From assembly GCA_903891325.1 (NCBI GenBank), contig CAITEC010000059.1, forward strand, positions 1-36,618: 36,618 nucleotides of DNA, read 5' to 3'. Positions within the stretch are counted from its first letter, which is position 1; every line of letters starts with the position of its first letter. Below, piece by piece: positions 1 to 36,618 of the stretch. Under the pieces are notes generated by a model, which was not told where the DNA came from, ran no database searches, and saw only the letters and a program-made list of their open reading frames with translations. This stretch comes from an uncultured Opitutaceae bacterium (lineage in GTDB: Bacteria; Verrucomicrobiota; Verrucomicrobiia; Opitutales; Opitutaceae). Position numbers and translations under genes: made by a program.

Positions 1-46
1 ACCTCTGATGGCTTGCCTCGGCGTGAATTGGGCGTGTTCTGAAAAC

Positions 47-1006
47 ATGCCTCCCGCTTCAACACCCGCCGCCGACACCCAGGTGCCCGCGGTCGATGTC
101 GCGGGACTGGTGAAGCGCTACGGGCCGGTCGAGGCGCTGCGGGGAATCGACCTGCAGGTTCGCCAGGGCGAACGCTTCGCGCTCCTCGGCCCGAACGGCG
201 CCGGCAAGACGACGCTCTTCTCAATCCTTGCGACGCTGCGCTCGCCGAGCGGCGGCTCCGCCCGGGTGCTGGGCCGCGACGTCGTCACGGAGCGCGACGC
301 GGTGCGGCGTTCGATGGGGATCGTCTTCCAGGAGCCGGCGATCGAGCGAAAGCTGAACGGCCGGGACAACCTGCTGCTCATGGGACTCTTCTACGGGCTC
401 CCCCCCTCCGTGGCGCGCCGCCGCGCGGTGGAGCTGCTGGAAAGCCTCGGCCTCGCCGACGCCGCGGACCGGCCCACCGACACCCTTTCCGGCGGCCAGC
501 GGCGCAAGCTCGAGCTGGCGCGGGCGCTCGTGACGGAGCCGCGGATCCTGTTTCTGGACGAGGCCACGCTCGGGCTCGACGTGGACTCCCGCCGGTCCTT
601 CTGGGACCACGTGCGCACGCTCGGCGAGGCCGGCCGCACGGTGTTCTTCACGACCCACTACATGGAGGAGGCCGAGGTCGCCGACCGGATCGCCCTGATC
701 GCCGCCGGCCGGATCGTCGCCCTGGACACGCCGCGGGCCCTCAAGGCCAGGCTGGGGGGCGGGGTGATCACGCTTGAGACGGACGACGACGCGCGGGCGC
801 GGGAATGGCTCGCGGGCCGCGGATTCACGGCCGAGGGAACGGGACCGGGGCTCCGGCTGCTGCACGCCGACCCGGCGGCGGCCCTGCCGGACATCCTGAG
901 GCACCTGCCGGTGGCGGTCCGGCGGGTCGAAGTCCACGCGCCCGGCCTTGAGGATGTCTTCCTTAAATTGACGGGCAGCAAGCTCGAGGGGGGCGGCGCG
1001 CCATGA
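47..1006 (+). CDS. ABC transporter ATP-binding protein (DrrA/NodI-like exporter ATPase)
   Basis: Cytoplasmic ATPase of an ABC-2 type exporter, 319 aa. It shows the Walker A motif GPNGAGKTT, the signature LSGGQRRKLELARAL, a Walker B/D-loop ILFLDEATLGLD and the switch histidine in TTHYMEE. The Walker B region reads LDEAT where the family usually has LDEPT; the catalytic Glu is kept. The C-terminal ~90 residues match the extra domain seen in daunorubicin-resistance (DrrA) type ATPases. An in-frame ATG at 8 would add 13 residues without homology, so the ATG at 47 is preferred. The stop overlaps the permease start by 4 bp (ATGA at 1003), indicating translational coupling. The substrate cannot be read from sequence; drug, lipid or polysaccharide export are all possible. 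Confidence 0.93.
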   Translation: MPPASTPAADTQVPAVDVAGLVKRYGPVEALRGIDLQVRQGERFALLGPNGAGKTTLFSILATLRSPSGGSARVLGRDVVTERDAVRRSMGIVFQEPAIERKLNGRDNLLLMGLFYGLPPSVARRRAVELLESLGLADAADRPTDTLSGGQRRKLELARALVTEPRILFLDEATLGLDVDSRRSFWDHVRTLGEAGRTVFFTTHYMEEAEVADRIALIAAGRIVALDTPRALKARLGGGVITLETDDDARAREWLAGRGFTAEGTGPGLRLLHADPAAALPDILRHLPVAVRRVEVHAPGLEDVFLKLTGSKLEGGGAP

Positions 1007-1785
1007 TCCGCGGGATATTCGCCATCGTCGTCCTCGACGTGAAGCGCGCATGGATCGACCGGATGCGCCTCATCTCGGGCGTGGCGCAGCCGCTGCTTTA
1101 CCTCTTCGTCCTCGGCGCGGGGCTCGGGGGCAACTCGCGGTTCGGGGGCGGGGACTACCAGCGCTTCATCTACCCGGGCGTCATGGGGCTCGCGCTCCTC
1201 TTCTCGGCCGTGTTTGCGGCGATCATCATCGTTTTCGACCGGCAGGTCGGGTTCTTCAAGGCGGTGCTCGTCTCCCCGCTCCCGCGCGCCTCGATCGCCT
1301 TCGGCAAGATCGCCTCGGGCGCCGTCCAGGCCCTGATGCAGGGCATCATCCTGCTGCCCTTCGCGCCACTGGCCGGCGTGCACCTCGGATTCCTGTCATT
1401 TGTCGGGCTCGTCGGGGCGATGGTCCTGGCGGCGGTGAGCTTCTCGGCGATGGGCGTGACCGCCGCGGCCCGCTTCACCTCGACCACCGTCTTCCCGGTG
1501 ATCAGCAACGCCCTGCTGCTGCCGATGTACTTCATGTCGGGCGCGCTGTACCCGCTGCGCAGCGCCCCCCACTGGATGCGGGTGGCTACGTGGTTCGACC
1601 CGGTCGCCTACGCCGTGGACCTGATGCGCGGCGCGGTCGTGGGGACGTATTATTTCCCGCCGCTGGTGTCCGTCGCCGTGCTCGTCGGGCTGATCGGGCT
1701 CCTTGGCGCGATCGCGGTTCGGATGTTCAGCCGCGGCGAGGACGACTCGATCCTGGGCGAGACGCGGATGAAGTGGAAGCGCTGA
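1003..1785 (+). CDS. ABC-2 type transporter permease
   Basis: Inner-membrane partner of the upstream ATPase, 260 aa with about six hydrophobic segments, typical of ABC-2 permeases (DrrB/NodJ group). The family motif is seen near residue 180, where a small-residue helix ends in FMSGALYPL followed by the amphipathic stretch before the last helices. The N-terminus is cytoplasmic and short. It starts inside the ATPase stop codon, so the two are one operon and presumably one exporter. The gene ends 6 bp before the convergent ppnP gene. The transported substrate is unknown. Confidence 0.92.
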   Translation: MIRGIFAIVVLDVKRAWIDRMRLISGVAQPLLYLFVLGAGLGGNSRFGGGDYQRFIYPGVMGLALLFSAVFAAIIIVFDRQVGFFKAVLVSPLPRASIAFGKIASGAVQALMQGIILLPFAPLAGVHLGFLSFVGLVGAMVLAAVSFSAMGVTAAARFTSTTVFPVISNALLLPMYFMSGALYPLRSAPHWMRVATWFDPVAYAVDLMRGAVVGTYYFPPLVSVAVLVGLIGLLGAIAVRMFSRGEDDSILGETRMKWKR

Positions 1786-1791
1786 TCCCGC

Positions 1792-2118
1792 TCAAAGGAA
1801 CGAGCAGATGTACTCGCACAGGCCGGCGGCGACCTCGATCGTGAAGCCGCCCTTGCCGGGCACGTCGAAGTGCTCCCCGGCCGCGTAGGCGGTCGCCGCG
1901 GCCTGCCCGTCGACCGTCACGCGGCACGACCCGGCGACGATCTCCATGCGCTCCGGGGCTCCGGTGCCGAAGTGGTAGGAGCCGGGCCGGATGATCCCGA
2001 GTGTCTTCTTGATGTCGCCGGTGAAAAGGACGGTGTGGCTGACGACGTTGCCGTCGAAATACACATTGGCCTTGGTGAGGACGGTCGCGTCGGTGAACTG
2101 GGTGGGAAGGGGAGGCAT
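1792..2118 (-). CDS. ppnP: Pyrimidine/purine nucleoside phosphorylase (PpnP, DUF1255 cupin)
   Basis: Small single-domain cupin, 108 aa, matching the YaiE/PpnP family (usually about 94-105 aa). Known members phosphorolyse several nucleosides to base and ribose-1-phosphate. Visible family features are the N-terminal NVYFDG-type segment, the central GSYHFGTGAPERMEIVAG strand pair, and the C-terminal GEHFDVPGKGGF strand followed by a Cys-rich end (CEYICSFL). The ATG at 2118 gives a slightly long N-terminus. It is convergent with the ABC permease and has no obvious Shine-Dalgarno sequence. Confidence 0.9.
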   Translation of the reverse strand: MPPLPTQFTDATVLTKANVYFDGNVVSHTVLFTGDIKKTLGIIRPGSYHFGTGAPERMEIVAGSCRVTVDGQAAATAYAAGEHFDVPGKGGFTIEVAAGLCEYICSFL

Positions 2119-2179
2119 CTCCGCGAATAGGTACGGCCAGTGGAGCGGGGTTGCAAGCGCGGGAGATGCCTTGCAGAAA

Positions 2180-2265
2180 CCTGAAACCTGAGACCTGAAA
2201 CCTGAGTCGATCTTTCAGGCTTGAGGTGGAGCGCGATCTCCGAGCGCGCTGAGAGAGCAGAGTCC
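2180..2265 (+). repeat. Dispersed repeat, copy A (CCTGAGA-type array plus 52-bp core)
   Basis: Lies in the 201-bp gap between ppnP and the nucleotidyltransferase. The left half is a degenerate array of CCTGAAA/CCTGAGA units (about 2180-2208). The right half (2214-2265) is a 52-bp block identical to 36551-36602 on the same strand. The core contains a small stem, AGCGCG pairing with CGCGCT. A third, partial copy lies in reverse orientation at 9741-9781. No ORF or transposase is associated. Confidence 0.85.
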
Positions 2266-2319
2266 TCCACGTGCTTCTTTGCTTTGCCTTGCGCCCCGGC
2301 TTTCTCTCCCATTTTGGCC

Positions 2320-3213
2320 ATGTCCCTGTCCCTCGTCGTCCTCGCTGCCGGGTTTGGATCGCGTTACGGCGGGCTGAAGCAGATCGACCCGGTCGGGCCG
2401 TCGGGGGAGACGGTGCTCGACTACGCCGTCTTTGACGCGCTCCGCTCGGGCTTCAGGCGGATTGTCTTCGTGATCCGCCGGGACTTCGAGGCGGTTTTCC
2501 GCGAGAAGATCGGGGCCAGGTACGAGGGGCTCGCGAAGGTCGAGTATGTCTTCCAGTCCGTCGATGCGCTGCCCCACGGCGCGGCGGTTCCGCCGGGCCG
2601 CGAGAAGCCCTGGGGCACCGGGCACGCGGTGTGGTGCGCGCGGGAGAAGCTGCGCGGCAGCTTCGCGGTCATCAACGCGGACGATTTCTACGGATGGGAT
2701 TCCTTCATGCGGCTCGGCCGTTTCCTGGCGGCACCGGCGCCCCCGCCGCCGGCGCCGGCCCGCTTCGCCATGGTCGGGTTCCGGCTCGCCAACACGCTCT
2801 CCGAGCATGGCTCCGTGTCCCGGGGGATCTGCACGGCCGACGGGGAGCACCTGCGGTCGATCGTCGAGCAGACGGGAATCCCGGCGGGCGACGTCGGGGA
2901 GGGCAGGAAGTTCTCCGGCGGGGAAATCGTCTCGATGAACTGCTGGGGGTTCACCCCGGCGCTGCTTCCGGCACTCGACGCCCAGCTCAGGGACTTCCTG
3001 GCCGCAAAGGGCTCCGACCCCAAGGCGGAGTTCTACCTGCCGGCGGCCGTCTCCGCGCTGATCGCGCGCGGCGAGGCCGACGTGAGGGTCCTTCCGACGC
3101 AGGGCGCCTGGTTCGGCGTGACCTACCGGGAGGACAAGCCCCGCGTCTCGGCCGCCATCGCGGCGCTTGTCTCCCGGGGCGAATACCCGGAAAAGCTCTT
3201 TTCCCCGCCATGA
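2320..3213 (+). CDS. Nucleotidyltransferase family protein (NDP-sugar pyrophosphorylase-like)
   Basis: 297 aa GT-A fold nucleotidyltransferase. The N-terminus has the nucleotide-binding signature LAAGFGSRYGGLKQ, and the metal-binding segment reads VINADDFYGWD, both diagnostic of the NTP-transferase family (RmlA/LicC-like) that joins a sugar- or alcohol-phosphate to a nucleotide. The ATG at 2320 sits directly before the nucleotide-binding strand; an open frame continues upstream to 2221 but lies in repeat sequence, so it is rejected. The stop overlaps the next gene (PIG-L deacetylase) by 4 bp. This coupling suggests that the two act on the same activated sugar or amino sugar, which is an inference. 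The substrate is unknown. Confidence 0.88.
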   Translation: MSLSLVVLAAGFGSRYGGLKQIDPVGPSGETVLDYAVFDALRSGFRRIVFVIRRDFEAVFREKIGARYEGLAKVEYVFQSVDALPHGAAVPPGREKPWGTGHAVWCAREKLRGSFAVINADDFYGWDSFMRLGRFLAAPAPPPPAPARFAMVGFRLANTLSEHGSVSRGICTADGEHLRSIVEQTGIPAGDVGEGRKFSGGEIVSMNCWGFTPALLPALDAQLRDFLAAKGSDPKAEFYLPAAVSALIARGEADVRVLPTQGAWFGVTYREDKPRVSAAIAALVSRGEYPEKLFSPP

Positions 3214-4076
3214 AATTCTCCCATCCCGAAGCGGATATCTTCACGCCCGACGGCACGCCGCCCGAGCAGGCGCTTGCCCGGACCACGCACCTGAGCGTCG
3301 TTGCCCACCAGGACGACATCGAGTGCATGGCCCACGAGGGCATCGCGGCGTGCTACGAGCGGCCCGGCCGGCACTTCACCGGGGTCGTCGTGACGAACGG
3401 CGCCGGGTCGTCGCGCACGGGGCGCTACGCGTCGTTCACCGACGCGCAGATGCGCGAGGTGCGCCGCCAGGAGCAGCGCCGGGCCGCCGAGATCGGGAAG
3501 TACAACCTCCAGGTCCAGCTCGCCCACCCGAGCGCGAGCGTCAAGGCGGCCGGCGACGCCGGAGTGGCCTCGGACCTTCGCATCCTCTTCGGCCGGACGC
3601 GGCCGGAAGTTGTCTACCTTCACAATCCCGCCGACAAGCACGACACGCATGTCGGGGTCTTCCTGCGCTGCCTGGAGGCGCTGCGCTCCCTCCCTCCGGA
3701 GAGCCGCCCGAGGCGGGTCCTGGGCTGCGAGGGATGGCGCGACCTGGACTGGCTGCTCGACGCGGACAAGGTGGTCCTCGACGCCGGCCAGCGGCCCGAG
3801 CTGGCGCTGCCGCTCCTGGCGGTCTTTGACTCGCAGATCGGCGGCGGCAAGCGCTACGACCTGGCGATCATCGGGCGGCGCGCCGCGAACGCGACGATGT
3901 TCAACCCCCACCAGACCGACACGCTGACGGCCGCCACCTGGGCGATGGACCTGACCCCGCTCGTGGCCGACGAGAAGCTCTCCGTCCGCGATTTCACGCA
4001 GGGATTCATCGACCGGCTCCGGTCCGACGTCGCCGCGCGCATCGCCGCACTCTCCCACAACACCCAGGGGATTTGA
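3210..4076 (+). CDS. PIG-L family deacetylase
   Basis: 288 aa protein of the PIG-L/LmbE family, zinc enzymes that remove N-acetyl groups from GlcNAc-type substrates. The N-terminal metal motif reads AHQDDIE instead of the usual AHPDDE; the zinc-binding His and the two Asp are retained, but Pro and Glu are changed. The second metal site is seen in HNPADKHDTH. No signal peptide. The ATG at 3210 overlaps the nucleotidyltransferase stop, so the two are coupled. A second PIG-L domain is found at the end of the NagB fusion protein in this window, with a canonical motif, so the two are not simple duplicates. Confidence 0.87.
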   Translation: MKFSHPEADIFTPDGTPPEQALARTTHLSVVAHQDDIECMAHEGIAACYERPGRHFTGVVVTNGAGSSRTGRYASFTDAQMREVRRQEQRRAAEIGKYNLQVQLAHPSASVKAAGDAGVASDLRILFGRTRPEVVYLHNPADKHDTHVGVFLRCLEALRSLPPESRPRRVLGCEGWRDLDWLLDADKVVLDAGQRPELALPLLAVFDSQIGGGKRYDLAIIGRRAANATMFNPHQTDTLTAATWAMDLTPLVADEKLSVRDFTQGFIDRLRSDVAARIAALSHNTQGI

Positions 4077-4129
4077 TTTGGGCGGAAAGGTTCCCGGAGC
4101 GGCCTTAGCGTAGCTCATTGGTCGCCTCC

Positions 4130-4265
4130 AGTCTTTGCCGCCGCGGCAGCGGCGCAAAGACTGGCCCGGTCCGTCTCCACTTCGTTCCGCCGGACAAGCT
4201 CCTGCCCGCGTTCAGCGGGCAGGAGCCGGGCAGAGAACTAGTGTGCGGCAAAGCCCGGCAAGCTT
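4130..4265 (+). repeat. Structured intergenic repeat, copy 1 (AGTCTTTGCCGCC family)
   Basis: Occupies most of the 296-bp gap before the helicase gene. Hairpin 1 (4130-4162) pairs AGTCTTTGCCGCC with GGCGCAAAGACT, with one bulged base. Hairpin 2 is 4199-4225 with a perfect 11-bp stem (CTCCTGCCCGC and GCGGGCAGGAG, loop GTTCA), enclosed by GCCCGG (4164-4169) and CCGGGC (4226-4231). A conserved tail AGAGAACTAGTG and a GCGGCAAAGCC segment follow. The same order recurs at 9488-9588, with a partial third copy at 9611-9669. The preceding segment CATTGGTCGCCTC (4117-4129) resembles a segment inside the cruciform at 6668-6815. Confidence 0.85.
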
Positions 4266-4372
4266 GCCGCGAAGGGGACCTTTCCGCCCAAATCAGATCC
4301 CCGCCCCCTCCTCGTTAGAGGATTGCAATAAGCCGCATTTCGCGGGATGGTTTGGCTTTTAGACGTTTACCT

Positions 4373-5950
4373 ATGTTCCGAAAGTTCATTGCCAAGCTGC
4401 GCGGCACGCCAGCACAGCCCGTTCAACACCAGCAACCCGTTGCTGTTCCCAGCACACCGAAGCCGGAGGCCAGGGGGCCCGCGCCGCGCCCGCAGGGACA
4501 GCGCGGTCCCTCCCGGCCGGCGGGGCAGGGGCATGGACAGGGACAGGGCCGTCCGCAGGAGCAGCACCCGCGTCCGGCGGGGCCGCGTCCGCAGCATCGT
4601 TCGGAGGGGTACGGGTCGCATGGACCTCAGCGCGGCGGCCCGGGTCGCGGCGGTCCCGAGCGCCGGGCCCGCCCGGCGCGCGACGACTTTGAGCACCCGC
4701 ACGCGGTTTCCGTGAAGCCCGCGGTCCCGGTGAATGTCCCGAAGATGGAGACGGCCTTCTCGGCGCTCGGCCTCCAGGACTCCCTGGCCTTCGCGGTGCA
4801 GGAGATGGGCTATGTGGACCCGACCCCCATCCAGACGGCGGCGATCCCCGTGGTGCTTGCGGGCGGCGACGTGATCGCCTCGGCCCAGACGGGCACCGGC
4901 AAGACGGCGGCATTCGCGCTCCCCATCATCCAGCGGCTGGGATCGCACGGCGCGATGCGCGTCCTCGTGCTTGAGCCCACGCGCGAGCTCGCCCTTCAGG
5001 TTGAGGAGGCGTTCCACAAGTTTGCCAAGTTCACGGACCTCCGCGTGACGATTGTCTACGGCGGCGTCGGCTACGGGAAGCAGACCGAGGACCTGCGGCG
5101 CGGGATGGACATCCTCGCGGCGACCCCCGGCCGGCTCCTCGACCACCTCGAGCAGCGGAACTGCTCGCTGGACAAGATCGACATCCTCGTCCTCGACGAG
5201 GTCGACCGGATGCTCGACATGGGCTTTCTTCCCGACGTCAAGCGGATCGTCCAGCAGTGCCCGAAGGAGAGGCAGACCCTCTTCTTCAGCGCGACCCTTC
5301 CCCCGGAGATCGAGCGGCTCGCCAGCTGGGCGCTGCGCAACCCCGTCAAGGTGGAGATCGGGCGGCAGCACTCGCCCGCCGCGACAATCGCCCACGCGTT
5401 CTACCCGGTCGTCGCCTCCCAGAAATTCGACCTGCTGCAGCTCCTCCTCGAGCAGACGGAGTTCAAGAGCGTCCTGATCTTCTGTCGCACCCGGATGGGC
5501 GCGGACCGGATCGCCACCCGGCTGACCTCCAAGGGGCACACGGTGGGCGTCCTGCATTCCGACCGCAGCCAGAGGGAGCGCGTCGAGGCGCTGGACGGTT
5601 TCAAGACGGGCAAGTTCGAGGTCCTGGTCGCCACGGACATCGCGGCCCGCGGGCTCGACATCGCCGGGATCTCGCACGTCGTCAACTACGACGTGCCGGA
5701 GAACGCGGAGGACTACGTCCACCGCATCGGGCGCACCGGCCGCGCGCTTCGCACGGGCGACGCGTTCACGCTCGTGACCGAGGACGACGTCCGGGACGCG
5801 CGCAGCATCGAGCGATTCATCGGGGCGAGCATCGAGCGGAAGAAAATCGAGGGATTTCCCTACATCTACTCGGCCCTCTTCGACGAGAAGACCCAGATCG
5901 AGACGGCCCCGAAGGCGACCAGCCGGCTGCACCGGGGCGCCCGGCGCTGA
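4373..5950 (+). CDS. DEAD-box type ATP-dependent RNA helicase (DEVD variant)
   Basis: 525 aa RNA helicase of the RhlE/CshA type that remodels RNA using ATP. An ~100-residue N-terminal extension rich in Pro, Gly, Gln, Arg and His is low-complexity and probably RNA-binding. The core follows: an aromatic residue and Q motif (FSALGL...PTPIQ), motif I AQTGTGKT, PTRELALQ, motif II DEVD (the namesake DEAD has Ala to Val), SAT, the C-terminal RecA domain with ATDIAARGLDI, and HRIGRTGR. An in-frame TTG at 4352 is possible, but the ATG at 4373 is preferred. It is convergent with the aquaporin gene, with only 4 bp between the stops. Roles in ribosome assembly or cold adaptation are usual for the family but not shown here. 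Confidence 0.93.
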   Translation: MFRKFIAKLRGTPAQPVQHQQPVAVPSTPKPEARGPAPRPQGQRGPSRPAGQGHGQGQGRPQEQHPRPAGPRPQHRSEGYGSHGPQRGGPGRGGPERRARPARDDFEHPHAVSVKPAVPVNVPKMETAFSALGLQDSLAFAVQEMGYVDPTPIQTAAIPVVLAGGDVIASAQTGTGKTAAFALPIIQRLGSHGAMRVLVLEPTRELALQVEEAFHKFAKFTDLRVTIVYGGVGYGKQTEDLRRGMDILAATPGRLLDHLEQRNCSLDKIDILVLDEVDRMLDMGFLPDVKRIVQQCPKERQTLFFSATLPPEIERLASWALRNPVKVEIGRQHSPAATIAHAFYPVVASQKFDLLQLLLEQTEFKSVLIFCRTRMGADRIATRLTSKGHTVGVLHSDRSQRERVEALDGFKTGKFEVLVATDIAARGLDIAGISHVVNYDVPENAEDYVHRIGRTGRALRTGDAFTLVTEDDVRDARSIERFIGASIERKKIEGFPYIYSALFDEKTQIETAPKATSRLHRGARR

Positions 5951-5954
5951 CCGG

Positions 5955-6578
5955 TCAGTCCCTGCCGTTGACCAGCATGTAGGCGAGCGCCGCCACCGCG
6001 GCGCCGCTGAACTCGGCGACGAGGAATATCCCCAGGTGGCTGCGGCTGAGCAGGCCCATGAGGGTGATTCCCGCGGCAATTGCCGGGTCAAACGCGCCGC
6101 CTGAGATGTTCCCGACCGCGAAGCCGCCGACCATGAAGGTCGCGCCGACCGCCAGCCCGTAAAATGAGTTGCCGCCGGCCTGACGCGGGGCGGTCGTGTT
6201 GAGAAACACCCAGGCGATCGCGAAGGTGAAGATGAACTCGGCGACAAAGGCGGCCTTGATCCCGATCGGGAGCTCCTGGGCCGATCCCTCGAACTTGAAG
6301 AAGGTCATCAGCCAGGCGGCCGCCAGGGCGGCGGCGACCTGGGCGATCCAGTAGAGGGCCACGTCGCGAGCGGGGACCCGGCCGCGAAGCCAGGCGGCGA
6401 AGGTGACCGCCGGATTGAAATGGCCGCCGGAGACGTGGGCCCCGGCGTAGATCATCACCATCAGCGCGGCGCCGATCGCGAGCGGGGCGAAGAGGCCGAC
6501 GCCGGGGGGGATGAGGGTGGAGCCGACGGTGAAGACGAGGAAAAATGTACCTATGAATTCGACGAGAAGCTTTTTCAT
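5955..6578 (-). CDS. Aquaporin/MIP family channel with atypical second NPA box
   Basis: 207 aa integral inner-membrane channel with six predicted helices and the two half-helix loops of the MIP family. Loop B has a normal SGGHFNPAVT. Loop E reads SGGAFDPAIA: the Asn is replaced by Asp, and the Arg that normally follows NPA (part of the ar/R selectivity filter) is absent. The protein is shorter than AqpZ (about 230 aa). The start at 6578 (MKKLLVEFIGTFF) places the first helix at the N-terminus; the reading frame is open upstream to 6731 but runs through palindromic repeat DNA. Water, glycerol or another small solute could pass; the altered filter makes the substrate uncertain. Confidence 0.9.
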   Translation of the reverse strand: MKKLLVEFIGTFFLVFTVGSTLIPPGVGLFAPLAIGAALMVMIYAGAHVSGGHFNPAVTFAAWLRGRVPARDVALYWIAQVAAALAAAWLMTFFKFEGSAQELPIGIKAAFVAEFIFTFAIAWVFLNTTAPRQAGGNSFYGLAVGATFMVGGFAVGNISGGAFDPAIAAGITLMGLLSRSHLGIFLVAEFSGAAVAALAYMLVNGRD

Positions 6579-6667
6579 TTTAAGCGAAGGGGCGTGTGCG
6601 GGCCGGCGTCGCCGGCCCGGGGAAGGGAACGGAGGAAAGGGGATAAAGACAAACCTTGATTGGAAAC

Positions 6668-6815
6668 GCGCCCGACCGGACGGCCTTCCTGCGGGACAAG
6701 TGCTGCGCAATGCCCAATCTGGTCGCCACACCGCCGGCCCGCCTCATGGGGGGCCGGCCAGAGGCGACCAATAAGCTCCGCAGTAGTCCCTTCGGAAGAC
6801 CTTCCGGTCGGGCGC
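6668..6815. repeat. 148-bp imperfect cruciform element
   Basis: Part of the 402-bp gap between the aquaporin start and hisC. The outer arms are a perfect 13-bp inverted repeat (GCGCCCGACCGGA at 6668-6680, its complement at 6803-6815). Nested inside are GGTCGCC (6721-6727) with GGCGACC (6763-6769) and a central CCGGCCC/GGGCCGG pair, so nearly the whole element can fold on itself. There is no coding potential. The size and symmetry resemble a MITE or REP-type element. Confidence 0.8.
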
Positions 6816-6841
6816 GCTCATTGAGAGGTTTTTCGGATCGA

Positions 6842-6933
6842 TGTAGCCCGGGTCGCTGACCCCGGTGCTTGGGGTCCTATATCCGATCTCCGACCCCGAT
6901 GAGGCCAGGCCGGGGTCCGGAACCCCGGGCACA
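6842..6933. repeat. 92-bp nested palindromic element
   Basis: Second folded element, 26 bp after the first and 47 bp before hisC. The outer arms read TGTAGCCCGGG...GACCCCGG (6842-6865) and, inverted, CCGGGGTC...CCCGGGCACA (6910-6933). An inner GGGGTC/GACCCC pair (6871-6876, 6892-6897) continues the stem. It could act as a terminator, an mRNA leader structure for hisC, or simply a mobile palindrome. Confidence 0.75.
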
Positions 6934-6980
6934 TCGGAAGAGTGAGATGAAAAATTTCAGGCTTTGGGGAGGGAGGGAAA

Positions 6981-8090
6981 ATGTGTTGGATGGGGGGCGT
7001 GAAACTTGAATCCCTCGCGAGACCCTCTGTGCTCACGCAGCCGGTTTATGAGCCGGGGAAGCCGATTGAGACCGTGGCGCGGGAGCTGGGGCTCGATCCG
7101 GCGGGGATCATCAAGCTCGCGTCGAACGAGAATCCGTTCGGTCCGTCGCCCAAGGCGATCGAGGCGGCCCGGCGCGCCCTCGAGCACGGCGAACTCTACC
7201 CGGATGGGGGCTGCTTCGAGCTCCGGAAAAAACTATCGGAGGTCCACGGGCTGGCTCCGGAGCAGTTCATCGTGGGGAACGGATCCAACGAGATCCTCGA
7301 GTTCCTGGGGCGGGTGTTTCTCTGCCCCGGCGACGAGGTCGTCATGGGGTCGCCGGCGTTTGTCGTCTACCGGCTGGTCACGACGCTCTTCGAGGCGAAG
7401 GCCGTCGAGGTCCCGCTCGTCGACTTTCGGCACGATCTCCCGGCGATGGCGCGCGCGGTGACGCCGCGGACGAAGCTGGTGTTTGTCGGCAGCCCGAACA
7501 ACCCGACGGGGCCCGGAAACACGGCCGCGGAGGTCCTCGCGTTTGCGCGTTCGCTGCCCCCGCATGTCGTGCTCGCCTTCGACGAGGCCTATGCCGACTA
7601 CCAGGAGGCCCCGGCCGACCTCGGGCCGCTCATCCGCGAGGGGCGGGCCGTGATTTGCCTGAGGACCTTCTCCAAGATCCACGGCCTGGCCGCGCTGCGG
7701 ATCGGCTTTGGCTACGCGTCGGCGGAGATGGTGACCCTGCTCAACCGCGTCCGGCAGCCCTTCAACGTGAACGCGATCGCGCAGGCGGCTGCGATCGCCG
7801 CACTCGGGGACCGCGACTTTGTCGCGATGTGCGCGCGAGAGAACAGGGCCGGGAAGCTGCGGCTTCAGGCGGGGCTCGCGGCGCTCGGCTTCGAGGTCGC
7901 TCCCAGCGACGCGAATTTTCTCCTGGTGCGGGTCGGCGACGGCCAGCGCTGGTTCGAGGACCTGCAGCGGCGGGGCATCATCGTCCGGCCGCTGCGGCCC
8001 TACGGCATGCCCGAATGGGTCCGGATCACGATCGGGACGCCCGCGCAGAACGAGCGGCTGCTGCGGGAGATGGGCGTCCCGCCCGCCTGA
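6981..8090 (+). CDS. hisC: Histidinol-phosphate aminotransferase
   Basis: 369 aa PLP-dependent fold-type I aminotransferase of the HisC family, which converts imidazole-acetol phosphate to histidinol phosphate with glutamate. Family marks are KLASNENPFGPSP near residue 45, GSPNNPTG (~170), the pyridoxal-contacting FDEAYADY, the Schiff-base Lys in TFSKIHGLAALRIGFG, and VRPLRPYGMPEWVRITIG at the end. A purine-rich stretch (GGGAGGGAGGG, 6967-6977) precedes the ATG at 6981, one of the few ribosome-site-like signals in the window; a GTG at 6999 is the alternative start. No other his genes are nearby. The last 65 bp overlap the convergent tsaC/sua5 gene. Confidence 0.93.
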   Translation: MCWMGGVKLESLARPSVLTQPVYEPGKPIETVARELGLDPAGIIKLASNENPFGPSPKAIEAARRALEHGELYPDGGCFELRKKLSEVHGLAPEQFIVGNGSNEILEFLGRVFLCPGDEVVMGSPAFVVYRLVTTLFEAKAVEVPLVDFRHDLPAMARAVTPRTKLVFVGSPNNPTGPGNTAAEVLAFARSLPPHVVLAFDEAYADYQEAPADLGPLIREGRAVICLRTFSKIHGLAALRIGFGYASAEMVTLLNRVRQPFNVNAIAQAAAIAALGDRDFVAMCARENRAGKLRLQAGLAALGFEVAPSDANFLLVRVGDGQRWFEDLQRRGIIVRPLRPYGMPEWVRITIGTPAQNERLLREMGVPPA

Positions 8091-9075
8091 GCCGGTCGTT
8101 GATCGCCTCGGCCAGGCCCCCGCCGCGGAGGAGGGACAGGTTGATCCGCTTGAATCCCTTGGCGTCGATCCGGCGAAGGGTGGCGAAGAGCCGGCGCGCC
8201 GCGGCCGGGAGGTTGCCGCGGGCGTCGAGCCAGAAATCGCCGGGGCCGGCCCGCCCCCGGGGGCGGGCGAGGAAGAGCCAGGCTTCGGCCGGGGCGGCGC
8301 GCCTAGCGGCGGCCCCGGGCAGCCGGTCGAGGATCGCGACGGGCGTGCGGGGGCTGTAGTGCCGCGCGAGCAGCCCGGGGGCGAGCTGGGGCCCGCGCCG
8401 GGACACCGGCCGGCCGGCGGGTCCGGCGACCGGGACACCAAGCACCCGCTCGAGTTGGGCGCGGGTGATCGCCCCGGGGCGAAGGAGGCGCGGCGCACGG
8501 GGATTGCGAAGATCGACGATCGTCGACTCGAGCCCGATCCGCGAGGGGCCGCCGTCGAGGATGTGCGCGATCCGGTCGCCCAGGCCGTCGCGCACGTGCG
8601 CGGCGGTCGTCGGGCTGACATAGCCGAAGGGGTTTGCGCTGGGCGCAGCGAGCGGACGGCCCGCCAGGAGGATCAGCCGGCGAAAGAGCGGATGGGCGGG
8701 CATTCGCACGGCGACGCTCGGCCGGCCGGCGGAGACGACATCGGGGATGCGGGGTTTCTTCCCCAGGACAAGCGTGAGCGGCCCCGGCCAGAATTTTTCC
8801 GCGAGCCGGTACGCGGCCGGGTTTGGCTCGGCGACCAGGGCCAGGTCGTCGACCGAGCCGATGTGCACGATGAGGGGATCGGAGGCGGGCCGGCGCTTGG
8901 CCTTGAATATCCCGCGGCAGGCCCGCGCGCTGAAGGCGTCCGCCGCCAGCCCGTAGACGGTCTCCGTCGGCACGGCGACCAGCCCGCCCTCGCGCAGGAT
9001 GCGCGCGAGCCGGGCCAGGGTGCGCGGCGTGCCCCGGTGGATTTGGGCGGGCGGCTTTGGGCGGGCGGGCGGCAT
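8026..9075 (-). CDS. L-threonylcarbamoyladenylate synthase (Sua5/TsaC long form)
   Basis: 349 aa enzyme forming threonylcarbamoyl-AMP from threonine, bicarbonate and ATP, the first step of t6A37 tRNA modification. The N-terminal YrdC domain shows GGLVAVPTETVYGLAADAF, KRRPASDPLIVHI, WPGPLTLVL, VAVRMPAHP and the PLAAPSANPFGYVSPTTAAHV nucleotide-binding segment. A C-terminal Sua5 domain follows after the LLRPGAITRAQLERVLG linker, preceded by GLLARHYSPRTPV. The length agrees with Sua5 proteins (about 330-350 aa). The extreme C-terminus is basic and low-complexity and overlaps the 3' end of hisC on the opposite strand by 65 bp. Confidence 0.92.
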   Translation of the reverse strand: MPPARPKPPAQIHRGTPRTLARLARILREGGLVAVPTETVYGLAADAFSARACRGIFKAKRRPASDPLIVHIGSVDDLALVAEPNPAAYRLAEKFWPGPLTLVLGKKPRIPDVVSAGRPSVAVRMPAHPLFRRLILLAGRPLAAPSANPFGYVSPTTAAHVRDGLGDRIAHILDGGPSRIGLESTIVDLRNPRAPRLLRPGAITRAQLERVLGVPVAGPAGRPVSRRGPQLAPGLLARHYSPRTPVAILDRLPGAAARRAAPAEAWLFLARPRGRAGPGDFWLDARGNLPAAARRLFATLRRIDAKGFKRINLSLLRGGGLAEAINDRLRRAGRPSPAAAARSARASRS

Positions 9076-9082
9076 GCTGGCA

Positions 9083-9111
9083 CGAAAAAGGCCGGAGCAA
9101 AACGACTCCGG
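9083..9111 (-). terminator. Intrinsic terminator after rpsR
   Basis: On the minus strand, a perfect 8-bp stem GGCCGGAG/CTCCGGCC with an 8-nt loop is followed by five T. It lies between the rpsR stop (9137) and the start of the Sua5 gene (9075), so it should end the rpsR transcript before that gene. Confidence 0.8.
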
Positions 9112-9136
9112 CCTCGGGGAAAAAATCGCCTGACGA

Positions 9137-9340
9137 TTACTGCGCCAGGAGCAGGTTGCGCGACTGCTTGAGCGTCCGGGTGATGGCGCGCTGGTGCTTG
9201 GCCGTGAGGCCGGTGTACTTGCGCGGCAGGATCTTGCCCGTGTCCGTCACGAAGCGGCTCATGGCCTGGGGGGTCGTGAAGGGAATCTCCGCGGGAGTCG
9301 GTGTCTGCGTCAGCGTCGTTTTTTGCTCAGGTGTGCTCAT
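9137..9340 (-). CDS. rpsR: 30S ribosomal protein bS18
   Basis: 67 aa. The conserved S18 core is present: DTGKILPRKYTGLTAKHQRAITRTLKQSRNLLL. The N-terminal ~25 residues (Thr/Pro-rich) are divergent, as is usual for the family. The ATG at 9340 is chosen because upstream in-frame codons have no homology. No rpsF, ssb or rplI neighbours are present, so rpsR stands alone here. The start is preceded by CACCTCCC rather than a Shine-Dalgarno sequence. It ends at an intrinsic terminator (9083-9111). Confidence 0.93.
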   Translation of the reverse strand: MSTPEQKTTLTQTPTPAEIPFTTPQAMSRFVTDTGKILPRKYTGLTAKHQRAITRTLKQSRNLLLAQ

Positions 9341-9414
9341 GGGAGGTGAGACGATAGATTTCCAACCGGGCTTGTCAACGACGCATCCGCCCCTCACGTT
9401 CTCCCCCCTGACGA

Positions 9415-9488
9415 GGGGTCGTAGCTCAACTGGATAGAGCAATTCCGTCCTAAGGAAAAGGTTGTGGGTTCAACTCCCGCCGACCCCA
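9415..9488 (+). tRNA. tRNA-Arg (anticodon CCT)
   Basis: A full cloverleaf can be drawn. Acceptor GGGGTCG pairs with CGACCCC; the D stem is GCTC/GAGC; the anticodon stem is ATTCC/GGAAA (first pair A-A mismatched) with loop GTCCTAA, giving anticodon CCT for AGG; the variable loop is AGGTT; the T stem is GTGGG/CCCGC with loop TTCAACT; the discriminator is A at 9488. CCA is not encoded. A structured repeat begins exactly at the discriminator base. Confidence 0.93.
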
Positions 9489-9588
9489 GTCTTTGCCGCC
9501 GCGTCAGCGGCGCAAAGACTGGCCCGGCGGATGCCCGCGTTCAGCGGGCAGTAGACGGGCAGAGAACTAGTGGGCGGCAAAGCCTGGC
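9488..9588 (+). repeat. Structured intergenic repeat, copy 2, abutting tRNA-Arg
   Basis: Begins at the last base of the tRNA. Hairpin 1 (9488-9520) is AGTCTTTGCCGCC with GGCGCAAAGACT. Hairpin 2 pairs TGCCCGC (9532-9538) with GCGGGCA (9544-9550), loop GTTCA, within the outer pair GCCCG/CGGGC (9522-9526, 9556-9560). The tail AGAGAACTAGTG (9561-9572) and GCGGCAAAGCC follow as in copy 1 at 4130-4265. Confidence 0.87.
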
Positions 9589-9610
9589 AAGCCAGTCTCC
9601 AGACAAGTTA

Positions 9611-9669
9611 GCGTCAGCGGCGCAAAGATTGGCCCGGCTCTTTTCCGCATTGCGGAAAAGAGACGGGCC
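9611..9669 (+). repeat. Structured intergenic repeat, partial copy 3
   Basis: Carries only the right arm of hairpin 1 (GCGTCAGCGGCGCAAAGATT) and then hairpin 2 with a different but perfectly paired 11-bp stem: CTCTTTTCCGC (9638-9648) with GCGGAAAAGAG (9652-9662), loop ATT, closed by GGCCCG (9631-9636) and CGGGCC (9664-9669). The rest of the 379-bp gap, to 9867, holds repeats of GGTTCGCCC (about 9704-9727) and the CCTGAGA-type copy C; no gene was seen. Confidence 0.8.
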
Positions 9670-9740
9670 CTCCCGAACAGCGATTTGATAAGTCCGCCGA
9701 CGCGGTTCGCCCAAAGGTTCGCCCGAAGGTTTGACCGATT

Positions 9741-9781
9741 GACTCAGGCTTCAGGTCTCCGGTCTCAGGTCTCAGGTTTCT
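9741..9781 (-). repeat. Dispersed CCTGAGA-type repeat, copy C (partial, inverted)
   Basis: Read on the minus strand, this stretch matches the array part of the copy at 36503-36602, including the stretch CCTGAGACCGGAGACCTGAA, but it lacks the 52-bp core. It lies between the tRNA-linked repeats and the histidine kinase gene. Confidence 0.75.
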
Positions 9782-9867
9782 GCCAGTCCCCCCCCGTGTC
9801 ATCCCCCATCCTACACCCCTTCATCATTGTCATATCCCCGAACTTCGATTGAGAGTACCCTCCACCA

Positions 9868-12495
9868 ATGGTCGCCTGGGTCGCCAAACTTACCCGACGG
9901 AACAGCTCTGTCGTCTGGGGTGTTATCCTTATCCTCGGCATTGTCGCGGGCATTTTTGGGGAGTTGGCGGCGGATGAGAACCAGGCTTCGGGCCTCGCCG
10001 CGCAGGCCCTGCACGCGAGCGCGGCCCTGCCGGCGGACGCCATCGGCGCACTCACCGGCACGTCCGCCGACGCGTCCAGCCCGAACCTGACGCTCGTCAG
10101 GGAACGGCTCGCGCTTCTCCAGACCTTCATCCCTGACGCCCACCTGCTCTTCATCGTTCGCGTGGACCCGGCGACGGGGAAGGTCGCCTATCTCGCGGAC
10201 TCCGGAAAGCCGGGCTCGGGTGGCCTCCTGCCCGGCGACACCTATGCGAACGCGGCGCTCCTGCCCGCGCTCAAGCGGGTGACCGCAACCAATATCCCCT
10301 CCGCACAGGGCCCGGTGTCGGATGTGGCGGGAACCTGGGCCATGGGTTTTGCGCCGATCACCGGCGGATCGGCCGTCGGCGAGGTGCTCGGGGTTGACGT
10401 GGCGGCCTCGGCCTGGACGCGGTCGGCCTGGATGCGCGGGTTCCACGACGCCCTCTACACCTGGCTGATCCTGGGCCTGCCCTTCGGGATCCTCCGCGAG
10501 ATGCGCGGGCGCGGGGAGCAGCGCAAGGCGATCCGGAACCTGCTGGGCGCGATCGAGCAGAGCCATTCCGCGGTGATGATCATCGACCTGGACAACTGCA
10601 TCGAGTACGTGAACGCGAGCCTGTGCGAGCAGGTCGGCTACACGCGCCGCGAGCTCCTGGGCCGGCCGTGGCGCGACTTCCAGCAGCCCGAGACGCCGGC
10701 GGAGCGGCTGGCCGACATGTCGGCCGCCGTGCGGTCCGGCAATTCCTGGCGCGGGGAGTGGTTCAACCGCCGGCGCAACGGAGAGATATTCCCCGTCCGC
10801 GGCGTCCTTTCCCCCGTGCGCGACCGCGACGGGAGGATGACCTGCTTCGTCGCGGTGTTCGAGGACATGACCGAGCTCAAGCGGAGCGAGGCCGCGCTCC
10901 TGGCGGCGCTCGGCCGCGCGGAGGCGGGGGACCGGGCGAAGAGCCAGTTCCTCGCGACCATGAGCCACGAGGTCCGTACGCCCCTCAACGGCATCGTCGG
11001 GTTCACAAGCCTCCTCCTCGGGATGCCGCTGACCCCGGAGCAGGACGAGTACATCCAGATCATCCGGTCCAACGGGGAGGCGCTGATCCAGCTCACCGGG
11101 GACATCCTCGACTTCGCGCACATCGAGTCCGGCAGCCTGAAACTCGAGCCAAAGCCCTGCAGCCCCCGGGTCTTCGTCGAGGCCACCTTGGACCTGCTGG
11201 CGGTGCAGGCCGCGGCCAAGAAGATCGAGCTGGTCCACTGGGTGGACGACTCGGTGCCCGCGTTGATCGTCGTCGACGAGGCCCGCGTCCGGCAGGTCCT
11301 CGTCAATCTTGCCGGCAACGCCGTCAAGTTCACCGAGGAGGGCGAGGTCGGGATCACCGTCCGCGCCGAGCCCAGGGACGGGGATGAGTCCGGCCGCAAC
11401 TGGCTCCTCACCTTCACGGTCCGCGACACGGGAATCGGGATCGCCCCCGAGGACCACGCGAAGCTCTTCAAGCCCTTCAACCAGGTCGACGTGTCGGACA
11501 CGCGGCGGCACGGGGGCACCGGGCTCGGCCTGGCGATCTCGAAGAACCTGGTCGAGATGATGGGCGGAAGCATCGCGGTTGACAGCGGCGCGGGCCGTGG
11601 GTCGGCATTCACCTTCGTCCTTCCGGTTGTCGCCGAGGCGGTCCCGGCGCGGGCAATCCCCGACCTGACGGGGATCCGGGTCGCGCTTGTGGCCAGGCCG
11701 GGCCCCTTCCGCCGCGAGTTTGCGCAGCTGGCGCGGCGCTGGGGCGTCCAGCTCGCCGAGCTGGAGAAGTGCGCGGACCTCGTGCGCTGCAAGAGGGACC
11801 TCACCTTCATCGAGGTCCACCCCAAGCTCGCCCAGTGCCTGGCGGCCCAGCCCGGCGAGACGCCGGACCCCGCCTGCGAGCTCGAGACCGGCTTCGTCAG
11901 CGGCGTGGACGGCCGGCAGTTTCCCTGGCTTCCCGAGAGCACCTACGCGATCGTCCCGATAACGCTCGCGCGGGAGCTGCGCTCCGCCATGCGCGGCAGC
12001 TTCGCGCACCTCATCAACAAGCCCCTGCACCACGAGGCGATGACCGACCTGGTTTCCGGCGCAAGGGCGGCCGCGGCGCCCGAGGACCGCCCGTCCCGCT
12101 TCGAGCTGAACATCCTTGTCGCGGAGGACAACGCGATCAACCAGCGCCTGGTCCAGAAGCTCCTGTGGAACCTCGGCTGCACGTCGATTCTCGTCGAGAA
12201 CGGCCGCGCGGCAATCGACGAGCTGAGCCGGGCCGCCGAGCACTACAACCTGGTCCTGATGGACCTGCACATGCCCGAGGTCGACGGCCTCGAGGCCATC
12301 CAGAAGATCCGGGCCGGCGAGGCCGGCGGCCGCGCGAAGGGGCTCTGGATCGCCGCGCTGACCGCCGACGCGCGCGGCGAGCAGAAGGAACGCGTCATGG
12401 CGGCCGGCGGCAACGACTACATAGTAAAGCCCATCAAGCTCGGTGAGCTCGCCGACGCGCTGCGGCGCTACCAGGCGGCGGCGAAGCTGCTATAG
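9868..12495 (+). CDS. Hybrid sensor histidine kinase/response regulator
   Basis: 875 aa membrane sensor. A helix at about residues 10-31 and a second at about 197-210 flank a ~165-residue periplasmic sensor region with no recognised fold. A PAS domain follows (about 228-350, HSAVMIIDLDN...). HisKA carries the phospho-acceptor His367 (SHEVRTPLNG). The HATPase domain has the N box NLAGNAVKFT and G boxes DTGIGIA and GGTGLGLAI. A region at about 605-740 looks like a decayed receiver without the phospho-acceptor Asp. A genuine receiver (about 745-872) follows, with AEDNAIN, Asp799 in LMDLHMPEVDG, and the IVKP lysine. There is no output domain, so a partner regulator must lie elsewhere. Its stop overlaps the convergent NagB-fusion stop by 6 bp. 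Confidence 0.94.
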   Translation: MVAWVAKLTRRNSSVVWGVILILGIVAGIFGELAADENQASGLAAQALHASAALPADAIGALTGTSADASSPNLTLVRERLALLQTFIPDAHLLFIVRVDPATGKVAYLADSGKPGSGGLLPGDTYANAALLPALKRVTATNIPSAQGPVSDVAGTWAMGFAPITGGSAVGEVLGVDVAASAWTRSAWMRGFHDALYTWLILGLPFGILREMRGRGEQRKAIRNLLGAIEQSHSAVMIIDLDNCIEYVNASLCEQVGYTRRELLGRPWRDFQQPETPAERLADMSAAVRSGNSWRGEWFNRRRNGEIFPVRGVLSPVRDRDGRMTCFVAVFEDMTELKRSEAALLAALGRAEAGDRAKSQFLATMSHEVRTPLNGIVGFTSLLLGMPLTPEQDEYIQIIRSNGEALIQLTGDILDFAHIESGSLKLEPKPCSPRVFVEATLDLLAVQAAAKKIELVHWVDDSVPALIVVDEARVRQVLVNLAGNAVKFTEEGEVGITVRAEPRDGDESGRNWLLTFTVRDTGIGIAPEDHAKLFKPFNQVDVSDTRRHGGTGLGLAISKNLVEMMGGSIAVDSGAGRGSAFTFVLPVVAEAVPARAIPDLTGIRVALVARPGPFRREFAQLARRWGVQLAELEKCADLVRCKRDLTFIEVHPKLAQCLAAQPGETPDPACELETGFVSGVDGRQFPWLPESTYAIVPITLARELRSAMRGSFAHLINKPLHHEAMTDLVSGARAAAAPEDRPSRFELNILVAEDNAINQRLVQKLLWNLGCTSILVENGRAAIDELSRAAEHYNLVLMDLHMPEVDGLEAIQKIRAGEAGGRAKGLWIAALTADARGEQKERVMAAGGNDYIVKPIKLGELADALRRYQAAAKLL

Positions 12496-14457
12496 GGGCG
12501 CCAGCCGGACAAAGTCGTCCGGTGCGTAGCGCTTGAACGCCTCGATGGCCTCGTACTCGGCCAGCCCGAGCGAGTTGTAGGCCTGCGCCAGCCTGCGGCC
12601 GCGGTCCTCGGAGCGTTCCCAGAATTCGCTCCGCTCCTTGCCGATGAACAGGGACTGGTCCTTCTGGGTCTGGTGGCGGAAGATCGCCCGCCTGCGGCGG
12701 AGCACCTCGACGGGGCTGAGCGGCACGGCCATGTCGATCTCGGCGAGCGGCCACTCGGCCCAGGCGCCACGGTAGAGCCACAGCTCGGCCTCCTGCAGCC
12801 AGGGTTCCCCCGCGGCGCGCGCCAGCGCCTCGCGCAGGACGCGCAGGCAGAGCCGGTGGGTGCCGTGCGGATCGTCCAGGTCGCCGGCCGCGTAGATCAG
12901 GTGGGGGCGCAGGTCCATCAGCAGCCGGTGAACGGCCGCGATGTCGGCCTCCCCGATCCGGCGCGTCCGCGGGGACGCGCTCGCATAGAAGGGCAGGTCG
13001 AGGAAATGCAGCCGGCCCGAGGGCACGCCGCAGACCCGCGCGGCCGAGGTCGCCTCGTGCCGGCGGATGAGCGCCTTCCATCGATGGATGTCGGGGGACC
13101 CGGGCAGCGCCCCCGCGGTGTCGTAGCCCCGGCACAGGTCGGAGATCGCGTCGGCGGCGCCGGGCTGGGCGAGCCCGGCGTCGCGGGTGAACGCGAGCGC
13201 CCGCCAGACCGCCTCGTCGCCCACCGCGGTGGCGCCCGAGACCTCGTAGGCGACGTGCACCTCGTGGCCCTGGTCGACCAGCCTGCAGAGCGTTCCGCCC
13301 ATGGAGATGACGTCGTCGTCGGGATGGGGGGAAAGGACGAGGGCCCGCTTCGGGTAGACCCCCGCCGACGCGGCGCGGAGCGGCCGCACGAGCGCGTCCC
13401 CGGGCCGGGTGCGCTGGGGGTCGCGCCCCCCCGGCCATCCGGTGATCGTGTGCTGAAGCTGGTAGAACCCGGCGAGGTTGGCCTCGTAGGCGGAGCCATA
13501 GACGCGGAGGAGATCCTGGAGCCCGGCCTCGTTGTAGTCGTCGTCGGTCAGCTTGAGGATCGCCTTTTCGCAGCGCTGCGAGAGCCAGAGGATGGCGCGG
13601 CGGGTCATCCGCTCGTCCCACGACAGGCCCTGCTCCGTGAGGGGGCCGAGCTGCCAGGGGGCCCTGTACCGGGTCAGCTCCCCGGCGGCGGCCTGGTCGA
13701 GGACGAACACGGCGTTGTCGTGCTCCTGGAGGAAGGAGGCGGGAACCTGGGCCGAGCACTCGCCCTCGATCGCGGTGCGCACGATGTCCGCCTTGTGCTG
13801 GCCCCACGCCATCAGGACGATTCGCCGCGCCGACAGGATCGTCCGCACGCCCATGCCGAGCGCAAAATGGGGGGTCGCGTCGTCGCCGCCGAAGTCGCCG
13901 GCCGCGTCCCGCCGCGTCAGCGGATCGAGGGCCACGAGCCGGGTGATCGAGCGCAGGGAGCTGCCCGGTTCGTTGAAGCCGATGTGTCCGGTGCGCCCGA
14001 TCCCCAGTATCTGGAAGTCGATCCCACCGGCCGCGCGGATCTCCTCCTCGAAGGCCCCGCAGTAGGCGTCCACGCGCCCCTTCGGCACGGTCCCGTCCGG
14101 CACATGGACCTGGCCGGGCGGGATGTCCACCGCGTCGAACAGGTGCACCCGCATGAAGTGGCTGTAGCTCTGCAGGTGCGCCGGGCTGATCGGGTAGTAC
14201 TCGTCGAGGTTGAAGGTCACGACGTTTGCAAAGCTCAGGCCCTCCTCCCGGTGGAGCCGGACCAGCTCGGCGTAGAGGCTGACCGGGGTCGACCCTGTTG
14301 CCAGCCCGAGGACGGCCTTTCGCCCCGCCCGCTGGCGGGACCGGATCAGCTCGGCGATCTCGGAGGCGACGCAGTGGGAGGCCTCAAGGCTGCTCCCGAA
14401 CGCGGCTATCCGTGCGTGCTCGAAGCGTGCGGACGGCAGGACGTGGGGGGCGATCAT
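12490..14457 (-). CDS. Glucosamine-6-phosphate deaminase fused to PIG-L family domain
   Basis: 655 aa two-domain cytoplasmic protein. Residues ~1-270 are NagB-like (glucosamine-6-P to fructose-6-P and ammonia), with LGLATGSTP, FNLDEYYPI, HVPDG and GIGRTGHIGFNEPGS. The C-terminal half is a PIG-L/LmbE domain with a canonical LSPHPDDDVISMGGT zinc motif and DPHGTHR as second site. The same fusion is known in Bacteroidetes and relatives. The ATG at 14457 is preferred over 14484 because GGAG lies 9 nt upstream; either would do. The gene probably serves amino-sugar catabolism, the PIG-L part perhaps deacetylating the substrate, which is an inference. Confidence 0.92.
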   Translation of the reverse strand: MIAPHVLPSARFEHARIAAFGSSLEASHCVASEIAELIRSRQRAGRKAVLGLATGSTPVSLYAELVRLHREEGLSFANVVTFNLDEYYPISPAHLQSYSHFMRVHLFDAVDIPPGQVHVPDGTVPKGRVDAYCGAFEEEIRAAGGIDFQILGIGRTGHIGFNEPGSSLRSITRLVALDPLTRRDAAGDFGGDDATPHFALGMGVRTILSARRIVLMAWGQHKADIVRTAIEGECSAQVPASFLQEHDNAVFVLDQAAAGELTRYRAPWQLGPLTEQGLSWDERMTRRAILWLSQRCEKAILKLTDDDYNEAGLQDLLRVYGSAYEANLAGFYQLQHTITGWPGGRDPQRTRPGDALVRPLRAASAGVYPKRALVLSPHPDDDVISMGGTLCRLVDQGHEVHVAYEVSGATAVGDEAVWRALAFTRDAGLAQPGAADAISDLCRGYDTAGALPGSPDIHRWKALIRRHEATSAARVCGVPSGRLHFLDLPFYASASPRTRRIGEADIAAVHRLLMDLRPHLIYAAGDLDDPHGTHRLCLRVLREALARAAGEPWLQEAELWLYRGAWAEWPLAEIDMAVPLSPVEVLRRRRAIFRHQTQKDQSLFIGKERSEFWERSEDRGRRLAQAYNSLGLAEYEAIEAFKRYAPDDFVRLAPL

Positions 14458-14547
14458 GACGTGGTTCTCCGGTGATCTATGCATAAAAACGCGCGCGAAT
14501 GAAATGAATTGTATCAATCGCCCCGGCCGGGCATTCCTTGGGCAACG

Positions 14548-15036
14548 ATGAAGGGCATTCCGATCCTCCCCCGGTCCCTCGCCCTTGCCGCCTGCCTTGC
14601 CGCAGGCTGCTCGCATCTGGACCTCACTCCCCAGGACGACCCGGACCGCGTTCTCGACGGGACGGTTGAGTTCAGCACCGGAGCGGCCGACCTGCCGGAC
14701 GACGCGGTGGTGCAGGTGCGCGTGGTCGATGCGGTCGCCCCGTCGACCCGGACGCTTGTGACGGCCGCCGACCCGACGATGAAGCGGCCGGTCCCCCCCC
14801 CGGACATGCCGGCCGAGGTCCTGGGCGAACAGACGATACGCCATCCGTCCACCTATCCGATCCCCTTCCACGTCGAGTACCGCGCCGAGGCCGACCAGCT
14901 CAGGCACGGGCTGAATGTCGAGGCCAGGGTGTCCTACGGCGGCAGGGTGCGCTTCGTGAACCTGGACCACTACGCGATCGGGCTCAACGACTACACCGAG
15001 CCAAAGCTCATCCGCGTGGAGCCGTCCGGGCGCTGA
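14548..15036 (+). CDS. YbaY/YscW-like lipoprotein
   Basis: 162 aa. The N-terminus is a lipoprotein signal with lipobox LAAGC, putting the lipidated Cys at about residue 22. The mature part has the pattern of the YbaY/YscW beta-sandwich family: a start strand GTVEFSTGAADLPDDAVVQVRVVDA, then IPFHVEYRAEADQLRHGLNVEARVSYGGRVRF. It is anchored in the outer or inner membrane facing the periplasm. Function is unknown; the type III lipoprotein YscW is a pilot protein, but no secretion genes are present. Transcription is divergent from the NagB fusion. Confidence 0.75.
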   Translation: MKGIPILPRSLALAACLAAGCSHLDLTPQDDPDRVLDGTVEFSTGAADLPDDAVVQVRVVDAVAPSTRTLVTAADPTMKRPVPPPDMPAEVLGEQTIRHPSTYPIPFHVEYRAEADQLRHGLNVEARVSYGGRVRFVNLDHYAIGLNDYTEPKLIRVEPSGR

Positions 15037-15129
15037 AAAAACGCCGGGATTGCAAAATGGTGGCATCCGGGCGAGGGTCCCGCGCGTAGTTACCCCCGAA
15101 ACTTAAACCCAACCCGATATCACCACACT

Positions 15130-15483
15130 ATGAAACGATCGACCCGCCTCCTTGTCACCGCCGCCGCCGCCGCCGGGCTCTATGCCGGGGCGTTTGCCGC
15201 GCGCAGCTTCGCCGACGAAACCACCACGGGCTCCGGCTCGACGACCGCCACCGCCAAGGCCAAGAATTCCTGCAAGGGGCAGAACTCCTGCAAGGGTCAG
15301 GGGGGCTGCAAGGCAGGCGACAACGGCTGCGCCGGGAAGAACTCCTGCAAGGGCCATGGCGGCTGCGCGGGAACCGGCTCGTGCAAGAGCGAGGCGTCCT
15401 GCAAGAGCAAGAGCTCCTGCAAGGGCAAGGACGGCTGCACGACCAAGGCCTCCTGCAAGAGCACGGCCAAGCCGAACGCCTGA
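15130..15483 (+). CDS. Cys-rich bufferin-type RiPP precursor (BufA2-like)
   Basis: 117 aa. A Sec signal peptide (MKRSTRLLVTAAAAAGLYAG..., cleavage around residue 24-29) is followed by a Thr/Ser linker, then a core with 11 Cys at residues 48, 54, 60, 67, 73, 79, 85, 91, 97, 103 and 109. All spacings are six residues except one of seven, with units like CKGQNS, CKGQGG and CKSEAS. This is an 18-bp repeat at DNA level. Immediately downstream are a DUF692/MNIO enzyme and a DUF2063 protein, the gene set that modifies Cys in periplasmic copper-binding bufferins. The call as precursor rests on this context plus composition. No Shine-Dalgarno sequence is seen. The gene is followed by a strong terminator, so the precursor mRNA is probably the main transcript. 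Confidence 0.85.
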   Translation: MKRSTRLLVTAAAAAGLYAGAFAARSFADETTTGSGSTTATAKAKNSCKGQNSCKGQGGCKAGDNGCAGKNSCKGHGGCAGTGSCKSEASCKSKSSCKGKDGCTTKASCKSTAKPNA

Positions 15484-15497
15484 TTCCTATTTGAGCG

Positions 15498-15534
15498 GCG
15501 CGGGCGGCGGTATTCCGCCGCCCGCGCTTTTTTT
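15498..15534 (+). terminator. Perfect intrinsic terminator between precursor and maturase genes
   Basis: A perfect 13-bp stem has left arm GCGCGGGCGGCGG at 15498-15510, loop TATT, and right arm at 15515-15527, followed by seven T (15528-15534). The next base is the A of the maturase ATG (15535). This is a textbook Rho-independent terminator inside the operon, 14 bp after the precursor stop. It should strongly reduce transcription into the downstream genes and leaves no room for a ribosome binding site outside the stem. Confidence 0.92.
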
Positions 15535-16383
15535 ATGCCCGCCAACCGCTTCAACGGTCACACCGACCACGGGATCGGGATCGGCCTCCGGGTGCCGCAC
15601 TACGCGCATATCCTGGAGAAGAAGCCGGTGGTCGGGTGGTTTGAGATCATCTCCGAGAACTTCATGGTGGACGGGGGCCGCCCCCTGGAGATCCTCGACC
15701 GGATCCTCGAGCAGTACCACGTCGTCCAGCACGGCGTCTCGATGTACTTCGGATCAGCGGACAAGCCCGACCGGGCGCACCTGAGGAAGCTGAAGGAGCT
15801 CGTCCGGAGGACGCACACTCCCTGGATCTCCGACCATCTTTGCTGGGGCAGCGTGGACGGCACCTACTCCCACGACCTGCTCCCGATGCCCTACACCTTC
15901 GCGGCCGCGCGGCGGACCGCCGAGAAGATCCGGCAGGTCCGCGATTACCTCGGGATCCCCGTCTGCGTTGAGAACGTGAGCAGCTACGCGGAGTTTCACG
16001 CCTCCGAGATGACCGAGTGGGAATTCCTTTCGGAGGTGGTCGAAGGGGCCGACTGCGGCATCCTTCTCGACGTAAACAATATCTACGTCTCGTCGAAGAA
16101 CCACGGTTTCAATCCCTACGACTACCTCAACGGGGTCCCGGCGGAGCGCGTCGGGCAGATCCACATCGCCGGCCACACCAAATTTGAGAAGTACATCCTG
16201 GATACGCACGACCACCCGGTCCTGGACCCGGTGTGGAGGCTGTACGACCATGCCACCCGACGGTGCGGGGTCACGGCCACGCTGCTCGAGTGGGACGACC
16301 GGATTCCCTCCTTCGACGAGGTCCACGCCGAGGCGCTGAAGGCGGGGAAGTTCATCGCGGCGGCGCGGAAGGCATCCCGATGA
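15535..16383 (+). CDS. MNIO (DUF692) bufferin maturase, BufB-like
   Basis: 282 aa TIM-barrel enzyme of the multinuclear non-heme iron-dependent oxidative family (DUF692). Family members oxidatively modify Cys residues of a peptide precursor, for instance to thiooxazole-type rings in bufferins. Probable iron-site and family motifs are GIGLR (16-19), SENF with Glu41, QHGVSM with His66, SDHLCW with Asp100 and His101, VENVSSY with Glu146, LLDVNN with Asp179, HIAGH with His210 and His214, DTHDHP (223-228), and LLEWD with Glu252. There is no signal peptide, so it acts in the cytoplasm before export. The ATG directly follows the T-tract of the terminator; the next in-frame ATG is far inside the barrel, so this start is the only reasonable one. 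Its stop overlaps the next start by 4 bp. Confidence 0.93.
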   Translation: MPANRFNGHTDHGIGIGLRVPHYAHILEKKPVVGWFEIISENFMVDGGRPLEILDRILEQYHVVQHGVSMYFGSADKPDRAHLRKLKELVRRTHTPWISDHLCWGSVDGTYSHDLLPMPYTFAAARRTAEKIRQVRDYLGIPVCVENVSSYAEFHASEMTEWEFLSEVVEGADCGILLDVNNIYVSSKNHGFNPYDYLNGVPAERVGQIHIAGHTKFEKYILDTHDHPVLDPVWRLYDHATRRCGVTATLLEWDDRIPSFDEVHAEALKAGKFIAAARKASR

Positions 16384-17303
16384 AGACCGCCCGCGCCCAG
16401 GCGAGCGCCGTGCGCCGCCCATCCCGCGTGGGGTCCACCGCCGAGCTGCGCGCATTCCAGCGGACCATGCTCCGGGCGCTCATCCAGCCGCTCGGCCCGG
16501 ACGACGGACCGCAGGAGAGGGGGGTCGACGGGCGCCCGATGGCCGAGGTCGCCGCCTCGTTCATCAAGCCGAACGCGCGCCTGGATTCGCTTGAGCGGCT
16601 GGAGATCTACCACCGGATGTACTGGTGGCGCCTGATCGACTGCGTGGTCGAGGACTGCCCCGGGCTGGCCGCTCTCCTCGGCAACGACGCCCTCGACCGG
16701 CTGGTCCGCGCCTACCTGGCAAAGTATCCGTCGCGCTCCTTCACCCTCCGCAATCTCTGCTCGCGGCTGCCGCGGTTCATCGCCGAGGAACCGCGCTGGA
16801 CCGCCCCCCGCAGCGCGCCTGCGCTCGATGTCGCCCGGTTCGAGTGGGCGCAGACGGTGGCCTACGACGCCGAGGAGCGCCCCCTTCTCGGGCCCGCGGA
16901 GATCGCGGGGGTCCCGCCGGCGCGGCTCAGGCTCACGCTCCAGCCGCACCTCTCGCTCCTGGCGCTGGGGTGCACCGCCGATGAATTTGTGTACTCCGTG
17001 CGGCGGCGCTCGGCGCTCCGCGCCGAGGCGAGCAACGCGCCCGAGGCCCCCGGCCGCGGAAGGCGGCAAACGCGGCGCCCGCCCGCGCCGGGAAGGAAGC
17101 GCGTCTGCGTGGCAGTCTTCCGCGTGAAGGGCAACCTGCGCCACCTGCGGCTCGAGCCCGCGGCCTTCAGGATCCTCGAGGCGATCCGCGCCGGCCTGCC
17201 CCTCGAGCGTGCAATCGCCGCCGGTGGACGGGTGAAGCCGGGGCAAATTGAGGATTGGTTTGCCATGTGGATGAAGTTGGGGTGGTTTTGCAGGAGCCCC
17301 TGA
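16380..17303 (+). CDS. DUF2063/BufC-like partner protein of the maturase
   Basis: 307 aa, translationally coupled to the MNIO gene (ATGA overlap). The N-terminal ~150 residues match the DUF2063 (HvfC/BufC N-terminal) domain: FQRTMLRALI, a disordered gap, RLEIYHRMYWWRLIDCVVEDCPGLAALLG and YPSRSFTLRNL. Family members bind the precursor leader and deliver it to the MNIO enzyme. The C-terminal part, after a Pro/Arg-rich insert (about residues 212-240), looks like the winged RRE-like region of related proteins (LEPAAFRILEAIRAG). Cytoplasmic. The N-terminal ~20 residues are basic and probably unstructured. Confidence 0.9.
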   Translation: MKTARAQASAVRRPSRVGSTAELRAFQRTMLRALIQPLGPDDGPQERGVDGRPMAEVAASFIKPNARLDSLERLEIYHRMYWWRLIDCVVEDCPGLAALLGNDALDRLVRAYLAKYPSRSFTLRNLCSRLPRFIAEEPRWTAPRSAPALDVARFEWAQTVAYDAEERPLLGPAEIAGVPPARLRLTLQPHLSLLALGCTADEFVYSVRRRSALRAEASNAPEAPGRGRRQTRRPPAPGRKRVCVAVFRVKGNLRHLRLEPAAFRILEAIRAGLPLERAIAAGGRVKPGQIEDWFAMWMKLGWFCRSP

Positions 17304-17305
17304 TA

Positions 17306-17343
17306 TATAGGTCCTATAGGACCTATAGGACCTATACTTTTTT
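17306..17343 (+). terminator. Hairpin of 10-bp repeats with T-tract, before doxX
   Basis: Starts 2 bp after the DUF2063 stop. Arms TATAGGTCC (17306-17314) and GGACCTATA (a tandem pair at 17319-17327 and 17328-17336) allow two alternative 9-bp stems. The outer one is followed directly by C and six T (17338-17343). The core is a 9-10 bp tandem repeat. It could terminate or attenuate transcription into doxX. Confidence 0.6.
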
Positions 17344-17375
17344 GGCCCGAGCCCGCTTTGGATACCGCTTTTGAT

Positions 17376-17846
17376 ATGATCCCCAAACTAAATCACACTC
17401 TCGCCCTCATCGGCGACCGGCTCCAGCCGGTCCTTCTCCTCGGCATCCGCCTCTACTGGGGATACCACTTCGTCCAGACGGGAACCAGCAAGCTGACCAA
17501 CTCGGCCGGATTTGTGGGGCATTTCCAGGACTGGGGGGTGCCGCTGCCGCACCTGAGCGTCATCTTGGCGGGCACCACCGAGACCGTGGGCGGGCTGCTT
17601 CTCCTCCTTGGCCTCCTGTCGCGCATCATCGCTGTGCCGCTCATGTTCACGATGGCGGTCGCCTACCTGACGGCGGAGCGGCAAACGCTCATGACGCTCT
17701 TCAGCAACCCCGACGACTTCGTGAGCGCGACGCCCTTCCTTTTCCTGCTGGCCGCGCTGATTGTCTTTGTCTTCGGCCCGGGCCGCTACTCGGTGGACGC
17801 CCTTCTCGCCCGCAAACGGGCGTCCGGACGGCGCCCCCGCTCGTAA
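17376..17846 (+). CDS. DoxX family membrane protein
   Basis: 156 aa inner-membrane protein with about four helices (LLGIRLYWGYHFVQTGTSKL, VILAGTTETVGGLLLLLGLLSRIIAVPLMFTMAVAYL, PFLFLLAALIVFVFGPGRYSVDALL), matching DoxX. The family motifs (tGxxKL near residue 35, E...GG..L...GL..R in the second helix) are present. DoxX proteins are frequent last members of bufferin operons, where they may help redox or precursor handling; that role is not proven. A TTG at 17358 is possible, but the ATG at 17376 is chosen. The secreted thioredoxin-like gene starts 10 bp after its stop. Confidence 0.88.
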   Translation: MIPKLNHTLALIGDRLQPVLLLGIRLYWGYHFVQTGTSKLTNSAGFVGHFQDWGVPLPHLSVILAGTTETVGGLLLLLGLLSRIIAVPLMFTMAVAYLTAERQTLMTLFSNPDDFVSATPFLFLLAALIVFVFGPGRYSVDALLARKRASGRRPRS

Positions 17847-17856
17847 CAGGGGGCGG

Positions 17857-19632
17857 ATGAACCTCCGCCGCCTCGCCGTCCTCGCGTCCGTTTTCGCCTC
17901 CTGCCTCGCGGCGTCCGGGGCTGAGTCCGTCTCGTGGCAGCCATGGTCCGACGCCGCGTTCGCTCGGGCCCGGGCGGAACACAAGTATGTGCTCCTCGAC
18001 CTCGAGGCGGTGTGGTGCCACTGGTGCCACGTCATGGACGCGACCACCTATCGCGATCCGGCGGTCGCGGCGCTGATCGGCGGCCGTTACGTGGCCATCC
18101 GCGTGGACCAGGACTCCCGGCCCGACCTCGCGAACCGCTATGAGGACTACGGCTGGCCCGCCACCGTGATCTACGGGCCCGACGGCACGGAGATCGTGAA
18201 GAAGCGGGGGTACATTGATCCCCCGGGGATGGCCGGGCTGCTGCGGGCGGTGATCGCCGATCCCTCTCCCGTGGATTACGGCGACAACCCGCCCGAGCCG
18301 CCGGCGGCGGGGCCGTCCGCGCTCGATGCCGGCGGCCGCGCCGCGCTCACCGGGCAGTGGCTCGGGGGCTATGACGCGAGGGCGGGGGGATGGGGCTTCG
18401 TGCACAAGTACCTGGACTGGGACTGCGTTGAGCTCGCAATGCGGGACGCGGCGCTCGGCGACGCGGCCGCGGCCGGCCGGGCCCGCGACACGCTGCGGCT
18501 TGAGCGCAGGCTCCTCGACCCGGTCTTCGGGGGCGTCTACCAGTATTCGGCGGGAGGGGACTGGGATGAGCCCCACTTCGAGAAGATCATGCAGATGCAG
18601 GCGGAGAACCTGCGGATCGCCTCGATGGCCTGGGCGCAATTCGGGGATCCGGATGACCGGAAGACCGCCCGCCTCATCCACGGCTACCTCCGAAAATTTC
18701 TCACCAGCCCGGATGGCGCCTTCTTCACGAGCCAGGACGCCGACCTGGCGTCCGGCGAGCCCGGGGCGGCCTATTATGCCCTCGATGCGGCGGGGAGGTG
18801 GCGCATGGGAGCCCCGCGAATCGACACGCATGTCTACGCCCGCGAGAACGGATGGGCGATAGCGGCGCTCGCGTCCCTTGCCGCGGCCACGGGCGACGCC
18901 GCCGCGCGGGGGGAGGCCGTGGCCGCCGCGCGGTGGATCGTGGCCCATCGGGGGCTGCCGGGCGGCGGATTTCGGCACGATGAGCGGGATCCGGCGGGAC
19001 CCTACCTGGCCGACACGCTGGAGATGGGGAGGGCCTTCCTTGCGCTTCACCAGGTCACGGCGGATCCTTACTGGCTGCGGCTGGCGACGGGCGCGGCCGG
19101 ATTCATCGGCGCGCACTTCAGCCGGCGGGGCGTCCCCGGTTTTGCCACGGCCGACACGACGGGATCAGCGTTTCCCGCACCCCGCCCGGAGTTTGACGAG
19201 AACGTGGCCGTCGCCCGCTTTGCCCGGGCGCTCCTCGAGGAGACGGGCCGGGACGAGTACCGGGTCATGGCCGCAAATGCGCTCCGCTGGCTGGTCGCGC
19301 CGGCTGTGACCGGCAACCGCGGCTTCGCTGTTGCCGGCCTGCTCCTCGCGGAGGACGAGGCGCGGACCGACCCGCTCCACGTCGCGATCATCGGCCGGAA
19401 GGACGACCCGGTGGCGCGCTCTCTCTTCGAGACGGCGCTGCGCGCCCCGACCGGCCACAAGCTGATCGAGTGGTGGGATCCGCGGACGGAGCCGGCCCCG
19501 CGCGGCGAGGACATCTACCCTCGGTTTCCCCGCGCGGCCGCGTTCGTCTGCTCGAACGGGACCTGCTCCTCGCCGATCTTCACAGCCAAGGCGCTGGCGG
19601 CAAGGCTTCGTCCGGCAGCTGCGCCGTACTAG
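17857..19632 (+). CDS. Secreted DUF255 (YyaL/SSP411-like) thioredoxin-fold protein
   Basis: 591 aa. A Sec signal peptide (MNLRRLAVLASVFASCLAASGA) precedes a thioredoxin-like domain with the family motif WCHWCHVM at about residues 53-60 (a CxxC pair), VDQDSRPD and WPATVIYGPDG. The rest is the (alpha/alpha) toroid of DUF255 proteins, with GGVYQYSAGGDWDEPHFEKIMQMQAENL, SQDADLASGEPG and ENVAVARFARALL. Many homologues are cytoplasmic; this one is exported. It is only 10 bp after doxX and so belongs to the bufferin operon, suggesting a disulfide or Cys-handling role for the exported peptide, which is an inference. A Cys pair in CSNGTCSS near the C-terminus is notable. Confidence 0.88.
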   Translation: MNLRRLAVLASVFASCLAASGAESVSWQPWSDAAFARARAEHKYVLLDLEAVWCHWCHVMDATTYRDPAVAALIGGRYVAIRVDQDSRPDLANRYEDYGWPATVIYGPDGTEIVKKRGYIDPPGMAGLLRAVIADPSPVDYGDNPPEPPAAGPSALDAGGRAALTGQWLGGYDARAGGWGFVHKYLDWDCVELAMRDAALGDAAAAGRARDTLRLERRLLDPVFGGVYQYSAGGDWDEPHFEKIMQMQAENLRIASMAWAQFGDPDDRKTARLIHGYLRKFLTSPDGAFFTSQDADLASGEPGAAYYALDAAGRWRMGAPRIDTHVYARENGWAIAALASLAAATGDAAARGEAVAAARWIVAHRGLPGGGFRHDERDPAGPYLADTLEMGRAFLALHQVTADPYWLRLATGAAGFIGAHFSRRGVPGFATADTTGSAFPAPRPEFDENVAVARFARALLEETGRDEYRVMAANALRWLVAPAVTGNRGFAVAGLLLAEDEARTDPLHVAIIGRKDDPVARSLFETALRAPTGHKLIEWWDPRTEPAPRGEDIYPRFPRAAAFVCSNGTCSSPIFTAKALAARLRPAAAPY

Positions 19633-19679
19633 TGCGCTACCGCCGGAGTATTGGCACAGTTTGCGAATTCCACTCCGGA

Positions 19680-19832
19680 TTTGAACAGGAAGGTCGGGAA
19701 GAGCGGAAAGATCGATCCGCAACAATCCAACCACTTCTGAGCCAAGGCGGATCACCTGCATTCCGCTGGTTCCAAAGTTTGGTTTTGGGCGCTTCCTTTC
19801 GGGCCTTTTCGATCTTCCCGGCCTTCCTGTTA
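19680..19832. repeat. MITE-like inverted element, copy 1
   Basis: Fills the 213-bp gap after the DUF255 gene. The left end reads TTGAACAGGAAGGTCGGGAA (19681-19700); the right end, read inverted, begins TTAACAGGAAGGCCGGGAAG (about 19813-19832), so the ends are imperfect inverted repeats. The interior, read on the minus strand, holds AACCAGCGGAATGC, shared with the second copy at 28720-28840. No ORF. Confidence 0.8.
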
Positions 19833-19845
19833 AAAAAGTATTCCT

Positions 19846-20541
19846 CTAGGAATGTGCCATGCCCACCGCCGGGGTCGCCTTGACGACGACGGTGCCGGCG
19901 ATGTGGTCGTGCAGGCAGCGGCGATCGGCCCGGAAGATGTAGAAGATGTCCACGATGAGGAAGACCTGGCCGAGCCAGGGGATCATCCCGATCAGCTCCC
20001 GCAGGAGGCTGCGCAGGAGGAAGGCGTGGACGAAGCCCGCCCGCGACCCGTCGTGAAACCGGACGATCCGGATCCGGGCGAGGCGTTTCCCGACGCTTTG
20101 CCCCAGGGTCGAGAGCAGGACGAGCTGCACGGCGCCAAGGATGATGACGGGCAGGGCGTCGGAGAACAGGTGCTTGTTTCCGCTGAGGTTGAGGATGTCC
20201 GAAAAGGCCAGGGAGTACGAGTTGGAGGATGAAAGCGTCGTCAGGTTCGGCTTCATCAGGGGCATCAGGCAGAAGAGGAAGAGCAACCCGTCGATGATCG
20301 TCGCTCCAAGGCGCGCGAAGCGGCCCGCCAGCGGACGCCCGTCGGTCGCGCCGGCCTCCACGACCGGCGGCTCCTCCCGGCCGGAAAACTCGTCGTACTC
20401 CCGCAGCCGCTTCCACTCGCTGGTGCCGGCCGCCTTCGCCTGCGTGTCGAGGTTGACCCGTCCCGCCGCCATCCATGCCCGCAGCTGCGGCGCGGTCACC
20501 GGACCGTATTCCTTCCCGTCGCCCCCGATGATCGTGTACAT
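19846..20541 (-). CDS. GYF_2 and RDD domain membrane protein
   Basis: 231 aa. The N-terminal ~50 residues form a GYF_2 domain (YTIIGGDGKEYGPVTAPQLRAWMAAGRV...), a peptide-binding module common in such bacterial membrane proteins. The RDD domain follows, with RFARLGATIIDGLLFLFCL, then GQSVGKRLARIRIVRFHDGSRAGF and three to four hydrophobic helices, ending with RRCLHDHIAGTVVV. It is an inner-membrane protein of unknown substrate. The ATG at 20541 is preferred to a TTG at 20547. The stop lies just next to the MITE-like repeat. Confidence 0.88.
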   Translation of the reverse strand: MYTIIGGDGKEYGPVTAPQLRAWMAAGRVNLDTQAKAAGTSEWKRLREYDEFSGREEPPVVEAGATDGRPLAGRFARLGATIIDGLLFLFCLMPLMKPNLTTLSSSNSYSLAFSDILNLSGNKHLFSDALPVIILGAVQLVLLSTLGQSVGKRLARIRIVRFHDGSRAGFVHAFLLRSLLRELIGMIPWLGQVFLIVDIFYIFRADRRCLHDHIAGTVVVKATPAVGMAHS

Positions 20542-20596
20542 GAACAAATGAAAGTCGAAAAAGGACGAAGCTGCTAGATCAATTCAATGCGGCCGC

Positions 20597-21901
20597 TCAG
20601 GGGGCCGTGGGCGGGCGGCCGGCGGCGCGGGCGATGGCGTGGGAGGCCAGGACGCAGTCGAACCGCGCCTGGAGGCGCGCCAGTTCCGCGGCCCTGGCGG
20701 AGCTCTGCGCGTCGAGCAGCTCAAAGTTCGTGACCACCCCGTTGGCGTAGCGGGAGCGCGCGAGGGCCAGCGCTTCCCGTGACTGGGCCACCAGGGTGTC
20801 CGCGTTCGCCAGGCGGGAGCGGGCGGCGTCGAGATCGGTGAAGGAGTCCTCGACGTCGGTCGCGATGACCCGACCGATCTCGTCGGTGCGGGACTCCGCG
20901 GCGCGCCGGTCCGCCTGCGCCTCGATGCGCTGGCCGGCGATCCGATTTCCGGTGAAGAGAGGGACGGAGACGCTCACCCCTGCGGTAAGGTAGCCCTTGT
21001 TCGTGTAGAGCGACGGCAGGTCGCCGTTCTGGACCCCGCCGGCCGCCTGGGCCGCGAGCACGGGCCGGTTCTCGCGGTCGGCGGCGTCGAGCCTTGAGTC
21101 GGCCGCCTTCTCGGAGTCCTGCGCGAGCCGCGCCTCGGGCCGGTTCCTGAGCCCCTCCGCGAGCGCGGCGGGCAGGTCGGGCAGCGGAATCGCGCCGTCA
21201 AGATCCCCGGCCAGGTCGAGCCGGGTTTCCCTGGGCCAGCCCAGGAGCTGCCGCAGCGCGGACTCCTCCCGATGCTGGGCGGCAAGCGTGTCGGTGCGGC
21301 TGTTTTGGGCGGTGGCGAGCCGGACCTGCGTGGTCAGCACGTCGAACTTCGTCGCGGTGCCCCCGGCGAGCTTTTGGCCCGAGACGCGGAGGGCCTCCTG
21401 GAGGGCCAGGATCTCCTCGTCGGCCACGCCGACGGCCTGGCGCAGGAGCAGCACCCGGTACCAGGCCTCGATCACCTGGTAGCCGAGCTGGCTGCGCGCC
21501 TGGTCGAGCGCATCCTTCGCGGAGATCTCCCCCGCCCGGGCGAGCGCCACCAGCGCGTCGGTCCGCCCGAAGTCGGTGAGCAGCTGGCGGAGGTTGAGGG
21601 TGGCATTGTAGCCATTCTGGACGGTCTCGTAGAAGGCGCTCGTGCCGGTGGGGAGCTGGAAGGCGACGTACGGGCGCAGGGACATGTACGTGTAGGCCCC
21701 CTCCGCGGACAGCTGGGGGAGCCGGCCCGCGTTGCTCTGCTCAGTCCGGCCGCGCGCCGCGTCGACGGCCGCCTGGGCCGCGCCGATCGTCGGATAGCGC
21801 GTGAGGACCGTGTCAATGGCCTGGGAAAGCGTGAGCGTGTCGGCCCGGGTGAGGGGAGCGGTGGCGAGTGCCAGGAGGATGAGGAGGGTGCTGCGTTTCA
21901 T
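20597..21901 (-). CDS. TolC family outer-membrane efflux protein
   Basis: 434 aa. A signal peptide MKRSTLLILLALATAPLTRA is followed by two repeats of long coiled helices typical of outer-membrane factors: LTLSQAIDTVLTRYPTIGAAQAAVDAARGR, later RVSGQKLAGGTATKFDVLTTQVRLATAQ and, in the second half, LALARSRYANGVVTNFELLDAQSSARAAELARLQARF. It forms the outer-membrane channel of the tripartite pump with the next two genes. It is the last gene of emrA-emrB-tolC, starting 12 bp after the EmrB stop. Confidence 0.93.
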   Translation of the reverse strand: MKRSTLLILLALATAPLTRADTLTLSQAIDTVLTRYPTIGAAQAAVDAARGRTEQSNAGRLPQLSAEGAYTYMSLRPYVAFQLPTGTSAFYETVQNGYNATLNLRQLLTDFGRTDALVALARAGEISAKDALDQARSQLGYQVIEAWYRVLLLRQAVGVADEEILALQEALRVSGQKLAGGTATKFDVLTTQVRLATAQNSRTDTLAAQHREESALRQLLGWPRETRLDLAGDLDGAIPLPDLPAALAEGLRNRPEARLAQDSEKAADSRLDAADRENRPVLAAQAAGGVQNGDLPSLYTNKGYLTAGVSVSVPLFTGNRIAGQRIEAQADRRAAESRTDEIGRVIATDVEDSFTDLDAARSRLANADTLVAQSREALALARSRYANGVVTNFELLDAQSSARAAELARLQARFDCVLASHAIARAAGRPPTAP

Positions 21902-21913
21902 GGCGGATGGGGG

Positions 21914-23476
21914 TCAGTGGCTCTCAGCGACCGCCTTGATCGCGGCGGGCGCCGCCCTCCGGCGGCCGCCCATCACCAGGATGAGCGGCACGCAGCAGAC
22001 GGCGATGGTTGCGACAAGGCGATAGGCGTCAAGGTAGCTGAGGAGGCTGGCCTGCCGCTGGATCGTCAGCTCCAGCGCGCCGAGCGCCTGGCGGGACGCC
22101 TCCCAGGGCGAGGATCCGTGGGCGAGCATCCCGCGCGTGAACAGCGCGATGCGGGTGGTGGTCGCCGGGTCCCCCGGCGCGAGCCGGGAGACCAGGTCGA
22201 GCCGGTGGGCGGCCACCCGGTGGTCGAGATAGGTGTTGATGAAGGCGATCCCGAAGGCGCCGCCGAGCTGGCGCATCATGTTGTTCAGGGCGATGCCCTG
22301 CGGGATGTCGCGCTGCGGGAGCCCGGAGACGGCGAGCTGGGTGAGGGGCACGGCTATCAGGCTCAGGCCGACCGCCCGCAGGATGACCGGCCAGAAGAAG
22401 TCGTCCGCGCCGGTTTCCAGGTTGAGCCGGCTGAGCAGGTAGGCGAACAGCGCGACGATCACGAACCCGGACATCACCATCAGCTGGAGGGGGAAGCCCT
22501 TCATGATCATCCGGCCGATCATCGGGAGGAAGACGACGGCCACTCCCGCCCCCGGCAGGAAGAGCATGCCGGTCTGCAGGGCGGTGAAGTTGAGGAGCCG
22601 CTGCGCGAAGATCGGGACGATGAAGACCGTCGCGAAGAGGGCGAACCCCATGATGAAGGTCAGGGTGGCCGCGGTGGCCAGGGTCCGGCTGCGGAGCACC
22701 CGAAGGTCGACGACGGGGTGCTTGATCGAGGTCTCCCAGAAAATGAATCCGACCAGGCTCACCGCGGCGGTCACGGCGAGCACGACGATGTAACGGGCCG
22801 AGAACCAGTCCTCGGTCTCGCCGCGCTCCAGGACGGTCTGCAGGGCGCCGAGGCCGGCGACCAGGAGCGTGATACCCATCCAGTCGATGTGCTCGGCGGA
22901 ACGGGCGTGGGCCGGCTCCTTCACGTAGGCGTAGGAGAGCAGCGCCGCGCCGATGCCGATCGGCACGTTGATGTAGAAGATCCAGCGCCACGAGTAAGTG
23001 TCGATGATCCACCCGCCCAGGGTCGGCCCCAGCGTCGGCCCGACGAAGACACCGATGCTGAAGATGGCGGCGGCCAATCCGCGCTGCGCCAGCGAGAACG
23101 TCTCGAAGAGGATCGCCTGCGAGGTCGAGAGCAGCGCGCCGCCGCCGATCCCCTGGACGAAGCGGAAGGCGACGAGCTCCCAGATGGTGTGCGCCTGCCC
23201 GCAGGCGACCGAGGCCGCGGTGAAAAGCAGGATGCTGCTGATGTAGTAGTTTCGCCGGCCGAACCGGGCGGCGAGAAAGCTGGTCATCGGGATGATGATG
23301 ACGTTGCCGATCGCGTAGGCGGTGACGACCCAGGCCGCGTCCTCGAGCGTGGCCCCGAGGTTGCCGCTCATGTCCGACAGGGCGACGTTCACGATCGACG
23401 TGTCGATCAGCTCGATGATCGCCGCGGCGATCACCGTGAAGATGATGATGATCTTCCGCAGGCCGAATTCGGACAT
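21914..23476 (-). CDS. MFS multidrug transporter, DHA2 (EmrB/QacA) family
   Basis: 520 aa inner-membrane proton-drug antiporter with 14 predicted helices. The DHA2 motif region is IELIDTSIVNVALSDMSGNLG, motif A is FLAARFGRRNYY, motif B is RFVQGIGGGALLSTSQAIL, and motif C is IGVFVGPTLGPTLGGWI. It works with the periplasmic adaptor upstream and the TolC channel downstream. Drug specificity cannot be read from the sequence. Confidence 0.93.
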   Translation of the reverse strand: MSEFGLRKIIIIFTVIAAAIIELIDTSIVNVALSDMSGNLGATLEDAAWVVTAYAIGNVIIIPMTSFLAARFGRRNYYISSILLFTAASVACGQAHTIWELVAFRFVQGIGGGALLSTSQAILFETFSLAQRGLAAAIFSIGVFVGPTLGPTLGGWIIDTYSWRWIFYINVPIGIGAALLSYAYVKEPAHARSAEHIDWMGITLLVAGLGALQTVLERGETEDWFSARYIVVLAVTAAVSLVGFIFWETSIKHPVVDLRVLRSRTLATAATLTFIMGFALFATVFIVPIFAQRLLNFTALQTGMLFLPGAGVAVVFLPMIGRMIMKGFPLQLMVMSGFVIVALFAYLLSRLNLETGADDFFWPVILRAVGLSLIAVPLTQLAVSGLPQRDIPQGIALNNMMRQLGGAFGIAFINTYLDHRVAAHRLDLVSRLAPGDPATTTRIALFTRGMLAHGSSPWEASRQALGALELTIQRQASLLSYLDAYRLVATIAVCCVPLILVMGGRRRAAPAAIKAVAESH

Positions 23477-23494
23477 CGGTCGGATGGGCCCGGC

Positions 23495-24574
23495 TCAGTC
23501 CTTGGTCCGCACCGCGATGTCAACGCTCATGCCCGGGCGCAGGATGTGCGCCGGGTCGGGCGCGTCGGTGAGGACGACCTTCACGGGAACCCTCTGGGTG
23601 ACCTTCACGTAGTTCCCGGAGGCGTTGTCCGGGGGAAGGAGCGCGAAACGGGCCCCTGTGGCCCCGCCAATCGAGTCCACCCGGCCGTGAAACGTGATCC
23701 CCGGGTAGCTGTCCGCGGTGAATTCCGCGGGCTGGCCGACCTGGATGCGGTTCAGCTGGGTCTCCTTGAAGTTTGCGACCACCCAGGGGTTGTTGTCCGA
23801 GGCGATCGAAAGGAGGGTCTGGCCGGCCTGCACGAACTGGCCGGGTTCGACGTTCTTGTGGGACACGAGACCGGCGATGGGCGCGGAGACCGTCCCGTAG
23901 GAGCGCTGGAGCGCCGCGTAGTCGGCGTCGGCCTGGCGCTGCGCGATGACCGCCTGAGCCGCGCTGATCCGGGTCTTGGCGGCGGCGGACTCCGTGGCGG
24001 CTGCGTCGGCCTGCCGGCGGATCGCCTCGTACCGGGCGGCCGCCTCGTCGGAGACGGCCCGGCTGTCGGCGAGCTGGCTGTCGGTGATGGCCCCGGCTCG
24101 GAATAGCGAGGTATCGCGCGCGAGGTCGGATGCCGCCTTTGCCCGGGTGACGTCCGCGGCCGCCACGTTGGCAGCCGCCACCGCCTCGGCGGCGCGCGCA
24201 TTGGCCAGGGCGGCCTTTGACGTGACCCAGGAAGCCTCGGCGGTCCCCAGGGCGGCGCCGGCCTCGGCGCACTTCAGGTCGAGTTCCTTGGCGTCGATCT
24301 CAATCAGGGGATCGCCGGCGGCCACGCGCGCGTTGTCGCGGACGAGCACCTTGCCGACATAGCCCGAGATCCGGGGGAGCACCGGGCTGATATCGCCCTC
24401 CACCTGGGCGTCGTCGGTCTCCTGATGCGCCAGGGAATAGACCAGGTGGCGGCTGCCGAAATAGGCTCCCACCGCAATGGCGACGGCGGCGGCAACGTAA
24501 AGGACCGCGTTGCGGGCTCCCCGGCGGGCGGGAGCGGTGATGGTCGGTGTGGGTTCGTCCGGTGGCGGGCTCAT
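23495..24574 (-). CDS. EmrA/HlyD family periplasmic adaptor
   Basis: 359 aa. A single N-terminal membrane anchor (VLYVAAAVAIAVGAYF) follows a short Pro-rich cytoplasmic tail. The lipoyl halves are TDDAQVEGDISPVLPRISGYVGKVLVRDNARVAAGDPLIEID and TVSAPIAGLVSHKNVEPGQFVQAGQTLLSI; between them is a long Ala-rich coiled coil, then a beta-barrel. It links EmrB to TolC across the periplasm. It is the first gene of the pump operon; a palindromic operator overlaps its putative -10 box (24597-24616). Confidence 0.93.
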   Translation of the reverse strand: MSPPPDEPTPTITAPARRGARNAVLYVAAAVAIAVGAYFGSRHLVYSLAHQETDDAQVEGDISPVLPRISGYVGKVLVRDNARVAAGDPLIEIDAKELDLKCAEAGAALGTAEASWVTSKAALANARAAEAVAAANVAAADVTRAKAASDLARDTSLFRAGAITDSQLADSRAVSDEAAARYEAIRRQADAAATESAAAKTRISAAQAVIAQRQADADYAALQRSYGTVSAPIAGLVSHKNVEPGQFVQAGQTLLSIASDNNPWVVANFKETQLNRIQVGQPAEFTADSYPGITFHGRVDSIGGATGARFALLPPDNASGNYVKVTQRVPVKVVLTDAPDPAHILRPGMSVDIAVRTKD

Positions 24575-24596
24575 TCGATAAAAATGGGAAGGATGT

Positions 24597-24616
24597 TAAT
24601 TAGGAGCCTAATTATA
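24597..24616 (-). promoter_or_regulatory. Putative promoter -10 and overlapping operator of emrA operon
   Basis: TAATTAGG (24597-24604) and CCTAATTA (24607-24614) form a perfect 8-bp inverted repeat with a 2-bp gap. Read on the minus strand, TATAAT occupies 24611-24616 and shares bases with the right arm, 37 bp before the emrA start. Such AT-rich palindromes over the -10 are typical of MarR/TetR repressor sites on pump operons. No clear -35 is seen, and the regulator gene is not in the window. Confidence 0.6.
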
Positions 24617-24679
24617 GTGAAAGGCAAGTTGAGCGGGGAAAATGCGATTTTCCCAACCGAGCGGAAGGTCAGTGGCGGC

Positions 24680-25387
24680 CTATCCGATGGCTAAATCCAG
24701 CGGCAGTTCTTTCCAGGTGCCGACGGGGATGTCCGAGAGGGAAAGGTTGGCGAAGCGGGAGCGGTGGAGGGCGGTCACGGCCAGCGACTGGCTCTCGAAC
24801 ATCCGCTTCACCTGGTGGAAGCGGCCCTCGGTCAGGGTCAGCGTGGCGGTCCTGGGCGACGTCCACTCGAGGGTTGCGGGGAGACAGGGGGCCGGGTCGT
24901 TTTCCAGGGTGAGCGTGCCCGCGGCAAAGAGGGCCGTGATCGCGGCGGCCTCGTCGGGGGAGACGTCGCGGTTGATCGTCGCCTCATACACCTTCGCGAC
25001 GCTCCGCCGCGGCGAGGTCAGCCGGTGGACGAGCGCAGACTGGTCGGTGAGGAGGAGGAGGCCGGTCGTGTCGCGGTCCAGGCGCCCCACGCTGGTCACG
25101 GGCGGATTGCGCCGCTGCCAGCGCTCCGGCAGCAGGTCGTAAACCCGCGGGCCCTCGCCGGGGTTGTGCGAGCAGACCAGCCCGGCCGGCTTGTGGAGAA
25201 GGAGGAGCAATCCGTCCGGGTGGTCCGGCGCCTCCCCGTCGATCCGCACCTCGGCGGGATCGGCCTTTGCGCCCGAATCGCCGGCCGGCTCGCCGCGGAC
25301 GGTCACCCTGCCGGCGTCGGTCCACTGGCGGGCCTCGCGGCGGGAGCAGTAGCCGAGGTTGGCGAGAAGCTGGTCGAGGCGGCGCAT
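24680..25387 (-). CDS. Pseudouridine synthase, RsuA/RluB/E/F family
   Basis: 235 aa. An N-terminal S4 domain (MRRLDQLLANLGYCSRREARQWTDAGRVTVRG) precedes the catalytic domain with GRLDRDTTGLLLLT, whose Asp is the family nucleophile, and the C-terminal GRFHQVKRMF segment. It isomerises uridine in rRNA; the RsuA-like arrangement suggests 16S U516, but 23S targets of the subfamily cannot be excluded. It follows the small membrane protein gene by 21 bp and is probably co-transcribed. Confidence 0.92.
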   Translation of the reverse strand: MRRLDQLLANLGYCSRREARQWTDAGRVTVRGEPAGDSGAKADPAEVRIDGEAPDHPDGLLLLLHKPAGLVCSHNPGEGPRVYDLLPERWQRRNPPVTSVGRLDRDTTGLLLLTDQSALVHRLTSPRRSVAKVYEATINRDVSPDEAAAITALFAAGTLTLENDPAPCLPATLEWTSPRTATLTLTEGRFHQVKRMFESQSLAVTALHRSRFANLSLSDIPVGTWKELPLDLAIG

Positions 25388-25408
25388 GGGCTGCGGGGCG
25401 CCGGCGGG

Positions 25409-25927
25409 TCAATCTCTCCCGAAGATCTCGGCGATCGCCGCGACCACCCGCGGGCGGCGCCGGGCGTAGTAGATCATCATCCAGCCCTGGTAGAGCGCGG
25501 TCACGGCGGCGAAGCAGCCGTAGACCGTGATGTAGAGGAGGGTCAGGAACTGGTCCTCCGTCACCTTGTAGGTATCAAGCGCCTGCCGCCATTCGTCCGT
25601 CACAACCGGCCTCAGGATCGAGATATCGATGTGCGTGAGCTGCCAGCCGACGTAGCCGAACACGGCGGCCATGAGGTAGCCCTGGCTCGCGATCAGCCAG
25701 GACATTCCGCGCTCGTGCCCGCCCCGGATCAGCCCGGTCCCGTGGAGTTCCATCGCGCCCGCGCCGGCGATCAGCACGCCGGCCACCGTTCCGGTGAGGT
25801 CGTGGAGCCACGCCGAGAGAAGGGCAAAGGAGCCGGCAAAGGCGAGCAGGCCGGTCCCGTCGATCTGGGATACGCGCAGGACGCGGCGAAAAACCTCTGT
25901 GGGAAGGAGGGGGGGGGCCTTGGCCAT
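25409..25927 (-). CDS. Four-helix membrane protein of unknown function
   Basis: 172 aa with about four hydrophobic segments (FAGSFALLSAWLHDLTGTVAGVLIAGAGAMEL, WLIASQGYLMAAVFGYVGWQL, FLTLLYITVYGCFAAVTALYQGWMMIYYA). I do not recognise a named family. The ATG at 25927 (MAKAPPLLP) is chosen; the open frame upstream overlaps the TPM gene. It lies 10 bp after the TPM-domain gene and before rsuA in the same direction, so it is probably part of the lemA-TPM transcript. Confidence 0.8.
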   Translation of the reverse strand: MAKAPPLLPTEVFRRVLRVSQIDGTGLLAFAGSFALLSAWLHDLTGTVAGVLIAGAGAMELHGTGLIRGGHERGMSWLIASQGYLMAAVFGYVGWQLTHIDISILRPVVTDEWRQALDTYKVTEDQFLTLLYITVYGCFAAVTALYQGWMMIYYARRRPRVVAAIAEIFGRD

Positions 25928-25937
25928 GGTGTCGGGG

Positions 25938-26336
25938 TCAGGATTCCGGCGGGAAGTGCAGGGCCAGCAGCTCGCCGGCGCGGGCGATCCCGTGGACCAG
26001 GCCCTCGGTGAACTCCCCGCGCTTGAAATAAGCCTCCATCGCCGCGGTGAGCTCCGCCCAGAAGGCGTCCCCGCAGGCGGCGTGGACTCCCTGGTCGCCA
26101 ATGACGGCGAAGCGCCGGGAGCGCGGGGCGACGAAAAGCAGCACGCCATTTCGGTGCGCGGTGCGGGCGAGCCCCATCCGTTCAAATTGCCGCTGGGCGG
26201 CCGACACAGGATCCTCGGTCCGGTTCCGGGCGACCAGGACGCGGATCTTTCCGGAGGTCCCGCGCTCGGCGTCCACAATCGCCGCGTGAATGCGGGCGTG
26301 GTCGATTCGTGCGGGATTGGAAAAGAGCCAGCGCAT
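25938..26336 (-). CDS. TPM domain protein (short, without signal peptide)
   Basis: 132 aa TPM_phosphatase domain: RIHAAIVDAERGTSGKIRVLVARNR, RMGLARTAHRNGVLLFVAPRSRRFAVIGDQGVHAACGDAFWAELTAAMEAYFKRGEFTEGLVHGI. It has no signal peptide or anchor, unlike the longer TPM protein just upstream. The ATG at 26336 is preferred over a TTG at 26348. A pair of TPM proteins after LemA is a known arrangement; function remains poorly defined. Confidence 0.88.
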   Translation of the reverse strand: MRWLFSNPARIDHARIHAAIVDAERGTSGKIRVLVARNRTEDPVSAAQRQFERMGLARTAHRNGVLLFVAPRSRRFAVIGDQGVHAACGDAFWAELTAAMEAYFKRGEFTEGLVHGIARAGELLALHFPPES

Positions 26337-26341
26337 GGGAA

Positions 26342-27130
26342 TCACCAACGCCCTCCCGCGCCGCCGCCGCCGAATCCCCCGCCGCCCCCGGAGAATCCGC
26401 CACCGCCGGAGAATCCACCGCCCCCGCCACCCCCGAATCCGCCGCCGGGAAATATCATCGGGCCGCCCCAGACGCCGCGCCGGGCCAGGCCGTTGTACAC
26501 CACGTGCTGCCGGCTTCGAAGAATCGACCCGACGATGATGAATACCAGGAATATCCCGACTCCCAGCAGGTGGGTCGTGGCCGAGGTCCCGGTGGCGCTG
26601 TCGTCGACGGTTGTGCCGTTGCCGCGGTATTCGCCGCGGGTGGCGGCCAGGATGGCGGTGACGCCGGCCTGGATGCCTCCGCCAAAGTCGCCGGAATGAA
26701 TCCGCGGAATGATCTCGTTGTCGACGATGCGCCGGCAGAGGGCGTCCGGCAGGGGGCCCTCGAGTCCGTAACCGGTCTGGATCCGGATCTCGTGCTCCTG
26801 CACGAAGACGAAAAGGACGGCGCCGTTGCTCAGGCCCTTCCTGCCGGCTCCCCAGGACTGGGCGACCCGGACCGTGTAGTCCTCGACAGAGGAGTCCGAC
26901 TCCATCCGCGGAAAGATCGCGACGAGGATCTGGTTCGAGGTCTGCCGCTCGAACTGGTCAAGCTGCGCGTTGAGCTGGGCCGCGGTCGCCGCGGGCACGA
27001 CCCCGGCGTAGTCGTTGAAATAGGCCGAGGGCGCCGGCGGAATCACCTCTGCGGCGAGGGCGGGGGCCCGGGCGCAGAGTAGAAAGAGCGGCGCGGCGAG
27101 CGCCAGGAGGAACCTGCGGGAAAAATTCAC
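26342..27130 (-). CDS. TPM domain membrane protein with Gly-rich tail
   Basis: 262 aa. A signal peptide (MNFSRRFLLALAAPLFLLCARAPALA) is followed by a periplasmic TPM domain (YFNDYAGVVPAATAAQLNAQLDQFERQTSNQILVAIF...GYGLEGPLPDALCRRIVDNEIIPRIHSGDFGGGIQAGV), one transmembrane helix (LLGVGIFLVFIIVGSIL), and an extreme Gly/Phe/Ser tail ending the protein. This is the YgcG-like architecture. It overlaps the lemA stop by 4 bp (27127-27130), so it is coupled to lemA. Confidence 0.92.
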   Translation of the reverse strand: MNFSRRFLLALAAPLFLLCARAPALAAEVIPPAPSAYFNDYAGVVPAATAAQLNAQLDQFERQTSNQILVAIFPRMESDSSVEDYTVRVAQSWGAGRKGLSNGAVLFVFVQEHEIRIQTGYGLEGPLPDALCRRIVDNEIIPRIHSGDFGGGIQAGVTAILAATRGEYRGNGTTVDDSATGTSATTHLLGVGIFLVFIIVGSILRSRQHVVYNGLARRGVWGGPMIFPGGGFGGGGGGGFSGGGGFSGGGGGFGGGGAGGRW

Positions 27131-27753
27131 GAATTCTTGCCGCCGAAATCAAAATTCACCTTCGGCGGCGTCTCCGCTCCCGCCGTGGCGGTGAAGTAGG
27201 GCCGGTCCCTGAACCCGAACATGCCGGCGATGATCAGCCCCGGAAACCGCCGAACGGTCGTGTTGTAGGCCTGGACCGCCTCGTTGAAGCGGCCGCGCTC
27301 GACGGCGATCCGGTTCTCCGTGCCCTCAAGCTGCGCCTGCAGGTCGCGGAAGCTGTCGGTGGCCCTCAGGCTCGGGTAGTTCTCGGAGACCACCAGGAGC
27401 CGGGAGAGGGCCGAGCCGAGCTGGCCCTGCGCCTGCTGGAAGGCGGCGAGCTGGGCGGGATCGGTCGGGGCGCCGCTGGCGGGAAGCTGGACGCGCCCGA
27501 CGGAGGCGCGGGCGTCGGTGACGGCGGTTAGGGTGGACTTCTCGAAGTCGGCGACGCCCTTGACGGTGCTGACCAGGTTGGGGACGAGATCCGCCCGCCT
27601 TTGGTAGACGTTCTGGACCTGCGCCCACTGGGCATCCGTGGCCTGCTGGAGGCTGACGAGACCGTTGTAGGTGCCGAAGCACCAGAATCCGACCAGGAGC
27701 GCGAAAAGGACGATGACGCCGAGGACTATCAGGAAAATTTTGCCAGCGCTCAT
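27127..27753 (-). CDS. lemA: LemA family protein
   Basis: 208 aa. An N-terminal membrane anchor (IFLIVLGVIVLFALLVGFWCFG) precedes the LemA helical domain: YNGLVSLQQATDAQWAQVQNVYQRRADLVPNLVSTVKGVADFEKSTLTAVTDARA, SRLLVVSENYPSLRATDSFRDLQAQLEGTENRIAVERGRFNEAVQAYNTTVRRFPGLIIA. It is first in the lemA-TPM-TPM transcript. The family is widespread and of unresolved biochemical role; it often pairs with TPM proteins. Confidence 0.95.
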   Translation of the reverse strand: MSAGKIFLIVLGVIVLFALLVGFWCFGTYNGLVSLQQATDAQWAQVQNVYQRRADLVPNLVSTVKGVADFEKSTLTAVTDARASVGRVQLPASGAPTDPAQLAAFQQAQGQLGSALSRLLVVSENYPSLRATDSFRDLQAQLEGTENRIAVERGRFNEAVQAYNTTVRRFPGLIIAGMFGFRDRPYFTATAGAETPPKVNFDFGGKNS

Positions 27754-27875
27754 GCCCCATAGGGAATCCAAATCCCCGCCCGGGGCAAGGCCCAACCAAG
27801 CCCGCGTCGTTTCAGATTGCAGGAGATGCGGGTCGGCCAGAGCATCGCCGTCCCGCTCGCCCCGCGGGGAACACC

Positions 27876-28700
27876 ATGAAGAAATCCGCCCACCTTGCCG
27901 TCCTCTTCGTCCTCTCCGCCCTCGCCGTCCCGCTTGCCGCGCGCGCCAAGCTGATCTCGCGGGCGATCGCCTACGAGCACGACGGGGTGAGGCTCGAGGG
28001 TTACCTCGCCTACGACGACGCCTATCCGTTCGCGAGCGGGGGACACGTGGGCCGTCCCGGGATCCTGATCGCACCCGAGTGGTGGGGGCTCAACGACTAT
28101 GTCCGGGGCCGGGCCGACCAGCTCGCCGGGCTGGGCTACGTCGCCTTCGCCATCGATATGTACGGGAAGGGCGTCACCACGACCCACGCGGAGACGGCGA
28201 AGCGGCTGGCCCAGCCCTTCTACGGCAGCGAGCTGATGGCCGACCGCGCCCGGGCCGGACTGGACCAGCTGATCAAGACGGGCCTGGTCGATGAGAAACG
28301 CATCGCGGCGATCGGCTACTGCTTCGGCGGGGCGGCCGTGCTTTCCCTGGCATACACTGGCGCGCCGCTCGCGGCCGTCGTCTGCTTCCACGGTAGCCTC
28401 ATCCCGGCGCCCGCGGCGGCGGCGGCGCGGATCCACGCGCGATTCCTGATCTGCCACGGCGCGATCGACCCCTTTGTGACCAAGGACCAGGTGGACGCCT
28501 TCCTGAAATCGATGAACGAGGGGAAATTCGAATACGAATTCATCAGCTACTCCGGGGCCATGCACGCGTTCACCAACCCGGACTCCGACCAGCTCGCCTT
28601 TGAAAACCGGCTCCACGGCATCGGGTACAACCCGGTCGCCGACCGCCGCTCGTGGGCGGCGATGCGGGGCTTCCTGCACGAGGTCCTGGGATTCAATTAA
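27876..28700 (+). CDS. Secreted dienelactone hydrolase family protein
   Basis: 274 aa alpha/beta hydrolase with an N-terminal signal peptide (MKKSAHLAVLFVLSALAVPLAARA). DLH marks are EWWGLNDYVR, the nucleophile Cys in GYCFGGAAV, the Asp in HGAIDPFV and the His in GAMHAFTNP. The preferred substrate is unknown; family members cleave lactones or esters. A GCGGGGAA sequence 5-10 bp before the ATG is a weak ribosome site. The gene is divergent from lemA (122-bp gap) and is followed by MITE-like repeat copy 2. Confidence 0.9.
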   Translation: MKKSAHLAVLFVLSALAVPLAARAKLISRAIAYEHDGVRLEGYLAYDDAYPFASGGHVGRPGILIAPEWWGLNDYVRGRADQLAGLGYVAFAIDMYGKGVTTTHAETAKRLAQPFYGSELMADRARAGLDQLIKTGLVDEKRIAAIGYCFGGAAVLSLAYTGAPLAAVVCFHGSLIPAPAAAAARIHARFLICHGAIDPFVTKDQVDAFLKSMNEGKFEYEFISYSGAMHAFTNPDSDQLAFENRLHGIGYNPVADRRSWAAMRGFLHEVLGFN

Positions 28701-28719
28701 GACGATTTTTCCGGAAGGT

Positions 28720-28840
28720 TTTAACAGGAAGGCCGGGAAGATCGGAAAGGGCGAAGAATGACAGCCCCTGGGTCCAGATTGACAACCAGCGAATTTGCCG
28801 GGACCGAATCTTTCCGGTCTTCCCGATCTCCCTGTTCAAA
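28720..28840. repeat. MITE-like inverted element, copy 2
   Basis: Between the hydrolase and the ABC ATPase gene. The left end is TTAACAGGAAGGCCGGGAAG (28721-28740). The right end, inverted, reads TTTGAACAGGGAGATCGGGA, and beyond it CCGGAT is shared with the outside of copy 1. The interior has AACCAGCGAATTTGC, matching AACCAGCGGAATGC in copy 1 (19680-19832), which lies in the opposite orientation. Confidence 0.8.
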
Positions 28841-28851
28841 TCCGGTTCTGG

Positions 28852-29625
28852 TTATCCAAGCCGGTAGCGGCCGCCCGTTTTCCGCAGCGAGAGCCGCGCG
28901 CCGAAGGCGGCGCTGAGGGTGCGCGAGGTGACGACCCGCGCAATCGGGCCGGACGCGAAGACGGCGCCGTCCCGGAGCACCAGGGCGTGCGTGAAGGCGG
29001 GCATGATCTCCTCGACGTGGTGGGTGACCAGGACCAGCGCCGGGCCCCGCTTCCGCCGGGCGACGCCGTCGATGAAGCGGAGGAACTCCTCGCGGGCGAC
29101 CGGGTCGAGCCCCGCGCAGGCCTCATCGAGGATGAGCAGCCGGGGTCGGGCCATGAGCGCGCGCGCAATCAGGACCCGCTGGCGCTCGCCCTGGGACAGG
29201 AAGAGCCACTCGCGGCGCTCGAGGTGGAGGCAGCCGGCGAGCCGGAGCAGGCGGCGCGCGGCGACGGTGTCCGCCCGGGTCGGCGCCTGCCAGAGGTCGA
29301 GCTGGGCGTAGCGGCCGCTGACGACCGTCTCGATCGCCGGCTCGGCGGCGGGGATGGACGCCTGGAGGGCGCTCATGACGATCCCCACCTGCAGGCGCAA
29401 CTCGCGCCAGTCCGTCTCGCCGTAGCGTCGGCCGAGCAGGCTGACCGAGCCGGAGCCGGGCGAGAGGAACCCGGTGAGGGACTTCAGCAGCGAGGTCTTG
29501 CCGCACCCGTTCGGCCCGAGCACCACCCAGTGCTCGCCGCGCCGGACCCGCCAGTTCACGCCGCGCAGGATCGTCGTGGCGCCGCGCGCCACGCACAGTT
29601 CGGAAACGTCAAGGACATCGCGCAT
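28852..29625 (-). CDS. ABC transporter ATP-binding protein (ModF/YlmA-like)
   Basis: 257 aa ATPase with Walker A GPNGCGKTSLL, Q-loop region around LRLQVGIVMSALQ, signature LSQGERQRVLIARAL, Walker B LLILDEACAGLD (Ala where Pro is usual) and H-loop VTHHVEEI. There is no permease next to it, as often with this soluble-type ModF/YlmA group. The ATG at 29625 is preferred to TTG at 29634. Its role may be transport with a distant permease or translation-associated; undecided. Confidence 0.88.
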   Translation of the reverse strand: MRDVLDVSELCVARGATTILRGVNWRVRRGEHWVVLGPNGCGKTSLLKSLTGFLSPGSGSVSLLGRRYGETDWRELRLQVGIVMSALQASIPAAEPAIETVVSGRYAQLDLWQAPTRADTVAARRLLRLAGCLHLERREWLFLSQGERQRVLIARALMARPRLLILDEACAGLDPVAREEFLRFIDGVARRKRGPALVLVTHHVEEIMPAFTHALVLRDGAVFASGPIARVVTSRTLSAAFGARLSLRKTGGRYRLG

Positions 29626-29700
29626 CGGGTGCAATGAAAGCCTGGCAGTTTCCCCTTTTCGATTCCAAAACAGTTCGATTCCCTGTCACCACACGCACTG

Positions 29701-31188
29701 ATGGAACCCTACGACGAACTCCTCGCCCGCCTGCGGCGGATCCACGCCATCGACTCGGTCTCCGGCCTGCTGGGCTGGGACGAGCAGGTGAACCTGCCCC
29801 CCGGCGCGGCGGCCCTGCGCGGGGAGCAGCACGCCGTCTTGGCGGATCTCTCCCACGCGGAGTGCTGCGCGCCCCGGCTGGGCGAATTGATCGGCATCCT
29901 CGAGGCGGGCTCCGCGGGTCTGGAGCCCGATGCGGCCGTGGTCGTCCGCCAGATCCGAAGGGAATACGACAGGGCGACGCGGCTGCCGGCCGAATTCGTG
30001 CGCGAGAAGGCGGCCCAGTCCAGCCGCGGGTACCATGCCTGGGCCGCGGCGCGTGCCGCCGGCGACTTTGCGGCCTATGCACCCGTCCTGGAGAAGAACC
30101 TCGAGCTGGCCCGGCGGGAGGCCGGCTATCTCGGCTTTGGCTCCGCCCCCTACGACGCCATGCTGGACCTGCACGACCCGGGCATGACGGCCGCGGCCGT
30201 CGAGCGGCTTTTCGCCGAGCTTCGGCGCGAACTCGTGCCCTTCGTCCGGGAAATCGCGGCATCCCCCGTGCGGCCGAAGGCCGGGGCGCTGCGCGGGTTT
30301 CCCGTCGCGGGCCAGCGGGCCTTCCTGCGCGAGGTGACGGAGCGCCTGGGCTTCGACTACCGCCGCGGGCGGATTGACGTCTCGCTCCACCCGTTCTGCT
30401 CGGGGGGCGGCGACGACGTGCGCATGACGACGCGCTTCAACGAGGACGAGCCGCTCGATTCGCTCTTCAGCTCGATCCACGAGACCGGCCACGGGCTCTA
30501 CGAGCAGGGGCTGCCCGGCGCCCATCCCGGAACCGCCCTGGCGATCCACGCGGGCATGGCGGTCCACGAGTCCCAGAGCCGGCTCTGGGAGAACCAGGTG
30601 GCGCGCGGCAGGGGATTCTGGCGCTTCTTCGAGCCCCGGTTCCGGGAGCTCTTCCCCGCCCAAACCGCCGCGGTGACCTCCGACGAGCTCTACCTGGCGG
30701 TCAACGCCGTGGCACCGACCCCCATCCGCGTGGATGCCGACGAGGTGACCTACAACCTTCACATCATCCTTCGCTTCGAGATCGAGCGCCGGCTCTTCGC
30801 CGGCACCCTCGCCGTCGCGGACCTTCCCGCCGCGTGGAACGAACTCTCGCGGGAGCTGCTCGGGATCGACCCGAAGGACGACAGGGAGGGGGTGCTGCAG
30901 GATGTGCACTGGAGCGGCGGGGCCTTCGGGTATTTTCCGAGCTACACCCTGGGGAACATGATCGCCGCCCAGCTCTGGCACCGGGTCCGGCTCCTGCGCC
31001 CGGGACTGGAGGGGGACTTTGCGCGCGGAGACTTCACCTGGCTCCTCGGCTGGCTGCGGGAGAACATCCACGCGCAGGGGCGCCGGCTCGACGCCCTGAC
31101 CCTGGTCCGGCAGGTGACCGGGGAGGAGCTTTCGCCCCGGCCGCTGATGCGCTACCTTCGGGAGCGCTATGGCAGCCTGTATCTCTAG
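29701..31188 (+). CDS. Carboxypeptidase Taq, M32 metallopeptidase
   Basis: 495 aa zinc carboxypeptidase of family M32 removing C-terminal residues from peptides. Family motifs in order are LLGWDEQVNLPPGA, SLHPF, DDVRMTTRF, the zinc site HETGH, HESQSRLWEN, NAVAPTPIRVDADEVTYNLHI and LQDVHWSGGAFGYFPSYTLGNM. The length is usual (about 500 aa). It forms a two-gene unit with tatD, which starts 3 bp after its stop. Confidence 0.95.
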   Translation: MEPYDELLARLRRIHAIDSVSGLLGWDEQVNLPPGAAALRGEQHAVLADLSHAECCAPRLGELIGILEAGSAGLEPDAAVVVRQIRREYDRATRLPAEFVREKAAQSSRGYHAWAAARAAGDFAAYAPVLEKNLELARREAGYLGFGSAPYDAMLDLHDPGMTAAAVERLFAELRRELVPFVREIAASPVRPKAGALRGFPVAGQRAFLREVTERLGFDYRRGRIDVSLHPFCSGGGDDVRMTTRFNEDEPLDSLFSSIHETGHGLYEQGLPGAHPGTALAIHAGMAVHESQSRLWENQVARGRGFWRFFEPRFRELFPAQTAAVTSDELYLAVNAVAPTPIRVDADEVTYNLHIILRFEIERRLFAGTLAVADLPAAWNELSRELLGIDPKDDREGVLQDVHWSGGAFGYFPSYTLGNMIAAQLWHRVRLLRPGLEGDFARGDFTWLLGWLRENIHAQGRRLDALTLVRQVTGEELSPRPLMRYLRERYGSLYL

Positions 31189-31191
31189 ACC

Positions 31192-31992
31192 ATGGGCCTG
31201 ATCGACACCCACACGCACCTCGACGGATTCCTCACCGGGGGCTCGCTGCCCGGCGTGCTGCGGCGCGCGCGCGAAGCCGGGCTCGAGGGTATGATCGCGA
31301 TCGGCACGGCGCCTGACGACTGGGACCTTCACCGCGGCATCGCCCGCGACAACCCCGGCTATGTCCATGCCACGGTGGGGCTGCATCCCTGCGCGGTCGA
31401 CGCGGGGTGGGAGGGCGCTGTGTCGCGGATCGCCGGGTATTGGGAGACCGGGTCCGGTCCCCGGCCAGTCGCCCTGGGCGAGTGCGGGCTGGACCGGTTC
31501 CATCTGCCGAAGGACGCCGCGGAGGCGGAGAAGGTCTACGCGTGGCAGCGCGGCGCGTTCGCGGCCCAACTCGGGCTCGCCCGGAAACTCGGCTGCCCCC
31601 TGGTCGTCCATTCGCGCGGGGCGTTTGCGGACTGTATCGCGATGATCGCGGAGAGCGGCGTCGACTGGGGCCGGGTTGTCTTCCACTGTTTCAGCGAGGG
31701 TCCCGCGGAGATAGCCGTGCTCAATGAGCGCGGCGGGCGGGGTTCGTTCACGGGCATCCTGACGTACAAGAACGCGGACAGCGTCCGGGCCGCGGCGAAG
31801 GCGCAGGGCGCCGGCCGGCTGATGGTCGAGACCGACGCACCCTACCTGGCGCCGGTTCCCCATCGGGGAAAGCCCAACGAGCCCGCGTATGTGGCGCACA
31901 TCGGCGACTATGCGGCGGAACTGCTCGGGATGCCCCGTGAGGAGCTGGCGGCCGTCACGACCGCGAACGCGCGGTCCTTTTTCGGGATCTGA
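31192..31992 (+). CDS. TatD family metal-dependent hydrolase
   Basis: 266 aa TIM-barrel hydrolase with metal ligands in DTHTHLD, LGECGLDRF, VVHSRGAF, FHCFSEG and ETDAPYLAP, all canonical for TatD DNases. The usual role is 3'-5' exonuclease activity on DNA or quality-control D-aminoacyl-tRNA-type hydrolysis; the specific role here is unknown. It is coupled to the M32 gene and converges on the HPr gene. Confidence 0.93.
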   Translation: MGLIDTHTHLDGFLTGGSLPGVLRRAREAGLEGMIAIGTAPDDWDLHRGIARDNPGYVHATVGLHPCAVDAGWEGAVSRIAGYWETGSGPRPVALGECGLDRFHLPKDAAEAEKVYAWQRGAFAAQLGLARKLGCPLVVHSRGAFADCIAMIAESGVDWGRVVFHCFSEGPAEIAVLNERGGRGSFTGILTYKNADSVRAAAKAQGAGRLMVETDAPYLAPVPHRGKPNEPAYVAHIGDYAAELLGMPREELAAVTTANARSFFGI

Positions 31993-32002
31993 CCGGGGGG
32001 GG

Positions 32003-32302
32003 TCAGGCCTCGTCGAACTTGCGCGCGAAGAGGGCCTCGAGCTCGGCGAGCATCTGCGCGGCGTCGTCCCCGATCGCGATGAACTTGACCGTTGATCCCC
32101 TGCCGGCGGCGAGCATCATGAGCCCCATGATGCTCTTGCCGTTCACCTGCTCCTCCTCCTTCTCGACGAACACCTCGGCCTTGTACTTGTTGGTGATCCG
32201 CACAACCATCGCCGCCGGACGCGCGTGAATGCCCATCTTGTTCTGCACAACCAACTCCTTCACGAACTGCTGACCTGCGGGCGTTGTTTCGGCCTTGTTC
32301 AT
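32003..32302 (-). CDS. HPr family phosphocarrier protein
   Basis: 99 aa. HPr fold with the phosphorylatable His26 in GIHARPAA and the regulatory Ser57 in VNGKSIMGLMML, the site used by HPr kinase in other bacteria. The ~11-residue N-terminal extension beyond usual HPr (about 85-88 aa) is unremarkable in sequence. No PTS enzyme I or HPr kinase is nearby. The gene is divergent from kdsB. Confidence 0.92.
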   Translation of the reverse strand: MNKAETTPAGQQFVKELVVQNKMGIHARPAAMVVRITNKYKAEVFVEKEEEQVNGKSIMGLMMLAAGRGSTVKFIAIGDDAAQMLAELEALFARKFDEA

Positions 32303-32407
32303 GGTTGAGGATTAAAGAGGTGTCGTTTGTCTCAGCAAAATGCTGCGGAAAGTCCGTGAGCCCGGGTCGGCTTGCAACCTAAAAACCAACCGCCAATTTG
32401 TCAAAGC

Positions 32408-33148
32408 ATGGCCCGTACCGCCATCATCGTCCCCTGCCGCCTCGAATCTACCCGGTTCCCGCGCAAGCTTTTACATAAAATCAAGGGCAAGCCGCTCGTC
32501 CTTTGGGTCGCCGAGCGGATTCAGCGGGAAGCACCTGAATTTCCTTTGTATTTCGCTGTCGATCATGAATGTCTGCGGGAAATTATAGCCGCTAATGGGT
32601 TTTCCGCGATCCTGACGAGCGCCGCGCACCGCAGCGGGACCGATCGCCTGGCGGAAGCAAATATACAAGTAGCTGCTGATTATGTTGTTAATGTCCAGGG
32701 CGACGAGCCGTTGGTCTCCGGGAACCAGATTCGCACGCTGGCGGGCCTGATTGCGGGCGGAGCCGACATGGCGACCCTCGCCACGCCCTTCACGACGGCG
32801 GCCGACTTCCTCAACCCCAACCAGGTCAAGGTGGTCTGCGGCCGGGATGGCCGGGCCCTTTTCTTCTCGCGCGCCCCGATTCCCTACTCCCGAGACCACG
32901 GCGGAAAGGTCGACGACGCCTGGGTCCGCGCGAATCCCTGCCACCGCCATCTGGGACTTTATGCGTACAAGGCGGCCCTGCTGGAGCGCATTGCGACCCT
33001 GCCGGCGGGGCGGCTCGAGCAGCTTGAGAAGCTCGAGCAGTTGCGCGTCCTGGAGAACGGGTATGCGATCGCCGTCGGCTTCACCGACGACCCGACGATC
33101 GGCGTGGACACGCCCGAGGACGCGGAGAAATTCGCGAAATTGGTGTGA
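32408..33148 (+). CDS. kdsB: 3-deoxy-manno-octulosonate cytidylyltransferase
   Basis: 246 aa CMP-Kdo synthetase, activating Kdo for LPS inner-core synthesis. The motifs [66 protein letters not shown] and HLGLYAYK are all present, and the protein ends [15 protein letters not shown]. The ATG at 32408 is chosen (residue 13 of the open frame). The first third, to about 32700, is clearly less GC-rich (about 53% against about 69% just after, by hand count) and uses codons such as TTA, ATA, AAT and GCT. A short AAGGG/CCCTT hairpin with TATTTTT follows the stop. Confidence 0.94.
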
Positions 33149-33162
33149 AGGGACTTGACCCC

Positions 33163-34335
33163 TTATATTTTTCCCGCCTTCCGCTTCGCGATCAGGTCGC
33201 GGAAATCGGAAAAGAGCGGGTCGGCGTCGTTTGGGCCGGGTGCGGCCTCCGGGTGGTACTGGACGCTGAAGACCGGGAGGGTGCGGTGGCGCAGGCCCTC
33301 GACGGTCTGGTCGTTGAGGTTGATTTCCGTGACCATGGCGCCGCCCTTCTCGATGCTCTTCGGGTCGGTTGCGAACCCGTGGTTCTGCGCGGTGATCGAG
33401 ACCTTTCCGGTCTCGAGGTTCTTCACCGGCTGATTGCCGCCCCGGTGGCCGAACTTGAGCTTGAAGGTGCTGCCCCCGATTGCGTGGGTGATCATCTGGT
33501 GCCCGAGGCAGATCCCGAAGACGGGGTAGTCGGCCAGCAGGGCCGTGACGGTCTTGTGGATGTACGGCACGGCCGCCGGATCGCCCGGGCCATTGGAGAG
33601 GAAGACGGCGTCGGGCTTGTGCTCGCGCACCTGCGCGGCGGTCGCGGAGGCGGGCAGCACGAGGACCTCGAACCCGTGGCGGACGAGCTTGCGGAAAATG
33701 GAATACTTCGACCCATAGTCGAATGCGGCCACCTTGTAGCGCACCCCCGCCGGCGCCGCGGACCCAAACGAGGTGCCCACGGGCTGGTACGAGGCGTTGT
33801 GGTTCGCCGGGTCCGTGGCGCTCCACACATAGGGCTCACTGCACGTGACGTCCTTCACATAGTCGCTGCCCGCCATGTCCCGCCAGCCGCGGGCCCGGCC
33901 CACCGCATCGTCGTCCCCGATGGGTAGCGTGCTCAGGCAGCACTTCATCGCGCCCTCGACCCGAAGCTTCTTCGTGAGGGCGCGGGTGTCCACCTCGCTG
34001 ATGCCGGGGATTCCGTACTGCTGGAGGTAGGCGCCGAGCGACGACTCGGAGCGCCAGTTGCTGACAACCGGGGAGAGCTCGCGGACAACAAAGCCGCTGG
34101 CCTTCGGCGCGGCCGACTCGGCGTCGGCGGCGTTCACGCCGTAATTGCCGATCTGGACGGCGGTCATGGCGACGATCTGCCCGAAGTAGGAGGGGTCCGT
34201 CAGGATTTCCTGGTACCCGGTCATCGAGGTGTTGAATACGCACTCGCCGGCGATCGTGGCGTCGGCGCCGAAGGCCAGGCCATGGTAGACGGTGCCGTCC
34301 TCAAGGGCCAGGATTGCGGGCTTGGAAAGGGACAT
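33163..34335 (-). CDS. carA: Carbamoyl-phosphate synthase small subunit
   Basis: 390 aa glutaminase subunit feeding ammonia to CarB for arginine and pyrimidine synthesis. The N-terminal domain has ALEDGTVYHGLAFG, GECVFNTSMTGYQEILTDPSY, GNYGVN and GISEVDTRALTKKLR. The class I glutamine amidotransferase domain has LSNGPGDP, the nucleophile Cys in GICLGHQ, and His/Glu in YHPEAAPGP. carB is not in the window. It is divergent from the lysine aminomutase gene across an AT-rich 159-bp gap. Confidence 0.96.
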   Translation of the reverse strand: MSLSKPAILALEDGTVYHGLAFGADATIAGECVFNTSMTGYQEILTDPSYFGQIVAMTAVQIGNYGVNAADAESAAPKASGFVVRELSPVVSNWRSESSLGAYLQQYGIPGISEVDTRALTKKLRVEGAMKCCLSTLPIGDDDAVGRARGWRDMAGSDYVKDVTCSEPYVWSATDPANHNASYQPVGTSFGSAAPAGVRYKVAAFDYGSKYSIFRKLVRHGFEVLVLPASATAAQVREHKPDAVFLSNGPGDPAAVPYIHKTVTALLADYPVFGICLGHQMITHAIGGSTFKLKFGHRGGNQPVKNLETGKVSITAQNHGFATDPKSIEKGGAMVTEINLNDQTVEGLRHRTLPVFSVQYHPEAAPGPNDADPLFSDFRDLIAKRKAGKI

Positions 34336-34450
34336 TGGAGGAAAGGAAAGGATGAGGGAACGCTTGTGCCAAGGGTATTCAGGCGCCCGCCAAAACCCGC
34401 GTCGGAAAATAATATAAGTAACTTACATTGAATTTGATAGGCCACTCAAG

Positions 34451-34479
34451 TTGACACCCAATCGGTCGGTCCCTAAGTG
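34451..34479 (+). promoter_or_regulatory. Possible sigma-70 promoter of kamA
   Basis: TTGACA (34451-34456) and TAAGTG (34474-34479) are separated by 17 bp; the -10 is weak. Transcription would start about 10 nt before the ATG at 34495, which would rule out the in-frame GTG at 34477. Confidence 0.35.
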
Positions 34480-34494
34480 TTTCCGACAGTCCCA

Positions 34495-35700
34495 ATGGCC
34501 CCAATCGACGCGCTTTATCCATGGTTTGAAGGGCAGGGGCTGTGGCAGCACGTGCCGGAGGAGGAGTGGCGGGACTGGGCGTGGCAGCTCAAGAACCGGC
34601 TGACGACTGTGGCGCAGCTCGAGCGCTACATGACGCTGACGCCCGAGGAGAAGGCCGGTTGTGAGTTTGCAAACCAGAAGCTGGCGCTGGCGATCACTCC
34701 CTATTTTTTCAACCTCATCGACCGGAACGATCCGAATTGCCCGATACGCCGGCAGGTCATCCCGCGCGGCGAGGAGATGATGGTCAGCGAGGGCGAGATG
34801 ACCGATTCGCTGGGCGAGGACGGCCATTCGCCGGTGCCCGGACTCGTCCACCGCTACCCGGACCGGGTGCTCTTCCTGGTCACGGACCGCTGCGCGTCGT
34901 ATTGCCGCTACTGCACCCGGAGCCGGCTGGTCTCCAACGCGCAGGACTATAATTTCCATCCGGAGTACGAGCAGGGGCTGCGCTACATCGAGGCGCACCC
35001 GGAGATCCGCGACGTCCTGCTCTCCGGCGGCGACCCGCTCCTTCTCTCGGACAAGAAGATCGAGCATCTGCTCAGCCGCCTGCGCGCGATCCCGCACGTG
35101 GAATTCATCAGGATCGGCTCGAGGATCCCGGTTTTTCTCCCCCAGCGGATCACTCCCGAGCTGTGCGATATTTTCCGGCGGCACGGGCCCATATGGATGA
35201 GCATCCACGTGAATCATCCCCGGGAGTGCACGATCGCCCTGCGCGAAGCCTGCGAGCGGCTTTCCTTCGCGGGCGTTCCCCTCGGCAACCAGAGCGTCCT
35301 GCTCAAGGGCGTGAACGACGACGCCGAGGTGATGAAGGCCCTCGTCCACCGGCTCCTGCGCATGCGCGTGCGGCCCTATTACCTCTACCAGATGGACCTC
35401 ATCACCGGCGGCGGCCACTTCAAGGTGGATGTGCGCAAGGGGATCGAGATCATCCGCGCGCTGAGGGGACACACGACGGGCTACGCGGTCCCCCAATACG
35501 TCATCGACGCGCCGGGCGGCGGCGGGAAGGTGCCGATCAATCCGGACTACATTGAGAAGATCACCGACGAGGAGATCATTTTCCGCAACTACGAGGGGAA
35601 TATCTTCCGTTACCCCCTGAAAATCGTGCCCATTCGCCCGGTTGATGCCGAAAAACAGGTCCCGGCCGAGATTTTTCCGGGTAGGATTCAGGGAACCTGA
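34495..35700 (+). CDS. kamA: Lysine 2,3-aminomutase-type radical SAM protein
   Basis: 401 aa. Radical-SAM cluster site CASYCRYCTR (CxxxCxxC), the SAM-binding LLSGGDPLLL, and the PLP-binding Lys in the DAPGGGGKVPI motif. Length and the N-terminal helical domain fit KamA rather than the shorter EF-P lysine mutase EpmB (about 340 aa). It converts L-alpha-lysine to beta-lysine; fates include osmolyte synthesis (with AblB) or lysine fermentation, but no acetyltransferase or partner gene is adjacent. ATG at 34495 is preferred over GTG at 34477. Confidence 0.92.
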   Translation: MAPIDALYPWFEGQGLWQHVPEEEWRDWAWQLKNRLTTVAQLERYMTLTPEEKAGCEFANQKLALAITPYFFNLIDRNDPNCPIRRQVIPRGEEMMVSEGEMTDSLGEDGHSPVPGLVHRYPDRVLFLVTDRCASYCRYCTRSRLVSNAQDYNFHPEYEQGLRYIEAHPEIRDVLLSGGDPLLLSDKKIEHLLSRLRAIPHVEFIRIGSRIPVFLPQRITPELCDIFRRHGPIWMSIHVNHPRECTIALREACERLSFAGVPLGNQSVLLKGVNDDAEVMKALVHRLLRMRVRPYYLYQMDLITGGGHFKVDVRKGIEIIRALRGHTTGYAVPQYVIDAPGGGGKVPINPDYIEKITDEEIIFRNYEGNIFRYPLKIVPIRPVDAEKQVPAEIFPGRIQGT

Positions 35701-35707
35701 TTATTTT

Positions 35708-35728
35708 AGTTGTTTATTACAAACAACT
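35708..35728 (+). other. Small inverted repeat after kamA
   Basis: AGTTGTTT (35708-35715) pairs with AAACAACT (35721-35728) across ATTAC. The stem is AT-rich and no T-tract follows, so terminator function is doubtful. Confidence 0.35.
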
Positions 35729-35832
35729 TAAAGCATTTTGAACGTTTTCGAACCGACTGCGTCTATCTCTGTGTAATCTCTCATTGCTCTTCAGGAGCGG
35801 TGAATGTTCTTACGGTTTGCTTGGTGTTAGGT

Positions 35833-35866
35833 CACACGGGGCGCCTCGAAAGGGGCGCCTCTTGTG
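35833..35866 (+). terminator. GAAA-capped hairpin, terminator-like
   Basis: A stem of about 15 pairs (35833-35847 with 35852-35866; one mismatch and two G-T pairs) closed by a GAAA tetraloop and followed by TTTATGGGGATTTT. It lies 133 bp after the kamA stop. It could end kamA or an unannotated transcript from 35730-35832. The rest of the 283-bp gap to 35984 shows no gene. Confidence 0.55.
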
Positions 35867-35983
35867 TTTATGGGGATTTTCGCTCAATTGGTAATGGATA
35901 AGTTGAAGCTTCGAAACCCCGGGAGGCGCTGGCGCGTCTACCCCAGGGAACAAAGCCACACTTATTTCGGACTAATTCGCACC

Positions 35984-36502
35984 ATGACTCAGCACCACAA
36001 GCTTATTTTCACGATGGCCATCGCCGCGCTTTGCGCGGGATGTGAGGGCAACGGGCCCAGCACGCAGGAAGGGGCGGTCGCGGGTGGAACGCTCGGGGCG
36101 ATCGCCGGCGGCATCCTCGGTCACAATAGCCGGGGCGGCAACACGCTTGGCGGCGCCGTGATCGGCGGCATTGCCGGCGCCATGGCCGGCGGGGCGATCG
36201 GCAACGCGGCCGACCACCAGAACGGGACGATCTACGGGTCGGAGCAGGCGGCGACGACGACCGTATACGTGCAGCAGCCGCCCAACCCGCCGATGCCGCC
36301 GCCGCAGCCCGAGGTCATCGTCGCGCAGCCCTCGCCGGATGCGATCTACATTCCCGGGTACTGGTACTTCGATGGAGCCCAATATGTCTGGATCAACGGG
36401 CACTGGGAGATTCCGCCGCCCGGCTATCGCCACTACGTCGGGGCCCACTGGGCCTGGCGCGGCGGCAACTACGTCTATATTCGGGGCTACTGGCATTACT
36501 GA
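35984..36502 (+). CDS. Glycine-zipper lipoprotein with WXXGXW repeats
   Basis: 172 aa. Lipoprotein signal with lipobox LCAGC (Cys about residue 19). A glycine-zipper region follows (GAVAGGTLGAIAGGILGHNSRGG..GGAVIGGIAGAMAGGAIG), similar to Rick_17kDa/YMGG proteins that insert in membranes. A Pro-rich linker leads to a C-terminal Tyr/Trp-rich part (IPGYWYFDGAQYVWINGHWEIPP... GAHWAWRGGNYVYIRGYWHY) of the WXXGXW repeat type. Probably in the outer membrane or envelope; exact role unknown. ATG at 35984 is chosen since the frame upstream has no homology. Confidence 0.86.
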   Translation: MTQHHKLIFTMAIAALCAGCEGNGPSTQEGAVAGGTLGAIAGGILGHNSRGGNTLGGAVIGGIAGAMAGGAIGNAADHQNGTIYGSEQAATTTVYVQQPPNPPMPPPQPEVIVAQPSPDAIYIPGYWYFDGAQYVWINGHWEIPPPGYRHYVGAHWAWRGGNYVYIRGYWHY

Positions 36503-36602
36503 TAGATCTGCTGAGACCTGAGACCGGAGACCTGAAACCGGAGTCGGTGATTCAGGCTTGAGGTGGAGCGCGATCTCCGAGCGCGCTGAGAGAGCAGAGT
36601 CC
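36503..36602 (+). repeat. Dispersed repeat, copy B (CCTGAGA-type array plus 52-bp core)
   Basis: Directly after the last gene. Array of CTGAGAC/CTGAAAC units at 36511-36545 and a 52-bp core (36551-36602) identical to 2214-2265, in the same orientation. The array part also matches the inverted copy at 9741-9781. Confidence 0.85.
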
Positions 36603-36618
36603 CTAAACCAGCGCGCTC

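Follow-up and report, generated by a model that had tools for sequence, protein, structure and literature searches.

The window analysed here, a 36,618-nt Opitutaceae contig (the family is Opitutaceae throughout), carries at 15130-17846 a run of four genes encoding a precursor, an MNIO, a DUF2063 protein and a DoxX protein, all on the plus strand and all with intact reading frames. This gene order had been proposed in a sequence-only reading of the DNA and is borne out by the ORF positions and by profile matches to PF05114, PF09836 and PF07681. The bufA-like precursor gene (15130-15483), recognised by its ORF and the NCBIfam BufA2 profile NF050166, encodes 117 aa with 11 Cys. It is followed by the gene for a bufB-like MNIO (DUF692) maturase of 282 aa (15535-16383), which scores 349.8 bits against PF05114 and 344.3 bits against NCBIfam BufB (NF050167), above the cut-off of 310; it is the single MNIO of the window genome and up to 89 % identical to that of a relative. 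The start of the bufC-like DUF2063 gene (16380-17303; PF09836, 56.8 bits, cut-off 27.2) overlaps the MNIO stop, and its DUF2063 domain represents the PME type 1 partner in this operon. The fourth gene encodes an HvfX-like membrane protein of the DoxX family (17376-17846; PF07681, 70.2 bits), scoring 76.3 bits against NCBIfam HvfX, under the cut-off of 80. Its ORF opens at a TTG at 17358, the ATG at 17376 being the likelier start, and its stop at 17846 coincides with the end point of the earlier reading. A plus-strand gene for a DUF255/thioredoxin-like protein of 591 aa (17857-19632; PF03190, 92.5 bits) is possibly co-transcribed with the operon, while not being a core part of it; among 66 other sufficiently long loci, 10 have a relative downstream in the same orientation.

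For comparison, 252 family genomes were searched, and the comparison set comprises 143 distinct loci from within and outside the family. Of 121 sufficiently long loci, the window included, 118 have a DUF2063 relative downstream of the MNIO; a DoxX relative occurs in 70 of 86, in 63 of those 70 on the same strand and downstream.

According to excerpts of PMC13097082, Asp251 of BufB2 marks the MNIO site facing the Lys after Cys, and a 5-thiooxazole is installed in all characterised MNIO-PME1 cases. In the window MNIO, Asp255 occupies the likely Cys-Lys site, as placed by a motif match and by aligning it, weakly, to 3bww with HMMER (9.4 bits) rather than by alignment to BufB2 or FonB; 3bww has Phe at the matched position. 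The motif was found in 139 of the 143 MNIOs, 132 of which have Asp at this matched site; across the loci at least 905 ladder Cys were counted, and Lys follows 702 of them.

The precursor ladder and its relatives

The precursor opens with a predicted Sec-type hydrophobic signal segment (15130-15213), recognised by inspection and conserved in the alignment, which on the same basis would likely be cut after ...ARSFA. The 11 Cys that follow are spaced by gaps of 6,6,7,6,6,6,6,6,6,6, as read from the ORF translation; when 11 Cys were placed randomly in the last 73 residues, none of 200,000 arrangements contained nine six-residue gaps (maximum 6), so that the near-perfect six-residue ladder with its single gap of seven, described earlier from the letters, stands. 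It consists of two parts. The common six-Cys Buf2 module from Cys48 to Cys79 (15271-15366, gaps 6,6,7,6,6) is spaced as in relatives, aligns with 34 of them, and occurs without extension in 77 of the 143 distinct loci. The C-terminal extension (15367-15483) adds five Cys at six-residue steps, and no such tail was found in any of the nine readable genus-mates. Lys directly follows eight of the 11 Cys, including four of the five in the tail.

The BufA2 profile NF050166 matches residues 11-77, leaving the tail outside, with 37.7 bits at a cut-off of 60. As this cut-off is reached in none of the 252 family genomes, six-Cys precursors included, the score does not set the window precursor apart from its six-Cys kin, and we see in it a limitation of the profile rather than a trait that defines the group. 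AlphaFold2 modelling of the precursor with 34 homologues, hand-picked among 76 listed, yielded no fold (mean pLDDT 47.2); the sole helix of at least four residues in this poor model spans residues 6-26, inside the signal segment. Sequence searches with P0001 and P0003 returned no solved structure.

Comparison of unit numbers, which the sequence-only reading had suggested as a check, revealed ample variation. More than six Cys are present in 36 of 72 family loci (range 3-14) versus 2 of 63 outside the family. For these counts a lipobox-like or signal-like first Cys was discarded by rule, and eight of the 143 loci were omitted on account of contig ends, ladders that were not detected, or distant MNIOs (L043, L045, L051, L086, L098, L109, L203, L204). 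Some family ladders are devoid of the common module, at times as pure CKGKDG-type units, and two MNIOs identical at 270 of 274 residues (loci L103 and L190) adjoin precursors of 11 and 6 Cys. The 11 Cys of the window are thus one case of a family-wide tendency for ladder length to change next to an enzyme that stays nearly the same, and are not exceptional within the family. Nor do they exceed known precursors, as had been supposed: a survey reports, in the part accessible to us, 6 or 12 conserved Cys in Buf2 precursors, up to 58 in EGKCG proteins and 1-18 in others (PMC12452194). Ladders in genomes devoid of MNIO genes had been named as evidence against a bufferin-type operon, an objection that did not materialise: of the 55 family genomes matching the BufA2 profile, 54 match an MNIO as well, and in the exception, the 81 % complete G243, the BufA2 match ends 92 bases from a contig end.

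The 18-bp DNA periodicity of the ladder, from which unit duplication had been read, is present, although its value as a sign of duplication is lost. Re-dealing the ladder's own codons gives as much identity (p 0.38 for synonymous-codon identity, p 0.27 for lag-18 identity), while a null based on codon usage in the four neighbouring genes yields a p of about 0.02 for either measure. Among 13 hand-picked relatives, neither null left an excess of repeat identity (smallest p 0.15; for L197, the 139 codons taken in covered more than the ladder). Since the identity does not exceed what the ladder's codons give, it is no proof of recent duplication, and the DNA repeat was rejected as an argument for it; a change in unit number is instead supported by the genome comparison.

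Hairpins, promoter and sigma gene

A terminator-like plus-strand hairpin with a stem of 13 bp, a loop of 4 and seven T (15498-15534) lies between precursor and MNIO genes, abutting the MNIO start codon. Hairpins of this kind are present in 58 of 72 family loci, and the RNA fold of 15484-15545 has a z of -3.92. Located 3' of the precursor gene, this hairpin would stop many transcripts, so the precursor would probably be made in excess. Another terminator-like hairpin, rich in A+T and containing 9-bp repeats (17306-17336, plus strand), separates the DUF2063 and DoxX genes.

Upstream of the precursor gene, 15069-15103 (plus strand) holds a degenerate copy, GGGCGAG...CCCCCGA, of an ECF-type promoter that reads GGGAATA-N16-CTCYYAY in relatives. 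Its best score is -2.1 against a matrix from 50 family sites, which, being the training set, themselves score at least 13.1 (median 26.8). The strict form (GGGAATA, 15-17 bases, CTC-Y-N-A) occurs in 44 of 72 family loci and is missing from the window, while GGGAATA itself is absent from 22 of the 72, the window among them. In relatives, the bufA promoter also precedes an ECF sigma gene and genes for MsrA, MsrB, MsrP, AhpC/TSA redoxins and DoxX. Behind the motif, 37 loci were read, three of them without an ORF and several of the other 34 with wrong-frame or doubtful ORFs; 14 of the 34 proteins, hand-picked, were scanned against families, the L259 protein giving no match in NCBIfam, its single library. 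Such promoter sharing points to an envelope oxidation response at least as much as to copper induction and provides a concrete hypothesis for the inducer of Buf2 operons.

The sigma gene is present in 64 of 74 bufferin genomes versus 54 of 178 others, a count that ignores relatedness, and no ortholog was found in the genome of the window. Within bufferin genomes, GGGAATA is lacking in 5 and present in 5 cases without the sigma ortholog, and lacking in 17 and present in 45 with it, which is no significant link (Fisher p 0.27). Read by eye, no fewer than seven loci from six genomes of the family (G004, G024, G034, G049, G058, and G066 twice) have an ECF gene on the strand of the MNIO, 1.4-1.8 kb further downstream. 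The accessible part of the survey places sigma genes in Buf1 clusters, not in Buf2 clusters (PMC12452194).

Proposed function and its alternatives

The bufferin assignment made from the letters holds and can be narrowed to the Buf2/BufA2 type of the Cys-Lys group, given an MNIO above the BufB cut-off and eight Cys-Lys pairs among 11 Cys. We consider the following account of the operon as a whole quite probable. The MNIO and its DUF2063 partner would oxidise Cys, mostly in Cys-Lys pairs; judging from characterised relatives, the product would most likely be 5-thiooxazoles, formed before Sec export. The peptide would hold copper in the periplasm, perhaps along with other soft metals or with oxidants, with DoxX in a supporting membrane role. 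Its eleven Cys combine the common six-Cys module with a tail of five, and the six-residue units, gained and lost in the family while the enzyme hardly changed, would set the metal capacity per peptide. Counted against this account are the degenerate promoter together with the sigma ortholog not found in the window genome, as well as the BufA2 score under its cut-off and the lack of an AlphaFold2 fold.

It is unlikely, though worth weighing, that the ladder, in modified or unmodified form, serves mainly to use up oxidants of the periplasm, hypochlorous acid for instance, with copper binding being secondary. The promoter shared in relatives with Msr, redoxin and sigma genes would fit such an oxidant sink, as would excerpts of PMC7907618, in which a hypochlorite-response ECF factor of H. 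influenzae controls msrAB and reportedly affects a DoxX/DUF2063 cluster. Against it, relatives' thiooxazole peptides bind copper (PMC13097082, in excerpt), the promoter copy in the window is degenerate, and Caulobacter sigma-F targets respond to chromate and cadmium, not to peroxides, paraquat or diamide, as far as the accessible text of PMC3511200 goes. Somewhat less likely still is modification of the six-Cys module alone, the tail Cys remaining as free thiols or disulfides in a metallothionein-like manner. The tail does lie outside both the conserved module and the BufA2 match and is missing from readable genus-mates, but Lys follows four of its five Cys as in most of the module, and family MNIOs also adjoin ladders without the module, making an enzyme confined to the module less likely; modification of every Cys would be plausible. 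Hardly probable, finally, is an operon losing its regulation and use in the window genome, with the tail as neutral accretion. The degenerate promoter and the sigma ortholog not found would agree with drift, yet four frames are intact, the MNIO remains close to that of a relative, the hairpin is strong, the six-residue step is preserved in nine of ten gaps, and GGGAATA is likewise missing from 21 other family loci.

Beyond the Buf2-type account, we tentatively propose a wider picture that is possible rather than probable: Opitutaceae Buf2 precursors may be open-ended hexapeptide ladders of 3 to 14 Cys, free in length beside a nearly fixed MNIO pair, with unit number tuning metal capacity; the operon may be part of an ECF sigma regulon, so far undescribed, for oxidation repair in the periplasm (MsrA, MsrB, MsrP, redoxins, DoxX); and the lineage of the window may have made its own C-terminal extension and left this regulon. 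Near-identical MNIOs beside unequal ladders offer natural pairs for testing stepwise work along repeats, and they make copper capacity versus Cys number directly testable as well.

Comparison with known systems

The Buf1 system of Caulobacter has the same gene set, with a DUF2282 precursor of four conserved Cys in place of the ladder, and according to excerpts of PMC3511200 it is controlled by the ECF factor sigma-F, paired there with NrsF, together with a YedY-type protein. The Opitutaceae sigma gene was found via the promoter in relatives and not in the window genome. Buf_EGKCG proteins, oxazolin and fontiphorin resemble the window precursor as exported, repeat-built, many-Cys precursors of variable length that go with an MNIO and a DUF2063 protein (PMC12452194 and PMC13097082, both in excerpt). 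Their EGKCG/oxazolin repeat, however, places Lys before Cys, and Phe is reported where the window MNIO has Asp; membership in this group was rejected, as the window precursor contains no EGKCG. Compared with Buf2/BufA2 (BUF_6/12Cys, NF050166, the captophorin Cys-Lys group), the window precursor differs in having 11 Cys instead of 6 or 12, with five placed in a C-terminal tail, and in falling short of the curated profile cut-off, like the whole family. It has a predicted signal segment, as this group does, and shares with it the six-Cys module with Cys-Lys-Gly contexts, the order of precursor, MNIO, DUF2063 and DoxX genes, and a BufB-type MNIO whose likely Cys-Lys site carries Asp.

The window operon and its assignment

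In the window, a gene for a 117-aa precursor with a hydrophobic N-terminus and 11 Cys (bufA-like, 15130-15483) is followed on the same plus strand by the MNIO gene (15535-16383), then by the DUF2063 gene (16380-17303) and finally by the gene for DoxX, which ends at 17846; both the Cys ladder and the gene order precursor-MNIO-DUF2063-DoxX claimed by the sequence-only reading are thus present at 15130-17846. The Cys residues are spaced by gaps of 6,6,7,6,6,6,6,6,6,6, and nine 6-residue gaps were obtained in 0 of 200,000 random Cys placements. Close behind doxX, a DUF255 thioredoxin-like gene is encoded (17857-19632, plus strand); among the 66 other loci long enough, 10 have a relative downstream with the same orientation. 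The window's genome (3.29 Mb, 94.7% complete, the window being its contig C59) contains one MNIO match, and the named MNIO records closest to it suggest a member of the Opitutaceae. Upstream of the precursor lie a small gene with a YscW-type lipoprotein match (14509-15036, 42.4 bits) and, on the minus strand, an 858-aa frame that combines glucosamine-6-phosphate isomerase and PIG-L deacetylase domains in a single chain (12490-15066).

The MNIO is recognized as BufB by NCBIfam (344.3 bits, cut-off 310), and the precursor gives a BufA2 match below the threshold (37.7 bits, cut-off 60). As no genome among the 252 examined in the family reached the BufA2 cut-off, this score looks like a limitation of the model and not a peculiarity of the window's precursor. 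Cys-Lys enzymes are reported to carry Asp at the site where EGKCG enzymes have Phe (PMC13097082). Asp255 is the likely counterpart in the window MNIO, as matched by motif and a weak alignment to 3bww, and Asp occupies this site in 132 of the 139 loci in which the motif was found (143 examined). Lys directly follows 8 of the 11 precursor Cys. Based on the BufB call, the BufA2 match, Asp255 and the Cys-Lys contexts, we file the locus as a Buf2-type, Cys-Lys bufferin operon. The operon is genuine and its type is well described, and its precursor is lengthened in a lineage-specific manner.

Ladder length across the family

Named genome contigs (80) and loci or stretches of family genomes gave 143 distinct MNIO loci after merging identical MNIO stretches. 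The common six-Cys module (gaps 6,6,7,6,6) stands alone in 77 of them, is extended in 25 and was not seen in 41, the latter comprising 26 loci with mixed spacing, eight with only six-residue gaps and seven where no ladder was found, some at contig ends. The window ladder consists of the module as its first six Cys and five further Cys behind it, an arrangement with Cys behind the module that occurs in only four of the 25 extended loci (the window, L110, L132 and L199); L132 and L199 carry extra Cys in front as well. Three extended loci (L026, L064 and L079) show a single extra N-terminal Cys resembling a lipobox. Six Cys were counted in all nine readable genus-mates of the window, a tenth being cut by a contig end and two more genomes of this genus having neither gene.

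With eight rows dropped, more than six Cys are present in 36 of 72 family loci versus 2 of 63 outside the family, and counts range from 3 to 14 over all the family loci. The MNIO tree (73 rows) calls for 12 or more changes between the states six, extended and no-module; it was built quickly, 38 of its 70 inner branches are open, and the position of the window next to six-Cys neighbours carries no star. The MNIOs of loci L103 and L190 are identical in 270 of 274 residues (791 of 822 bases compared) and stand beside 11 versus 6 Cys. Two loci, L203 (G180:C106) and L204 (G153:C13), represent second, distant MNIOs of two family genomes, with 28% and 31% identity to that of the window, and L204 has an upstream frame with a Gly/Ser/Cys-rich end.

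The 18-bp DNA repeat had been read as a sign of unit duplication, which was not borne out, as neither synonymous-codon likeness at repeat lags (p 0.38) nor lag-18 identity (p 0.27) exceeded the ladder's own re-dealt codons. Both tests gave p about 0.02 under a null drawn from neighbouring-gene codon usage, and in 13 relatives, mostly with long ladders, the excess was absent under either null. The ladder units are therefore old, or their codons have been scrambled since, and it is the comparison of loci only that suggests ladder expansion. The 11-Cys ladder by itself is a modest finding; more worth following are the promoter link and the way ladder length varies throughout the family while the enzyme stays almost constant.

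A candidate ECF-type promoter and transcript hairpins

Upstream of bufA, 44 of 72 family loci carry the motif GGGAATA-N15-17-CTC followed by Y-N-A, usually some 100 bases (93-148) ahead of the start; of loci outside the family, 0 of 59 do. GGGAATA is missing in 22 of the 72 family loci including the window, where the motif copy is degenerate (15069-15103). GGGAATA-N15-17-CTCYYAY occurs at 0-3 sites per genome (six genomes) and at least once in 130 of 252 genomes, the reversed control occurring in about 22 of them. Among the genes that directly follow the motif are those for an ECF sigma factor, accompanied by a likely anti-sigma factor, for DoxX and MsrA, for MsrB (one scanned site) and MsrP (one site), and for AhpC/TSA redoxins; other sites precede DUF2911 genes, sigma-70 genes or nothing clear. 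Some relatives (L205, L269 and L270) have a separate ECF-type promoter in front of doxX.

Of 32 high-scoring ECF loci, 22 have GG-N-AATA-N15-17-CTC at 35-42 bases before the ECF gene and two have the strict motif, with the looser form present in 5 of 1,600 shuffles. The ECF ortholog, taken as a match of 200 bits or more, is encoded in 64 of 74 bufferin genomes versus 54 of 178 others, in counts that ignore relatedness; within bufferin genomes, the association of motif and sigma gene was not significant (p 0.27). The window's genome gave no sigma factor match at E 1e-15, though its incompleteness could hide one. Genome G066 contains two bufferin MNIO loci (L098 and L110), and roughly 1.5 kb downstream of each lies an ECF sigma gene.

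Between precursor and MNIO, a hairpin of 13 bp followed by seven T abuts the MNIO start codon (fold z -3.92). Under a fixed rule, such hairpins were detected in 65 of 135 loci versus 54 of 2,700 mononucleotide shuffles. The 65 divide into 58 of 72 family loci and 7 of 63 others, whereas 72 stretches of equal length taken from within the MNIO gene gave 0. The 51 family stems show G-C, C-G and A-T forms at each of ten outer positions, a compensation partly built in because the search itself requires pairing. The hairpin probably causes partial termination, which would favour the precursor over the enzyme. An A+T-rich hairpin of 9-bp TATAGGACC repeats, then T, lies between the DUF2063 and DoxX genes (17306-17336).

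Comparison with described clusters

Neither variable-length Buf2 ladders in Opitutaceae nor a GGGAATA-type promoter of the family's bufA genes turned up in the literature searched, mostly at listing level. The survey of Antoine et al. mentions precursors with 1-18 Cys in its text, and its supplement may well contain some Opitutaceae ladder proteins (PMC12452194). Related clusters are reported to be under ECF control in Haemophilus, beside methionine-sulfoxide repair (PMC7907618), and in Caulobacter, with a YedY-type protein and not msrA (PMC3511200).
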